Assembly: GCF_010672455.1 (NCBI RefSeq)
Contig: NZ_JAAHGO010000002.1
Span: forward strand, 186,001 to 250,000
Source of the DNA: Okeania sp. SIO2C9
Lineage (GTDB): Bacteria > Cyanobacteriota > Cyanobacteriia > Cyanobacteriales > Microcoleaceae
Reading direction: 5' to 3'
Length of the DNA: 64,000 nt
Positions within the stretch are counted from its first letter, which is position 1. Each line of letters begins with the position of its first letter. Below are positions 1 through 64,000 of this stretch, in pieces. The notes beneath the pieces were generated by a model that saw only the letters and a program-made list of their open reading frames with translations, had not been told where the DNA came from and did not search any database. The position numbers and the translations under genes are program-made.

Positions 1-3000
1 TCCCTTTAGTTTTATGGATAACAGATGAACTGTTAGCTAAACTAATTAAACTAGCACCTGATTTTAAAAGTTGGGCAGCAGCTACAATCAAATTTGAACT
101 AGCAGCTTCTGATTTAATCAATTTACTGAGACTGGAAATAGAAAATTATTGGATAAATGAATCTACTGATGAAAAACAAATAATACCATTATCAACAAAT
201 AATGCAATCTCTACTTTGTACGGACGTTGCATGCAACGTCCCTACAATTGTGATATTCAATGCAATTGTTCATATTTTCAGGGATTAGGTAAAAATAAAC
301 GTCAAGAAATTGAGTTGGCTCTCAAAGACCTCAAAAATCGTGACCAATATTTAGAACCAATTCTCAAAGCGAATATAGAATTAATTATTGGTCGAGATGA
401 CTACTACAATGAAAAGATAGATTCTGCTATTTTTCACTATCAAGAAAGCCTAAATTTATGGGAAAATGAAGTTAGAGAACAATGTTATCTATATCAAGCA
501 AAATCTTCTAGTTTGTCAATTGTTAGCAACAGATTTATTTTAAAAAAACAAGGAATAATTTTATATAATATAGCCTTATGTTACTATCTTAAATCTACTC
601 AAAGTTCTCTACTAAATTTTTCAGAACTAGAACAAGCTAAACTAAAACTTAAACAATCAAAACAGTTATTTGAAAAAGTTAATTGTTTTAGTTTAGTAGC
701 TCAAGTAATTACAACACTAGGGCAAGTTATAGAAAAGAAAAAAGCTTGGGAAGAATTAGAAGCTATTGCCATAGAAGGGCTAAAAATACATCAAGAATAT
801 GGAAATGATTTACAAGTAGCACAAGATTACGGTTTTCTTGCAGAAGTTGCTTTACAAAAATCAAATTGGGAACAAGGACTGAAGCTATCTGAAAGAGCGC
901 TTAATACTTTATTTTATGCAACGGATATAACATTACCAACAGAAAAAAATAGATACTTATGTTTACTAGCAAGGAGTCTCAAAAAACTACATCGCCAAAA
1001 AGAAGCTATTGAATATCTAGAAATAGCCGAAGTCACAGAAAAAAATGCAATTCAAAATAGTTTAAAAACTCAAAAAGTTAGAGACCCTAAAATTTATTTA
1101 GAGATTTTAACAGAATTGCGATCGCTTTATTATGACCAAGGAAAATATCTACAGGCATTTCGCCTCAAAAAAACACAGAGGCAAATTGGTCATCAATATG
1201 GACTGATAGCTTTTATTGGTGCATCTCAATTACAACCACAAAAACAAGTTTATCTCAAAGAATCACTGGATTATTATCAAAATTTACCAGAAGAAATAAC
1301 TGCTTCTAGTAGGCAAAAAGATATTAATCATCTCTTAGAAAGAATTAGTCGAGATGACTACAAATTAACTATTATTCATGGTCGTTCTGGTGTTGGTAAA
1401 AGTTCTTTAGTTAATGCTGGATTAGTGCCAGCTTTAAACAATATTAGTATTTCAGCAAGAGATACAATACCAGTAGTAGTACAAGTATATACTGAGTGGC
1501 TTGAAACATTAGCAAATTGTTTACAAAAAGCTTTATATAAAAAAGGAAAATTTCTACAGGATCAAAATCTAATAAAACCGGAAATAAATCATTCAGAAAA
1601 TGAAAAATCAACCTCTACTCTAATTTCAATAAAACCAGGTATAGAAGCAGAAGAAATTACTCCATACTTGCGTTTTATTACCGATAAATTCAAAGCTATA
1701 AAATCATCTATTTTAGAAAAATTAAGAAACAATGCAGAGAGGAATTTATTAACAGTAATAATCTTCGATCAATTTGAAGAATTTTTTTTTACTAGCAAAA
1801 CCAGTGAAGATAGAGAAGCATTCTATACATTTATGCGAGATTGTCTCAATCTGCCCTTTGTAAAAATAATTTTATCAATGAGAGAAGATTATTTACATTA
1901 TTTATTAGAATGTGACTTTATTAACTATCTAGATGCCATTAACAATAATATTTTAGATAAACAAATTCGTTACCATTTAAGAGATTTTTCTAGAGAAGAT
2001 GCTTACACTGTCATAGAATGTCTGACAAAAAGAGCTAAATTTAATTTAGAGCCAAAATTAATTGATGTAATTGTTGATAGTTTGGCAGATGAAAGAGAGA
2101 AGATTCGTCCCATCGAATTGCAAGTAGTAGGAAGTCAACTACAAGAAGAAAAACCTCCAATTAAAACCTTAGATCAATTTCAGAAAAAATTTGGCATTAA
2201 TCCACAAAAAGCCAAAGAAAAATTGATCAAAAAATTTTTGGAGCAAGTAATCGTAGATTGTGGGAAGGAAAATGAAGAAACTACTATGCAAATTTTGTTT
2301 GCATTGACTAATGATAATTTAACCAGAGCTAGTCGCACTCAAACAGAATTATTAGAAAGAATTGAACAATTTACCAAACAAAATTTACTATCTACATCTA
2401 ATAATCATTTAGATAAAACTGCCAAAAATCAACTTAATTTCACTGAGAATAAAGAAATTAATCTGCCCGAATTAATTTTAGAAATTTTAATAGACTCAGG
2501 ATTATTATTTGTCAGAAAAGAATCCCATGAAAAACACTACCAGCTAGTTCATGATTATTTAGTAAAACCAATCCGTCAAAGATTTAATTTAGAAGAGAGA
2601 TTACTCCAAGCTGAAGTTGAAATTAAGCAAGCAGAAATCGCTAAAAAACAAGCAGAAAGTGAAAAAATAATTAGTCAAACTCAACTAAATATCGCCTTAA
2701 AACGACAACTAGCAGTAGCAATTGTAGGAATTATTTCAATGTCACTGTCAACCATCGCCACACTAGGTTTTTGGCAGAGAACAATATTTCAAAAACAGGT
2801 AGCAGATGCTCAAAAATATCGAGCAGATATTAATAGCATGACTGCTGCTTCCGAAGCATTATTTTTTTCAGATTATAAATTTGATGCTCTGATAGAAAGT
2901 CTCAGAGCAGGTGAAAAATGGACAAATATCAAACAATCATTAGGTGAAAATCATCTTTCAAATGATACCGAATATCGAATTGCAGCTTCCCTACAACAAG

Positions 3001-5336
3001 CAGTTTATGGAGTCAAAGAATATAATCATTTAGAAGGACATGGTGATGTAGTTTGGAGTGTAACTTTTCAACCTGAAGGTAATTTAATTGCCTCTGCTAG
3101 TGTAGATAAAACTATTAAGTTATGGAGACGAGATGGCAAATTAGAAAAGACATTAGAAGGTCATACAGGTAGTGTGAGCAGAATTAGTTTTAGTTCCGAT
3201 GGAAAATATCTAGCTTCTGCTTCTCACGATCGCACAGTTAAAATATGGAACCTTCAGCAAACAGAAATTAAACCTTTGAACTTGAAAAGTCATAGGGATG
3301 AAGTAACAGCAGTCAGCTTCAGTCCAGATAGTAAAATATTAGCATCAGGTTCCCAAGACAAAACAATCAAAATTTGGAGCAAAACAGGAGCATTACTTAG
3401 AACAATTAAAACCAAAGCCGCTGTCAATTCCGTTAGTTTTAGCCCAGATGGGCAAGTCGTTGCAGCTGCTAATGCAAATGGCACTGTCAAATTATGGAAT
3501 CTCAGAGGCAGACTATTGGCAACTTTAAAGCATAGAAATGGCAATCAGAATTATCCAGTCTACAGTGTCAATTTTTCCCCTGATGGTCGCAGCATAGTCA
3601 CAGGAGGTGGAGACCGAACAATTAAAATTTGGCGCTTTTCTAGAAACAGAGTTATTTTAGAAAGGAAAATTGTCCGGCATAAGCAAGAAGTTCTCAGTGC
3701 TAGTTTTTCCCCTGATGGTCAAATAATAGCTTCCTCTAGTGCGGATAATACTATCAAAATTTGGAACCGAGATGGAAGTCTGTTGAAGACTTTTGCTGGT
3801 CATGGAGACAAGGTTACTCAGGTTAGTTTTAGCCCCAATGGTCAAACTTTGGCTTCAGCAAGTTATGACAAAACGATTAAATTGTGGAGTCTCAAAAACA
3901 GTTCTCTAAAGATTCTTCGAGGACACAAACACAGAGTTCTGGGTGTAAGTTTCAGTCAAGATGGTAATATTTTAGCTTCTGCATCTCAAGATAACACTAT
4001 TAAACTATGGAGTCGTACAGGTAAGTTACTCAATACTCTTAAGGGACATATAGATAGAGTCGCAAGTGTAAGTTTTAGTCCAGATGGGGAGATTCTAGCT
4101 TCTGGTAGTTATGACAATACAGTAAAATTGTGGCATCTTAATTATCCAAAGAAAATCTGGAATTCAGAATTACTTGATTATTCCAGGTATTGGCAACCAT
4201 ACAGTCAAAATAATCAGCTCCTCGATCTCAATAGCGGGAACATTAAATTATATTTAAGCCAACATGGAAAAATCACAGATAATTTTGCTGTTGAGCTTGA
4301 ATGTTTTGTGAAAGTAGGTGATGTTTGTCTAGTTCCCTTGAGCAAAATTATTTCCTTACTTCCCAAGAATTTTACCCTACTACCACAGTTCAATTTTTTG
4401 ATAAATCAATCTTTTGAAGAAGGAAACTATATTAGTTTGAGTAATATCACCCCAGGTCGTCAAGCAAGAGTTGCAACCAGACTACAATGTTGTTCAGCGG
4501 ATATCAGAAATATTTGTGTTGATTGGAATTGGAAGATAAATTATCATTCTGTTTATTCTATCTCTAAGAATATTAATCTTATAGGACATAGTGATAGTGT
4601 AATGAGTGTCAGCTTTAGTCCGAACAATCAAATTATTGCTTCTGGTAGTAAAGATAAAACAGTCAAGTTGTGGAACCGCAAAGGCAAATTACTCAAAACT
4701 TTAGTTGGTCATAAAAAATGGGTTAATAGTGTTAGTTTTAGTCCCGATGGTAAAATGCTTGCTTCTGCCAGCGATGATGGTACTGTGAAACTCTGGACTC
4801 AAGATGGTGAGTTGCTCAGAACTATTCCTGCTCACGATAATTGGGTGTTGGGAGTAAGTTTTAGTCCTGATGGTCAGGCGATAGCTACGGCTAGTTATGA
4901 TAATATGGTCAAACTCTGGAGTATAAATGGCGAGTTATTGAAAACTTTTTTAAAAGGTTCTAGTGATAGTGTAACCAGCGTTAGTTTTAGTCCTGATGGT
5001 CAGGTAATTGCTTCATCTAGTTATGACGGTAAAGTGAAATTATGGGGTCTTAATGATGGGAATTTATTGAAAACTTTGAGCGGTCATAGAGATAGTGTGA
5101 TGAGTGTTAATTTTAGTCCTGATGGTAAATTGTTAGCTTCAGGTAGCAGAGATAATACTATTATTTTGTGGAATTTGGCATTGGATGATTTGTTAGAGAA
5201 AGGTTGTAGTTGGGTGAGTGATTATTTACATACTAATCCTAATGTTTCTGATAGCGATCGTCAGCTATGCCAAGTCAAAAGTCAAAAGTCAAAAGCCTTT
5301 TCAATTCAAAAGTCAAAAGTCAAAAGTCAAAAGTAA
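1..5336 (+). CDS. nSTAND NTPase with helical-repeat region and 14 WD40 repeats, 5' end outside window
   Basis: The frame is open from base 3, and its first codons read PLVLWITDELLAKLIKLAPD, typical of the N-terminal part of large cyanobacterial WD40 ATPases. The TTG at 216 is therefore not the start; the gene begins before the window. Seen in order: a TPR-like helical region (about 300-1300), a P-loop GRSGVGKSS at 1380, a Walker B-like FDQFEEF at 1764 (nSTAND1 signature), a coiled coil then a membrane-like hydrophobic stretch near 2707-2775, and WD40 repeats from about 3027 to 5190. I count nine repeats, an insert of about 145 residues (4137-4570), then five more. STAND proteins are known as nucleotide-switched signal or defence scaffolds; the role here is not shown. 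The last 20 or so codons are a heptamer repeat (QVKSQKSK...). Confidence 0.9.
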   Translation, partial: PLVLWITDELLAKLIKLAPDFKSWAAATIKFELAASDLINLLRLEIENYWINESTDEKQIIPLSTNNAISTLYGRCMQRPYNCDIQCNCSYFQGLGKNKRQEIELALKDLKNRDQYLEPILKANIELIIGRDDYYNEKIDSAIFHYQESLNLWENEVREQCYLYQAKSSSLSIVSNRFILKKQGIILYNIALCYYLKSTQSSLLNFSELEQAKLKLKQSKQLFEKVNCFSLVAQVITTLGQVIEKKKAWEELEAIAIEGLKIHQEYGNDLQVAQDYGFLAEVALQKSNWEQGLKLSERALNTLFYATDITLPTEKNRYLCLLARSLKKLHRQKEAIEYLEIAEVTEKNAIQNSLKTQKVRDPKIYLEILTELRSLYYDQGKYLQAFRLKKTQRQIGHQYGLIAFIGASQLQPQKQVYLKESLDYYQNLPEEITASSRQKDINHLLERISRDDYKLTIIHGRSGVGKSSLVNAGLVPALNNISISARDTIPVVVQVYTEWLETLANCLQKALYKKGKFLQDQNLIKPEINHSENEKSTSTLISIKPGIEAEEITPYLRFITDKFKAIKSSILEKLRNNAERNLLTVIIFDQFEEFFFTSKTSEDREAFYTFMRDCLNLPFVKIILSMREDYLHYLLECDFINYLDAINNNILDKQIRYHLRDFSREDAYTVIECLTKRAKFNLEPKLIDVIVDSLADEREKIRPIELQVVGSQLQEEKPPIKTLDQFQKKFGINPQKAKEKLIKKFLEQVIVDCGKENEETTMQILFALTNDNLTRASRTQTELLERIEQFTKQNLLSTSNNHLDKTAKNQLNFTENKEINLPELILEILIDSGLLFVRKESHEKHYQLVHDYLVKPIRQRFNLEERLLQAEVEIKQAEIAKKQAESEKIISQTQLNIALKRQLAVAIVGIISMSLSTIATLGFWQRTIFQKQVADAQKYRADINSMTAASEALFFSDYKFDALIESLRAGEKWTNIKQSLGENHLSNDTEYRIAASLQQAVYGVKEYNHLEGHGDVVWSVTFQPEGNLIASASVDKTIKLWRRDGKLEKTLEGHTGSVSRISFSSDGKYLASASHDRTVKIWNLQQTEIKPLNLKSHRDEVTAVSFSPDSKILASGSQDKTIKIWSKTGALLRTIKTKAAVNSVSFSPDGQVVAAANANGTVKLWNLRGRLLATLKHRNGNQNYPVYSVNFSPDGRSIVTGGGDRTIKIWRFSRNRVILERKIVRHKQEVLSASFSPDGQIIASSSADNTIKIWNRDGSLLKTFAGHGDKVTQVSFSPNGQTLASASYDKTIKLWSLKNSSLKILRGHKHRVLGVSFSQDGNILASASQDNTIKLWSRTGKLLNTLKGHIDRVASVSFSPDGEILASGSYDNTVKLWHLNYPKKIWNSELLDYSRYWQPYSQNNQLLDLNSGNIKLYLSQHGKITDNFAVELECFVKVGDVCLVPLSKIISLLPKNFTLLPQFNFLINQSFEEGNYISLSNITPGRQARVATRLQCCSADIRNICVDWNWKINYHSVYSISKNINLIGHSDSVMSVSFSPNNQIIASGSKDKTVKLWNRKGKLLKTLVGHKKWVNSVSFSPDGKMLASASDDGTVKLWTQDGELLRTIPAHDNWVLGVSFSPDGQAIATASYDNMVKLWSINGELLKTFLKGSSDSVTSVSFSPDGQVIASSSYDGKVKLWGLNDGNLLKTLSGHRDSVMSVNFSPDGKLLASGSRDNTIILWNLALDDLLEKGCSWVSDYLHTNPNVSDSDRQLCQVKSQKSKAFSIQKSKVKSQK
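218..245. repeat. Palindromic element inside the WD40 gene
   Basis: A 28-bp near-perfect palindrome with core GGACGTTGCATGCAACGTCC. A second copy lies at 44967-44993. It is read in frame and adds residues LYGRCMQRPY to the nSTAND protein. Confidence 0.8.
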
Positions 5337-5560
5337 GAATTTAAAAGTAAGAATTTAAAAGTAAGAATTTAGAATTACCTAAAGCCTTTTCAATTCAAAA
5401 GTCAAAAGTCAAAAGTAAGAATTTAAAAGTAAGAATTTAAAAGTAAGAATTTAGAATTTAAAATTTAGAATTACCTGTTTTATAAATGTTTGCTACGAAT
5501 ATGCCAAGTCAAAAGTCAAAAGTAAGAATTTAAAATTTAGAAAAAAATTATCGTGGTCAA
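5271..5560. repeat. Heptamer (AAGTCAA) and 14-mer tandem repeats across the stop codon
   Basis: Runs of AAGTCAA and of TAAGAATTTAAAAG form a compound array. A block starting at GCCTTTTCAATTC recurs with an 89-bp period (5295 and 5384). The array supplies the last codons and the TAA of the WD40 gene. Confidence 0.85.
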
Positions 5561-5585
5561 TCTAAATCAAAGATTCATTCATTAA

Positions 5586-5838
5586 TTGATAATTGATAAT
5601 TGATAATGGATAATTACCTCTGGTTAAAACCGCTACGGAATTGAATATAAGGAAATATTATTTCTTTTCTCTTGGTCGATTGGATATGGCGAGGAGACCC
5701 GCTCTTGACAGAGCCGCTCCGAATAGGCGCCATCCCACCCAACGGGGAAGCTGCGAAGATCGACCGCTTTTTCCCCTTAAAACGGGGAGGCTTTAAATCA
5801 GAATCATTTAATTATTAATTATTAATTATTAATTATTC
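5586..5838. repeat. REP-2 element, copy 1
   Basis: (TTGATAA)n heptamers, then TAATTACCTCTGGTTAAAAC, a GC-richer core with GGTCGATTGGATATGG, then CCCCTTAAAACGGGGAGGC and (TTAATTA)n. The same ordered blocks recur at about ten places in the window, in both orientations. Confidence 0.75.
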
Positions 5839-6032
5839 GGTAAGTATTTATGCTTAATGCTTAACTGAGAATTTGACTCCTGATCGAGATAAATGAAGAT
5901 AATTTATATAGTATAAATACCTAAGCAACCTCAAGAATTTTATACTAATTTTCATGTTACAAATTGAAGTGCGGAATGTGGGATAAAATATTATTTTTGA
6001 CTTTTAACTTTTGACTTTTGACTTCCGTAAAA

Positions 6033-6800
6033 ATGAATGATAATAATGCCCAGATATTACCAGAGATGAATTCTCTTTGGCAGGAAACATTAAATTGGCA
6101 ACCAACAGCAGAACAACAACAACAATTTCAGCAACTTTATCAGTTGATTATTATTGGCAATAAAAAGTTAAATTTAACTAGAATTACTACCCCAGAAGAT
6201 TTTTGGGAAAAACATTTTTGGGATTCCCTCAGAGGGATTAAATTTATCTTAGAAAATCAGATAAACTCTCAAGAAGAAAAAAAGGTTATTGATATTGGAA
6301 CAGGTGCAGGTTTTCCAGGATTACCAGTTGCTATTACGTTACCTAAATATACTGTTACGTTACTAGATTCAACACGTAAAAAAATTAATTTTATTGAAAC
6401 TATTCTGGCAAATTTAGCTATTAAAAATTGTTTGACTTTAACTAACAGAGTTGAACAAATTGGTCGGATATTTCAACACAGAGAAATTTACGATTTTGCT
6501 CTTTTAAGAGCCGTTGCACCTACAATAGTTTGTGCTGAATATGCTTTACCAATGTTAAAAATAGGTGGCATGGCAATTTTATATCGGGGAAATTTTACAA
6601 CTGATGAACAGGTTAATTTACAAAAAGTTGTCAAAATTTTGGGAGGAAAAATACATACTATTGAAGAATTTAAAACTCCCTTAACTAACAGTATTCGTCA
6701 CTGTATATATTTGCAAAAAGTAAATAAAACTCCGATAAATTATCCTCGTTCAGTTGGTATACCGACTCAAAAACCTTTGAATCATCTCAATAGGGTTTGA
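6033..6800 (+). CDS. rsmG: 16S rRNA (guanine527-N7)-methyltransferase RsmG
   Basis: A SAM-dependent methyltransferase that modifies G527 of 16S rRNA in the 30S decoding region. The 255-residue product has the RsmG/GidB core: NLTRIT, then FWEKHFWDSL, then the SAM-binding loop DIGTGAGFPGLP and ALLRAVAP. The ATG at 6033 is preferred over the upstream TTG at 6018, because 6018 lies in a (CTTTTGA) heptamer run that reaches to ten bases before the ATG. No Shine-Dalgarno is obvious. The C-terminal PRSVGIPTQKPL is usual for cyanobacterial homologues. It stands alone, and a MITE-1 copy begins 15 bases after its stop. Confidence 0.95.
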   Translation: MNDNNAQILPEMNSLWQETLNWQPTAEQQQQFQQLYQLIIIGNKKLNLTRITTPEDFWEKHFWDSLRGIKFILENQINSQEEKKVIDIGTGAGFPGLPVAITLPKYTVTLLDSTRKKINFIETILANLAIKNCLTLTNRVEQIGRIFQHREIYDFALLRAVAPTIVCAEYALPMLKIGGMAILYRGNFTTDEQVNLQKVVKILGGKIHTIEEFKTPLTNSIRHCIYLQKVNKTPINYPRSVGIPTQKPLNHLNRV

Positions 6801-6814
6801 AATAATTAATAATT

Positions 6815-7056
6815 AGGGTTTGCTGAAAAAGTCTTATGGGTGAGGGTAGGAGACAGGAGACAGGAGACAGAAGACAGGAGAAATGGGAATGAGCGAGGAA
6901 GTAGGACTAAGAATTGTCCCTTTACTTTTCTGCCCAACTATGAGCCTAAAATACTAACTTTTGAGCGTTTTAGACTGAAAACTACGCACTTTTTTCGACT
7001 CAAAAAAGGCTAAAACCTTTATCTGTAAATACTTTTAGATTTAATCAGCAAGCCCT
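6815..7056. mobile_element. MITE-1 copy 1
   Basis: Begins AGGGTTTGCTGA and ends TCAGCAAGCCCT (12-bp inverted ends, one mismatch), flanked by AATT on both sides. It carries (AGGAGAC)n heptamers internally and no ORF. Confidence 0.85.
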
Positions 7057-7248
7057 AATTAATAATTAATAATTAATAATTGTTGAATATTCCCCTACTC
7101 CCATGATCAACAAAATGTAGAAAAGTTTTTGATAAATTGTATTAGTAGGAGTCAGGAGTCAGGAGTCAGAATTTACGAGAAAATCATAGCTGAGGGTGTT
7201 TCAAAAAAAAATCTGCTGATTGCTGATTGCTGACCACTGACTGCTTCT

Positions 7249-8064
7249 TTAACACTTCCGTTTTTTCCCTAAAAACAAACCAAAACCCAAGATTCCAATT
7301 GCCATAATAGTACTTGGTTCAGAAACAGTAACTGTGCTAATACTAAGATTATTAATTCCCAAAGCACGCTGTGGAATAGAACTACTAAAAACCAGTTTTG
7401 AAATCTCTGGAATATCGCTTTTTACTCCTAAAAATACTGCTGAATTATCTAGTACTAAGGAGGAAGTTCCATTAGTGGAAAAAGCTCCTAAAAGATTATT
7501 TTCTTTGTCAAAAGCTGAGATAAATGCCTCAAATTGAAGAGTATCATCAACAGCTATTTGAGTACCAGCTCCCTTGACAGGACTATCAAAATTAATAGTT
7601 ATAGGTCCGGCATTTCCTACTGCTGGAAATGTTGCAGGATTAAAACCAGTAAATAATATCAAATCACCATCGGCAAAATTAGTGGGAATACCAAATGGTG
7701 GGGATGATGTTTGAAACACAAAAGGAGGAGTTATTTGTGGGGAAGATTGGAAAGGAATTTCTACATTTATTCCTGTACCACCTGTAGATATTGCAGAAAA
7801 TGTATTTGGTAAAAATGCACTGGGGTCTGGTGAAAAAGGGTTGAAAATTTGACCTAAACTTGACCAATTAAGTTGGTCATTTTCTGCCAACATTGCACGT
7901 TCAGTAATAAAGGTTATTGCTTTGACAGGTAATGTTGAAGAAGAAAGAATTAAGAACCAAGAAGTGAGAAGGAAGAAGGGAAATTTGATGAAGAAAATTG
8001 GTGGATTTATTAAAGAACTTTGGAAAATATTATACAACTTTAAGACTTTATTTTCTGTTTTCAT
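7249..8064 (-). CDS. PEP-CTERM-sorted exported protein
   Basis: A 271-residue secreted protein of unknown function. An N-terminal hydrophobic segment (FFIKFPFFLLTSWFLILSSS) ending near LPVKA looks like a signal peptide. The C-terminus has the three parts of a PEP-CTERM sorting signal: SEPST, a hydrophobic helix (IMAIGILGFGLFLG), and basic KKRKC. In families with this tag the protein is processed by exosortase at the membrane and often becomes an extracellular or exopolysaccharide-associated protein. The middle is rich in Ser, Thr, Gly and Pro with beta-like patterns and no domain I can name. No ribosome site is visible before the ATG. No exosortase gene is in the window. Confidence 0.85.
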   Translation of the reverse strand: MKTENKVLKLYNIFQSSLINPPIFFIKFPFFLLTSWFLILSSSTLPVKAITFITERAMLAENDQLNWSSLGQIFNPFSPDPSAFLPNTFSAISTGGTGINVEIPFQSSPQITPPFVFQTSSPPFGIPTNFADGDLILFTGFNPATFPAVGNAGPITINFDSPVKGAGTQIAVDDTLQFEAFISAFDKENNLLGAFSTNGTSSLVLDNSAVFLGVKSDIPEISKLVFSSSIPQRALGINNLSISTVTVSEPSTIMAIGILGFGLFLGKKRKC

Positions 8065-8787
8065 TATTAATACTTAATTAGATCAGACATATTATGTAAG
8101 CATTTTCTGCGGAATGCTGCGTAAACAGCTATTAGCTGTCAGCTATCAGCAACAAGAATCTCTCATATAGGACAGTGTTTAAATTAAAATAGACTTTAAA
8201 GGCAAGGGAGGCAACTTTTGTAGTAAGACAATTAAATATTGCTTTTATCCTAAACTAAAAGCAATAGCTGAAGTTCGCAGTTCCTCCGGAGGAGGCTAGC
8301 TGATGGCTGAGGGCTGAATGCTTATCATATTATATCAAATCTCATTAATTAGTCATAATAAAAATGTTTTTCTCTAGACTTGTTGCAGAAGTCAGAGAAT
8401 AGGGAATGGGGAATAGAGAATCAAGAGATGAAATTGTTTATTTCATAGTCTTGAATTGATTTAATTAATACTTTTGCAAAAGGTGTTCTCTAAGCGAGAA
8501 TATTTTTTAGCGATGAATGCTGTGCAAACAAATTTCCCTTTATTCCCTACTACCTCTACCATTACTATGCACCACAACCCTTCTTCCTTCTGTCATAATT
8601 GCCATGAAAAATATCTCCCACCATAAATTTTTCTAACGAGAGATTCAACAAATTTATTGATAAAAATAAACTTTCTGATTCTTTACCAAATAATTAAAGT
8701 TTAAAGCCTCTCCTTTCAAGGAAAAACAAGAAAAATTTTTCCTTTGAGTTAATCCTATCCGTTTTCAACGAGAGGTAATAATTAATT
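8065..8787. other. Intergenic region with REP-2 remnant
   Basis: No convincing gene. 8691-8779 is a short REP-2 form (GCCTCTCCTTTCAAGGA ... TTTTCAACGAGAGGTAATA). The GGAATGCTGCGTAAACAGC and AGCTGTCAGCTATCAGC strings at 8112-8150 recur at 50970-51010. Confidence 0.6.
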
Positions 8788-9007
8788 AGGGTTTGCTGAA
8801 AAAGTCTTTTGGTGAAGGGAGGAGTCAGGAGAAATGGGAATTATAGAGGAGGTAGTCGGAAAAATTGTAAGAGTGATTTTTCTGCCATAATCATCCCAAA
8901 ATACTAGCTTTATGCAGCTCTTTCCACCAAAAAACTGACACTTTTTTAGACAAAAAAATGCTACAACTAATATCATTCAATGCTTTAATATTTAATCAGC
9001 AAGCCCT
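8788..9007. mobile_element. MITE-1 copy 2
   Basis: AGGGTTTGCTGA ... TCAGCAAGCCCT, 220 bp, with flanks AATT and AATA. It sits directly on the edge of the REP-2 remnant. Confidence 0.8.
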
Positions 9008-9170
9008 AATAATTAATTATTAATTACTAATTATTAATTATTAATTGTTGAAAATACCAATTCACTTTCAAGATGTTACAAATAGTTTCAAACCCCATAT
9101 CTGAAATAATTTCCTGAAGTTACTGTGGAATCAAAGTTTCGAGTCTATAAAATATTAAATATTGCTTTTG

Positions 9171-9198
9171 TAAGGGCGAATGGCATTCGCCCCTACGA
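9171..9198. repeat. Palindromic repeat GGGCGAATGGCATTCGCCC
   Basis: A near-perfect palindrome flanked by GTA and TAC, of the same layout as the 218 and 44967 palindromes but different in sequence. A partial copy is at 60060-60080. Confidence 0.7.
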
Positions 9199-9221
9199 CT
9201 TCCGTGAAACGGTATGAGATT

Positions 9222-9656
9222 CTAATGGCGATGACTATTTGGACAAGTTTGTAAGTCTTGACCCATCAACTCCTCACTTTTTTCCCTCTGGGTTTCATCT
9301 ACAGGTTGTAAACCAACCCAGTTATTGACAACTTCTACATCAAATCCCACTTCTCTACGATCGCCCACTTGCATTAGAGGACGACGGATAAGTAATGGGT
9401 CACTCAGCATCATTGTTAGAGCAGTTTCAGCATCTATCTGTTCGGGAACTACTTCTCCAGATTTAATTTTTGGAGCAGCTTTATTAAACCACTCTACTAC
9501 TGGGCGATCGCCAAAAAATAAACGCAAATTATCTTTTGTCCAAGCTTCTTTCAACAGGTTGTGAGTTTCTAATTGATGACCTGCTGTTTCTAGCAAAGTC
9601 TTTTGCTTGGTATTGTTCTTACAACCTGGTTTTTCATAAAAAATCACCTTTGTCAT
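9222..9656 (-). CDS. ArsC/Spx-like protein, nitrogenase-associated type
   Basis: A 144-residue thioredoxin-fold protein of the ArsC/Spx superfamily: MTKVIFYEKPGCKNNTKQK at the start, then HNLLKEAW and PLLIRRPLMQVG, the family's conserved RRP segment. Only one Cys (GCKNN) is in the active-site position. The sequence best fits the 'nitrogenase-associated' subgroup known from nitrogen fixers, which has no settled biochemical function. AGGAG lies eight bases before the ATG and supports this start. No nif genes are nearby. If the assignment holds it hints that the host fixes nitrogen, but this is only suggestive. Confidence 0.8.
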   Translation of the reverse strand: MTKVIFYEKPGCKNNTKQKTLLETAGHQLETHNLLKEAWTKDNLRLFFGDRPVVEWFNKAAPKIKSGEVVPEQIDAETALTMMLSDPLLIRRPLMQVGDRREVGFDVEVVNNWVGLQPVDETQREKSEELMGQDLQTCPNSHRH

Positions 9657-9833
9657 TGTATTATCTCCTCAGCAGTTTTTTGGTGATTTTCTTATCTTAA
9701 TCCCTACTTAAATAGCATATTGTTACCAATTATCAATAAATTTGATTGTCAAGTATGGTATAATTCAATATCTGATTTTTATTTCAGATAAAATACTTAT
9801 CAAAAAGGCAACTTTTCTATATAAATACTTAAA

Positions 9834-10240
9834 TTATCAGTTCACTAATTTTGATGTTCCAGTTATTTTGTTCTTTTTTCTTTCTTGGTTCTTAATCAAC
9901 TCACTGAAATGATTAATTCATTAATTTTGATCTTCCAGTTATCTACTTCGTTCTTCTTTTTTCCTTCTTGGTTCTTAATCAACTCACTGAAATGATTAAT
10001 TCATTAATTTTGATCTTCCAGTTATCTACTTCGTTCTTCGTTCTTCCTTCTTGGTTCTTAATCAACTCACTGAAATAATTAATCTATTAATTTTGATGTT
10101 CAAGTTATCTACTTCGTTCTTCGTTCTTCCTTCTTGGTTCTTAATCAACTCACTGAAATAATTAATCTATTAATTTTGATGTTCAAGTTATCTACTTCCT
10201 TCTTCCTTCTTAGTTCTTCCTTCTTGCTCTCCATACTTTT
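9834..10240. repeat. Five-unit, about 82-bp tandem array running into a gene start
   Basis: Units contain TTAATTTTGATNTTCNAGTTA, TCTACTTCGTTCTTC and GGTTCTTAATCAACTCACTG. The last unit overlaps the start codon and signal peptide of the solute-binding protein gene. At least one upstream unit (10098) also carries ATGTTCAAGTTATCTACTTC and could give a short peptide. Confidence 0.85.
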
Positions 10241-11048
10241 CATCAGTTTTCCTGTCATAAGTTTGGCAGAAACTCTAGAAGAAACTCTAGAAAAAACTGT
10301 ATTAGAAAAAATTCAACAAACGAGGGTACTAAAAGCAGGATTTAGAAGTGATGCAGCTCCTTTTAGCTATATCAGCAGTGAAACCAATCAATTAGAAGGT
10401 TATTCCGTTGAATTGGTTAAATTAATTCATAAACGTCTAGAACAAAAACTTAGTAAATCAATCAAATTAGAATTGCAAGAAGTATCTCTAGAAAACCGTT
10501 TTCAACTAATTCAAAATGGAAAAATAGATATTGTCTGTGCTGCTACAACTATTAATAATAGGAGAGAAGAAATAGTAGATTTTTCCATTCCTTTTTTTAC
10601 TACAGGTATTCAATTCTTAGTAAGAAAAACAGATGTAGAAAGATTTGACCCCATGAGAGGTACTACAGGAAAAGTATCCATAGGATTTTTAGCAGGCTCA
10701 ACTACTGATGAGGAATTTCGTCCTATTTATCCGAATGCAAATTGGCAGTCAATTTCCAACAGAGCTGAAGGTATTAGTCAATTAGGTCATGGTAAAATTG
10801 ACGCTGTTGCTAGTGATGGAATTTTATTACTTGGAGAAATTAGGGTACAAAATAAAACTATTAGTGAGTTTGAACTAATACCTAAAATTCCTTTTACTTT
10901 TGAAAATTATGGTTGTATTTTGCCATTACAAAATCCAGATTGGGATAAATTAGTTGATACTACTATTGCGAGTGATGAAAATACTCAACTTTTGCATCAG
11001 TGGTTTGATCCTGAAAAAGGTAAATTTCCTTATGAAAGCTTCAGATAA
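10179..11048 (+). CDS. Periplasmic solute-binding protein, family 3 (amino-acid type)
   Basis: A 289-residue exported binding protein of the SBP_bac_3 fold, normally delivering polar amino acids to an ABC importer. After a signal peptide (MFKLSTSFFLLSSSFLL ... SLA-ET) come VLKAGFRSDAAPFSY, the strand GYSVELVKL, the signature GKIDIVCAATTINNRREE, FSIPFFTTG and GKIDAVASDGILL. The ATG at 10179 is chosen over the TTG at 10134 because it starts the signal peptide directly. The first codons lie within an 82-bp tandem array, so the signal peptide is encoded by repeat DNA rich in CTTCTTC. No permease or ATPase gene adjoins, so the transporter partner is elsewhere or the protein acts alone. Confidence 0.88.
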   Translation: MFKLSTSFFLLSSSFLLSILFISFPVISLAETLEETLEKTVLEKIQQTRVLKAGFRSDAAPFSYISSETNQLEGYSVELVKLIHKRLEQKLSKSIKLELQEVSLENRFQLIQNGKIDIVCAATTINNRREEIVDFSIPFFTTGIQFLVRKTDVERFDPMRGTTGKVSIGFLAGSTTDEEFRPIYPNANWQSISNRAEGISQLGHGKIDAVASDGILLLGEIRVQNKTISEFELIPKIPFTFENYGCILPLQNPDWDKLVDTTIASDENTQLLHQWFDPEKGKFPYESFR

Positions 11049-12096
11049 TCTATGAAATTAAATTATGAAATTGAATCAGGTTTTAGATTGAATTTTTAGG
11101 GGATTAAAACAGAAATAATTACAGATAGTGTGATTGAATGTGGGATTTTTAACCCAATTGAACGGCAAGTATTTTCTACACTTAAAATCTACCAGTGAAA
11201 AAAAACATAGCTTTGATAAAATAAAGGGAAAGAGGAATAAAAAATAGAGTAAATTCTAAATTTATTTTATCAACTGGACTTGGCATAAATTTATGAATTA
11301 ATATTTTAATACCAGTAGAAAAATGTTTAAGCAAGATAAACTTGAGTCACCAAACTAACTATAGCGTTTTTATCTAGGATGTATAGACCAAATGCTATTA
11401 AAAATGGAATAGGAAATAGGGAATATTAAAAGAGGAAAAACAGCATTAAATAGTAGCAAACACAAGTATCTTATATACTTGAACGGCGCGCTTTGTTCTT
11501 AGAAAAAACCCTAAGCTAGATTTAAATCTCAAATAAAAAAACTATATAGTCTTTTTCAAATTAATAAAATAAACTTGCTTTATTTTTGCTCTACTCCCTC
11601 ATATCAAATCTGTTTAATTTTGTATAAAAAAAATCATCTTCAGCTATTAGCAAATCTTTCTAAATTCTCTTTCATTCTGTACGTTGCCCTACCGACATCT
11701 CCCCTACCTGGCTCCTAATTAACTATCTAATTCTACCAATAGTACCGGATTTGATATAATTCCTCGTACTTCATCAGTAGAATAATTACTATAAATAATA
11801 CTAATTACTCAAAATATTGAACACTTCAGTTATTAAGTAATAAGTAAATTTTAGTAATGTTTTTAGCAATTATTTGTATGAAGTAAAGAAATCTTATTCG
11901 TTACTGACCTACTCCCTGCTCTGGGTGAAATTTGGTAGGTAAATAGCAGTCCAAGGAAAGGGCACGGACATATCAAAAACTTCAAACTCAGACAACACAA
12001 GATTTTTCCTTATTTCTTCCTTCTGCAATAATATCCTGTTTATCTATTCTGATGGGAGTATATTTCAAAGAAAAGTAAAGTTTTGATGAACATATT
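11049..12096. other. 1-kb intergenic region
   Basis: AT-rich; I see no gene, RNA or clear mobile element. 11960-12030 resembles a block (CAAACTCAGACAACACAA then a CTTCCTT run) that also precedes other genes. Confidence 0.5.
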
Positions 12097-12765
12097 ATGA
12101 AAATAGACGAATTATTAAGGCAGTACGCAAGAGGAGAAAGAAATTTCAGTGGTGTTTATTTACATGAAGTACATTTGCTAGAAGCTGAATTAGAAGGGGC
12201 TAATTTTTTTGAAGCAGACTTAATCGGTGCTAACCTTAGTCGGGCTAATCTCAGTCGAGTAAATCTGGCCAAAGCTAATCTTAGTCGAGCTAATCTAATT
12301 GGAGCGGATCTAAGTGGGGCAAATTTATCTGGAGCTATTCTGGCAGGGGCTAAACTCAACAAAGCTGACTTAACAGGGGCAAAACTTACTAGAGCAGACT
12401 TAAGTCGTTCTAATTTTAGCCAAGTTAATATGATTAATGCTGACCTCTCAAGAGCTATCCTCTGTGAAACAGATTTACATGGGGCTAACTTATATGGCGT
12501 GAATTTCCGACGGGCTATTCTTAATGAAGCAGACTTAATTGGAGCTAACCTTACCAGAGCAGATATGGCAGGAGCAGATTTAATTGGAGCAAGTTTAATG
12601 AGAGCTGATTTGACAGAAGCTATTTTGAGTGCTGCGGACTTAAATGAAGCAAGTCTCTTGGGTGCTAATATTTCCAATTTGAATATAGATGGAGCAGCTC
12701 TCCAGGGAGTCATAATGCCAGATGGCGCAAGTTATGAAGAGTTTCAAAGAAGTATGCAAGATTAG
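12097..12765 (+). CDS. Pentapeptide-repeat protein
   Basis: A 222-residue protein made almost wholly of A(D/N)LxX pentapeptides from about residue 30 to 205, for example GANLSRANLSRVNLAKANL and GADLIGASLMRADL. These form a right-handed quadrilateral beta-helix. The N-terminal MKIDELLRQYARGERNFSG cap is common in cyanobacterial pentapeptide proteins. No signal peptide or enzymatic domain is seen; known relatives act by protein binding (for example HetL), but the function cannot be assigned. The long reading frame on the opposite strand is a by-product of the repeat. A strong hairpin follows the stop. Confidence 0.92.
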   Translation: MKIDELLRQYARGERNFSGVYLHEVHLLEAELEGANFFEADLIGANLSRANLSRVNLAKANLSRANLIGADLSGANLSGAILAGAKLNKADLTGAKLTRADLSRSNFSQVNMINADLSRAILCETDLHGANLYGVNFRRAILNEADLIGANLTRADMAGADLIGASLMRADLTEAILSAADLNEASLLGANISNLNIDGAALQGVIMPDGASYEEFQRSMQD

Positions 12766-12770
12766 TACCT

Positions 12771-12817
12771 AAAGCCTGACACCAATGCTAAGTTCCATGG
12801 CTCAGGCTTTCTTACAT
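12771..12817 (+). terminator. Probable rho-independent terminator
   Basis: AAAGCCTGA pairs perfectly with TCAGGCTTT across a 22-base loop, followed by CTTACATTTTTA, starting six bases after the pentapeptide gene's stop. Confidence 0.6.
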
Positions 12818-13157
12818 TTTTAGCCTTATATTATAATACGTGAACGAGTTGGCGTTTGACTTATGCTGATGATGAAGCGAATAAAGAGAAATGTTTTTCC
12901 TACTGTTCCCTGCTATATGTATGTATGATATGAGATACCAAATCAAAAGATTGAATTCCAATCATTAGTAACTATTTCTACATCTGAATATAATTTTTAG
13001 ATTTCACGATCAAGATTAATTGTCTCCTTTATTTTTCCCTCTCATATTTTGCCATAATTTCCAGGTCTCTAGGGCTTTTCAAAATATTCAATCCAAACTA
13101 AAAAAATTGACAATATTTCCGAAAATTTAATTCCAAATTAAGACTCACTAATAATAG

Positions 13158-13735
13158 TTATCCCGCCAGCAAAAATTTAAGTAATACCAAAATTTCTATT
13201 TCTAAAAGTGGAGGATTTCCGACTAGTTTCTTACCCTTATCAAGTCGATACTCTTTGATTTTTAGAACATCTTATTCTGTATTTAAACCTTTTCTTAAAC
13301 TGAAGTAGATAGATTGATTATTTTCATCACAAACATCATCTCAACGAAATACATCACTGGCTCGACTTCCTGGTTGATTTTCCACAGATAAGACAGGAGC
13401 TTATTGATTTTTATAAGTACGAATTCTCACAATTGATAATCTGTTATGGTCTGCCTGTAGTCGCAAATTTCGCTGAATTTATTAAGGCAATTTTCCTGAA
13501 GTTAAATTAGGATTAGTTAAGCATTTCAGGATACTCCTAAAATTTTGAGCTTCTAACATAAATAAAACATGGGGTTGAAAATTATCTCCAATGTTTGTGT
13601 ACAAACAATCTTTTAAAGCTTTACCAATAAAATTGTTAACTAAACTTTGGTGTTGATTATCTATTTCTAACTATTCTATATTCGTGGAATTTTGCTCCCA
13701 TTTTTCCGTCAAAAAAATTTGGTAAATTTCCCAAT
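13158..13735 (-). pseudogene. Decayed gene, large-protein C-terminal fragment
   Basis: The minus strand holds recognisable coding blocks with several stops: WEIYQIFLTEKWEQN, QSLVNNFIGKALKDCLY, PHVLFMLEAQNFRSILKCL, then RNLRLQADHNRLSIVRIRT, QPGSRASDVF and YFSLRKGLNTE. The blocks keep one direction and order, so this is a degraded gene. I weakly see a pPIWI_RE-type (RNase H-like) C-terminal domain in the LEAQN, RIRT and SRASDVF blocks; this is a guess, not a firm match. The REP-2 composite lies just beyond its 5' side. Confidence 0.5.
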
Positions 13736-13809
13736 ATGATACCCATTTTCAGTTGTTCTGCCATAAGTTAGGGGTATTCATTAATGGATAATGGATCATA
13801 GATAATTGA

Positions 13810-13989
13810 TAATTACCTCTGGTTAAAATCGCTCTTGATTAGAATATAAGGAATATTGTCTTTTTTTTCCTTAAAAGGGGAAAAAAGCGGTCGAGGGATG
13901 GATGGGTTTCCTAAGCATATCCAATAGACCAAGAGAATAAATAATATTTCCTTATATTCAATTCTCTCGGTTTTAACCAGAGGTAATTA
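13810..13989. repeat. REP-2 element, copy 2, with two inverted left ends
   Basis: Begins TAATTACCTCTGGTTAAAAT and ends TTTTAACCAGAGGTAATTA, with AATATAAGGAATATT facing AATATTTCCTTATATT inside. This is the only copy seen with the same end on both sides. Confidence 0.75.
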
Positions 13990-14027
13990 TCCATTATCAA
14001 TTAATGAAAGGAGGTCTCCCTTTGACA

Positions 14028-14206
14028 AAGCGGTGCGACCCCGCGACGACGCCAGCTCGCTTGCGGAACGCGCACCAAGAGAAAAAGAGAATTTATGACC
14101 TAAAAACTGGTATTGAAGCTATTCCCATACGACTCCTGACTCGGTTCTCCTGACTCCTAAGAAATAGCCTAACTATTTGTAGCAAACAGTTATCAAAAGG
14201 GACTTT
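14028..14206. repeat. GC-rich repeat and MITE-3 remnant
   Basis: GCGGTGCGACCCCGCGACGACG recurs in variant form at 19378-19425. 14100-14206 has the right-hand blocks of MITE-3 (ATTGAAGC, GACTCCTAAGAAATA, ATTTGTAGCAAACA). Confidence 0.55.
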
Positions 14207-14280
14207 GGCAGCAACTTTTATTCAAACTCAATGTCAAAGGTTGCTTTTACCTTTCTCAAAATTAAATTAATAGCTGATAG

Positions 14281-15951
14281 CTAATAGCTGACGGCTGAAT
14301 GCTTACCTAAAAAATCTAACTCTTGATTTATTTCTGCCGATAAATTATTCAATAACTGTAATTTATTTCTTAACTTAATCGCCTCCGGTGACTGCTGACT
14401 AACAGGAACCTTAATTACTTTTTCTGCTATTGCTTCATATTCCTCAACTGCTTTTAAAGCTATAGCACTAAAACGACTTAAATAATCTCTAGCTGCATTA
14501 GCATAAGCTTGTTTTACCTGCTGCTGATAACTATCTAAATTTTGTGATTTATTCTGTTGATTATCGCTTAAAAAATAGGTAGCACCACCAGCAACTGCAG
14601 CACCCATCGGACCTCCTAATAACCAACCTATTCCAGTGGCGATCGCTATATTTCTTACCCCTCCTGATTTTTTGGTTTCTGATGGGGGTTGAGATGGCAA
14701 AAAAACTTTAGGAGCTTCAGGGAATGTGATAATTAATTCTGCTGGTTCTTCTTGTTGAAAAAACTCACAAGCTTTATCTATCCATTCAGTAATTTCTTGT
14801 TTATATTTCAGAGCTTCTGGTCGAAATTTTTCCGACTCCCAAATATTAAAAGTTCTTTGTTCCAAAACTATAGCCAATTCAAATTGATGGCGCTCTAAAA
14901 GTTTAGTTAAATATAGCCAACTTTGGAAATTTAAACTACTTTGTTGAAAGCCTTGTTTAATTAATTTTTCTGCCCGCTTTTGAATCTCAAATTTTTCACT
15001 TTTCTGCTCTTGGATAGCAATTAACTCTTTAGTTACCTCCTTAGAATTAGCCTCCATGACTTGACATAACTGAGAAGCGACTGTCTGTATTCTTGGTAAT
15101 TGAATATCTATCTTTTTTCCATGAGTTTCAACAATATTTTGTAAAGCAGATTCAAAAGTTACTAAACCTGTTGTTTGTGCCAAAGAAACATCACCTTTTA
15201 AGCGACCCCGCAAAGCAGGCAAAGCATCAACTCGATATAAATTACTAATATTATTTGGTAGCTCCGAACGAAAACTTTCTGCCACAAACCGCATTCTATT
15301 GTCAACTTCTTTTTGTTCATCTGGCGCGAGTAAGTTCATAAAATTAACGACAAAAACTACTGTCTTAATACCTCTTTCCCACAACCAATCTCTGAGATTT
15401 TCTCGTTCTCCTAAAGTCATCAAATTTCTGGCATCTAAAACCTGTACTACTAGATCGGCGGTTAACAATTTGTCCTGCACCAAAATATCTTGAGCTTCCC
15501 GGTCATTTGTTCCTGGTAAATCTAAAAATTCAACTCCTCTTTTCAAGAAAGGATGAGGGCAATAAACTTCTACTGAAGTCACATCATCTCGCATTCGACG
15601 ACTATTATCTAGCACTGCATATTGTTTGAGAATATCTGTACCAGTTTCACAAATTTTACTTCCATCTTTCAGATTAATTTTAGTCTGTAACTCTGTGCCA
15701 TATTTTATATAAATTGCAGCTCCAGTAGTAGGAATTAAATCAATGGGTAATGTTCTTTGACCTAAAAAAGCATTAAGCAAAGTAGATTTGCCATAATTAA
15801 ACGGAGCAAAAACAGCAATTTTAAAAGAAGGATTTTTCAGATATTCACAGATAGAAATTATATCTTTTTTCAATTGAGAGTCTGGCTCAAGTTCTAACAT
15901 TCCAAGAGCAGAATTAAAATAGCGAATCAAGTTATCAAAATTAGTCTGCAA
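14281..15951 (-). CDS. Dynamin-like GTPase (second member of pair)
   Basis: A 556-residue dynamin-superfamily GTPase. G1 is APFNYGKSTLLNAFLG, the G2 region PTTGAAIYIKYG, and G3 DLPGTND. The expected G4 (N/TKxD) position reads VVNFMNLL, so the guanine-specificity motif is atypical. A long helical stalk follows, then a Gly-rich hydrophobic stretch (GIGWLLGGPMGAAVAGG) that may insert in membrane. The start is TTG, backed by an AAGGAGGAG ribosome site seven bases upstream. It lies downstream of the larger dynamin-like gene on the same strand. Bacterial dynamin-like proteins often come in pairs that assemble together on membranes, so a joint role in membrane remodelling is a reasonable inference. 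Confidence 0.85.
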   Translation of the reverse strand: MQTNFDNLIRYFNSALGMLELEPDSQLKKDIISICEYLKNPSFKIAVFAPFNYGKSTLLNAFLGQRTLPIDLIPTTGAAIYIKYGTELQTKINLKDGSKICETGTDILKQYAVLDNSRRMRDDVTSVEVYCPHPFLKRGVEFLDLPGTNDREAQDILVQDKLLTADLVVQVLDARNLMTLGERENLRDWLWERGIKTVVFVVNFMNLLAPDEQKEVDNRMRFVAESFRSELPNNISNLYRVDALPALRGRLKGDVSLAQTTGLVTFESALQNIVETHGKKIDIQLPRIQTVASQLCQVMEANSKEVTKELIAIQEQKSEKFEIQKRAEKLIKQGFQQSSLNFQSWLYLTKLLERHQFELAIVLEQRTFNIWESEKFRPEALKYKQEITEWIDKACEFFQQEEPAELIITFPEAPKVFLPSQPPSETKKSGGVRNIAIATGIGWLLGGPMGAAVAGGATYFLSDNQQNKSQNLDSYQQQVKQAYANAARDYLSRFSAIALKAVEEYEAIAEKVIKVPVSQQSPEAIKLRNKLQLLNNLSAEINQELDFLGKHSAVSY

Positions 15952-15957
15952 TTCTTA

Positions 15958-15967
15958 CTCCTCCTTT
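15958..15967 (-). promoter_or_regulatory. Strong ribosome-binding site for a TTG start
   Basis: On the minus strand AAAGGAGGAG precedes the TTG start of the 556-residue GTPase by about six bases. It is the best Shine-Dalgarno in the window and decides the start. Confidence 0.75.
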
Positions 15968-16330
15968 ATATAACAATCTTATTTGAGTTATGAAATACTG
16001 TAGATTTTAGGAAACAGGAAACAGGGGTCAATACAGTTATAAGTTATCAGTTATCAGTTATCAGTAACTCTGGCTATTGACCGAAAAATTCTGGTCAATA
16101 AAGTCCATTCATAGCATAATGTCCTAATACCATTTTTAAAAAAATAATTTCACGAATAATAAGTGTGATTAAACAATTTTAAACGAGATGTCCTTTTGAC
16201 AAAAAGGTGCTAAAAATTGTTTGGGGTTATTAAGACAGGAAGTGGCGTGTCGAAGATATCCATAAGCAATCTTTATTTCTGCCTTCTTCCTTCTTCCTTC
16301 TTCCTCCTTCCTTCTTCCTTCTTCCTTCTG
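15966..16330. repeat. Intergenic repeats between the dynamin-like genes
   Basis: 15966-16010 matches the left end of MITE-5 (CAATCTTATTTGAGTT). 16041-16069 is (TTATCAG)n. 16277-16330 is (CTTCCTT)n running to the stop of the next gene. Confidence 0.65.
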
Positions 16331-18409
16331 CTATAAAATTGCTTTCATAAAATCCTGATAAATGGCAGCTATTTTTTTACACTCAGATGACACATCAGTT
16401 TCTAACCTTTGAAAACGAGCTAATTCTGCATCATTATTAATTTCTTGTTCCTGTTTTTGCTTGAGCAAATTATCTAATTCCGACTTCCGAGACTTAATAT
16501 CATCATCTATCCTTTCTTTAACTTCCCCTTCATAAGTATCAAAACATTCTTTAATAGCATCATAAATAGGTTGCCACTGTTCATTTGCTACTTCAGGTAA
16601 ATGTTTAACCAACTCTTTTTTCGCTATTTGAACTACTTTTTTCCGTGCTTCATCTGCCTGCATTACACCCACACCTAAACCTAACAAAGCTAAACCAATA
16701 GGTCCTAAAGTTATCCCAGTAAAGAAAGTAATTGCTGTATATATTCCTCCTACAGCTAATAAATTTAGCAAGATATTTTTCCAATCAAAACCCGCTCCGG
16801 CCATCGCAATACCTGCGATATTACCCCTAGCTAATGAAAATAATCCCATAGCCCATTTTGCCCAACTAGGAGCGTTATCTTCAGTAGAAACAGAAAGCAC
16901 AGATTTGACCTTTTTTCCTGTTAGTTTTTCAGTAATTTTATCTGTGACTTTTGTATAGGAAGCACCATAATGAGCAGCTCTTCTGGAAAGTTGTAAAAAT
17001 GCTGCATCCATCTTATTTTCAACAGTAATAGTCCATGCTGCTAATTTATCACTAATATATTGTTCAAATCCTTTTTTTAGTTCTATTTCAAAAGCTTCTC
17101 TTTTGCCAGGATTAATAAAATCGAGAAATTTCATATCTGGTTGATAACGCAAAAAATCTGATTCAAATGTATGTTCCAGGTCGAGAACATAAGAACGAAA
17201 AGAATGAGCAATTTCAGTCGCTTCTTTGTCTCTAACTGTTCTAATTTCTGACTGAAATTGGTCGCGAATTTCAGCAAGTTTATGAAACTCTGGTGCTACA
17301 GAATTAATCTTATTTTTTAGCTCTTCAATATTCTGTTCTAATAAAGGAGTACGACGAGCGATCGCCTCTCGTAAATGACTATCTGCTTGATGTGCTAAAG
17401 TTTTGGCTTGTTGAAATTCTTGAGCGGCTCTTTCCTGAGTTAAAAATCTATTTAATGCACCAAAAAATTCTGGGAAACCTGTTCCCTGTAGAGAAACTGA
17501 AGGATTTTTTAATCGTCTTCTTAATGCCAGAATTGAAGATAGTTCAAAAACTCTTTCTTGATAAATATTTTTATTTTCTTCTACACAATACTCATGGAGG
17601 TTAGCTTGAAAAACTCTTCTTAATTTTACCTCTGCTTCTTTTAATTCTTCTCGGTCATCTGGGTCAATTAAACTTTCTTGTACTTGATCCCAAGCATTAA
17701 TTAAAAAGAAGACACTTAACCCTCTACCTTTAATATAATTTTCCAGATAGCGACGTTCTCCTAAAGTACAAGGTTGAGTTGCTCTCATCACAAATAAAAT
17801 AGCATGACAATTATTGATATAGCCAAGAGATAATTCATTTCTTGCTTCTGTATCATTTAAACCAGGACTATCAACAATTTCTATCCCCTTTTCTAAAATT
17901 GGTAAGGGATATTCAACCACTGCATAATCAATATCAGGAAATGCTTGTTTTTTTTCCTGTTCTAATCTTTTCGCCTCTGCTGGATCAATTGTATAGTTTC
18001 TTTTAAAGCTCTTAAAATCTAGTGACAGAGGTTTTTTTTCATCATTAAAATGTATAGTAACTTTTTTTTCTGATCCAAATTTTAATACAGTTAATAATGC
18101 CGTACAGGGATTAACATCACTAGGTAAAATATTTTCACCTATTAAAGCGTTGAGAAATGTGCTTTTTCCCCGTTTCATATCTCCCAATACCATCAGACGA
18201 AAAACGCCAAGGCGAAGGTTTTTGCCAGCAATTTTAATATCTTCTATTTCTCTGTCTAAACCTAATTTTCCAGAAGTATTTTTACCTTCTGATTCTGCTT
18301 TTTCTAAAGTTTCAGCTATTGTGCCTAAATGAGCAGCTACTTCGGATCGAACTTTAGCTACTCTTTCTAAATCTTGGATGAAATTTTCTGCTTCTATTTT
18401 ATGACTCAT
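16331..18409 (-). CDS. Bacterial dynamin-like protein, BDLP type
   Basis: A 692-residue membrane-remodelling GTPase closely resembling Nostoc punctiforme BDLP, whose structure is known. Matching blocks include FIQDLERVA at the N-terminus, G1 LGDMKRGKSTFLNALIGE, G3 VDSPGLNDTEARNELSLG, and NAWDQ at G4. The neck/trunk helices are followed by the hydrophobic paddle (LLAVGGIYTAITFFTGIT and GPIGLALLGLGVG) that inserts in the bilayer. The ATG at 18409 matches the start of the known protein better than the upstream ATG at 18439. Its length is normal (Nostoc BDLP is about 693 residues). A decayed second copy lies upstream, and the 556-residue GTPase downstream. Confidence 0.95.
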   Translation of the reverse strand: MSHKIEAENFIQDLERVAKVRSEVAAHLGTIAETLEKAESEGKNTSGKLGLDREIEDIKIAGKNLRLGVFRLMVLGDMKRGKSTFLNALIGENILPSDVNPCTALLTVLKFGSEKKVTIHFNDEKKPLSLDFKSFKRNYTIDPAEAKRLEQEKKQAFPDIDYAVVEYPLPILEKGIEIVDSPGLNDTEARNELSLGYINNCHAILFVMRATQPCTLGERRYLENYIKGRGLSVFFLINAWDQVQESLIDPDDREELKEAEVKLRRVFQANLHEYCVEENKNIYQERVFELSSILALRRRLKNPSVSLQGTGFPEFFGALNRFLTQERAAQEFQQAKTLAHQADSHLREAIARRTPLLEQNIEELKNKINSVAPEFHKLAEIRDQFQSEIRTVRDKEATEIAHSFRSYVLDLEHTFESDFLRYQPDMKFLDFINPGKREAFEIELKKGFEQYISDKLAAWTITVENKMDAAFLQLSRRAAHYGASYTKVTDKITEKLTGKKVKSVLSVSTEDNAPSWAKWAMGLFSLARGNIAGIAMAGAGFDWKNILLNLLAVGGIYTAITFFTGITLGPIGLALLGLGVGVMQADEARKKVVQIAKKELVKHLPEVANEQWQPIYDAIKECFDTYEGEVKERIDDDIKSRKSELDNLLKQKQEQEINNDAELARFQRLETDVSSECKKIAAIYQDFMKAIL

Positions 18410-19039
18410 TTTGATTTCAATAAATAAATTTTGCTTCAAAATTATTGGTTTGTGACTTTGCTCGGCTAATTTGATAGGCAGTTATAGCAAATCATTTCAA
18501 ACCATTATTTTTAAGTTGGGAGTCTTGAGTAATATCAACCTGGTTTATGTTGTTATGGTTGAGAGTTGTCATAATTTGGCGTTGCTGAATTACTCTATGA
18601 TTTTGCTACATTATGTATTAATGTGGTTTATAGTTTTTCGCCATCTATTATCATGCCAAAAATTAGTAGCGCCTATAATTTCAAACTGAAGATTAATTCT
18701 ATTTATTACCATGGTTAATTTTTTAATTTTTACTCAATTATAACTCACTTTTAATTCTTTAATATCTTTTCTTAGTAATGGTACTCTCCTATCAACTGCT
18801 TCGTGAAGGCACTTATAAACTTGTTAGGATATAACTTTAGCTTGTCTAAGTTGAGAGGTAGCTCTTTCTTGAGTTAAAAAATTATTCAGAGGATCTAGAA
18901 ACTGAGGAAAACTTTTTGCTTCCAAATATTATTTAGGATTTTTTATAAACTCTTTGCTCATAAATATTATTGCCATCTTTATGATAATATTCAGTCAGAT
19001 TAATTTGAAAAAACTACGGCAGATTTTTCTCCACTTCTA

Positions 19040-19143
19040 ATACCATTTCTCTGTAACAATGCGCTTAATAATTCTTACCAAAACCTGAATTTTACTAATA
19101 GATGTTATCTTTTATTAAGCGCAACTTCATGGAAAAATGGTAT
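19040..19143. mobile_element. MITE-4 copy 1
   Basis: 104 bp, starting ATACCATTTCTCTGTAACA and ending TTCATGGAAAAATGGTAT, with inverted ends of roughly 28 bp. A 104-bp copy of the same family is at 44173-44276. It splits the BDLP pseudogene between DRS and EVEKNL. Confidence 0.85.
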
Positions 19144-19322
19144 AACCATGCCGATCTATCCTCCTCATTGGTTAATCCTTTTCTAATTTCGTCCCAAGTA
19201 TTGATTAAAAAGAAAACAGTTAATCCCCTATTTTTTATATAAGTTTCTAAGTAGCGACCCTCGTCTAGAGTGCATGGTTGTGCTGCTCTAAAAACAAGTA
19301 AAATTGGATAACTATTATTGAT

Positions 19323-19609
19323 ATATAGCAATCTTATTTGAGTTGTGAGATACTGTAGCTTTTAGGGAATAAGGAATAGCGGTGCGACCCCGCGAGGACG
19401 ACAGTCGCAAGCGGTCGGAACCAGGGGTTTGCTAGCGCACAACTACGTCAACGCATTTGCGATAGCATTCTGTAAGGAAAGCGTCCCTTAGGGAACGGTC
19501 TCCTCCCCATGAGAATGCCGACCAAGATAGGGAATGCGCACTCCTGTGAGGGAATAGGCAATAGGGAACACCGAAGTAATAAAATTCTCATAAATCATTC
19601 CGGATTCCT
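19323..19609. mobile_element. MITE-5 copy 1, inserted in BDLP pseudogene
   Basis: The ends TATAGCAATC and GATTCCTATA are inverted. Removing the insert with one ATA/TA restores minus-strand CTG AGT TAT ATC AAT (LSYIN), matching LSLGYINN of the intact gene. The interior carries GC-rich repeat strings and GGGAATGCGCACTCC. Confidence 0.85.
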
Positions 19610-19881
19610 ATAACTCAGGGACAATTTATTTCCTGTTTCAGTATTACTTAATCCTGAAGTATCTATAATTTCTATCCCTTTTCACAACAAAGATAAAGGA
19701 TATTGTATCAGCGCATTTCCCAAATGTGGAATATGCCAACTTACCCTCACTTTGTAATTTATTCTACTCACCTGGATCATCATTTTTCTCAACTTAAACT
19801 TATTTTTTGCCTCAGGTGAATTGTATTTATCAGTATTATATAAAGGAGGATATTTTTTGTTTATTTATAATCAAATATTTT

Positions 19882-20196
19882 CTAACGAATTAAATCAGCA
19901 AAACTATAAGTGCTAAGAATTAATAATAGTAAAGCTGTGAATTGGGCAGCTTGTATTTGAGGAGATGGTGCAAGTGCTTCTCTCACCAAAATAGAAATAG
20001 AAGAACCCATTACATAACTCAAACATAATACTAAATATTGCCATTTATCTGTAAGACTCCAACACAATAGTAATATTATGGCAAAGACTAACATTATTAA
20101 CTCGACAAAGCCCGGTGGATTATATTGTATTCCACTCCTAATATTTTGGCACCAAAGTTGTAAAATTCTCATATTTTTGGCATTCAATAAAATCAC
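19882..20196 (-). CDS. Small predicted membrane protein, unknown
   Basis: Up to 104 residues; I do not recognise a family. Three hydrophobic segments are visible: LIMLVFAIILLLCWSL, WQYLVLCLSYVMGSSISI and FTALLLLILSTYSF. Between them is a loop LVREALAPSPQIQAAQ. The second ATG (20172, MRILQLWCQNI) is an equally good start. It lies between the BDLP pseudogene and a repeat-rich spacer. It could be a real small inner-membrane gene, because the hydrophobic pattern is regular, but no homologue is known to me. Confidence 0.55.
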   Translation of the reverse strand: MILLNAKNMRILQLWCQNIRSGIQYNPPGFVELIMLVFAIILLLCWSLTDKWQYLVLCLSYVMGSSISILVREALAPSPQIQAAQFTALLLLILSTYSFADLIR

Positions 20197-20337
20197 AAAA
20201 TTCCCATTAATTGCCAGAAAAAGATGGATAGCATTTTGACTTTGCTAGCAATTATTTTCCGGACAGGTTGATACAATTAATATTAACAAAATTTATGGAG
20301 TAGTAAATTTAATATATTTTACTATTTTTTTTGTGTT

Positions 20338-20477
20338 ATATCAAGTCCGGCAGCATCAATATTATAAATAATTCAAGCATCTTGCTCGCAATTAAGGAAC
20401 AGAAAAGAAATTTTTAAATCAGGAAAAAGTAGATATTTCCCAAGTTTTTATCTAAACAATACCAACAGACATGATAT
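20338..20477. mobile_element. MITE-6 copy
   Basis: ATATCAAGTCCGG ... CAGACATGATAT, 140 bp, with a single T on each outer side. No ORF. Confidence 0.65.
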
Positions 20478-20513
20478 TTTTTATAGCAAAACGGTACTTG
20501 AAAGCAAAAAAAT

Positions 20514-20620
20514 GGGTGCATCTCATATTTGCAAAAATACTATTTTCCTATATATTCCCAGATGAGCTGTTGCCTAAAAGCGATAAATTTTTGGCTTTAT
20601 TCACGCATTGAGATGCACCC
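20514..20620. mobile_element. MITE-8
   Basis: 107 bp with perfect 12-bp inverted ends GGGTGCATCTCA / TGAGATGCACCC. A left-end fragment (GGGTGCATCTCATATTTGC) recurs at 51096. Confidence 0.75.
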
Positions 20621-20703
20621 AAAAAAATTATTTCCACTCGTGCCACAAAAATACTTTTTCATAAGCTGAATATCTAAAAAATTGTGGTTTGTTGCTAAAT
20701 CTA

Positions 20704-20885
20704 ATACCAATTTGAAAAAAGAATGTTACGAATTAATTTGGGCAATTAAAATACTTGATAGGAGATATGCCTTGGACTCAAAAGATAAATTACATAATCA
20801 ACAGTATCAAACCTATTTATTCTGAGGATTCACTCCTAACAAATAACCTATTTATTGGTAGCAAATATTGATCAAATAAGTATAA
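20704..20885. mobile_element. MITE-3 copy 2 (degraded)
   Basis: Starts ATACCAATTTGAAAAAAGAA and keeps the internal blocks CACTCCTAACAAATAACC and TAGCAAATATTGATCAAAT. The right terminus is lost. Confidence 0.6.
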
Positions 20886-20932
20886 CTTGGATTATTTAAT
20901 AATCTAAAAAATTTCTCCAATTCCAAATAATT

Positions 20933-21181
20933 AGGGCTTGCTAAATAAATCTAAAACCATTGACATATAAAGACTTTAGCATTTTTTTGTCGAAAAAAAT
21001 GCCTGGTTTTCAGCTCTTCATGCTTAAAAAGTTAGTATTTTAGGCGCATAGTTGGGCAGAACAATCTTGGGACAATTCTTACCCCTATCTCCTCTAAATT
21101 CCCCGTTCCTCCTGTCTCCTGTCTCCTGTCTCCTTTATCCTGTCTCCTACCCTCACCCATAAGACTTTTTCCGCAAACCCT
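20933..21181. mobile_element. MITE-1 copy 3, reverse orientation
   Basis: AGGGCTTGCTAA ... TCCGCAAACCCT, with AATT on both flanks. Heptamers appear as (GTCTCCT)n. Confidence 0.85.
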
Positions 21182-21463
21182 AATTATAAATACCACTACC
21201 TGCACCAAATTAATTTAACATTTGTAAGTAGGGAGTAGAAAATATCGGAGTCGAGAATAAAAAATATACTCATATACTTGAGCAGCACAGCTAAAAATAA
21301 TTTTTCCTACTGGACAGACACATCTAAAATTGTGCCCTGCGATGGATTGTTAAATAGCCTTCACAGCTTAGATTTTAGCCGTAATGGCGCACCCTACAAT
21401 ATTCAAAATCAAAAATACAAACTATAGCAACCAAAAATCAAAAATTTTTTTTCTTCTGCCCTC

Positions 21464-22132
21464 TCATAACCACTCAGTCTGTTGCTGAAGACAAGCCAAA
21501 GCAACCTCAGTTTCCACCTGAGAAAACTCAGCATAGAATCGACTCACACTCAAAAAAGGCTGAGGAGTTTCCAATACAATTAAGCGATCGCAACAATCTG
21601 CCAAAGATTTAATCAATTCTGGAGGGGCAACTGGCACAGATATCCAGACAGCATTCGGCTTCTGCAACTTAATAGACTTTAACGCAGCTATCATCGTCAT
21701 ACCCGTAGCAATTCCATCATCAACTAAAATTACTAACCTACCTAGAGGAATAACTTCAGGCTTTCCACCACTGAGACATTCTAATTGAGACTGTGCTTTT
21801 TCCCTTGCTCTTTCAATTATAGTCTTTTGGACTTGTAAATTGCGTGGTTTGTGCCTCGACCACACAATACAACCATCCGCTGTCACAGCACCAAGAGCCA
21901 ATTCTGGATTATCCGGTAAAGTAATTTTCTTCGCCACCACCACACTCAAAGGACAACCCAACCGACGCGCAATAGTTACTGCTACTGGCAACCCCCCTCT
22001 TGGTAGACCATAGACAATAGGCTTAATCATCAACTCAGTAGTCAAATTCATTTGACAGAAATCTGAAAAAATAACCTCGGCCAATTTTTCTCCAGCATCA
22101 GTGCGGTCTCGAAATATGGGAATAGATGACAT
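21464..22132 (-). CDS. Predicted phosphoribosyltransferase (COG1926 type)
   Basis: A 222-residue protein with a type I phosphoribosyltransferase fold. The PRPP-binding motif reads VILVDDGIATGMTMIAAL, and the N-terminal part has the DRTDAGEKLA and GLPRGGLPVA segments typical of this uncharacterised family. Relatives are found singly in many cyanobacteria; the base or nucleotide substrate is unknown. GGAG nine bases before the ATG supports the start. No purine or pyrimidine salvage gene adjoins it. Confidence 0.88.
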   Translation of the reverse strand: MSSIPIFRDRTDAGEKLAEVIFSDFCQMNLTTELMIKPIVYGLPRGGLPVAVTIARRLGCPLSVVVAKKITLPDNPELALGAVTADGCIVWSRHKPRNLQVQKTIIERAREKAQSQLECLSGGKPEVIPLGRLVILVDDGIATGMTMIAALKSIKLQKPNAVWISVPVAPPELIKSLADCCDRLIVLETPQPFLSVSRFYAEFSQVETEVALACLQQQTEWL

Positions 22133-22179
22133 AATTTTCTCCAGCTACTGGCACTTACCAATGGATAATTGATAATTGA

Positions 22180-22500
22180 TAATTAATCGAATCTGGGTTT
22201 AAAGTCTCTCCTGTTAAGGAGAAAAAAACGGTTGAGGGATGGCGTTTGCTATCGCAAAGCTGCGCTAACAGCGGAGCGGCTCTGATAAGAGCGGTCTCCT
22301 CGCCATATCCAATCAACCAAGACAGCGGTCGTTTGCTTTGCAACGCTGGCGCGAAACGCGCATCTCGGAACGGAGTTCTATCTTCTGAGTTTCCCGTAGG
22401 GTGGGATGGTGAGGTCTCCTAGCTGTCCGACCATCGACCAAGATAAGAAATCAGATTTCCTGATATTCAATTCCGTAATGGTTAAAACCCGAGGTAATTA
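22180..22500. repeat. REP-2 element, copy 3 (long form)
   Basis: GGGTTTAAAGTCTCTCC ... GGTTAAAACCCGAGGTAATTA, with extra GC-rich filler including TATCGCAAAGCTGCGCTAACAG and GTAGGGTGGGATGG. Confidence 0.7.
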
Positions 22501-22607
22501 TCCATTATCAATTAATGAAATTTTACCGAATGGCCTTTAAGTTGAGACTTTCTACCCAAAATTTTAGAGTAAATATATAGTAGCAATTGATTCCTAAATC
22601 TCCTTTC

Positions 22608-23336
22608 ATGTCTAACGAAAAACAACTTAGTCTCTTTGACTGGTCAAATAATAATGATTATTCAGAATCTACCTCTGATTCAGACTTCGACTCCAACCTC
22701 ATTCCCACAGACGCTAAAATTCCAATTCCATCAGAAACATATCAAACAATGGAACAAATAGCAGTCCATTGTAACCAATGTTGCAGATGTGAACTAGGAC
22801 AAAACCGTACTAATGCTGTCATTGGTAGAGGCAACCCCCAGGCAGAAATTATGATTATTGGCGAAGCACCCGGTCAAAATGAAGACGAACAAGGTTTACC
22901 ATTCGTTGGTAGGTCTGGGCAACTGCTGGACAAAATTTTGGAGTCGGTGGAGCTAAGTAGCGATCGCCACGTTTATATTTCTAATGCTATTAGATGTCGG
23001 CCACCTGAAAATCGGACTCCGACAACTCAAGAAATAGAAGCTTGTAAACCATACTTACTAGAGCAAATACGTCTTGTAGACCCGAAAATTATTCTTTTAA
23101 CTGGAGCAACGGCAGTTAAAGCTTTGACTGGTGAGAAACGAGGTATTACTAAAATTAGAGGCCAATGGCTGGAATGGGAAGGACGACTTTGTATGCCCAT
23201 TTTTCATCCAGCTTATCTTTTGCGTAACCCTTCTAGGGAACCGGGAAAACCAAAGTGGTTAATGTGGCAAGATATTCAGGCAGTTAAACAAAAATTAGAT
23301 GAATTAGAAGGTGAAAATAATTCTATAGATTTTTGA
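22608..23336 (+). CDS. Uracil-DNA glycosylase, family 4 (Fe-S)
   Basis: Removes uracil from DNA as the first step of base excision repair. The 242-residue product has the family 4 motifs GEAPGQNEDEQG (motif 1) and HPAYLLRNP (motif 3). It also has Cys residues placed for a 4Fe-4S cluster (CNQCCRCELG near residue 53, then CRPPENRTP and the Cys of EACKPYL). The first 45 residues are an acidic low-complexity leader. The ATG at 22608 is preferred to the TTG at 22587, which lies in the spacer. The gene is flanked by repeats and stands alone. Confidence 0.93.
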   Translation: MSNEKQLSLFDWSNNNDYSESTSDSDFDSNLIPTDAKIPIPSETYQTMEQIAVHCNQCCRCELGQNRTNAVIGRGNPQAEIMIIGEAPGQNEDEQGLPFVGRSGQLLDKILESVELSSDRHVYISNAIRCRPPENRTPTTQEIEACKPYLLEQIRLVDPKIILLTGATAVKALTGEKRGITKIRGQWLEWEGRLCMPIFHPAYLLRNPSREPGKPKWLMWQDIQAVKQKLDELEGENNSIDF

Positions 23337-23433
23337 ACAAGGAGCTAGAAAAAGTCGAGGAATTCACCCCAACTAATTCAAACTTTGTGCCAGACGGCTT
23401 AAGAATTAGCCTCTCTAGAGACAGAATAATTTG

Positions 23434-23667
23434 TTAAATTTTTGGTAGAGGTATTTCAATCAATTTATTCTTTGAAGATAAACCCGATTTAATTGTAATT
23501 TCTGATTTTTTCACATTAAACTTTTTTGCCAATAATTTGATTAATTCTTGATTAGCTTTACCATCTACTGGTGGAGACTTCAAACATATTTTGAAGCTAC
23601 CATCTGCTTCAGTTTCAATACTTTGTTGTTTAGAACTTGGTTTAATTTTTACTTGAAAAATAGCCAT
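23434..23667 (-). CDS. DUF167 (YggU-like) protein
   Basis: A 77-residue member of the DUF167 family (YggU/UPF0235). The signature is [20 protein letters not shown] followed by IEIPLPKI. The family is widespread and of unknown function, with a small alpha/beta fold. No Shine-Dalgarno is seen. A frameshifted second copy lies 0.5 kb upstream on the same strand, and fragments of its first codons are repeated further on. Confidence 0.9.
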
Positions 23668-23738
23668 TTATAGATAGCGGTTATTTATTGATGATAATTT
23701 GAGCAGGAATATATGATTTAGAGTCGATAATTACCGAA

Positions 23739-23826
23739 TAATTAAGTTTTAAAACCTCTCCTTTAAAGGAGAAAGAAAAAAAATCACGCTCCGTGTCAAT
23801 CCTATCTGTTTTCAAGGAGAGGTAAT
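23739..23826. repeat. REP-2 short form
   Basis: TTAAGTTTTAAAACCTCTCC ... TTTTCAAGGAGAGGTAATTA, the same short layout as 8691-8779. Confidence 0.65.
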
Positions 23827-23984
23827 TAATTATTAATTGTTGAACACTTAGCCTCCTCTGTTCTGAATTATCACCTATGACAGCTTCGGTGTGCGACTTT
23901 TTCCCAATAAATACAAAGTTTCCTCAAATAAAAGTACTATGACGAAAGCTGAAAATTGATTTAATTAAGTAAAAAAGAAGTACT

Positions 23985-24116
23985 TATTAGATTTTGGCAA
24001 TGAATTTATTGATTTTCAGACAGCTCAAGATAAATTTCTTAAAGCTTGAAATAACGTAGTTTCGTCAATACATAAAATGACACAATTTAAAATGAAATAG
24101 CCTTGGTTTCTGGTAG
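23985..24116. mobile_element. MITE-9 copy 1 (partly degraded)
   Basis: The reverse complement matches 33628-33765: GTCATTTTATGTATTGAC, then GTCTGAAAATCAATAAATT. It ends exactly where the DUF167 pseudogene loses its stop codon region. Confidence 0.65.
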
Positions 24117-24336
24117 AGGTAATTCAATCAATTTATTCTTGGAAGATAAACCCGGTTTAATCGTCATTTCTAATTTTTTCACATTCAACTTTTTTGCCCA
24201 TAGTTTGATTAATTCTTGATTAGCTTTACCATTTACTGGCGGAGACTTCAAACAAAGTATTTAAACTGCCATCTGCTTCAGCTTCAATACTTTGTTGTAG
24301 AGAATTCCGTGGAACTTTTACTTGGAAAATAGCCAT
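24116..24336 (-). pseudogene. Frameshifted DUF167 duplicate
   Basis: Starts MAIFQVKVPRNSLQQSIEAE, very close to the intact DUF167 gene at 23667. A one-base insertion after ADGSL shifts the frame, but the rest still aligns at DNA level up to the ACCTCTACC end. The 3' end is cut by MITE-9. The start region seeds a 139-bp tandem array upstream. Confidence 0.88.
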
Positions 24337-25030
24337 AATTAAATTGCCAATCAAAATCTCCATACATTCCACCAGAAAATTAATAGTTCATTCCTCATCC
24401 TGTCTCCTGAATCTTCTGTTATTCAATACTTTGTTGTAGAGAATTCCGTTAAGCTTTTACTTAGAAAATAACCATAATTAAATTGCCAATCAAAATCTTC
24501 ATAAAATCCACCAAAAAATTAATAGTTCATTCCTCATACTATCTCCTAAATCTTCTGTTATTCAATACTGTGTTGTAGAGAATTCCGTTAAACTTTTACT
24601 GGGAAAATAGCCATAATTAAATTGCCAATCAAAATCTTCATAAAATCCACCAAAAAATTAATAGTTCATTCCTCATCCTGTCTTCTGAATCTTCTGTTAT
24701 TCAATACTTTGTTGTGGAGAATTCCGTTAAACTTTTACTTGGAAAATAACCAGAATTAGGGCTTGCTGAAAAAGTCTTATGGGTAAGGGTAGGAGACAGG
24801 AGACAAGAGACAGGATAAATGGGAATTATAGAGGAGGTAGGAGTCAGAATTTTCCCAAGATTATTCTGCACAACTATGAGCCTAAAATGCTTATTTTTTC
24901 AACCATTACGACCTAAAAGCTTGGTTTTTTTTAAACTAAAAAATGCTAAAAACTTTATATGTTAATGCTTTTATATTTAATTAGCAAACCCTAATTAAAT
25001 TACCAATAACAATCTCCATACATTCAACTG
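24283..25030. repeat. 139-bp tandem array of the DUF167 pseudogene start region
   Basis: TTCAATACTTTGTTG recurs at 24283, 24422, 24561 and 24700, a constant 139-bp period. Each unit holds the pseudogene's start-codon region on the minus strand plus upstream DNA. The fourth unit is split by a MITE-1 insertion. Confidence 0.9.
24758..24992. mobile_element. MITE-1 copy 4, in a tandem-repeat unit
   Basis: AGGGCTTGCTGA ... TTAGCAAACCCT, with AATT on both flanks. The other repeat units read CATAATTAAATTGCC at this place and so show the empty site with a single AATT. Confidence 0.92.
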
Positions 25031-25163
25031 TAAAGGTAAGATATAGCAGCCACAATTACTATATTTGACATATCAAAAGCTTAAAGATATGACATCTTCT
25101 GAGTTTTACTTATCTCCTAGATAACTAAAGCCTTCTTTTTTATTCCTTCTTCCTTCTGCCATA

Positions 25164-25721
25164 TCATTCCTCATTCTGGCTCTTGACTTCTGTCTCCTGA
25201 CTCCTATCTTCAAAATAACATTTTTCTAACCAAACTCTAATACCTCTAGCAAATACTCCATTACTACTATCTTCTGCTTGTCGTGGTAAATTTCCTGGGA
25301 AACTTTCTTCTATAGAAAACATATTAACTAACTCCCATTTTCTCTGACTTTTCCTCAGAAATAGCCAATGAAATTGTTGTAATTCAACTACCTGACTATC
25401 TCGATATTGCCTTTCTAAAGTTGTCAGAAAAATTTGATTAATATCCTCCTGAAAAAAAGGCATATCATCTATCGGTAAAGGTTCAAATTCAGGACGACCT
25501 GCTATAACTATATTCCGTTCTAAATAATCTTCATTTGATTGGCGATCGCGTTGAATTTCACGATTAACATAACCAGGTAAATCTAATATTAAATCTGTGG
25601 CTAGAATTTCTAAATCGTCAGAGTTTTCTGGGCAAGTAGATTTTGGTTTAGGTGGCTCTGTTGATTCTATTTTTTCTATTCTAGGTTTTCTAGGTCTTAT
25701 AGGTCGTCTTTTTCTGACCAT
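25164..25721 (-). CDS. Conserved cyanobacterial protein, unknown function
   Basis: 185 residues from the ATG at 25721 (MVRKRRPIRPRKP). A longer frame to 25829 adds a hydrophobic leader that looks like chance coding in AT-rich spacer. The N-terminus is strongly basic and Pro-rich. It is followed by an acidic middle (NSDDLEILATDLILDLPGYV) and the segment QQFHWLFLRKSQRKWELVNMF, which resembles a beta-rich domain common to uncharacterised cyanobacterial proteins. No motif for catalysis is seen. The last residues (SQETEVKSQ) fall in an AGGAGTCAGGAGAC repeat, so the C-terminus may have been reset by repeat DNA. Confidence 0.7.
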   Translation of the reverse strand: MVRKRRPIRPRKPRIEKIESTEPPKPKSTCPENSDDLEILATDLILDLPGYVNREIQRDRQSNEDYLERNIVIAGRPEFEPLPIDDMPFFQEDINQIFLTTLERQYRDSQVVELQQFHWLFLRKSQRKWELVNMFSIEESFPGNLPRQAEDSSNGVFARGIRVWLEKCYFEDRSQETEVKSQNEE

Positions 25722-26001
25722 CAAATAATTGTCAATAGTCAAAAATAGGGAATTAGGTAAAGATAAATTGTCACTGACTGTACTAATAATCGTGATTATA
25801 GAAATGAATATTTTCAAATAAAATAGCATTCAACTTTAGGATCTTCAGATTGATATTTCCCTGAAAGTTATCATGTATGAAAAATATTTACTTTTCAGTA
25901 GTTTTTCCTAATAATTTAATAAGTTTGAGGATTTGAGAATTTCCTAACATTAATAGCGACTGCTATAGCAATATTTTTGTAATTGTTATCAGGGGTAGGT
26001 T

Positions 26002-26175
26002 ATACCATTAAAAAAAAGAATGTTACAAATAATAGGTATAACTAAAAGACACATATAAAATATGTTCCTTTGAGAAGAAAGAGAATTTCTGACCTAAAAC
26101 TGTTATTGAAGCCATTTATTCTGACTCCTAAGAAATACCCTAGCTATTTGTAGCAAACATTTATCAAATTGGTAT
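26002..26175. mobile_element. MITE-3 copy 1 (most complete)
   Basis: 174 bp, starting ATACCATTAAAAAAAAG and ending TATCAAATTGGTAT. Imperfect inverted ends extend about 30 bp, to TACAAATA on one side and TATTTGTA on the other. Confidence 0.75.
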
Positions 26176-26186
26176 TAGAAGTGAAA

Positions 26187-26277
26187 TAGGACTTACGCAG
26201 ATACGCTATATATAGCGATCAAAACTATTGTCCAATAGTAAATGAACTCTATACATAGTGCCTTTGCGTAAGTCCTG
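26187..26277. mobile_element. MITE-7 copy 1
   Basis: 91 bp with inverted ends TAGGACTTACGCA and TGCGTAAGTCCTG, flanked by the 5-bp duplication TGAAA. Confidence 0.88.
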
Positions 26278-26488
26278 TGAAAGCTATCTTTCATTTTATT
26301 AAGCTCAAAAAAATCGAAAGATATTTAGCCTTGCATTCTGCCAAAAATCCTGATAGTATGTAATCATTGGGAGGCGTTCGCACCTATGCATGACTTTTTA
26401 TTCAACTAAAATCAGAGTACTATCTATCTGAAGTGACGTTTGAAACAATCGAGCATCAAACATAGCAATACTTTGAATAAAACGCCCC

Positions 26489-27193
26489 TTAAATTTCCTG
26501 ACAAATCCGCTCCAAAGCCCCTTTTGGGTCAGCAGCAGCAGTAATAGGTCGGCCAATAACAAGATAATCAGCACCAGCTTTAATGGCCTGAGCAGGAGTA
26601 AGCGATCGCTTCTGGTCTCCTTTCTCTGCCCAAGTTGGCCTCACTCCCGGACAAACCAACACAAAATCATCACCACAAACCCGTCTTAACTGTTCCACCT
26701 CTTGAGGAGAACAAACCGCCCCACCTAAACCAGATTCCTGAGCCAACAAAGCCATCTGCAAAGCATACTCTGGCAACTCCAGAGGAATTTTGAGGTCAAA
26801 AGCCACATCACGAGAAGTCAAACTGGTCAAAATAGTAATAGCGATTAACCTAGGTGGGTTTTCTCCTGTAGCCTTTGCCCCTTCCACAACAGCTTCTTGA
26901 GCAGCAGTCAAAGCAACTCTGCCAGCAGTAGAATGGATGGTCAACAGATCGACACCATAACTAGCAGCAGCTCGACAAGCTCCAGCAACAGTATTAGGAA
27001 TATCGTGAAACTTTAAATCCAGAAAAATCCGCTTCTGACGTTCTTTGAGAATTGAGATAATTTTAGGGCCACAACTAACAAACAATTCTAGACCGACTTT
27101 CCACCAGATTATTTCCGGTAATTGGTCTATCAGAGCGATCGCTGCTGTCTCAGTCGGAACATCCAACGGGACAATAATTTTATCAATATTCAT
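26489..27193 (-). CDS. pyrF: Orotidine-5'-phosphate decarboxylase
   Basis: Last step of de novo UMP synthesis. The 234-residue product has the OMP decarboxylase barrel motifs: IIVPLDVPT at the start, then [13 protein letters not shown] (catalytic Lys and Asp cluster), LTIHS, VCPGVRP and [12 protein letters not shown] (phosphate-binding). The ATG at 27193 is chosen. The longer frame to 27250 would begin in the 155-bp repeat and has no counterpart in the family. It lies downstream of tyrS on the same strand, with the 155-bp array filling the gap, so any co-transcript would carry the array as its leader. Confidence 0.95.
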
Positions 27194-27212
27194 CACTTTC
27201 GTTACAATTGAA

Positions 27213-28488
27213 AAGTTATAGTTTAAGTACTTGCAGAATATTTTGCACAATTCTCACTCATCTATATTTTATTTTCGGCAATCAAACAAAAAACTAAGAC
27301 GTTATAGTTTTGAAGAATTTTCACATCGAGAATTTCTCCTCCATCAGAGTCAGAATTTTTATCTACTAATTTTTTTAGACCATAAGTCTAAGGAAAAGTA
27401 TGGATTAATTCTCACTCATCTATATTTTATTTTCGGCAATCAAACAAAAAACTAAGACGTTATAGTTTTGAATAATTTTCACATCGAGAATTTCTCCTCC
27501 ATCTGAGTCAGAATTTTTATCTACTAATTTTTTCCGACCATGAGTCTAAGGAAAAGTATGGATTAATTCTCACTCATCTATATTTTCGGGTATTCAAACA
27601 AAAAAACTAAGACGTTATAGTTTTGAATAATTTTCACATCGAGAATTTCCCCTCCATCTGAGTCAGAATTTTTCCCTACTGATTTTTTCAGACCATGATT
27701 CTAAGCATTAAGTATGAGAAATTTTCAGTTGTTTAATTCCCGGCAGTCAAACAAAAAACTAAGACGTTATAGTTTTGAATAATTTTCACATCGAGAATTT
27801 CTCCTACATCTGAGTCAGAATTTTTATCTACTAATTTTTTCCGACCATGAGTCTAAGCAAAAGTATTGATGAATTCTCAGTCATCTATATTTTCGGCAAT
27901 CAAACAAAAACTAAGACGTTATAGTTTTAAATAATTTGCACCAACAGAATTTCCCCTTCATCAGAGTCAGAATTTTTATCTACTAATTTTTTCAGACTAT
28001 GAGTCTAAGCAAAAGTATTGATGAATTCTCAGTCATCTATATTTTCTGGTATTCAAACAAAAAAACTAAGACGTTGTAGTTTTGAATGATTTCCACCTCC
28101 AGATTTTCTCCTTCCTCTGAGTCAGAATTTTTGCCTACTAAATTTTTCCGACTGTGAGTTTGAGCAAAAGTATTGATGAATTCTCAGTCATCTATATTTT
28201 CTGGTATTCAAACAAAAAAACTAAGACGTTGTAGTTTTGAGTGATTTCCACCTCCAGATTTTCTCCTCCCTCTGAGTCAGAATTTTTGCCTACTAAATTT
28301 TTCCGACTGTGAGTTTGAGCAAAAGTATTGATTAATTTTCAGTGGTCTATTTTCTGGTATTCAAACAAAAAAAACTAAGACGTTGTAGTTTTGAGTGATT
28401 TCCACCTCCAGATTTTCTCCTGCCTCTAAGTCAGAACTTTTGTCTACTAAATTTTTCCGACTGTGAGTTTGAGCAAAAGTATTGATTA
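27213..28488. repeat. Eight-unit tandem array, about 155 bp per unit
   Basis: ACTAAGACGTT recurs at 27293, 27451, 27606, 27758, 27910, 28065, 28220 and 28374 (spacings 152-158 bp). Every unit has the near-palindrome AAAACTAAGACGTTATAGTTTT (arms AAAACTA and TAGTTTT, core ACGT), an AATTTNTCCTNC block and GAGTCAGAA. Units 6-8 share changes such as GTTGTAGTTTTGA and CACCTCCAG, so they were homogenised together. A ninth, worn unit overlaps the pyrF upstream region, and the last unit contains the tyrS stop codon. Confidence 0.93.
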
Positions 28489-29703
28489 CCCCTTCACCAA
28501 GCGAACAAAATTTTTCTTACCCACCCGTAGAACCTTACCATCAAGGTCTGTCGGGGAGTCAAAAGTCAAATTCTGGTCTGAAATACGGTCCTCATCCAAA
28601 CGTACAGCTCCCCCGGCAATTTTTTTCCTAGCTTCAGAACTACTCTTACATAAACCACTAGCACTAACAACATAAAACAACTTCGCTGGAAACTCCACAG
28701 TAGCCAAAGAAAACTCTGGCACTGCCTCAGTTTGACTCATATCTCCCTCAAGCACCACTTTCATAGCCGTTTGTTGAGCTGACAAAGCAACTTCCCTACC
28801 GTGGTACTGAGATGCAATATCCAAAGCCAACAACTTTTGTCTTTCGCGGGGATTTTCCGGCAATTCATCCAGAGATAAATCAGTCAATAATTCAAAATAC
28901 TGTTCTATCTGGTCATCAGGAATTTTTTCCAACTTAGAATACATACTCAGAGGGTCTTCCGATAAACCCACATAATTTCCCAGAGACTTAGACATTTTCT
29001 GTACCCCATCAGTCCCCAACAAAATCGGCATCAATAGACCAAACTGAGTTTTTTTACCAAAATGCCGTTGTAAATCTCGTCCCACAGCAATATTAAACTT
29101 TTGGTCAGTACCCCCCAACTCCACATCAGCATCCACAGCAACAGAATCATAACCTTGCATCAAAGGGTAAAGAAACTCATGGATATAAATTGGGCTTTCC
29201 TGCTGATAACGAAGAGCAAAACCCTCCTTCGCCAACATTTGCCCCACCGTCATTGTTGCCAAAAGTTCCAGAATATTTGCCAAATCTAATTTAGAAAGCC
29301 ATTCTGAGTTGTAGCGAATTTCTAAGCGCCCTGGCGTGTCAAAATCTAATATAGGCCGGACTTGCTCTAAATAAGTTTTAGCATTTTCCCGCACCTGTTC
29401 GGAAGTTAACTGTTTTCGGACTTCAGATTTCCCTGTAGGGTCGCCAATTCTTGCAGTAAAATCTCCGATGATTAATACTGCTGTATGTCCAGCATCCTGA
29501 AAAGCCCGGAGTTTACGAACTGGGATACTATGGCCTAAATGGATATCTGCTCCTGTGGGGTCAATTCCTAATTTAACTCGCAAAGGTCGGTCTGAATTGG
29601 CCAATCTCTGAAGTAAATTTTCATCAGGGTTTGTAGAATCTGGTCTATCTGGAAAAATTTCGCTGATGCCACGACGCAGCCATGTAAATTTATCAGTCAT
29701 CAT
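28486..29703 (-). CDS. tyrS: Tyrosyl-tRNA synthetase
   Basis: A class I synthetase that charges tRNA-Tyr, 405 residues. The HIGH-like motif is [15 protein letters not shown], the Tyr-binding part includes GGTDQKFN, and the KMSKS loop reads [11 protein letters not shown]. The C-terminal S4 RNA-binding domain is present ([17 protein letters not shown] ... [12 protein letters not shown]). A pair of ATGs occurs at the start (29703 and 29700). No ribosome site is evident. The stop codon lies in the 155-bp array. Confidence 0.96.
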
Positions 29704-30218
29704 TTAGTTTTAGTTATATTGATATAGCTTTAGTTTGGGGGGTTAAATTAAATTTAGAGCAACTATGGTTTAAGTTATCCAAATCCTATACTTAGTCTTT
29801 AGTCATCTAAGACGCATTGAGATTTTATATTCTATATTCCCTTTCACAAAAAAATTGGACTATATAGTTTAAACGCTGAACAGTTTACAAAGTCAACTGC
29901 TTAATGGCATCTAAGTAAAATGTTATAGAAAAATTCAGTAGATGTAAAAATTATTGTGTTTAAGCTTCCTTAATAATTAAGAATGCTAAAGTAACGTAAA
30001 TTATTTATGAATATAATTCAACCTTATCCTTTCATCTTTTTCCCTATGGTTTTAATATCCCACCGTCACCCCTGGTGTCTACAATTGGTTGTTTCGTAGG
30101 CGCAGAGTGACAACTTTTCAGTATCCCATCCATTTTTCCAGTCCTTCAGTCCTTACTTGTTCCTTATTCAAATATTTAATATACTTTGTAAGCTGAATAA
30201 ATTAAGAAACCCTCGACT

Positions 30219-31085
30219 ATCGCTGCTAGATGACCAAGTAATTCACTCAAGAGATTATCAGCTATGAGCAGTAGAATTGCAGAATATAAATCAATTAACC
30301 TCTAAAAATATATCTAAACATCTAAACACCTAAACAATTTCTAAGTAGAACATGGTAAATTTTGGGCGCTATGTATCTATCAAATTGTAAATTAGCTCAA
30401 AAGTTTATATTCATTGCTTTTAGGGTTTTTTTGATTTAAAAATGCAACATCTTTTTTCTAGCCTGCTCTACTTAGCTCTGCTCTAAAAATTGAAATTTAG
30501 TTTTGTAAGCTGAATAAATATTAAGACACGACCGTCTCTCACTGCTAACTAGGGTTTGCGCTCAAAAGTCTTATGGGTGAGGGTAGGAGTCAGGAGACAG
30601 GAGACAGGAGACAGGAAAAGTAAGGAATGAGCAAGGAGGCTGGAGGAAGAATTATCCCAAGATTGTTATGCCTCGCGTCAACCCAAAATCCTAACTTTTT
30701 GAGCTTTAAGGAGCAAAAACCTTGTACTTTTTCAAGACCTAAAACGGCTAAAACCAATATCAGTCAATGCTTTAAAATTTAATCAGCAAAACCTAACTAA
30801 GCAAATAATTCCGTCGAGAGGTTACCAGCTATTAACAGTAAAATCCCTTAATATAATCGGTTAATCTCTCAAAATATATTATCTAATACTAAATACGGTT
30901 ATGAAAAGGTACTTGTTTTATGCTCAAATCCTAATGTATAGCAAAGAGTTCAACTTTTTGGAACATCCTTTACTAAAGTGGATTTGGTACAACACCGAAC
31001 AGCAAAATTCCCTAATATAATCAGTTAATCTCTAAAAATATATCTAACACCTAAACAATTACTAGCTCTAAAATTTGAAATTTCG
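30219..31085. repeat. Three worn copies of a block upstream of the PBP gene
   Basis: TTAATCTCTAAAAATATATC with flanking AGCAGTAAAATTCCCTAATAT-like sequence occurs near 30266-30345, 30833-30895 and 31000-31085. The second copy is interrupted by a MITE-1 element. No ORF is seen; a multiplied promoter region is possible. Confidence 0.65.
30551..30794. mobile_element. MITE-1 copy 5
   Basis: AGGGTTTGCGCTC ... AATCAGCAAAACCT, flanked by AACT on both sides, so the 4-bp duplication is not always AATT. Confidence 0.82.
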
Positions 31086-31104
31086 TCAAGGAAGTTAAAT
31101 AAAA

Positions 31105-33039
31105 GTGTCCACCAACGCCCTCCCACATAAGCAAACTACAAAATCTCAGTCTGAAATTTCACCAGTCTTCGGATTTGTTCAATCTGTCAGTAAAGTAACA
31201 GCAGGTACCGTACTAGGCATTACCATGCTAACTAGCTCATTAGTTGCTGGTGGACTGGTAGGTTTAGCAATCAGCTTTCGTAATCTTCCGGATGTTCGGG
31301 TGCTAAAAAATTACACACCTTCAGAAACAACTCATATATATGATGTCAAAGGTAGACCATTGGCAAGTCTCCACGATGAGGCCAACCGAGAAGTAATACC
31401 CCTAAACCAAATTTCTCCAGACTTAAAACGAGCAGTTCTAGCGATCGAGGATAGTAACTTCTACAATCACTACGGCATCTATCCTATCGGAATTATGCGT
31501 GCTTTTGTGGCCAACTTAGAGCGGGGTAGAACTGTTGAAGGTGGTTCTACCGTAACTATGCAGTTGGTGAAAAATTTATTTCTCTCCCCAACAGCCAAAC
31601 TAAGTAGGAAAGTGGCTGAAGCAGTTTTGGCAATTAGGATGGAACAAATTCTCGATAAAAACGAAATTTTAGAATTGTACCTTAACCAAATTTACTGGGG
31701 TCATAATCTCTATGGAGTTGAAACAGCAGCAAAAAGCTATTTTAATAAATCCTCTAAGGATTTAACTTTGGCTGAAGCTGCCTTGATGGCAGGTATGATT
31801 CCTGCCCCAGAAGAGTATAGTCCATTTATCAATTACCAAAAGTCCAAGCAACGTCAGGCCACTGTTTTAGCAAGACTGCGTGAACTTAATTGGATTACTG
31901 CTGAAGAGGAAGCTGAGGCTCTCAAGCAACCATTGTTAGTGGGTAAAGTTACCTCTTTTCGTCAGAGTGAACTTCCTTATATTACTGATGCAGTTGTTCA
32001 GGAGTTAACTGAGAGGTTTGGTAAAGATGCTGTTCTTAAGGGAGGAATGCGGATACAAACGACCATTGATATGAATTTCCAACGGATGGCTGAAAGAACT
32101 GTGACTGAATGGCATGAAATCTTATATTACCGTCGGGTTTATCGGAGTTGGGACAAAGGTCAAATGGCATTAGTGGCAGTTGACCCACGCACCCACTTTG
32201 TACGGGCAATGGTTGGTGGGGCAGATTTTAAGAGTAGTCAATATAATCGTGCTGTTCAAGCTCGCAGGCAACCAGGTTCTGCTTTTAAGCCTTTTGTTTA
32301 TTACACTGCTTTTGCTTCGGGTAGATATTCCCCATATTCGGTTGTGTCTGATACTCGAGTTAGTTATCCAGATGGTAATGGTTACTACACTCCTCGAAAT
32401 TATGGCGGTGGATATTCTGGCTCTGTTAGTATTCGTAAGGCTTTGGAGTCTTCTTTGAATATACCAGCGGTGAAAATTGGTCAATATATTGGACTTAATA
32501 AGGTAATTGAGGTTTGTCGGATTTTAGGGATTAAGAGTCCGATGGAACCTGTTATTTCTTTACCACTTGGTTCGGTTGATTTGACACCTCTGGAAATGGC
32601 GGGTGCTTATGCGACTTTTGCTAATAATGGTTGGCATTCTGATACGACTTTTATTGTACAGGTGACAGATACCAGTGGGAATGTCTTGTTGGATAATACT
32701 CCTAAACCTAAGTTGGTTTTAAATCAGTGGGCTGTAGCGTCACTTAATAGTGTATTGGTGGGAGTAATTGAACGAGGTACTGCTACTAGAGCTAAGATTG
32801 GTCGTCAGGCGGCTGGAAAAACTGGTACAACTTCTTCTGAACGAGATGTTTGGTTTGTAGGTTATACACCTCAGTTGGCAACGGCTGTTTGGGTGGGCAA
32901 TGATGATTATCGGCCTCTAAATTATGGTGCTACTGGTGGTACTACTGTTGCACCGATCTGGCGTGATTTTATGAACCAAGCCTTGAGAGGCCAGCGTCGT
33001 GAATATTTTCCCCCAGCATATAAATTTGAGAGGCCATAA
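31105..33039 (+). CDS. Class A penicillin-binding protein (transglycosylase/transpeptidase)
   Basis: A bifunctional peptidoglycan synthase of 644 residues. A cytoplasmic leader and one membrane helix (GTVLGITMLTSSLVAGGLVG) precede a GT51 transglycosylase domain with AIEDSNFYNHYGI (catalytic Glu), GGSTVTMQLVKNL and RKVAEAVLAIRME. The transpeptidase domain has the Ser motif QPGSAFKPF, SSLNIP (SxN) and AGKTGTTS (KTG). The start is GTG at 31105, with AAGGAAG about ten bases upstream. It resembles cyanobacterial PBP1A-type enzymes. The preceding 0.9 kb is repeat-rich. Confidence 0.95.
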   Translation: MSTNALPHKQTTKSQSEISPVFGFVQSVSKVTAGTVLGITMLTSSLVAGGLVGLAISFRNLPDVRVLKNYTPSETTHIYDVKGRPLASLHDEANREVIPLNQISPDLKRAVLAIEDSNFYNHYGIYPIGIMRAFVANLERGRTVEGGSTVTMQLVKNLFLSPTAKLSRKVAEAVLAIRMEQILDKNEILELYLNQIYWGHNLYGVETAAKSYFNKSSKDLTLAEAALMAGMIPAPEEYSPFINYQKSKQRQATVLARLRELNWITAEEEAEALKQPLLVGKVTSFRQSELPYITDAVVQELTERFGKDAVLKGGMRIQTTIDMNFQRMAERTVTEWHEILYYRRVYRSWDKGQMALVAVDPRTHFVRAMVGGADFKSSQYNRAVQARRQPGSAFKPFVYYTAFASGRYSPYSVVSDTRVSYPDGNGYYTPRNYGGGYSGSVSIRKALESSLNIPAVKIGQYIGLNKVIEVCRILGIKSPMEPVISLPLGSVDLTPLEMAGAYATFANNGWHSDTTFIVQVTDTSGNVLLDNTPKPKLVLNQWAVASLNSVLVGVIERGTATRAKIGRQAAGKTGTTSSERDVWFVGYTPQLATAVWVGNDDYRPLNYGATGGTTVAPIWRDFMNQALRGQRREYFPPAYKFERP

Positions 33040-34340
33040 ATTACTGTATAATAAGATTAAGAAGGAAGAGCGAATTTGAAAGTTGGGAACCCCCTCAATT
33101 GATTTATTGTTTATGGGGATTCATCAATAGACATCCTCCCGATGTTGCCCTTGAGCGACAATGTATGATTCCTAACCATCAATGATTAGAGGTTTCTGCT
33201 TCCTCTTGCCTCCTCCGGAGGATCTGCGCTAACATAGCACTTGCCTCCGAGGTCTAGCCTCTTTTTGGTCTTAAGGTGGCTCCACAGTACGTCGCCAACC
33301 CGACGGCTCCCCTAGACACTAATAGCCTATAAGCCTTAGGTTAACAACTATAGCACACAATCTGTGAAAACCGCAACATTGATTGGTTTTTCCATCCTTC
33401 TGCTCCCCTTCGGAAGAGCGCAGGTCTTCAACCAACGTTGAGATAAATAAATAAAAGAACACTATTAAGTTTGTATCTCTACTAAGATAGGTTCTATTTT
33501 GAATTTTCTGAATTTTCCTGATTTGAATCAAGGCTTAAATAGCATTTTTTTGTTGCTATAGCAGAAGGAAGAAGCAAGAAAGAAAAATCTGGAGTTGTCT
33601 GAGTTTTAAGCTTTTGATATGTAAAATACCAGGGCTGTTTCATTCTAAACTGTGCCATTTTATGTATTGACTAAACCACGTGATTGACAGCTTTAGGAAA
33701 TTGATCTTTCGCTGTCTGAAAATCAATAAATTAATTGTCAAAATCTAGAATGAAATGACCATGGTAAAATACAGTAATGGAGAATGCTATAAATAAAAAT
33801 AAATTAAAAATCAAGTAGTACAACAATAAATTCTAAATTATTCTTGTTTTCTAGATAGTGCGAATTTCTTGGAATAACTATTACTATATAAGGCTTTCAG
33901 CGGTCTAAAGGTTAAAAACTGTTTATTCATAGTTGTAGGTACTGTAAGCCTTTTCCAGTAATACTTTCAGCCTTGAAAGTAAATCTTTTTTTTTGCAGAA
34001 CTTTGTACTATCCAGTTGTTTTGATATTTTTGATAATTTGAAAAAAATGTATCTACTAAATACCTCAAAAGAGCAAAATGCAAGATAATTAGTTTTTATT
34101 AATTCCTAGAATCAAAGGTTTGGGTTAAAGAAAATAACTTTATTAATGGGTAATATTGGTAAGTATAATTATAGATTGAAATTGAGTTAATGATGGGTTC
34201 AAATCATACCGTCATTTGGAAAAGCAAAAAAAACTGCTTATTTCTAAATTTCTATAATTTCTATAACTTCAAAAATTTTCCCAAAAAACTGTTTGAAATA
34301 ATGTGCTTAATATATTAAATCGTTATTTATCTTGATTCAA
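33040..34340. other. 1.3-kb intergenic region
   Basis: 33130-33430 is GC-richer than its surroundings, with inverted strings such as TCCTCCGGAGGA. It may be the tail of a lost IS, but no protein match is convincing. 33628-33765 is MITE-9. AAGGCTT/AAGCCTT arms face each other at 33891 and 33949. Confidence 0.5.
33628..33765. mobile_element. MITE-9 copy 2
   Basis: 138 bp with ends ACCAGGGCTGTTTCATTCTA and TAGAATGAAATGACCATGGT (imperfect 20-bp inverted repeats), flanked by AAAAT on both sides. Confidence 0.78.
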
Positions 34341-34664
34341 TTAGGACTGTTTTTCTAATTCTGACTTCATTCTTTCTAAAGTTGTGTGCATTTGATCGAA
34401 CATTTGTTGAGGACTAATGCCAAATTGATTTAACTGAGTTTTAAGTTGTTCCATAGTCATTTGAGCCATAAAATCTTCTGATAATTCAAAACGCTTCATA
34501 AAAATGCGGTAGCGCTCCATAATAGATTCCATCTTTTCAATATAAATTTTTTTACCTTCTCGATCGAATTTACCATAATCACTTCCTACTTTAATTAAGG
34601 ATTGATAATCCTCAAATAATTGTTTAGCTTCCTGTTGAACTACTTCTGAATCAAAAAATCCCAT
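34341..34664 (-). CDS. DUF1825 family protein
   Basis: A 107-residue cyanobacteria-specific conserved protein of unknown function. The family signature is plain: MGFFDSEVVQQEAKQLFEDY, GKFDREGKKIYIE, RYRIFMKRFELSEDFMAQMT and QFGISPQQMFDQM. It is predicted soluble and helical. AAGGAAAG before the ATG supports the start. It is a single gene between long spacers. Confidence 0.94.
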   Translation of the reverse strand: MGFFDSEVVQQEAKQLFEDYQSLIKVGSDYGKFDREGKKIYIEKMESIMERYRIFMKRFELSEDFMAQMTMEQLKTQLNQFGISPQQMFDQMHTTLERMKSELEKQS

Positions 34665-35014
34665 AGCTTTCCTTATTTAAAATCTAAAATTATATTAACT
34701 AAATTTTTAAGTTTAGAAATACCCTAATTTAACAATTGTGATATTAACATGACACTTGTTTGTTAGGTAAATCCATTACTTATAGTACTATAACATTAAT
34801 TTTGTCTCGACCATTGAAAAAAAATGGTGTGGAAATACCCCTATCTTGGTTCGTCAACCCGAAATTTTATTGATCGCATTTATATAGAGTTTACATTTAA
34901 GTTGTCAAAATCCTTTTGAGAAAAAGTAAATAGGCAACAGATAATAGAGAATTAAGTATAGAAATATTTTTTGTGGTGGAAAAAATAGCTTTATTCATAG
35001 ATATTTCATTAAAT

Positions 35015-35255
35015 AGGGTTTGCTGATTAAATATCAAAGCATTAACTGATATTGGTTTGAATAATTTTAGGTACTGAAAAAGTACCAGCTTTTCAGTTGA
35101 TGGAGCGGAAAAAGTGAGGATGCGTGGGGTAATGATGAGAGAAAAACTAAGGGGCAATGATGAATGACTACCTCTTCTACAACTCCCCTAAATCCTAACT
35201 CTTAACTACTGCTTACTTCCTACCCTAACAAAAAGACTTTATGAGCGCAAACCCT
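35015..35255. mobile_element. MITE-1 copy 6, reverse orientation
   Basis: AGGGTTTGCTGATTAA ... GAGCGCAAACCCT, 241 bp, with flanks AAAT and AATT. A minus-strand frame over it (34897-35157) is not a gene. Confidence 0.8.
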
Positions 35256-35281
35256 AATTATTAATTATTAATTATTAATTA

Positions 35282-35752
35282 TTAATTATTAATTGTTGAA
35301 GTAGCTTCTCTTTCTAACAAAAGAGTTACCGGACCGTCATTATCAATTTCAACTTCCATCATTGCTCCAAATATACCAGTTTCTACTTTTAAGCAACTCA
35401 ATTTTAATCCCTCTACAAATAGCTGGTAAAGTTGTTTAGCAACTTCAGGAGATGCTGCATTATCAAAAGATGGACGACGACCTTTGCGACAGTCTCCATA
35501 AAGAGTAAATTGACTAATTATTAACAATTCACCATTAATCTCTTTTACTGATTTTTCCCAACGGTTATTATTACTATCTGGGTCAGGAAATAAACGAAGG
35601 TCTAAACATTTACGCACCATCCAATCTATTTCTACTTCTGTATCAGTAGTCGCAATACCTACAAGTAAATTTAATCCTTTGCCAATTTTACCGACAATTT
35701 CTCCATTTACTTTGACTTGAGAAAATTTCACTCTTTGGATAATAACTCGCAT
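35282..35752 (-). CDS. dtd: D-aminoacyl-tRNA deacylase
   Basis: Hydrolyses D-amino acids wrongly attached to tRNA; 156 residues. The starting [18 protein letters not shown], the motif [17 protein letters not shown] and the C-terminal [10 protein letters not shown] (Gly-Pro motif that excludes L-amino acids) identify it. The ATG at 35752 is used; the longer frame to 35800 adds unrelated residues. The last codons (TINN-stop) are supplied by a (TTAATTA) heptamer run, so the stop codon sits in repeat DNA. Confidence 0.95.
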
Positions 35753-35879
35753 AACAAAAAAGTTAAAAGTTAAAAATATTTTTTTCTTTTGACCAAGCAT
35801 AAACTAGGGAAAAATAATCAATATAAATTAGTATAAGTTCCTATGCCAAATTAATTACATATTTTGTGTCTAAATGTTC

Positions 35880-36005
35880 GAGCACTTTTTTGAGATCTTG
35901 AAGTAAGCTTTTCCAGTTGTTTTTCTGCTGACTTTAAAGATTTTCATTAATTCCTTAATAGGAAATCCTTGACCACTCAATATTATACATTTAACTTCCT
36001 CTCTA
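35880..36005 (-). pseudogene. IS630-like transposase N-terminal fragment
   Basis: Minus-strand blocks CPQVREEVKCIILSGQG, FPIKELMKIFKVSRKTTG and a frame-shifted LLQDLKKVLEHLD resemble the HTH start of IS630-type transposases (usual pattern IKELMxIFxVSRKTIYNW). Only this piece is left, with no DDE part. Confidence 0.45.
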
Positions 36006-36546
36006 ACTTGAGGACAATTACTTACTATGGTGACACCAATTCATTTTAAGAACTTCACAAATAGTTTCGCTCCTTTAAATGCCAATATTTAGTGCATTTT
36101 TACAGAGAAATGGTATTAATTAATATTCAATGGAAAAGAGTCGGGAGTAAAGAATACTCACTGTTGTCTACTCCTTTCACTTCCCTTGTTTAATAGACCA
36201 CAACTTACCTGGGTTGCCTCAATTCTGATGGGGGTGAATCTTAAGTCATAAATTTTCCGATTTATAATTCTCTTTTTTAAGCAGAATCAATGCATAGAAC
36301 TTCCCAGAAAAATAACAGAGAAGATAGTTTTTACTTGTAGTAATTTATTTCAGGTAAAATTTATTAGTTTATTTCCTCATTTATAGTATTTAACCATGAC
36401 TTTTAACCTCCCTCTAATCATTTTTATAAGTAGAAAAAATGCAATGTAAAGCAGTTTCCTTCAAACAAAAGAAGAAAGAAGATATTTTTGTTTGTAGGAG
36501 ACTTAAAGAATTCCAAGCTATTACCTTCTTCCTTCTGCCTAACTTT

Positions 36547-37644
36547 TTAAGCAAAAATACAGTCTTCTAATTGCGATCGCAACTTATCGTGGTCTAAATT
36601 TTGACCAATCAAAACTAACTGATTTTTAGGAGTACCTTTCCACTCATCATCATTAATAGTAAACCGCTTACCACTCAAATGAAAAATATGTCGTAGAGGA
36701 CTTTCTTCAAACCACAAAATTCCCTTTGCTCGGAAAATATTTGCAGGCAATTTATTATCCAAAAAATATTGGAATTTTTTAAGAGAAAGAGGCTTATCAC
36801 TTTGAAAAGAAATAGAAGTAAAACCATCATTTTCTAAGTGGTTGGAATGATGATGATGTTCATGGTCATGGTCATGGTCGTGATGATGATGTTCATGGTC
36901 ATGGTCATGGTCGTGATGATGATGTTCATGGTCATGGTCATGGCCGTGGTCGTGGCTATGAGCTTCTTCTTTTATTTCAAAATACTTCTCCGACTCAAAC
37001 AAACCCACACTGAGAATCAACGGCAAAGCTACTTGTGATTGGCTAGTTCTCATAATTCTCGCATCTTTTTTAACATCTCTAATCTTCACTTCTAATAATT
37101 CTAAATTTTTCTCCTCAACTAAGTCAGTTTTATTTAACAAAATAATATCACCATAAGCTATTTGACTATGTGCTGCCTGACTATTAAACAAATCAAGACT
37201 GTAGTTAGCAGCATCGACCAAAGTAATAATTGAATCTAGGCGAGTCATATCTCGTAATTCAGTACCTAAAAAAGTTAAAGCTACTGGTAATGGGTCAGCT
37301 ACACCAGTCGTTTCTACTACCATATAATCAATTTTGTCTGGTCTTTCTAAAATTTTATAAACAGCATTAACTAAATCTTCATTAATAGTGCAGCAAACAC
37401 AACCATTAGTAAGTTCGACCATTGTGTCATCTCCATCGGTAGAAACAATTAATTCATTATCAATACCAATTTCTCCAAATTCATTTACTAAAACGGCAGT
37501 TTTTACACCCTGTTGATTTTGTAATATATGGTTCAGTAAAGTAGTTTTACCACTACCAAGAAAACCTGTAATTATTGTCACTGGTAAACCATATTTTGGC
37601 ATATCCATATTTGAGGTATCTAATTGAGTTGTTGTTGATTGCAT
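36547..37644 (-). CDS. CobW/COG0523 metal-chaperone GTPase with His-rich loop
   Basis: A G3E-family GTPase, 365 residues, of the COG0523 group that handles Zn, Co or Ni. Walker A is TGFLGSGKTTLLNHIL, followed by VNEFGEIGID, the metal-binding NGCVCC motif, VVETTGVADP and NKTD for guanine. Between the GTPase and C-terminal CobW domains lies a loop of three identical 11-residue His/Asp blocks (HDHDHEHHHHD), coded by three 33-bp repeats at about 36850-36950. AGGA five bases before the ATG supports the start. The metal is not determinable from sequence. It is a single gene, with no visible Zur-like box. Confidence 0.92.
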   Translation of the reverse strand: MQSTTTQLDTSNMDMPKYGLPVTIITGFLGSGKTTLLNHILQNQQGVKTAVLVNEFGEIGIDNELIVSTDGDDTMVELTNGCVCCTINEDLVNAVYKILERPDKIDYMVVETTGVADPLPVALTFLGTELRDMTRLDSIITLVDAANYSLDLFNSQAAHSQIAYGDIILLNKTDLVEEKNLELLEVKIRDVKKDARIMRTSQSQVALPLILSVGLFESEKYFEIKEEAHSHDHGHDHDHEHHHHDHDHDHEHHHHDHDHDHEHHHHSNHLENDGFTSISFQSDKPLSLKKFQYFLDNKLPANIFRAKGILWFEESPLRHIFHLSGKRFTINDDEWKGTPKNQLVLIGQNLDHDKLRSQLEDCIFA

Positions 37645-37739
37645 AATTGTCCTGTTAAATTACTTTAATGTTTATTTTTGAGCAGAAGTACAATTATTAT
37701 AGTATCAATTTTCATGCTCTAAAATTGAGGGTATCTTTA

Positions 37740-38630
37740 ACGAAGTTAGAAGTCAGAAGTTAACCCACCCCTCGCCCCTCCCCCTCCCAGGAGGGGAAGT
37801 AGGGGATTTGAGCAACTCTCCAAAAACCCGATCGCCTTAAAAGGCGGGGTTGCGCGACCCAATCCTGTTTGATAATAAAAAATTAAATATAAAGTTATCA
37901 GCTTAACAAGTGCAACTTGATTAGACATCTCCAATAATAAAAAATCAAATTAATTCTCGTACATAAATCATTAATTCTTTCCGCCTACTCTCTACTCCCT
38001 GCTCCCTATTTTCTAGAGATGTCTATTAATTATGAGTTTCTATGATTGAAGATTTATCTACTGGTAAAAATCATCATTCTGTGAAGCACCAAAAAACCCT
38101 GGATGGAAGGCAATAGGATTCCCACAATCAAAAAAAATGTGGTAGTATTATGTTATTGGGGTGAATTCGCCTATACGCATGACTTTTTATTCAACTCCAA
38201 AAAGTTGTCTAGGGAAGAAGTATTGAGAAATAGGAGCTTAGTTTTAGACTTAGTTGCACAGAAAGCTAGCGGGTAAACTGAAGATTTATCTACTGGTAAA
38301 AATCATCATTCTGTGAAGCACCAGAAAAACCCTGGATGGAAGGCAATAGGATTCCCACAATCAAAAAAAATGTGGTACTATTATGTTATTTGGATGAGTT
38401 CGCCCATATGCATGACTTTTTATTCAACTCCAAAAAGTTGTCTAGGGAAGAAGTACTGAAAAATAGGAGTTTGGTTGTTGAAAATTTATACTGAATAAAA
38501 GTGATTATTCACCCCCTTTGTTAAAAACATTCCCTCCCTAACTCCCTAACTCCCTAACTCCCTAACTCCCTAACTCCCTAACTCCCTAACTCCCTAACTC
38601 CCCTACTCCCTACTGCCTACTCCCTCTTTT
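37740..38630. repeat. Spacer with a 232-bp direct repeat and an octamer run
   Basis: GAAGATTTATCTACTGG starts near-identical blocks at 38048 and 38280 (232-bp period). A related piece (GCATGACTTTTTATTCAAC) lies at 26390. 38537-38598 is (TCCCTAAC)n, eight or more units, ending just before the glycosyltransferase stop. Confidence 0.8.
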
Positions 38631-39851
38631 CTAAAGAATAATTGGCTCAAAAGTCGGTCTACCAAATTTTACAGACGGTATAAGCACATCTAATAATCGA
38701 TCCACAACTTGCTTCCAAGTAAAATGCTGAAGAACCCATTTAGGTCCAGTTTGACGAGCTTGTTCTAAAAATAAAGGTTTTTCAATAACTGTTTGCATTA
38801 ATTCAATCAAATGCTCTTGTTCTGGTACTACACACCAGAGGGTATCTCCATCCCTTGTATAATTATTTTGGAGTTTGCTATCAATTTTTAAAGCAAAGTC
38901 CGAGTTAGTAAAATCATCTGTTGGGCCACCTTTTGTACATATTACAGGCAAACCACAAGCTGTTGCTTCCAATACTGGCAAATTAAAACCTTCAGCTAAA
39001 TAGGGAGAAACATAAGCATCAGCAACTTGATAAAGTTGAGCTAGTTGAAAAAATGAAAGAGTTTCGCCAACATAGATAATTCTAGACTTCACTTTTTCCA
39101 TCTGTGTATTAGTGAGTGCAAGTTTGCTAGCTTTGAGAATAGAATCTTGAGAAGGAAAAATAGCATCCCTACCTTTAAGGATGAGTTTGGTATCTGGATA
39201 GCGCTCAACAATGGTGGCAAATGCTTTGAGTAAGCGTCCCACTCCTTGACTACTATTGCACATCACCCCAATATTGAGAAACACAAAATAGTTATTAATG
39301 CCCAACTTTTGGCGTAGGATAGTTCTCTGAGAAGTTGGTAAAGGATGATAAATATTAGGGTTGACACCAAGAGGGACAACAGCAACACGACTTTCTTGAG
39401 CACCACTGCGAATAAACCCATCTTTTGACCAGTGGGAGGGGGTAATAATAATTGCATCTCCTTGAGCATGAGCTTCTGAAAAAGATTTTACACCCATTCC
39501 GTTAACAATAGATTTGCTCACAATACCCCATTCAGTGCAGGCAAAAACTGCTGTTCGTTTACTCGTGGAGAAATTGAGATTAAAGGGAGCATATATCCGT
39601 AGTGTGGCATCAGCAGTTTTTTGAGGAGATGGTTTGGGGATGTTGCGTAATGCTATTTCTGCATCAGGAGGAAATAAACCTCTGACGGGTTGCCAACTTT
39701 TACTAATGTAAGGCATATCCTGATGATAAATTTGTAGATGCTTTCGGTTAAGCATTTCTAGTAGTTGAAATTGATTTGCGATCGCATAAGAATGGGGTAA
39801 AAAACGCCAACCTTCGATAATAATACGCAATTGGTTAATACTCCTAGACAT
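38631..39851 (-). CDS. Glycosyltransferase, GT-B fold (GT4-like)
   Basis: A 406-residue retaining-type glycosyltransferase. The C-terminal half has the nucleotide-sugar binding region with VFLNIGVMCNSSQGVGRLLKA, then RIIYVGETLSFFQLAQLYQ and the E-x7-E motif EGFNLPVLEATACGLPVI. The N-terminal acceptor domain begins INQLRIIIEGWRFLPHSYA, seen in cyanobacterial enzymes annotated as group 1 glycosyltransferases. Donor and acceptor are unknown, and no polysaccharide cluster adjoins it. The C-terminus ends beside an octamer repeat. Confidence 0.88.
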   Translation of the reverse strand: MSRSINQLRIIIEGWRFLPHSYAIANQFQLLEMLNRKHLQIYHQDMPYISKSWQPVRGLFPPDAEIALRNIPKPSPQKTADATLRIYAPFNLNFSTSKRTAVFACTEWGIVSKSIVNGMGVKSFSEAHAQGDAIIITPSHWSKDGFIRSGAQESRVAVVPLGVNPNIYHPLPTSQRTILRQKLGINNYFVFLNIGVMCNSSQGVGRLLKAFATIVERYPDTKLILKGRDAIFPSQDSILKASKLALTNTQMEKVKSRIIYVGETLSFFQLAQLYQVADAYVSPYLAEGFNLPVLEATACGLPVICTKGGPTDDFTNSDFALKIDSKLQNNYTRDGDTLWCVVPEQEHLIELMQTVIEKPLFLEQARQTGPKWVLQHFTWKQVVDRLLDVLIPSVKFGRPTFEPIIL

Positions 39852-40311
39852 TTTAATTTTTAGTAGTCATAGTTGAGATTTTTACAGCATTGTGTCTCTC
39901 TCAATACAAAAAAAAGTGATATAATCGTAATTATACTGTTATGAAAAGTTTTGATAAAGAATTACTCTTACTTTAATAAAAATGTTAACATAATTAATAA
40001 TACAATAAGAAAAATATTTGAGTTATTAATTGTTTTATGAGTATGAGTAGTAGATGAGAAAATTATATCGGCCAGGTGAAAGTAGTAATAAATCATCTGA
40101 TATTTACTTTGATTTTGTTATAAATAAATCTAGTTTTTTTTGTAGAAAAAGTATTTATTCTAGAAAAAAATACATATTTTTGATAAAAATGGCACAGTTT
40201 AATCTTGATTTATGTTCCTTGTTTTATATTGGTAATACCCATAAGTTTTTGTCCTGAATCAAGTCGAAAACTGCTGTAGTTAAAACTAATAAAAAAATGA
40301 AAGGAGCTTCC

Positions 40312-41673
40312 ATGAATCAAAAAAAAGAACACACAATTATGGTGGTAGATAATGAATATCGAAATGCAAAATTAATGTTAAATTTCTTAAAATTTTCTGG
40401 TTTTAATGTCATCGTTCTAGAGAATGGGGAAACTGCCATTGAGAAGGTAAAAAATGTATTGCCAGATTTGATTTTACTAGATATACTCATGCCAGGAATA
40501 GATGGTTTTGAGGTTTGTAGATACTTGCAAGCTTCAGAAAGAACTAAAAATATTCCTATTATTTTTATGACTTCACTTTCTGAATCTACTGAAAAAATAA
40601 AAGGTTTAAATTTAGGAGCTGTAGACTATATTGTTAAACCATTTAAACCAGAAGAACTTTTATCTAGAATCAATATACATATACGCTTACAAAAAGAGAT
40701 CAAAGAACGGAAGGCAGCAGAAATAGCATTGCAAAAATCTGCATCCGATCTCGAAGATAAAATACAGGCAAGAACTGCGGAACTTTCTCAATCTTTAGAA
40801 GAACTTAAAGAAGCTCAATTGCAACTCATTCAAAGTGAAAAAATGTCTAATATTGGGGCATTAGTTGCTGGTATTGCCCATGAGTTAAATAATCCAGTTA
40901 GTATAGTTGTCGGTAATGTTAAGTTGGCGGAAACATATCTAACAGCAATTATTAATCACATTAAATTATATCAAAAACAATTTCCTGATCCTGGTCTAAT
41001 AATTGAAAAAGACGCGGAAGAGATGGATATAGATTTTCTGATTGAAGAGCTACCAAAAATATTATTTTCCATAAAAAAATCAAGCGATCGCATCAGCGAA
41101 ATTAGCGTATCATTGCGAAGTTTTGCTAGAGCAGATAGTACCTCAAAAGTAGCTTTTGATATTAATGAAGGCATAGATAATACTCTGACAATTTTACAGC
41201 ATCGACTAAAAGCTAATCATCAGCGTCCCGCAATTGAAATTATCAAAAATTATGGAAATTTACCTCAGATTAATTGTTATCCAAATACCTTAAATCAAGT
41301 TTTTATGAATTTGTTAGTCAATGCAATTGATTCTTTAGAAGAATATAACTATAAAAAATTTAAAACTTATCAAGAAATTCTGCAAAATCCAAATCGGATT
41401 ACTATTACTACTTCAATTATTGAATCCTATGGAGTAGAAATTAGAATAGCTAACAATGGACTGGGAATACTGGAAAACCTAAAAGATAAACTATATGAAG
41501 CTTTTGAAAAGACCAAGACTAACAGTAAAATAAGCAACTTGGGATTATCTATGAGTCACTTAATTATAGTAAATAAACATGGAGGAAAATTTGAATGTAA
41601 TTCTCTTTATGAAAAAGGAACAGAATTTGTGATTAAACTACCAAATAAAAAAAGATCACAAAAATCTAAATAA
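40312..41673 (+). CDS. Response-regulator/histidine-kinase hybrid with degenerate ATP site
   Basis: 453 residues: an N-terminal receiver (about 10-125), a coiled coil, then HisKA and HATPase parts. The receiver keeps the phospho-acceptor Asp57 (LLDILMPG) and Lys (VKPF), but the usual double-acid reads VVDNE. The HisKA His190 is in GIAHELNNPVS. The ATPase N-box NLLVNAIDSLEE is intact, but G1 is NNGLGI (Asp to Asn) and the glycine lid reads ISNLGLSMS rather than GKGTGLGLS. ATP binding is therefore doubtful. AAGGAG seven bases before the ATG at 40312 decides the start over the ATG at 40297. The next two kinases on this strand share its C-terminal module. Confidence 0.88.
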   Translation: MNQKKEHTIMVVDNEYRNAKLMLNFLKFSGFNVIVLENGETAIEKVKNVLPDLILLDILMPGIDGFEVCRYLQASERTKNIPIIFMTSLSESTEKIKGLNLGAVDYIVKPFKPEELLSRINIHIRLQKEIKERKAAEIALQKSASDLEDKIQARTAELSQSLEELKEAQLQLIQSEKMSNIGALVAGIAHELNNPVSIVVGNVKLAETYLTAIINHIKLYQKQFPDPGLIIEKDAEEMDIDFLIEELPKILFSIKKSSDRISEISVSLRSFARADSTSKVAFDINEGIDNTLTILQHRLKANHQRPAIEIIKNYGNLPQINCYPNTLNQVFMNLLVNAIDSLEEYNYKKFKTYQEILQNPNRITITTSIIESYGVEIRIANNGLGILENLKDKLYEAFEKTKTNSKISNLGLSMSHLIIVNKHGGKFECNSLYEKGTEFVIKLPNKKRSQKSK

Positions 41674-41946
41674 TTTGATAAGTTTGACTATAAATATATT
41701 TATAACGCTCTTGATGATCTACTTCCGATGTATACCAATAGACTGCTAAAATATTGTTTTTAAAATTATTGCTTTAATTTATTCCCTTCAATAATAAATT
41801 GGCATATTTTATCCTATAATTTTTATATTTTAATTTAATTATCTAGAGGTATTTTATCCTTAATACAAAACAATTTTATTCTAGTCATCTAGACATATTT
41901 TATGTTAAACTTAAATTATACATTACTGAACTTCAAAAAATTAAAG

Positions 41947-43716
41947 ATGTATGATTTAACTCAATTTAGTCTCAGAGATATGTCTGAATGTGGGCTAGTT
42001 TTACGCCAATTAGGAAAAGATTCTCATACAACAGAAGACGTAAGCAATAGAATTATTAAATATCTTTATGAAAATCTAATTAGTAAAGATATTAAAGAAA
42101 AATCCTGTGTGTTAATCCGTATGTTTCAGATGATTTCATATAAAAAACTCAGCTCCGAACTGCAAGAATATGCTTCTAAATTATTAAATAATCAATCAGT
42201 AACTCCTAATTTAAAATGCTTAACCTTGCTGAGTACTGCTGGAGAAAAACCAGAATGGAATTTACGACAAAAATCTTCTGGGCACAAAGCAATTCCTTTA
42301 GCAAATAAAGCAGCGATCGCTAAAATTCCGATGATATCAAGGCTAATTCAACAATTAGGATTAGATCCTGGTCAAGTGGTAGAAACAGACCTAAATTTAT
42401 TGGCTGATTTAGAGCAAAAAATGTACAACGTATTTTATGTAGCTGATGCCTTGGGAAGTCCTTATATTCCAGGGCAAAAATCATTTGTCATTCCTTTTAA
42501 TATTAAATCTGTAATCGGATTTGGAGGTTTATTACCTTCAGGAAATATATTTGTCGTTTTAATGTTTTTAAAAGTAAAAGTACCAAGAGAGACTATTGAT
42601 TTATTAAAACCATTAGCACTAAGTGTTAAAATGGCTCTTTTGCCCTTTGACCAAGGCAAAATTTTTTCAGATTATCAAGAGCAAGCAATGAGTCAGAGCG
42701 AACTAAAAGATAAAGATAGAATTATTGAACAGCTTCAATCAAAAAATGCAACATTAAATCAGTTATTAGATGTATCAGAGAAATCCACATTAATTCAATC
42801 TGACCGTTTAGAAAAAGCAATCGCCGAACAGCAAAAAACCCTAGAAAAACTGCAGACAACCCATGGTCAATTACTACACACAGAAAAAATGTCTAGCTTA
42901 GGACAAATGGTAGCTAGTGTAGCCCATGAAATTAACAATCCGATTAACTATATTCATGGAAATATTACTCCAGCTCAAGAATATGTTCAAGACATACTAG
43001 AATTGCTAGATATGTATCAGCAAGAATTTCCTCATCCTACACCAGAAATTAAAATTAAAATAGCAGAAATAGACCTTAATTTTATTAAGAAAGACCTGAA
43101 TAAAATTATCAGGTCTATGGAGATAGGTACAGAAAGAATTTATGAAATAATTAAGTCAATGCGTAACTTTTATCGGTTTGAAAAAGCCGAATTTAAACAA
43201 GTTGATGTTCATGAAGCAATAGACAGTACATTGATGCTTTTAGATAACCGGATGAAAGCAACAACTTTTTACCCAGAAATTAGAGTTATAAAAGAATATC
43301 AAGAATTACCATTAGTGGATTTTTATGCTGGTCAACTTCATCAGGTATTGATGAATATTTTGAGTAATGCTATTGATGCGTTGGATGAATATAATAAACA
43401 GCGCACCCCAGAAGAAGTCAGGAAAAATCCAAGTCAAATTAAAGTTTGTACTAAAATTTTAAATAAAGAGTGGGTAGTAATCTCGATTGCAGATAATGGC
43501 TTAGGTATGCCTGAAGAAGTGAACAAAAAACTATTTGATTCTTTCTTTACAACTAAATCTTCAGGAAAAGGAACTGGATTAGGGTTATCTATTAGTTATC
43601 AAATTATTGTGGAAAAACATGTCGGAAAATTATTATGTTATTCTCAACCAGGAAAGGGAGCAGAGTTTATAATTCAGATTCCTATTAGGCAGAAAATTAG
43701 TCAATTAGTATTATAG
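41947..43716 (+). CDS. Sensor histidine kinase with cyanobacterial N-terminal sensor
   Basis: 589 residues, predicted soluble. The N-terminus (MYDLTQFSLRDMSECGLVLR) is typical of a cyanobacterial kinase class. A GAF-like or unknown sensor region follows, around VADALGSPYIPGQKSF (residues 150-250), then a coiled coil. HisKA has SVAHEINNPINYIHGN with His327. The HATPase has N-box NILSNAIDALDEYN, DNGLGMPEE and GKGTGLGLSISYQ, all complete. The ATG at 41947 is chosen over the one at 41902, which adds an unconserved leader. The kinase core is a close paralogue of the cores in the two neighbouring kinase genes. Confidence 0.9.
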   Translation: MYDLTQFSLRDMSECGLVLRQLGKDSHTTEDVSNRIIKYLYENLISKDIKEKSCVLIRMFQMISYKKLSSELQEYASKLLNNQSVTPNLKCLTLLSTAGEKPEWNLRQKSSGHKAIPLANKAAIAKIPMISRLIQQLGLDPGQVVETDLNLLADLEQKMYNVFYVADALGSPYIPGQKSFVIPFNIKSVIGFGGLLPSGNIFVVLMFLKVKVPRETIDLLKPLALSVKMALLPFDQGKIFSDYQEQAMSQSELKDKDRIIEQLQSKNATLNQLLDVSEKSTLIQSDRLEKAIAEQQKTLEKLQTTHGQLLHTEKMSSLGQMVASVAHEINNPINYIHGNITPAQEYVQDILELLDMYQQEFPHPTPEIKIKIAEIDLNFIKKDLNKIIRSMEIGTERIYEIIKSMRNFYRFEKAEFKQVDVHEAIDSTLMLLDNRMKATTFYPEIRVIKEYQELPLVDFYAGQLHQVLMNILSNAIDALDEYNKQRTPEEVRKNPSQIKVCTKILNKEWVVISIADNGLGMPEEVNKKLFDSFFTTKSSGKGTGLGLSISYQIIVEKHVGKLLCYSQPGKGAEFIIQIPIRQKISQLVL

Positions 43717-44172
43717 ATTAAGTAAATTAACTAAAGATTCAAGCATTGAAATTAAATTACTTCTGGTAATCTTTCCCCGATTAACTCTCTCTTCTCCACT
43801 TCCCACACTCGACTCCTGAATAATAAGTTATAGCTACTGAATGTAGTTGAATAAAAAACTCTTTTTAGCAGAATTTTATCAAAGTTATATTAGTGATAAT
43901 TTAAAGTTAAATATATCTGTAAAAAAAAACGGCAAACTTTTTCCCTTCTTATATCATATTGTAAGCATTCAGCAGTCAGCTATCAGCTTCATTAGCTTGA
44001 ATTGTATAAGTTAAAAACTCAAAACAAGTCTTTAGCATTCAGCCGTCCTTCAGCAATTAATTTTGGGGAAGGTAAAAGCAACCTTTGAAATTGAGAAAGA
44101 ATAAAAAGTTACTGTCAAAGTCTCCTTTTCCAACCTTAGAAGTAATTATTCATTATTAATTACTAATAGCTG

Positions 44173-44276
44173 ATACCATTTCTCTGTAACAATGCGCTTA
44201 ATAATTGTTGCTCAGACCTTATTACACCGACTATTCTCATCTTTATATTAAGTGCAACTTCATGGAGAAATGGTAT
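44173..44276. mobile_element. MITE-4 copy 2
   Basis: 104 bp, ATACCATTTCTCTGTAACAA ... CTTCATGGAGAAATGGTAT. The length is identical to the copy at 19040. The middle 40 bases differ while the ends are conserved. Confidence 0.85.
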
Positions 44277-44474
44277 GACTGCTAATAGCTGAATGCTTAC
44301 ATCATATTCGGACGGGTCAGTTATAAATAAAATTTAAGAATTGACAGTACCGAAGGAATATTTCAATCACGTTTACTTTCCTTAACTCCTAACTCATGTA
44401 CGTCGCTCTAGCGACGACTTTCTTACCTAATTTGACTCCTTACCGAATTATTAATTATTAATAATTAATAATTA

Positions 44475-44650
44475 AATAATTCTGGTTTAAAGCCTCCCCT
44501 TGATCGGGGAAAAAAGCGGTCGATCTTCGGAGCTTCCCGAAGGGTGGGATGGCGAGGTCTTTTCCCTGTCCGACCATCGACTCCTGTGAAGAAATAATAT
44601 TTCCTTATATTCAATTCCGTAGCGGTTAAAACTTTCTTGTAATTATCAAT
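44475..44650. repeat. REP-2 element, copy 4
   Basis: TCTGGTTTAAAGCCTCCCC ... CAATTCCGTAGCGGTTAAAA, in reverse orientation to the copy at 5586, bordered by heptamers. Confidence 0.72.
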
Positions 44651-44966
44651 TATCCACGCTTCAATTATCAATTATCAATTAATGAACTAAGTTATTTATA
44701 AGTATTCAACCGAACATAATATGACTTATTGCAGACTGAAAAAATAATTATTTAATTGGATATGATATATAGTAGTCCTAGATGGCTCGTGAAAATAAGA
44801 CTTATATCTAGTAATACCAAGCGTGAAAAAAGAATACTACACAAAAAAGACTGAAAATTATGCACCTAAAAAACTTATCAAATCCTATAAACTACCTATT
44901 TCGATTGTTTTTCCTTTTTTTTCTGATTTGTTTATTACTTCTGAATTTTTCCCTCTTTCTTTTTCC

Positions 44967-44993
44967 GTAGGGACGTTGCATGGAACGTCCCTA
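44967..44993. repeat. Palindromic element, second copy
   Basis: GTAGGGACGTTGCATGGAAC then GTCCCTA; it matches the element inside the WD40 gene at 218-245. Confidence 0.8.
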
Positions 44994-45195
44994 GCATTTT
45001 TAACAAAAACTTATTAGGCTTAGTATAAGGGTTTAAGCAACAAAAATTTCACAAATGATTTAGGACTGCTATAAGTTGTATCATATCTGTTGAATTAGCA
45101 AGTAAAAATTTTCTCTTAATATCTTTCCTCCTCCCTCTATACCTGGTGTTATCTATTACTATTTATTGATAAGTATTCAAGCAGACATGATATTA

Positions 45196-45333
45196 TATAG
45201 CAATCCCAAATAATTTGTAAAAAATCTCAGGATACATAAAAACTCTGAAACTTTTATTCCTATTCCCTCACAGGAGTGCGCGTTCCCTAAATTAAAAGCT
45301 ATTTTTACCCGCAACTTAAATAGAATTGCTATA
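45196..45333. mobile_element. MITE-5 copy 2
   Basis: TATAGCAATCCCAAAT ... ATAGAATTGCTATA, sharing the internal TCACAGGAGTGCGCGTTCCC string with copy 1. Confidence 0.7.
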
Positions 45334-45400
45334 TATAGACTTTGAACTCAGAGTATCAAAAGGTTTAATTTGAAAATAAAATTTTCAAGCATTATCAGAT

Positions 45401-48313
45401 ATGAAAAATCAAACAATCCTAAATAAAAAAATTCAGAAAGTTAGGCGAGATTATAACTCCTGGGTAGCAACAGAAACATTAGAAGACTATGCCTTACGTT
45501 TTGCTCCTAAATCTTTTAGGAAGTGGTCTGAATTTCAAGTAGCAAATACTGCTCTTGGTGGAACTTCTTTTTTAGCCTTAGAAGCTATTGGTGGTTCAAT
45601 TGCTATTAGTTATGGTTTTGCTAATTCTTTCTGGGCAATTTTAACTGTAGGGATAATAATTTTTCTGACTAGCTTACCTATATCTTATTACGCATCTAAA
45701 TATAATATTGATATGGATTTGCTGACCAGAGGAGCAGGTTTTGGTTATATTGGTTCTACAATTACTTCTTTAATTTATGCCTCTTTTACCTTTATATTTT
45801 TTGCCCTAGAAGCAGCAATTATGGCTCAAGCTCTAGAGTTATATTTTCACCTACCTTTATACCTTGGCTATTTAGTCTGTTCCATCATAATTATTCCCCT
45901 AGTATTTTTTGGGGTAACTGTAATTAATCAACTGCAAATTTGGACTCAACCAATCTGGTTAAGTTTAATGATATCTCCCTATATTTTTATTATTTATAAA
46001 GAGCCAAATGCTTTATCAAATTGGTTTAATTTTGCAGGTAGAACGGTCAATGGTGCAGAATTTAATCCACTTTTATTTGGAGCTGCAGCAACAGTTTGTT
46101 TTTCTTTAATTCCTCAAATTGGCGAACAGGTAGATTATCTCCGCTTTCTGCCAGATAAACAAAAAAATAATCAGATTAAATGGTGGTTAGCAATGATTTT
46201 AGCCGGACCTGGTTGGATAATTATTGGTGTAGCTAAAGAATTGGGAGGCGCATTTTTAGCTTCTATTGCTGTTAGTCATGGAGTTAGTTTTGCTAAAGCT
46301 ACTCAGCCAATACAAATGTATTTAGTAGGATTTACTGATATATTTGATGACCAAAAAATAGTCTTAATAATAGGAACTCTGTTTGTAATTATTTCTCAGA
46401 TAAAAATTAACGTTACTAATGCTTATGCAGGTTCTTTAGCTTGGTCAAACTTCTTTTCTCGATTAACTCATAATCATCCTGGTCGTGTTGTTTGGCTAAT
46501 TTTTAATGTAGCGATCGCTCTAGTTTTAATGGAGTTAAATGTATTTGCTACTTTAGAAGCAGTATTAGGATTATATTCTAATGTAGCGATTGCCTGGATA
46601 GGAGCATTAGTTGCCGATCTTGTAATTAATAAATCCTTAGGAATTAGTCCTTCTTACATTGAATTTAAACGAGCTTATCTACATAATATTAATCCTGTTG
46701 GTTTTGGATCTATGCTAATTGCTTCAGCAGTATCAATGACTGCCTTTTTAGGAGTATTTGGCTCTGTTGCTCAAGCTTATTGTAGTTTTATTGCCTTAGT
46801 TTTAGCATTTATTCTTGCTCCAATAATTGCCATTATTACCAAAGGTAAATATTATATTGCCAGAGAAAATCAATATCAAAAAATTAATCTTTCTGACACA
46901 CTGGAATGCTGTATTTGTAATCAGAAGTATGAACAGGAAGACATGGCATACTGTCCTGTTTATCAAGGTTCGATTTGTTCTTTATGTTGTAGCTTAGATT
47001 CCCATTGTCGCGACCGCTGCAAAGAAACTACTACAGCATTAACTCCCATAACTGAAAAACCGTTACTTACCATTGCTCGGAAAATTATCTCTAGTAAATT
47101 TTCCCCACAATTAGGATTAAGAGTGGTTAAATTTTTAGGTATTTTCCTATTTATTTCTGGGTTAGTAGGATTAATATTTGGAGTCGTTTATTATCTCGAT
47201 ACATCTCAATATTTAGGGGCTAATTCACAGTCACGACTAATTACCCTAGTAAAATTATATTTTCCTCTGTTGTTATTAATTGGCATAGGAAGTTGGTGGT
47301 TAGTATTAACCGAAGAAAGTCGAGATTTAGCCTTAGAAGAACTTCACTCTCAAAATTTACAACTCGAACAAGAAATTCAACAGCGCCAAGAAGTAGAAAA
47401 TTCCCTGCGACAGTCGAAAACTAAATCAAAAGAACAAACTAAACAGCTTCAACGAACCTTGGAGGAATTAAAACAAAAAGAAGCTCAGTTAATTCAAACA
47501 GAAAAAATGTCTAGTTTGGGGCAATTAGTAGGAGGCGTTGCCCATGAAATTAATAATCCCGTGAGCTTTATTTATGGTAATCTTCACTTTACATCTGAAT
47601 ATACTCAACAATTACTAACCTTAGTCAAACTCTATCAACAACATTATCCAGAACCAAAAGCAGAAATTGAAGAATATATTGAGGATATTGATTTAGAATT
47701 CTTGAAAGAAGATTTATTTAAAATAATTTCATCAATGACAGTAGGAGCAACTCGCATTCGTCAAATAGTTCAATCTTTACGCAACTTTTCCCACCTTGAT
47801 GAATCAGAATTAAAAACAGTTGATATTCACGAAGGTATTGATAGTACTTTATTAATTCTTAACAACCGATTAAGACCTCAATCTAATAATTCTGTTATTG
47901 AAGTTATTAAAAATTATGGTCAACTTCCTTTAATTAATTGCTATCCTGGTCAACTTAATCAAGTATTAATTAATCTTATTAATAATTCCATTGACTCCAT
48001 AAATGAATACAATCGAAAGCAAATTTATTTAAATATTCAAGATTACTCTGGCATCATTCAAATTAGTACTAAAGTTTTAGAGCATAATTGGGTAGAAATT
48101 TCTATTGCAGATAATGGTATTGGTATTCAACCGGAGATACTAAATAAATTATTCGATCCATTTTTTACGACGAAACCAATAGGTAAAGGAACAGGTTTAG
48201 GACTATCTGTTAGTTATCAGATTATTGTTGAAAAACATCAGGGTAAACTATTCTGTATTTCAAAACCAAATAATGTTGTAGAGTTTATCATTCAGATTCC
48301 AGTCAAGCAGTAA
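45401..48313 (+). CDS. NCS1-like transporter / Cys-cluster / histidine kinase fusion
   Basis: 970 residues in four parts. Residues 45-490 are a polytopic membrane domain resembling purine/cytosine permeases (NCS1): an N-terminal DYALRFAPKSFRKWSEFQ, then MDLLTRGAGFGYIGSTITS and IGEQVDYLRFLP. Residues 503-540 hold a Cys/His cluster starting CCICNQKYEQEDMAYC and ending CRDRC, probably a zinc-binding treble-clef or RING-like knuckle. Two more membrane helices (about 570-595 and 615-635) and a coiled coil lead to HisKA (GVAHEINNPVSF, His715) and a complete HATPase (DNGIGI, GKGTGLGLSVSYQ). Inference: a sensor that reads transport or binding of a nucleobase-like ligand, as proposed for SLC5-type kinases such as CbrA. 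No response regulator adjoins it except the receiver in the 40312 gene. Confidence 0.88.
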   Translation: MKNQTILNKKIQKVRRDYNSWVATETLEDYALRFAPKSFRKWSEFQVANTALGGTSFLALEAIGGSIAISYGFANSFWAILTVGIIIFLTSLPISYYASKYNIDMDLLTRGAGFGYIGSTITSLIYASFTFIFFALEAAIMAQALELYFHLPLYLGYLVCSIIIIPLVFFGVTVINQLQIWTQPIWLSLMISPYIFIIYKEPNALSNWFNFAGRTVNGAEFNPLLFGAAATVCFSLIPQIGEQVDYLRFLPDKQKNNQIKWWLAMILAGPGWIIIGVAKELGGAFLASIAVSHGVSFAKATQPIQMYLVGFTDIFDDQKIVLIIGTLFVIISQIKINVTNAYAGSLAWSNFFSRLTHNHPGRVVWLIFNVAIALVLMELNVFATLEAVLGLYSNVAIAWIGALVADLVINKSLGISPSYIEFKRAYLHNINPVGFGSMLIASAVSMTAFLGVFGSVAQAYCSFIALVLAFILAPIIAIITKGKYYIARENQYQKINLSDTLECCICNQKYEQEDMAYCPVYQGSICSLCCSLDSHCRDRCKETTTALTPITEKPLLTIARKIISSKFSPQLGLRVVKFLGIFLFISGLVGLIFGVVYYLDTSQYLGANSQSRLITLVKLYFPLLLLIGIGSWWLVLTEESRDLALEELHSQNLQLEQEIQQRQEVENSLRQSKTKSKEQTKQLQRTLEELKQKEAQLIQTEKMSSLGQLVGGVAHEINNPVSFIYGNLHFTSEYTQQLLTLVKLYQQHYPEPKAEIEEYIEDIDLEFLKEDLFKIISSMTVGATRIRQIVQSLRNFSHLDESELKTVDIHEGIDSTLLILNNRLRPQSNNSVIEVIKNYGQLPLINCYPGQLNQVLINLINNSIDSINEYNRKQIYLNIQDYSGIIQISTKVLEHNWVEISIADNGIGIQPEILNKLFDPFFTTKPIGKGTGLGLSVSYQIIVEKHQGKLFCISKPNNVVEFIIQIPVKQ

Positions 48314-48314
48314 T

Positions 48315-48910
48315 TTAGGAATTAACAATCAGATATAAGAGGCAGTTTTTTTATAGCTAATTAAATAAATTTTATAGGATAAAATTGAAATTTTTGTATA
48401 TCCTCAGTAATGATAATTGACAAAAATATTATTGTTGCATAAAAAAAATCTTCTCTCAATCTACTAAAACCAAATTTGGTTTTCATACATCTGTTATTTT
48501 TAGAGTTTAAATCCTCGCTATAATAAGATTTAATCAATGTTTGAAAAATCATTTTTTAACACCTTATTTGGTATCAAACAGTAATTTAGGAATTAACAAT
48601 CAGGTATAAGAGCCAATTTTTTATACCTAATAAAATAAGTTTTATACCATAAAAAAAGAATGTTACTAATAATAAGAGCGATTAAAAGACACCTGTAGGA
48701 GATGTCCCTTTGACTAAAAAAATAAGTTCCGACCTAAAAAATGATATTGAAGCCATTTATTCTGACTCCTAATAAATAACCTAGATATTTATAGCAAATA
48801 TTTATCAAATAAATTTTATAGGATAAAATTCAAATTTTTATATTTCCCCAGTAATGAGAAGTGACAAAAATATTATTGTTGCTTAAAAATTTTATTCTCT
48901 AAATCTACAA
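48315..48910. repeat. Duplicated 3'-flank block, second copy split by MITE-3
   Basis: TAATTTAGGAATTAACAATCAG starts both 48313 and 48583. The first copy runs on to TTTTATAGGATAAAATTGAAA. The second is interrupted at TTTTATA by a MITE-3 element (about 48650-48810), then resumes with TAAATTTTATAGGATAAAATT. Confidence 0.8.
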
Positions 48911-49071
48911 TGCAAATATTTGAAAATAAAAATCAACCAAACAATAATAGGGAAATTAAAAATTTATTAAGTAATACAACTAATAATATACGATCGACGA
49001 AAATAAGAAAGAGCATATAACAATCATCTATGCTCTTTGTAATTTTATAGATAAATTAACCAGATAATATT

Positions 49072-49842
49072 ATGCAAAATTTATCTCTTGAAACTCTAGG
49101 TATACAACCCAATACTTGGGAAGTTGATGAAACAACAGCAGATATTACTCGTCCTCCTCTTCCTGCTAAATCCATTGTCATCAAAACAGAAACCAAAACC
49201 ATTAAATTAGATTTAGCCAAAACAGTAATTTTAGTCATAGATATGCAAAATGACTTCTGTCATCCTGACGGTTGGTTAGCTCATATTGGTGTAGATGTAA
49301 CACCTGCAAGGTCTCCCATTCAACCACTAATAAATTTCTTACCACAATTGCGGTCGCAAAACGTCCCGATAATTTGGTTAAACTGGGGAAACCGTCCCGA
49401 CTTACTAAATATCAGCGCTGGGTTACGCCATGTGTATAACCCCACTGGTAAAGGTACAGGTTTAGGCGACCCACTGCCAAAAAATAAAGCCCCCGTACTG
49501 ATAGAAGGAAGTTGGGCAGCAGCAGTTGTTGATGAGTTAGAGCAACAACCAGAAGATATTCGCGTGAGTAAATATAGGATGAGTGGGTTTTGGGATACTC
49601 CTGTTGATAGCATCCTGCGAAATATGGGCAAAACAACTCTGTTGTTTGCGGGAGTGAATGCAGACCAATGTGTAATGGCAACATTACAAGATGCAAATTT
49701 TCTTGGTTATGACTGCATTTTAGTTTCAGACTGTACTGCTACTACTTCCCCTGAATATTGTTGGCAAGCTACTATTTATAATGTGAAACAATGTTTTGGG
49801 TTTGTCACAAATTCTCATACTATTTTAGAAGCTATTAATTGA
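49072..49842 (+). CDS. Isochorismatase-superfamily cysteine hydrolase
   Basis: A 256-residue amidase-type hydrolase of the isochorismatase/cysteine hydrolase superfamily. The Asp-Lys-Cys triad is visible: Asp in VILVIDMQNDFCHPDG, Lys in RVSKYRMSGF, and Cys in FAGVNADQCVMATLQDA. Relatives include ureidoacrylate, N-carbamoylsarcosine and biuret hydrolases. Substrate cannot be read from sequence, but the nearby nucleobase-transporter-like kinase makes an amide from nitrogen-compound breakdown plausible (inference). It is followed on the same strand by a cupin and a CocE/NonD hydrolase, with spacers of 0.4 and 0.9 kb, so a tight operon is unlikely. Confidence 0.9.
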   Translation: MQNLSLETLGIQPNTWEVDETTADITRPPLPAKSIVIKTETKTIKLDLAKTVILVIDMQNDFCHPDGWLAHIGVDVTPARSPIQPLINFLPQLRSQNVPIIWLNWGNRPDLLNISAGLRHVYNPTGKGTGLGDPLPKNKAPVLIEGSWAAAVVDELEQQPEDIRVSKYRMSGFWDTPVDSILRNMGKTTLLFAGVNADQCVMATLQDANFLGYDCILVSDCTATTSPEYCWQATIYNVKQCFGFVTNSHTILEAIN

Positions 49843-50255
49843 AGAAAGAAGAAGGAAGAAAGAAGAAAGAAGAAGGAAGAAAAATTGGATGGTCACTCAC
49901 ACTCCAACCAATTGTAAAACCGTGTAGAGGGCGGGGTATTAAAGCAAAAATCAAAAGATAAATATTTTTCTGAAAAGTCTCATGTTCGGTCAAATACTAA
50001 TTATGAAAAATTGGCACTTTGTAACGGAGGTTAAAAAGAGATGAAACTCAAAAATATATATAAGTTAAGAAGGCAAAAAAAAATCAAGGTCTAACAAAAA
50101 ATAAAATTGCCAAAAACCTTTTCTTCCCTGCCTGATAATAACCATAATTTTTCATGCCAACATAAGTAGTTATGATGCCACTGGTGTCTAAACAAACCCA
50201 CAGCTAGATAATCTAATAATTTCCTGAATAAGTTAACACTATTACCTATAAGAAA

Positions 50256-50699
50256 ATGATTACTCAATGCATGATTCCAGTCCTTAAGTCTCCCCAAGAT
50301 TATCAAGCATATCGTATTAGTCCCCATGATAGTAATCGATTAGCAATTATTTTCGACCCTGTAATTGCAAATGCTTCTTTAACTGTATGTTTAGAAATTT
50401 TTGATGTGGGGGGAAAAACTCCTCCAAATCGACATAATTTAGCGGTAGAAATGTTCTTTATTATTAAAGGAGAAGGAAGGGCAATATGTGATGGAAAATC
50501 TGTTAATATTCGTGCTGGTGATAGTATTCTAGTACCACCAACAGGGATTCATGTCATAGAAAATACTGGCTTAACTCGTCTCTATGCTTTATGTATTATG
50601 GTACCCAATGAAGATTTTGCCGAACTAATTCGTAGTGGAATACCAGTAGATTTAGACGAAGAAGATATGCAAGTTCTTTCTCGCTCAAGTTGTATTTAA
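50256..50699 (+). CDS. Cupin-domain protein
   Basis: 147 residues with one beta-barrel cupin domain. The core reads VEMFFIIKGEGRAICDG, then VNIRAGDSILVPPTGIHVIEN. The metal-binding set is incomplete to the eye: RHNLAVE supplies a His and a Glu, and TGIHVIE a further His. It may be an isomerase, oxygenase or ligand-binding accessory; function is not assigned. Two Met codons (50256, 50271) are possible starts. It sits between the isochorismatase-like and CocE/NonD hydrolase genes on one strand, so they may serve one pathway. Confidence 0.85.
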   Translation: MITQCMIPVLKSPQDYQAYRISPHDSNRLAIIFDPVIANASLTVCLEIFDVGGKTPPNRHNLAVEMFFIIKGEGRAICDGKSVNIRAGDSILVPPTGIHVIENTGLTRLYALCIMVPNEDFAELIRSGIPVDLDEEDMQVLSRSSCI

Positions 50700-50709
50700 G
50701 AAGGAAGAA

Positions 50710-51437
50710 GTTCATTAATGGATAATGGATAATGGATAATGGATAATGGATAATTACCTCTGGTTAAAACCGTTACGGAATTGAATATAAGGAAATATTA
50801 TTTCTTCTCTTGGTCGATTAGATATGGTTAGGAAACCCATCCATCCCACCCTACGGGAAGCTACGAATATCGACCGTTTTTTCCCCTTAAAAGGGGAGGC
50901 TTTAAACCAGAATTATTTAATTATTAGTTATTAATAATTAATTATTAATTATTAATTATTCGGTAAGCATTTCCTGCGGAATGCTGCGCAAACAGCAGTC
51001 AGCTATCAGCTTTATTACCTTTAAAGGAGAAAAAGGCAATTTTATCAAAGCTTCAGAGTACGAATATCTGGTTGAGAATGTAGTAGAAATTAAAGGGTGC
51101 ATCTCATATTTGCAAAAATACTTTTTTCCTAAGACATCTCCAATAATAAAAAATAAAATCTGTATTTATCTACATTCAACAATGAATAATGAATAATGAA
51201 TAATGAATAATGAATAATGAATAATGAATAATGAATAATGAATAATGAATAATGAATAATGAATAATTACCTCTCCATGAATTGAAGAGGATTGACAAAG
51301 AGATGAAAATTTTTCTTCACAGGAGTCGATTGGATATGGCTCCTTTGACCTCGCCATCCCATCCTACGGAATGCTGCACAAACGACCGCTTATTATCCCC
51401 TATCCAAGGGGAGGCGCATACCCACAATTTTTCGGTA
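50710..51437. repeat. Two REP-2 copies and a long (AATGAAT)n run
   Basis: (AATGGAT)n leads into a REP-2 copy at 50751-50918. 51181-51263 is about 12 units of AATGAAT, leading into a second REP-2 copy (51264-51430, TAATTACCTCTCCATGAATT ... GGGGAGGCGCATACCC). The heptamer abuts the REP-2 end in both cases. Confidence 0.82.
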
Positions 51438-51620
51438 AACTTTACAGAATAAAAGATAAAAAAGAATAAAAATATTGTTTTTTAATTCTCTTATATTTCA
51501 AGAGAAGCAATTATTAATTGTTAATTACTAAGAAAATTAAAATTTAGGTGGTGTGTTACATTTCATTAACGCACCCTACTGATAACTGATAACTGAATTG
51601 AACTACTGCCTACTCCCAAA

Positions 51621-53243
51621 ATGAAAGTTTTACCCAAAGAAACAGCTTCAATATTTACCAGAGATGAAGTACGTCTAGATGCTGATATTTATCGTCCTGA
51701 TGCAAAAGGTGAATTTCCAGTACTATTAATGCGACAACCTTATGGTAGAGCGATCGCTTCCACAGTAGTCTATGCTCATCCAAAATGGTATGCTTCTCAT
51801 GGTTATATTGTGATTATTCAAGATGTACGAGGTAGAGGTACATCTGAAGGAGAATTTCAACTATTTACCCATGAAATTGAAGATGGAATTGATACTATTA
51901 ATTGGGCAGCAAATTTACCAGGTAGCAATGGCAAAATAGGGATGTATGGATTCTCTTATCAAGGCATGACTCAACTATATGCTGCTAGTGCTAAACTTCC
52001 TGCTTTAAAAACAATTTGTCCTGCTATGATTGCTGATAATTTATATTCAGAATGGGCTTATGAAGGAGGAGCATTTCGTTTACAAACTAACTTGGGTTGG
52101 GCAATTCAACTAGCAACAGAAACTGCCCGTTTACGAGGAGATGAACAAGCTTATCAAGAACTCTATCGAGCTGCTAAAAATTTGTCTTTTTCTACTCCAA
52201 TTCCTGCTTTATTGGAAGTAATGAATAAGTATGCACCAGATTCTTTTTATCATCAATGGTTAGAAAATTATCAACCTGGTGAATACTGGCAAAATCTGTC
52301 ACCAAATTTAGAAAATATAGACCTACCAATGCTACATATTGGTGGTTGGTTTGATACTTATTTACGAGGTACAATTAATTTTTATCAAAAAATATCTTGT
52401 CGTAGTAAATTCCTGCAAAAATTAATAGTAGGTCCTTGGTCTCATATTCCTTGGGGAAGAAAACTAGGAACTATAAATTATGGTTTAACAGCTTCTAACC
52501 CCATAGATGATTTACAAATATTATGGTTTGACCAATTTCTCAAAGGAATAAATACAGGAATATTAGAGCGATCGCCTGTTTCTTTATTTGAGATGGGAAG
52601 TAACGAATGGCGTAATTTTAATTCCTGGCCGAGTAATAACGATCAGTTTTATTATTTAGCTAGTACAGGACTTGCAAATATGAGAGAAGATTCAGGGAAA
52701 CTCAACGATAATTGTCCTGACATTTCTACTGATGATATATTCGTACATGACCCTTGGCGACCCGTTCCAGCATTAGGTGGTCATGCCACATTTCCAGCAG
52801 GTTCTTTTGAACGTTCAGAATTAGATTGTCGTACCGATATTTTGACTTATACTTCTGAATTTTTAACAGAAGATTTACACATAGCTGGAGATATTTATGT
52901 AGAAGTATATTGTACAGCAGATACCAGTAGTTTTGACCTTTCGGCTGTGTTATCTGAAGTTAAACCAAACGGCAATGTTTATAATTTTACCCAAGGTTAT
53001 ATCAAGGTTATTTCTAACGATCTACCAGTGAAAATATCTTTACAGCCAACTTGTATAAAAATTGAGAAAGGTAATGCTCTTAGACTGAGTTTAAGTGCAG
53101 CTTGTTTTCCTGCATATTTAATTAATCCTGGCATAGATAAACCGCCAAAAGAAGTACGATTAATTGATGCAAAAATTATTACTATAACTGTTAGTTCAGG
53201 AAAAAATAATCCTTCACAAATTTCTTTATCTAAGTTAAATTAG
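51621..53243 (+). CDS. CocE/NonD-family (peptidase S15-like) hydrolase
   Basis: A 540-residue alpha/beta hydrolase of the X-Pro dipeptidyl-peptidase/cocaine esterase group. The nucleophile Ser is in GMYGFSYQGMTQL, the oxyanion region in RQPYGRA, the acid in LHIGGWFDTYL and the His in VGPWSHIPWG. The C-terminal jelly-roll (from DILTYTSEFLTEDLHIAG) is complete. No signal peptide is seen, so it is likely cytoplasmic. Family members cleave esters or amides of acyl groups; the substrate here is unknown. It follows the isochorismatase-like and cupin genes. Confidence 0.92.
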   Translation: MKVLPKETASIFTRDEVRLDADIYRPDAKGEFPVLLMRQPYGRAIASTVVYAHPKWYASHGYIVIIQDVRGRGTSEGEFQLFTHEIEDGIDTINWAANLPGSNGKIGMYGFSYQGMTQLYAASAKLPALKTICPAMIADNLYSEWAYEGGAFRLQTNLGWAIQLATETARLRGDEQAYQELYRAAKNLSFSTPIPALLEVMNKYAPDSFYHQWLENYQPGEYWQNLSPNLENIDLPMLHIGGWFDTYLRGTINFYQKISCRSKFLQKLIVGPWSHIPWGRKLGTINYGLTASNPIDDLQILWFDQFLKGINTGILERSPVSLFEMGSNEWRNFNSWPSNNDQFYYLASTGLANMREDSGKLNDNCPDISTDDIFVHDPWRPVPALGGHATFPAGSFERSELDCRTDILTYTSEFLTEDLHIAGDIYVEVYCTADTSSFDLSAVLSEVKPNGNVYNFTQGYIKVISNDLPVKISLQPTCIKIEKGNALRLSLSAACFPAYLINPGIDKPPKEVRLIDAKIITITVSSGKNNPSQISLSKLN

Positions 53244-53868
53244 GGGATAATTTTAAGGTAAGGGTCATTTCAGTTATCAGTTATCAGTTATCAGTTATCA
53301 GTACCTCTGCAATAAGGAGGCTTGAAATCTGAAATATTCTCTTTTTTTATCCCCTTAAAAGGGGAGGCGCATACCCAGAATTTTTCGGTAAGAAAGAAGG
53401 AAGAGGGAAGACGGAAGATAAAAGAAGGCTTAAAAGTCTGAAAAAAAACTTAAATTTCCTCTAGATATTCACACTTAGGTTTACACAAACAATAAAGTGG
53501 GGACATAATATTATTCCTTGATTATCAAAAACATAACCTTATCATACCAATTTGATAAATATTTGTTACAAATGGTAGGGAATAGGGTTCAAAGACATAA
53601 GATATTTTGGTTTAATACCGATAATCGTTACAAACGCTGAACCATTATTCTTGCTTAAGAACTGAAGCTTTAATGAAGTAAAGCATTATTTTTGGGAACT
53701 GTTATTATAGTAGTCGAAGCAAAGGTTAAGACAGTTCAAAAGTTTAAAACTCACATAAAGTAATATTTTTCTTTCTTCCTTCTTCCTTCTTCCTTCTTCC
53801 TTCTTCCTTCTTCCTTCTTTCTTCTGCTATATAATAATTTTGAGAAGTAAACTAAAAAATATATAAAT
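53244..53868. repeat. Spacer of element fragments and heptamers
   Basis: (TTATCAG)n at 53270-53301; a REP-2 right end at 53341-53390; a MITE-6 right part ending GGACATAATAT at 53511; a MITE-3 end (ATACCAATTTGATAAATATT) at 53545; and (CTTCCTT)n at 53773-53822. Confidence 0.7.
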
Positions 53869-54540
53869 ATGTTCTATCATCGTAGTCTTTTAGAAATTGC
53901 TGAATATATTTTTATTACTGCTTCTGTTGTAGGAATTTTTGCAAATTATATATTCGATAAACCAATTATTTATGCAGTAGGATGTGTTTTAATCTCTCTG
54001 TTAATTAATTTAGCTAACCGACATAAATTAGCAGCACAAATTCAAGTAATTAAATTTGATACTACTGGAAAACTAGAGCAATATCAAGAGTCAATTTCCC
54101 AAATGATTTCCCAGTTACAAAATAGTATAGCTTTTTTTGAATCTACTGCTAAAAACTTAGAAGAAGATCGGGAAAATCTCAAAATTAAACCTTTGCTGGA
54201 AACGATGAAAAGTTTGTCTAATCGATTTAATATTCAGGAGCAAACTATTAAACTGTTACAAACAGAGCTAGAAATGATTTCTCAGCAGTTTAAACAACGA
54301 CCAGAATTACAGCAAATTAATGATTTAACAAGTGTAATTATTGATTTACAGCAGTTTATTAATAAATTACCAGAGTGGAGCGACCTACGACAACATCAGT
54401 TTCAAAAGTTAGAAGAAAAAGTTAATCATGCTTTGCATAAACTTGAGGAAAGTATTGCAGAAGGAAAAAGGGAAACTGTTGAAGAAGGAAGAAGGAAGAA
54501 GGAAGAAATGGATGGGGACTCAAACTACAACCAATTGTAA
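53869..54540 (+). CDS. Membrane-anchored coiled-coil protein, unknown
   Basis: 223 residues, family not recognised. Two closely spaced hydrophobic segments (YIFITASVVGIFANYIF and IIYAVGCVLISLLINLA) form a hairpin anchor. Residues 60-200 are a long Gln/Glu/Leu-rich coiled coil (EQYQESISQMISQLQNSI). This plan is common in cyanobacterial proteins of unknown role. The last 25 residues (EEGRRKKEEMDGDSNYNQL) come from a GAAGGAA repeat followed by a dispersed repeat that also occurs at 49845-49920, so the native C-terminus was probably replaced. Confidence 0.75.
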   Translation: MFYHRSLLEIAEYIFITASVVGIFANYIFDKPIIYAVGCVLISLLINLANRHKLAAQIQVIKFDTTGKLEQYQESISQMISQLQNSIAFFESTAKNLEEDRENLKIKPLLETMKSLSNRFNIQEQTIKLLQTELEMISQQFKQRPELQQINDLTSVIIDLQQFINKLPEWSDLRQHQFQKLEEKVNHALHKLEESIAEGKRETVEEGRRKKEEMDGDSNYNQL

Positions 54541-54751
54541 TATGAAAGACCAGATTGAATCTAAATTGAGATTCACAATACTAGATAATAAACTTCAAGA
54601 TATAGCAATCCTAAATCATTAATTATAATTTGACTATTCCCTTTTCGATGATCATCTATAAGATCTCAACAATGAAATAAGTAATTGCCAATAATCTTCC
54701 AGATATTAATATCATAAAATTTAAGATACCCCTGAAAATTATCATTATCAA

Positions 54752-55672
54752 TCAATTATTTCTTGACGACTTAACGTGCTTAACTAATAATCGAGCGATC
54801 GCTTCGAGCTGTTTATGATTAAAACTTTTAATAATTAATTTAACTACCTCTTTAGGGTCTTTTGGCAAAGTTACTTTTTTCTGTTCAGAAGCTGTTGCTA
54901 TTTCCTTAAGGTCTTGACTCTCCACTATTTCCTGTACTTTTCCTGCTTGGATCAACTCACCTGCTTGATTAAGTTCTTTAATAATTACAGGAGCTAGAAT
55001 TTGATAAGACAATTTAGAACTAGCGATCGCCTGTCGAGAATATGTAACTAAAGTATTCCAAATTTCTGTATTTTTATCCAACTTCAACAAACCATTACAA
55101 ACCTCTGTAAGCTGTTTTCTCGAATCAGGAGAGTCAGCCTGTTTAAACACTTCCAACATTTCTTTTAACTTACTCTTAACTTGTTGAGCAAATTTAGATT
55201 TAGATATTGTCTTCCCATTTCCAGAAGCAGTAGATTGAGAAACAGTGCCACCACTCACCAAAGTATTCAAATTAGTTTCTAATTCTGAAAAAATAGGCAA
55301 AGCATTATCAACAATTTCTTGTCCCTCTTCTTCCCTCAAACCATAGGGACCTTGCAGACGTTCTACTAAATCTTTGAGAGTATCATATCCTTTTAAAAAT
55401 TGAGACTCTACTGTTTGGTCAATATCAACAGGATTTTCGCGGATTATTTTGAAACAATCTTCTAAACGGTGAGCTACCTTTTGTACACTGTGTATTCCTA
55501 ACATAGCAGCCCCACCTTTGACAGAATGAGCTGCTCTAAACATATCATTAATAGTTTCAGAATCTGACATTGTAGACTTCAAATCTACCAACCCATTTTC
55601 TAGGGTAACTAAATGTTCTTCTGCTTCTAATATAAATAATTGTTTAATCCGATCATCTTGTTCTGTTGACAC
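54752..55672 (-). CDS. Hpt-domain phosphotransfer protein (CheA N-terminal-like)
   Basis: 306 residues. The N-terminal 110 are a histidine phosphotransfer domain, with phospho-accepting His in FRAAHSVKGGAAMLG and the second-helix motif AHRLEDCFKIIREN. The remaining part is helical with no kinase ATP site, so it cannot autophosphorylate and must relay phosphate between other proteins. In cyanobacteria similar stand-alone Hpt proteins act in split CheA systems for pili-based motility; I infer only a relay role here. The start is GTG with AGGAG eight bases upstream. It faces the 53869 gene tail to tail. Confidence 0.88.
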   Translation of the reverse strand: MSTEQDDRIKQLFILEAEEHLVTLENGLVDLKSTMSDSETINDMFRAAHSVKGGAAMLGIHSVQKVAHRLEDCFKIIRENPVDIDQTVESQFLKGYDTLKDLVERLQGPYGLREEEGQEIVDNALPIFSELETNLNTLVSGGTVSQSTASGNGKTISKSKFAQQVKSKLKEMLEVFKQADSPDSRKQLTEVCNGLLKLDKNTEIWNTLVTYSRQAIASSKLSYQILAPVIIKELNQAGELIQAGKVQEIVESQDLKEIATASEQKKVTLPKDPKEVVKLIIKSFNHKQLEAIARLLVKHVKSSRNN

Positions 55673-56640
55673 AATATTTCTCCTAAAAATTACAATTATT
55701 CACTAATTAAGTAAGAAAAAAAGGAGTTCAGTATAAAACTCCATTGACTTGAAGTTACTACTTCTATTCTAGCATTAATAACTGGAGTTCTAAAAGCATC
55801 TTATATGTAATTAACTACATCTATTTTAATCCTTTTTTGACTGAGAGTTAGCAGATAATTTAATGTTAACTAGCTGTCAGTTATCAGCTTGGGTTGAAAT
55901 CCCTGACTTGTACAAGTAGGATAATTTAAGAAGGGTTAAAATTCCCTTTTCAAGTGCATTTATCTCAGTTTCAGCTATTGATCGCTCCCTGTTTGGCGAG
56001 CATTCCTTTGAGGAAATGCTGACTGCAGCAATTGCCGTTTGCGGAGCATTCCGTCAGGAAACCCCTTTGATTTTTGTGCCCTACATTATGTCAAATCTTG
56101 TAATGAGGAGAAGGAGATACGGAGATGGAGAGATGGGGATATGGGGAGATGGGAGATGGGGATATGGGGAGATGGGGAGATGGGGAGATGGGAGATGGAG
56201 AGATGGGGATATGGGGGCTAAGGGGAGTAGGGATATGCTAAAATATAGCATTACTATTCAGAAATGGTATTATTACAGACCAAAAGCTTAAAACTCAGAC
56301 AACACAATATTTTTCCTTCTTCCCTCCTCCCTCAGGGCTAATTCATTGTCGTTAGAGAATATTTACCGAAAAATTAATAATTCAATAATTCAATAATTCA
56401 ATAATTCGCGCCTTGAAGCCTCCCCTTTCAAGGGGAAAAAAATAAATTTTTTCGGAGTTGGTCAATCCTCTTCCTTTTAGGGAAGGGAGAGGTAATTATC
56501 AATTATCCATTATCAATTATCCATTATTGAAAACCCTATATTTTTTTGATATCCTGTGCTTTCCACACTACCCCACACTCCCCATCCCTTTTTTCTCTGG
56601 TGATAATAAATTGATCCTTCCCTCTTCCCCAACCAGGACC
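55673..56640. repeat. Spacer with G-rich minisatellite and REP-2 copy
   Basis: 56111-56218 is an irregular GGAGATGGG/GGATATGGG array. Reading frames over it are artefacts. 56370-56500 is a REP-2 copy (GAAGCCTCCCCTTTCAAGG ... GGGAGAGGTAATTA) with (AATTCAAT)n and (ATTATCA)n borders. Confidence 0.7.
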
Positions 56641-57828
56641 TTAATGGCCTAAATAGCGATTATGCCAATATTTATAAGCAGCATAAGCCAAAGTAACCAC
56701 ACAAGTTACAATAGCAGATTCATCTACCTCAAACTGAGGATGATGCAGAGGATAGTTAGGTTTGTCTTTGTGTCCCACTCCTAAACGAAACATCATACCT
56801 GGAACTTCCTTCAGATACATAGAAAAGTCTTCCGCACCGAGGGAAGGCTCAGGTAAAATACAAACCCGATCGCTACCCCAAGCTTCCAAAGAAACTGACT
56901 CGACCAATTGAGTCAATGCTGGGTCATTTTGCACAGATGGTACTCCCTGACGATAATTCAGCTCATACTTAGCGCCATAAGAATGACAAATATTAGCCAC
57001 AATATTTTCAATCCATGCAGGTAAAACCTTATGGGTATCTGGATGAAGCGATCGCACAGTTCCCCACATTTTTACTTGGTCAGATATCACATTTGGCGCT
57101 CTTCCGCCACTAATCTTACCAATTGTTAACACTACAGGTCTTAAAGGATTATGAGTTCTACTAATGGCCTGCTGTAAATTAGTAATTACTTGGGAAGCGA
57201 TCCAAATTGCATCAATAGCTTCATGGGGACGGGCACCATGACCAGACTCCCCAATAATTGTCAGTTCCAAATCATCAGCAGCAGCAGTTAGTACCCCGTG
57301 ACGAATACCCACCGAACCTGCTGGAATAGTTGGGTAAACATGGACTCCTAAAATTCCCTGTACATCCTCAAGTGCCCCATCTTCAATCATCCAACTTGCA
57401 CCTTGGGCAATTTCCTCTGCTGGTTGAAACAGAAACCGAACATTACCTGGTAAGGGTTCTCCCAATTCAGATAATACCATTGCCGCCCCTAGTCCTACAG
57501 TTGTATGGACATCGTGACCACAAGCGTGCATAATGCCAGTATTACGGGAAGCAAAATCTAAATTAGTACATTCTTTAATCGGCAAAGCATCCATATCGGT
57601 ACGAATAGCCAACCATTGATTATTACTATTAACTTTGAGTTCTCCCAGAACACCAGTTTTACCTATAGACTCTCGTACATGAAGACCACAGGAAGACAGC
57701 ACACCTGCAACATAAGCAGCCGTTTGGTACTCTTGGCCACTTAATTCTGGGTGAGAGTGAATATGACGACGAATTTCAATCATACGGGGGGCCAGGGTAG
57801 CTGTTAAATCTTTAATTTTAGTTAGCAT
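56641..57828 (-). CDS. M20-family amidohydrolase (IAA-amino acid hydrolase-like)
   Basis: A 395-residue zinc or manganese aminoacylase/carboxypeptidase-type enzyme. Metal ligands are in MHACGHDVHTTVG, PAEEIAQGA, GVHVYPT and LGAEDFSMY, and the dimerisation-domain motif GESGHGARPHEAIDA is complete. It probably hydrolyses N-acyl or peptide-like amides of amino acids; the substrate is unknown. The ATG at 57828 (MLTKIKDLTATLAPRM) is preferred to the one at 57888, because the extra leader is not family-like. It is divergent from the MscS gene. Confidence 0.92.
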   Translation of the reverse strand: MLTKIKDLTATLAPRMIEIRRHIHSHPELSGQEYQTAAYVAGVLSSCGLHVRESIGKTGVLGELKVNSNNQWLAIRTDMDALPIKECTNLDFASRNTGIMHACGHDVHTTVGLGAAMVLSELGEPLPGNVRFLFQPAEEIAQGASWMIEDGALEDVQGILGVHVYPTIPAGSVGIRHGVLTAAADDLELTIIGESGHGARPHEAIDAIWIASQVITNLQQAISRTHNPLRPVVLTIGKISGGRAPNVISDQVKMWGTVRSLHPDTHKVLPAWIENIVANICHSYGAKYELNYRQGVPSVQNDPALTQLVESVSLEAWGSDRVCILPEPSLGAEDFSMYLKEVPGMMFRLGVGHKDKPNYPLHHPQFEVDESAIVTCVVTLAYAAYKYWHNRYLGH

Positions 57829-58138
57829 AGATAATTTATATTTGTGTAGTATAGAGTCTATCTCAAGTACATTAAATGATGATAACAAAGGGGAATTATC
57901 CTTGGAAATTATTAAGCAATAAGTTTTGCTGGAAATGGCGATCGCCGACCGTTGTATTATATGAGGATCGATCTCTGAGTGTCTTTTGAATCCTACTTAA
58001 CTTTGAGATAAATTTGTTTTATTTAGATAGGAGTGATCGCCAACCGTTTGCCTAAAACTAAAAAATAGCTGAATGCTAAATACTTATCTATTAACTGAAA
58101 AACTACTAAATTATTCAAGGAATCTGACTTTATTAATC

Positions 58139-59293
58139 ATGGAAAAATTTTGGCAAAGTCTGATAAATATTACAATTCTAGATATACCAGCAAGAAAAAT
58201 ATTTTTTATTGCTCTGGCTTTAATAGGAATATTAGGATTAAAAGAACTATTCAGCATAATATTAATTAAGCAAGTTGAGGCTTTAACTCGTCATACAAAA
58301 ACTACCCTTGACGATCAATTAATTGCATCTGTTAAACAGCCGATAGGGTGGTTTATCTATATACTTGGATTGTGGATTCTACAATTAATATTAACAGATT
58401 CTATTTCTCCCCAATTAAATCAAATAGTCACAGGAATTATTAACTTAGCAATAGTAGGTAATTTTTCACTAATTATCTACCGTATCTCTCCGATATTAGG
58501 AGAATTTTTTAGTAATTTATCAGCTCAAACTGAGACTGAATTAGATGATATTATTAGCCCTTATCTGCCGATATTATTTAGGTTTACTGCTATCCTGATT
58601 TTTGGCTTAAAAGCAGGAGAATTATTACTAGGAACTTCTGTTACTGCAATCTTTGGTTTAGTCGGTGGCGCTGGTTTAACGTTAGGTTTATTATTTAAGG
58701 ATGTTATTAGTGATTGGTTAGCTACAATTGTAATTTACAGTGACAGCTTGTATCGTGAAAATGATTTGATTTTACTACCAAGTGGTGTTTTGGGGCAGGT
58801 TACGAAAATTGGTATTAGAAGTACAACAGTTTATTTAAAGTTTAAGGGAGCTATCCAGAAAGTTCCTAACTCTAAAATGATTGATGGCAACATCAAAAAT
58901 TTCTGCCAACAGCCAATTGAAAATCGGAAAGCAGCTATTGATTTATTCATTAAAATTGACGGAATTTCAGCTCAGAAAATAGCCGATATTAATGAGAAAA
59001 TTCGACAAATTCCTAAATCAATTGACATTTTAGATGATTCTTGTCTGGTGAGATTTGATGGATTAGACAGAAATGCTCGCGTGATTAGAGTAATTGGATA
59101 TACTAACAATTTAGATAAGTATTATAGCTCTTATGACAAATTAAATTTGGCAATTTTGGCTTTATTGGAGCAAGAGGGAATAGATTTATTTAATATTAAT
59201 ATTATTAGTGATACAGAAACTTATAAAAGTTGGCAGTCTAGTCAAAATTTAGGGATTGAACAAGGGAATAGAGAATATATAAATCCTATTTAA
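58139..59293 (+). CDS. MscS-family mechanosensitive channel
   Basis: A small-conductance mechanosensitive channel-type protein, 384 residues from the ATG at 58139 (406 from an ATG at 58073). It has four or five membrane helices (IFFIALALIGILGLKEL, PIGWFIYILGLWILQLIL, and a pore helix with GLVGGAGLTLGLLFKDVISD). The beta domain LYRENDLILLPSGVLGQVTKIGIRS and a C-terminal alpha/beta domain follow. The earlier ATG lies in a GCTGAATGCT string that is repeated elsewhere, so the later start is favoured. It likely releases solutes on hypo-osmotic shock. Confidence 0.9.
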   Translation: MEKFWQSLINITILDIPARKIFFIALALIGILGLKELFSIILIKQVEALTRHTKTTLDDQLIASVKQPIGWFIYILGLWILQLILTDSISPQLNQIVTGIINLAIVGNFSLIIYRISPILGEFFSNLSAQTETELDDIISPYLPILFRFTAILIFGLKAGELLLGTSVTAIFGLVGGAGLTLGLLFKDVISDWLATIVIYSDSLYRENDLILLPSGVLGQVTKIGIRSTTVYLKFKGAIQKVPNSKMIDGNIKNFCQQPIENRKAAIDLFIKIDGISAQKIADINEKIRQIPKSIDILDDSCLVRFDGLDRNARVIRVIGYTNNLDKYYSSYDKLNLAILALLEQEGIDLFNINIISDTETYKSWQSSQNLGIEQGNREYINPI

Positions 59294-59323
59294 GTTGTAA
59301 TATTTTCCTGGCAGCTAGGAGTC

Positions 59324-59508
59324 ATATCAAGTTCGGTAGCATCGTTATTGTCAAGGTAAGGAAGAAGGAAGAAGGAAGAGGGAAGAAGTGAAGAGGGAAG
59401 AAGGCTTTAGTTATCTAGAATAGAAGACTTAAAAGTCCAAAAAACCTGAAATTTTTTGTAGATATTCACCCTTGGGTTTACACAAACGATAAAGTGCGGA
59501 CATGATAT
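59324..59508. mobile_element. MITE-6, intact 185-bp copy
   Basis: ATATCAAGTTCGG ... GCGGACATGATAT, with a single C outside each end. Removing it with one C joins GGAGT-C-AGGAATCAGGAGTCAG, a continuous AGGAGTC repeat. Confidence 0.82.
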
Positions 59509-59588
59509 CAGGAATCAGGAGTCAGGAGTCATAGTTTTCAATGTTTTCAACTCAGATTAACTATTAGAAAAAATATTACCAAATAATT

Positions 59589-59859
59589 AGGGTTTGCGCT
59601 TCACTAGTCTTTTAGTAGGACTAGCAGACAGGAGACAGGAGACAAGAGACAACCCACCCGCGCGCCCCTCCCAGGAGGGGATAAATGGCTTGGGAGCGAA
59701 GAGGTAGGGGTAAGAATTGTAAGAATGATTTTTCTCCCATAATCGTCCCAAAATACTAGCTTTTTGAGCGTTTTAGACGTGATACCAGGCACTTTTTTTG
59801 ACCCAAAAAATCCTAAAGTTTTTATATATCAATGCTTTTAGATTTAATCAGCAAGCCCT
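59589..59859. mobile_element. MITE-1 copy 7
   Basis: AGGGTTTGCGCTTC ... AATCAGCAAGCCCT, 271 bp, with AATT on both flanks. The inner part has gained a CCCGCGCGCCCCTCCCAGGA string. Confidence 0.85.
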
Positions 59860-59883
59860 AATTAATCGAAACTTCAGTATGCT

Positions 59884-60117
59884 CAGGACTTACGCAGAGA
59901 CTCTGCATATAGCGAGGGCGTTTTGCTCCGCAACATATAAAGCAGTCGAAGCAAAGGTTAGGACAGATAAAAAGCTTAAAACTCAGATAACGTAATACTT
60001 TTCCTTCTTCCTTCTTCCCTCTTCCTTCTTTCTTCTGCTATAAAGCAGCAGCTCTGCGTTAGCAAATGCCATTTGCCCCTACAGATGGTGGTTTAAAGGT
60101 CAATTTCGTAAGTCCTG
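59884..60117. mobile_element. MITE-7 copy 2, with extra internal sequence
   Basis: Ends CAGGACTTACG and CGTAAGTCCTG (perfect 11 bp), flanked by the duplication ATGCT at 59879-59883 and 60118-60122. The interior carries a (CTTCCTT)n run and a piece of the GGCAAATGGCATTTGC palindrome. Confidence 0.92.
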
Positions 60118-60203
60118 ATGCTGATTTTAGAGAGGCTAATTTGACTGATGCTAGCCTCCAAAATGCTGATTTAATGTTGGCAAATTTACAAGGTGCAAAA
60201 CTG

Positions 60204-60528
60204 ATATCATGTCCGGTAGCATCGGTATTGTATAGCGAAGGTAAGGAAGAAGGAAGAAGGAAGAGGGAAGAAGGCTTAAAAGCTTGAACAGGACTTACGC
60301 AAATTGATTTTAGCGAAGGTAAGGAAGAAGGAAGAAGGAAGAGGGAAGAAGGCTTAAAAGCTTGAACAGGACTTACGCAAATTGATTTTTAAGCACCATT
60401 TGTAAGAGTAAATAGTATTCTTTCTCGCTATATGTAGAGTCTCTGGGTAAGTCCTGTTGAAAAAACCTAAATTTCCTGTAGATATTCACCCTTGGATTTA
60501 CACAAACGCGCCCCAGCGGACATGATAT
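60204..60528. mobile_element. MITE-6 copy with nested MITE-7 and 78-bp tandem duplication
   Basis: ATATCATGTCCGG ... GCGGACATGATAT with G on both outer sides. Inside, TAGCGAAGGTAAGGAAGAAG recurs at 60233 and 60311 (78-bp duplication), and a MITE-7 copy is inserted at 60367. Confidence 0.92.
60367..60456. mobile_element. MITE-7 copy 3, nested
   Basis: CAGGACTTACGCAAATT ... CTGGGTAAGTCCTG, 90 bp, flanked by the duplication TTGAA (60362-60366 and 60457-60461). The related MITE-6 copies near 53440 and 59430 lack it. Confidence 0.9.
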
Positions 60529-60592
60529 GACACGAGCTAATCTAAAACACGCTAATCTTCAAGATGCAAAATTTCAGGCAGCTCAGATGGTT

Positions 60593-60762
60593 ATATCATG
60601 TCCGGTTGAATAGTTATAAATAAAAATGGAGGAGTAATGAGTAATGAGTTATGAGTAATGAGTTATGAGTTATGAGTTATGAGTTATGAGTTATGAGGAG
60701 GGAATTTTAAGCTATAAATGAAGAGAAAGTTTTTTGATCACGCTCTTATCCGGACATGATAT
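60593..60762. mobile_element. MITE-6 copy in pentapeptide gene
   Basis: ATATCATGTCCGGTTGAATAG ... TCCGGACATGATAT, 170 bp, with T on both outer sides. The interior is partly (GAGTTAT)n heptamers. Confidence 0.9.
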
Positions 60763-61075
60763 TAATGGAAATTTCCAAGGTGCAAACTTAACTTATGCAA
60801 ATTTGGAAGGTGCTAATTTAGCAAATGCTGAGTTAAGCAACAGTCGTTTGACAGGAGCAATACTCAGAGGAGCTAATTTACAGGGAGAAATTTTAGAAAA
60901 AGCTGACTTTGAGAACGCAAATTTAGCAGGTGTTAATTTTAAGGGAGCACATTTAGAGGGTGCAAATTTTCAAGGAATTGAAGCAGAATATATTTCCTGG
61001 GATACAATACAACTGTGCAATACAATTTTACCTCATGGAAGTATCAGCGATCATGACTGTATAGAACCCATTTGA

Positions 61076-61250
61076 GATGGGGAGATGGGGAGATGGGGAG
61101 ATGGGGAGATGGGGAGATGGGGAGATGGGGAGATGGGGAGATTGGGAGATGGGGAGATGGGGAGATGGGGAGATGGGGAGATGGGGAGAGGGGGAGATGG
61201 GGAGATGGGGAGAGGGGGGGGTTGGGAGATTGGGAGATGGGGAGATGGGT
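61076..61250. repeat. (GGGGAGAT)n minisatellite after the pentapeptide stop
   Basis: About 20 octamer units start immediately after the TGA. Frames on either strand (MGRWGDGE..., PISPSPHL...) are artefacts. Confidence 0.9.
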
Positions 61251-61326
61251 AGGTACAATGAGTAAAAAAAGCGCACCGCCCGCTCTCTCGGTTTCCTCAC
61301 AGTAAGGACAGGACGGAGCAAGAACG

Positions 61327-61491
61327 AAACCCCAGACTATCTACTGCTAGATGTCTTTTAATGCCGTTGGTAGCTTTGTAAAAACAAAACCCTTTAGACT
61401 TGATACTGGCATTACAAGTATTTTTTACCGCCTGTGAATCAATGATTATTAAAGTTGTCCATTTGGTTTTTTTTACCTGAGCAGCGTACAA
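61327..61491 (-). pseudogene. IS5-type DDE transposase fragment
   Basis: TTLIIIDSQAVKNTCNASI then GFCFYKATNGIKRHLAVDSLG matches the first catalytic Asp region (IIDSQAVK) and the KRHLAVD segment of IS5-like transposases. Both ends are lost; the break is at LGF. Confidence 0.8.
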
Positions 61492-61639
61492 GAGAGATGC
61501 AATACATCTCTAATTGGTAGTGGTGCATTGTAATTTTTTCGGTAACTGTATAGCAAGCATTTCAGCCACCATTCACCATTACTATACAGGACTACCATGT
61601 TACGAAGACTTGGTGCTACAAAATCTGGCTGTTCTTAAG

Positions 61640-62530
61640 ATTTGTTTTACAAACAGTCTTCCAATTACTATTCTGGCTGCTTTATTAATACCCAAATCGA
61701 ATTTGGCGGTTACGCTTTTCTGTAATTGCAGCTAGTTTATTTGACCAAAATCCATTCGGTTTATTTTCTTTGATAGTTGATACCTGTTTATTGTACCAAC
61801 GATTCATTGATTTGAGATGTTTACCGTCTACTATCAAGCTAGTACCTACATTAGATACACAGGTCAACCAATTATTTACACCGTGGTCTATTCCTAAGAC
61901 ATTATCTTGATTTAATTGAGGTTTAACTACGGTTTCTTTTTCATAGACACGCTTCCCAATAAAAACATCTGTTTCTCGGTAATATTCTCAGTTCTTTAAT
62001 AGCAGAAAATGCTCTTATACTAGGCATTGGAATTAAACAGCAATCCAAACCAAACCAGCGTTTACAGGTATTCTAAGCGTGGTACTCTAATTTGATTATC
62101 TTTAAGTTTTAATGCTTGCTTGGGGTAACTAACTGTAGCCATTACCCCTTTTTTTCTATAGTTAGAAATCCTTGGTCTGTCTGAGATTTTTCCTGAACTA
62201 TAGGCAATAATGAGACCATCCTGAAGAGAGAAATGATTCAGCTACAGTTCTCAATATTTGTTGTGCTGAAGAGCGAATATAAAACTTTGTAATGATAGTT
62301 GTGCTTATAAACTTTTTCCTGCGTCAAACTTGCCGAGAGTTTTGTGAGACTTAAAAAATAATTGCCGACCATAATATATTCCCATGTTAGTAAGCTTGTG
62401 AGACTGTTCACATAAGAATGTTAAAATAGCAATTAATTCAGGATTTTTACCTACTAAAACTTGCTGACAACAGTACATTTGAAACGGGCAGACCGAAAAG
62501 TTATTGTAGGTAATAATAGCACAGGACAAC
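61640..62530 (-). pseudogene. TnpB (IS200/IS605-group OrfB) pseudogene
   Basis: Pieces in order on the minus strand: QQVLVGKNPELIAILTFLCE, QSHKLTNMGIYYGRQLFFKS, then AQQILRTVAESF, NYRKKGVMATVSYPKQALK, KELRILPRNRCFYWEA, then the RuvC-I part DNVLGIDHGVNNWLTCVSN, SLIVDGKHLKSMNRWYNKQ and INKAARIVI. There are many frameshifts and stops, and the C-terminal zinc finger is missing, so it is not an active RNA-guided nuclease. Confidence 0.88.
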
Positions 62531-62588
62531 TAAAGTTGTCTAGTCTAAAGGACTCGCTTGTTTTCATCCCCCGGTTAAAATACGGGGG
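62525..62588. other. Two hairpins at the probable left end of the TnpB element
   Basis: GACAACTAAAGTTGTC (7-bp arms) at 62525 and CCCCCGGTTAAAATACGGGGG (6-bp arms) at 62568, just upstream of the TnpB pseudogene, as expected for IS200/IS605-type subterminal hairpins. Confidence 0.55.
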
Positions 62589-62724
62589 CTTTCAACGTCG
62601 CTTTTCGGTAAGGATAAAAATCTTCTCCGACACATGAATAGTCACTGCACTTATATTGGAGACATAGAGAGCTTTTTAGAAGAACATTTAAACTATCGAC
62701 CTTACACCAAAATTTATGTTGCCG

Positions 62725-62877
62725 ATGAAGATTTATAAAACTTTCCGAAAATTGCAATGTCCAGCGTGCGGAAGCAGTAATATAAGAAAAGGACATCACG
62801 AATACTGGTGTCAAGATTGTGGTCATCACTGCCTACGGACAAAAACAGTGGGGATTCACTTTGACAGATTAATATAG
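62725..62877 (+). pseudogene. Zinc-ribbon fragment of an IS1-like transposase
   Basis: A 50-residue frame with CPACGSSNIRKGHHEYWCQDC, a CxxC/CxxC ribbon like the N-terminus of IS1-type InsA proteins. It stops after HHCLRTKTVGIHFD, with no HTH or DDE part. It could be an isolated small protein, but a remnant is more likely in this IS graveyard. Confidence 0.55.
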
Positions 62878-62976
62878 ATATTATGACTTTTGAGTTTTGA
62901 TTTTCAAATTTTTACTTTTTGAATAATAGTTGAGCTAAAGTAATATTTTGTTAAGTGGGATAAATTAAGGGTCTAG

Positions 62977-64000
<1,024 letters not shown>

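Follow-up and report, generated by a model that had tools for sequence, protein, structure and literature searches.

If the DNA of a pentapeptide-repeat protein is broken up by several MITEs and its pieces can still be joined into one reading frame, was a complete gene destroyed where it stood, or did the elements settle in a sequence that was already dead? This question is raised by a locus in the window, i.e. the whole stretch of 64,000 nucleotides that we analyzed (G000:C112:186001-250000), which is part of the 10.9-Mb genome of Okeania sp. SIO2C9. A first-pass annotation of this stretch had described a pentapeptide gene interrupted by one MITE-7 and two MITE-6 elements, with a readable order of insertion. 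We favor, at a probability of about 0.88, a different reading, namely that the locus holds an incomplete, dead duplicate of a pentapeptide-repeat gene, which became the landing ground for several non-autonomous element families and for which an order of events can be proposed.

Cyanobacterial pseudogenes made by MITEs and insertion of one MITE in another are already known, and the present locus is a well-ordered example of them. The genome of Anabaena sp. 90 is reported to contain 147 complete or partial MITEs, of which 15 lie within disrupted ORFs (PMC3542288). The likeness lies in the MITE-disrupted ORFs of a cyanobacterium, whereas the window, set against those reported counts, has three MITEs in a single fragment, further elements nested in them, and relatives that provide empty sites and a partial order. 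Similarly, the BOX, RUP and SPRITE sequences of Streptococcus pneumoniae are described as small clustered elements that are inserted in one another and also in pseudogenes (PMC10969869), an arrangement that resembles the bunched and mutually inserting elements seen here, although the element families and the host are different. Pseudogenes close to mobile DNA are also described in a cyanobacterial symbiont (PMC4369082). In a limited search of the Okeania genome and repeat literature, covering titles and the starts of abstracts, we found no prior account of this locus. It offers a compact and partly ordered record of a large Okeania genome filling with nested small elements, and it suggests that gene remnants may be lost through recombination between such elements.

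Architecture of the locus

The components named by the first-pass annotation (MITE-7 at 59884, MITE-6 at 60204 and 60593, a nested MITE-7 at 60367 and a 78-bp duplication) are all present where it had placed them, but its inventory of the nesting overlooked the element at 59590-59858, the repeat at 59938-60042 and an IS end starting at 61060. The features of the locus are the following:

59325..59507, + strand: MITE-6c, an upstream copy; target duplication TCA; common to O. hirsuta
59590..59858, strand not assigned: another insertion, bounded by the inverted ends GGGTTTGC/GCAAGCCC; absent in O. hirsuta
59865..59883, + strand: start of the fragment (SKLQYA...), with an in-frame TAA just upstream
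59884..60117, + strand: MITE-7a, 234 bp; 5-bp target duplication ATGCT (59879-59883, 60118-60122)
59938..60042, + strand: small repeat of about 105 bp in MITE-7a; ends TAAAGCAG/CTGCTATA, in other copies TATAGCAG/CTGCTATA
60123..60203, + strand: fragment piece DFREANLTDASLQNADLMLANLQGAKL; the preceding A falls in the duplicated target site
60205..60527, + strand: MITE-6a; target duplication TGA (60202-60204, 60528-60530); absent in O. hirsuta
60233..60388, + strand: 78-bp perfect tandem duplication (60233-60310/60311-60388); absent in SIO2B3
60367..60456, + strand: MITE-7b, nested in MITE-6a; target duplication TTGAA (60362-60366, 60457-60461)
60530..60592, + strand: fragment piece TRANLKHANLQDAKFQAAQMV
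60594..60761, + strand: MITE-6b; target duplication TTA (60591-60593, 60762-60764); 7-bp tandem array; absent in O. hirsuta
60764..61059, + strand: last fragment piece, NGNFQGANL...SDHDC
61060..61074, + strand: TATAGAACCCATTTG, 15 bases that are the same as in the terminal repeat of L189, an IS5-family locus with a DUF4096 match
61076..61252, + strand: 8-bp tandem array of the GAGATGGG type, separating the IS end from the IS remnant
61253..61515, - strand: IS5-family (DUF4096-type) remnant, 98.9% identical to a DUF4096 locus (L186)

The one-base duplication that had been ascribed to MITE-6 has to be amended to one of 3 bp with the form TNA, while the net length removed with each copy is the same. 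Upstream of the fragment lies an mscS-like channel gene (58073-59293), which is a second copy found in only three of five Okeania genomes; the other mscS-like copy, 81% identical to it, occurs elsewhere in all five of the Okeania genomes searched. The locus itself is present in only three of the five genus genomes searched, so the order of events proposed below draws on few data; the carriers compared were the window, Okeania hirsuta (L099) and Okeania sp. SIO2B3 (L100). On the downstream side, the DNA from 61253 to 62900, up to the next long ORF (62986, presumably serS), reads as transposase remnants, as shown for 61253-61515 and judged by eye for the rest.

A fragment of a gene that survives elsewhere

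Joining the flanks of the inserts yields, as had been claimed, a single stop-free frame in exact five-residue register (QYADF REANL TDASL ... SISDHDCIEPI*). This result is weak evidence when taken alone, because, when pairs of cuts with these net lengths were placed at random in 60120-61072, 896 of 20,000 likewise left no stop. Nor does a stop-free joined frame prove that a gene formerly stood at the same place, and it would fit a young or still selected sequence too. The strong evidence for the joins is the ortholog described in the next section, not the openness of the frame. Both of the two fragment pieces that were scanned match PF00805 (60120-60203 with 34 bits and 60764-61072 with 84.6 bits, at a cut-off of 20.2), in which respect they are like other pentapeptide-repeat proteins of this family; the window copy differs from those in being interrupted and in having neither a start nor a native end. 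A start codon is absent from the joined frame, QYADF being preceded by TAA TCG AAA CTT, of which the TAA is in frame.

A full-length version of the same gene is found elsewhere in the genome (G000:C1:297126-298052). It encodes 309 aa, begins with MKQLLLLLALAGILSLGS and has a hydrophobic stretch at its start, which we take to be a signal-peptide-like N-terminus. In comparison with this paralog, the fragment sequence is unlike the gene upstream of about AATC, with homology beginning only at about codon 88, and the N-terminus is missing, the paralog carrying about 87 more codons. The last fragment piece has a 66-codon in-frame internal deletion, which is common to O. hirsuta. Homology to the paralog stops at 61059, where the native C-terminal end is absent and an IS terminal repeat takes over; as the sequence from 61060 onward belongs to an IS5-family terminal repeat, the last codons and the stop of the joined frame are not native. 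What had been called a pentapeptide gene is instead a 5'-truncated, internally deleted and IS-terminated fragment of the 309-aa gene, and we infer that it never encoded a protein at this locus. An upstream ORF in another frame (MTQKILKFLYINAFRFNQQALINRNFS...) was considered as the missing N-terminus and rejected, since it lies mostly within the element at 59590-59858, which is missing in O. hirsuta.

At E <= 1e-30 only three of 59 genomes sampled from the family gave matches, namely the full-length copy of this genome itself, the O. hirsuta fragment, and a genome of another genus (G011), which has a 318-aa frame with 73% identity. The sequence of the upstream neighbor in G011 resembles, by eye, that of the C1 gene; because this neighbor sequence is shared with another genus, C1 is probably the ancestral home of the gene. 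When searched by DNA, the full-length gene and its neighboring DNA were found only in the window's own genome among the five genus genomes. Solved structural relatives of the full-length paralog include All3740, NP275-NP276 and the Rfr proteins. Using G011 as an outgroup, a tally by eye of 32 listed codons placed nine amino-acid changes (ten with one codon at a frayed end) and six silent changes on the branch of the fragment, as against three amino-acid and six silent changes on the branch of the C1 gene, with seven codons being ambiguous; the excess of amino-acid changes on the fragment branch is too small to carry weight.

Empty sites and shared damage in Okeania hirsuta

The DNA of O. hirsuta is 97.8% identical to that of the window over the 2.6 kb upstream, after which it too has the fragment. 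Both MITE-6a and MITE-6b sites are empty in this species: the BLAST pieces flanking them have an overlap of exactly three bases, TGA for MITE-6a and TTA for MITE-6b, and the predicted junctions of 48 and 47 bases match L099 exactly, at 5763 and 5827. These exact empty sites in a related species show that the MITE-6 inserts are plain insertions. The first-pass annotation had held that orthologs with unrelated sequence at the joined positions would speak against its reconstruction; at both MITE-6 joins O. hirsuta instead has the joined sequence itself. Conceivably, though, the empty sites could have arisen by precise excision in O. hirsuta rather than from the window lineage having gained the elements later. 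For MITE-7a the empty site is seen only in the C1 paralog, since O. hirsuta also has MITE-7a, in a shorter form from which most of the middle DNA is missing. The joined 14-mer TATGCTGATTTTAG is found in that paralog, and the joined 23-mer is absent from it owing to a difference of one base.

Though it is without either MITE-6, O. hirsuta has the in-frame TAA, MITE-7a and the 66-codon deletion in common with the window, and its copy likewise lacks the 5' end. It follows that the 5' loss and the 66-codon deletion predate the MITE-6 copies, and also that transcripts free of the inserts would still not make a protein. Across the 123 codons that could be compared between the window and O. hirsuta, the sole coding difference is a change of Ala to Glu, in a repeat of the ORF at 60734-61075. 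The 3' end of the O. hirsuta fragment is replaced after the position corresponding to 60976 of the window. By eye, the replacing sequence (L099 after 6062) reads like a repeat protein of the hemagglutinin type, and we take it to be hemagglutinin-like.

Alternative explanations

It is conceivable that a complete pentapeptide gene was destroyed in place by the MITEs, its 5' and 3' ends being lost in the same decay; this would account for the exact register in which the pieces join in one stop-free frame, and MITE-7a alone could precede the loss of the 5' end. We nevertheless regard such a history as improbable, given that O. hirsuta, which has no MITE-6, already lacks the 5' end and has both MITE-7a and the 66-codon deletion, and given that the C1 gene, with upstream neighbor sequence shared with another genus, is probably the ancestral home. 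Even less credible is the proposal that the MITEs made new small genes from the fragment, MITE-7a supplying an ATG in frame with it and MITE-6b a TTG, the second product possibly forming a short helix. The two ORFs do exist (60066-60287 from the MITE-7a ATG and 60734-61075 from the MITE-6b TTG), and the second encodes 113 aa of mostly pentapeptide sequence, with a native part that accounts for the match of 84.6 bits to PF00805. Yet the promoter-like matches found in the region (three, with 2.9 expected) do not exceed the chance level, by eye neither ORF is kept in the same form in O. hirsuta and SIO2B3, and the lone coding difference among the 123 codons compared with O. hirsuta, the Ala to Glu change, lies in a repeat of the second ORF.

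A further idea, that the inserts leave the RNA or the DNA by a splicing-like process or by programmed precise excision, and that a product is still made, appears to us highly improbable. The sites of MITE-6 are indeed empty in O. hirsuta, and taking out MITE-6b, or MITE-6a stripped of its later additions, would remove a net length of 171 or 153, respectively, each divisible by three; but the net length of MITE-7a (239) is not, and even after excision there is no start in frame. Moreover, the MITE-6 copies examined elsewhere mostly have ordinary target duplications (14/18 and 15/16 in the two sets detailed below). An Rfam scan of 55000-64000 gave no family at gathering score, so that an intron or ribozyme reading is unsupported.

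SIO2B3 and a proposed order of events

For the dead partial duplicate, the order in which its inserts were acquired can be partly read from the third carrier of the locus, as the three strains have differently broken copies of the fragment. In SIO2B3 other DNA, presumably IS200/IS605 TnpB-like, occupies the place of the fragment's middle (window 60502-60945), and 45 C-terminal residues of the joined frame still find a match. MITE-6a is not visible within the SIO2B3 fragment because its right flank is disrupted by this other DNA; and since the stretch with MITE-6b, the upstream element and the repeat in MITE-7a is gone there, these three cannot be placed in time relative to SIO2B3. The MITE at the MITE-6c position in SIO2B3 appears to be a chimera, with a left part of the 6c type, which the left half of the window's MITE-6c resembles, and a right part of the 6a type. 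A MITE-7 lies within this right part, inserted at the site it occupies in the window and flanked by the identical TTGAA duplication, and the 78-bp repeat is absent.

The simplest reading of the chimera suggests recombination between 6c and 6a in a shared repeat tract, after the insertion of MITE-7b and before, or without, the duplication. The earlier order of MITE-6a, then MITE-7b, then duplication thus gains support from SIO2B3, where a MITE-7 occupies the same MITE-6 site without the 78-bp duplication; that MITE-7b came before the duplication is also supported because the duplicated unit itself includes the first 22 bases of MITE-7b. Alternatively, the right half could derive from a different MITE-6 that carries a MITE-7 in this position; among 194 fetched loci the joining 19-mer was found in 11, all of which are the window's or SIO2B3's own locus. 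For SIO2B3, a 6c-6a recombination accounts for no more than the missing first part of the fragment. In the mscS-like gene the window and SIO2B3 differ at 11 positions and the window and O. hirsuta at 18 (each of 1221 columns), as compared to 15 (of 1240 columns) between O. hirsuta and SIO2B3; the divergence being least between the window and SIO2B3, these counts fit the proposed order.

We accordingly propose a sequence of steps in which the fragment with its deletion, and MITE-7a, would have come first. MITE-6a would then have been inserted, followed by MITE-7b inside it, probably before the lineages of the window and SIO2B3 split, and the 78-bp duplication would have come after these. MITE-6b, the repeat internal to MITE-7a and the upstream element were probably acquired once the lineage had separated from that of O. 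hirsuta. In the SIO2B3 lineage, MITE-6c and MITE-6a would have recombined with loss of the DNA between them, which in the window measures 880 bp, and other DNA would have taken the place of the fragment's middle. A tentative extension, which we hold to be doubtful but possible, is that the short tandem arrays in the middle of MITE-6 serve as recombination handles, by means of which two copies 0.9 kb apart recombined within their common array in the SIO2B3 lineage and the DNA between them was deleted. If general, array-bearing MITEs would constitute a deletion machinery clearing pseudogenes between copies in large marine cyanobacterial genomes.

The element families

MITE-6 elements are short and have terminal inverted repeats TATCATGTCCGG/CCGGACATGATA (end sequence TATCATGTCC) but no transposase. 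Exact MITE-6 ends number 538, as against one for a reversed-pattern control, and 16 regions were picked from the first 100 of these 538 ends. The 17 end pairs recovered for the 16 regions span 125-240 bp; equal 3-bp TNA duplications flank 15 of the 17 pairs and are thereby found in 15 of the 16 regions, in one of them via the inner of two nested pairs. As read by eye, the flanks of 18 copies from a similarity search are equal duplications in 14 cases and TTA/TAA in the remaining four. A TNA target with a 3-bp duplication is reported for the IS1031 subgroup of IS5 (PMC12016507), which MITE-6 resembles in both respects and from which it differs in being without a transposase. As to a parental IS, MITE-6 ends do not bound any of the 15 DUF4096 loci, some of which are truncated at contig ends. 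A search of the window and the fetched loci for a parent of MITE-6 or MITE-7, in the form of end pairs 600-2000 bp apart with equal duplications, gave three pairs, none with a transposase. In one of these pairs, from another genome (G001, L121 1371-2959), a relative of mscS is enclosed by MITE-6 ends that are both flanked by TAA, an arrangement that may reflect chance or composite movement.

MITE-7 has terminal inverted repeats, and 5-bp duplications flank both copies in the window; elsewhere the 5-bp duplications are equal in seven of 13 copies and unequal in the other six. Exact MITE-7 ends number 400, versus none for the control. The small repeat nested in MITE-7a (59938-60042) has relatives in at least about 40 places in the genome, with 40 of 668 candidates scored. 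TATA ends are seen in copies of it, with no clean empty site, and it may be a TA-target element of the Tc1/mariner-like kind. The repeat is absent from the MITE-7a of O. hirsuta, though the surrounding interior of the MITE differs there as well. The element at 59590-59858 is flanked by a 6-bp target duplication, TAATTA (59584-59589, 59859-59864). A match of 59711-60042 to L100 was set aside, as it looks like two separate elements chained by BLAST.

Heptanucleotide arrays of the GAGTTAT/GAAGAAG type lie in the middle of MITE-6 elements at 60594-60761 and 60233-60388 of the window and in three other loci (L136, L142 and L143), and short tandem repeats may spread by MITE transposition.
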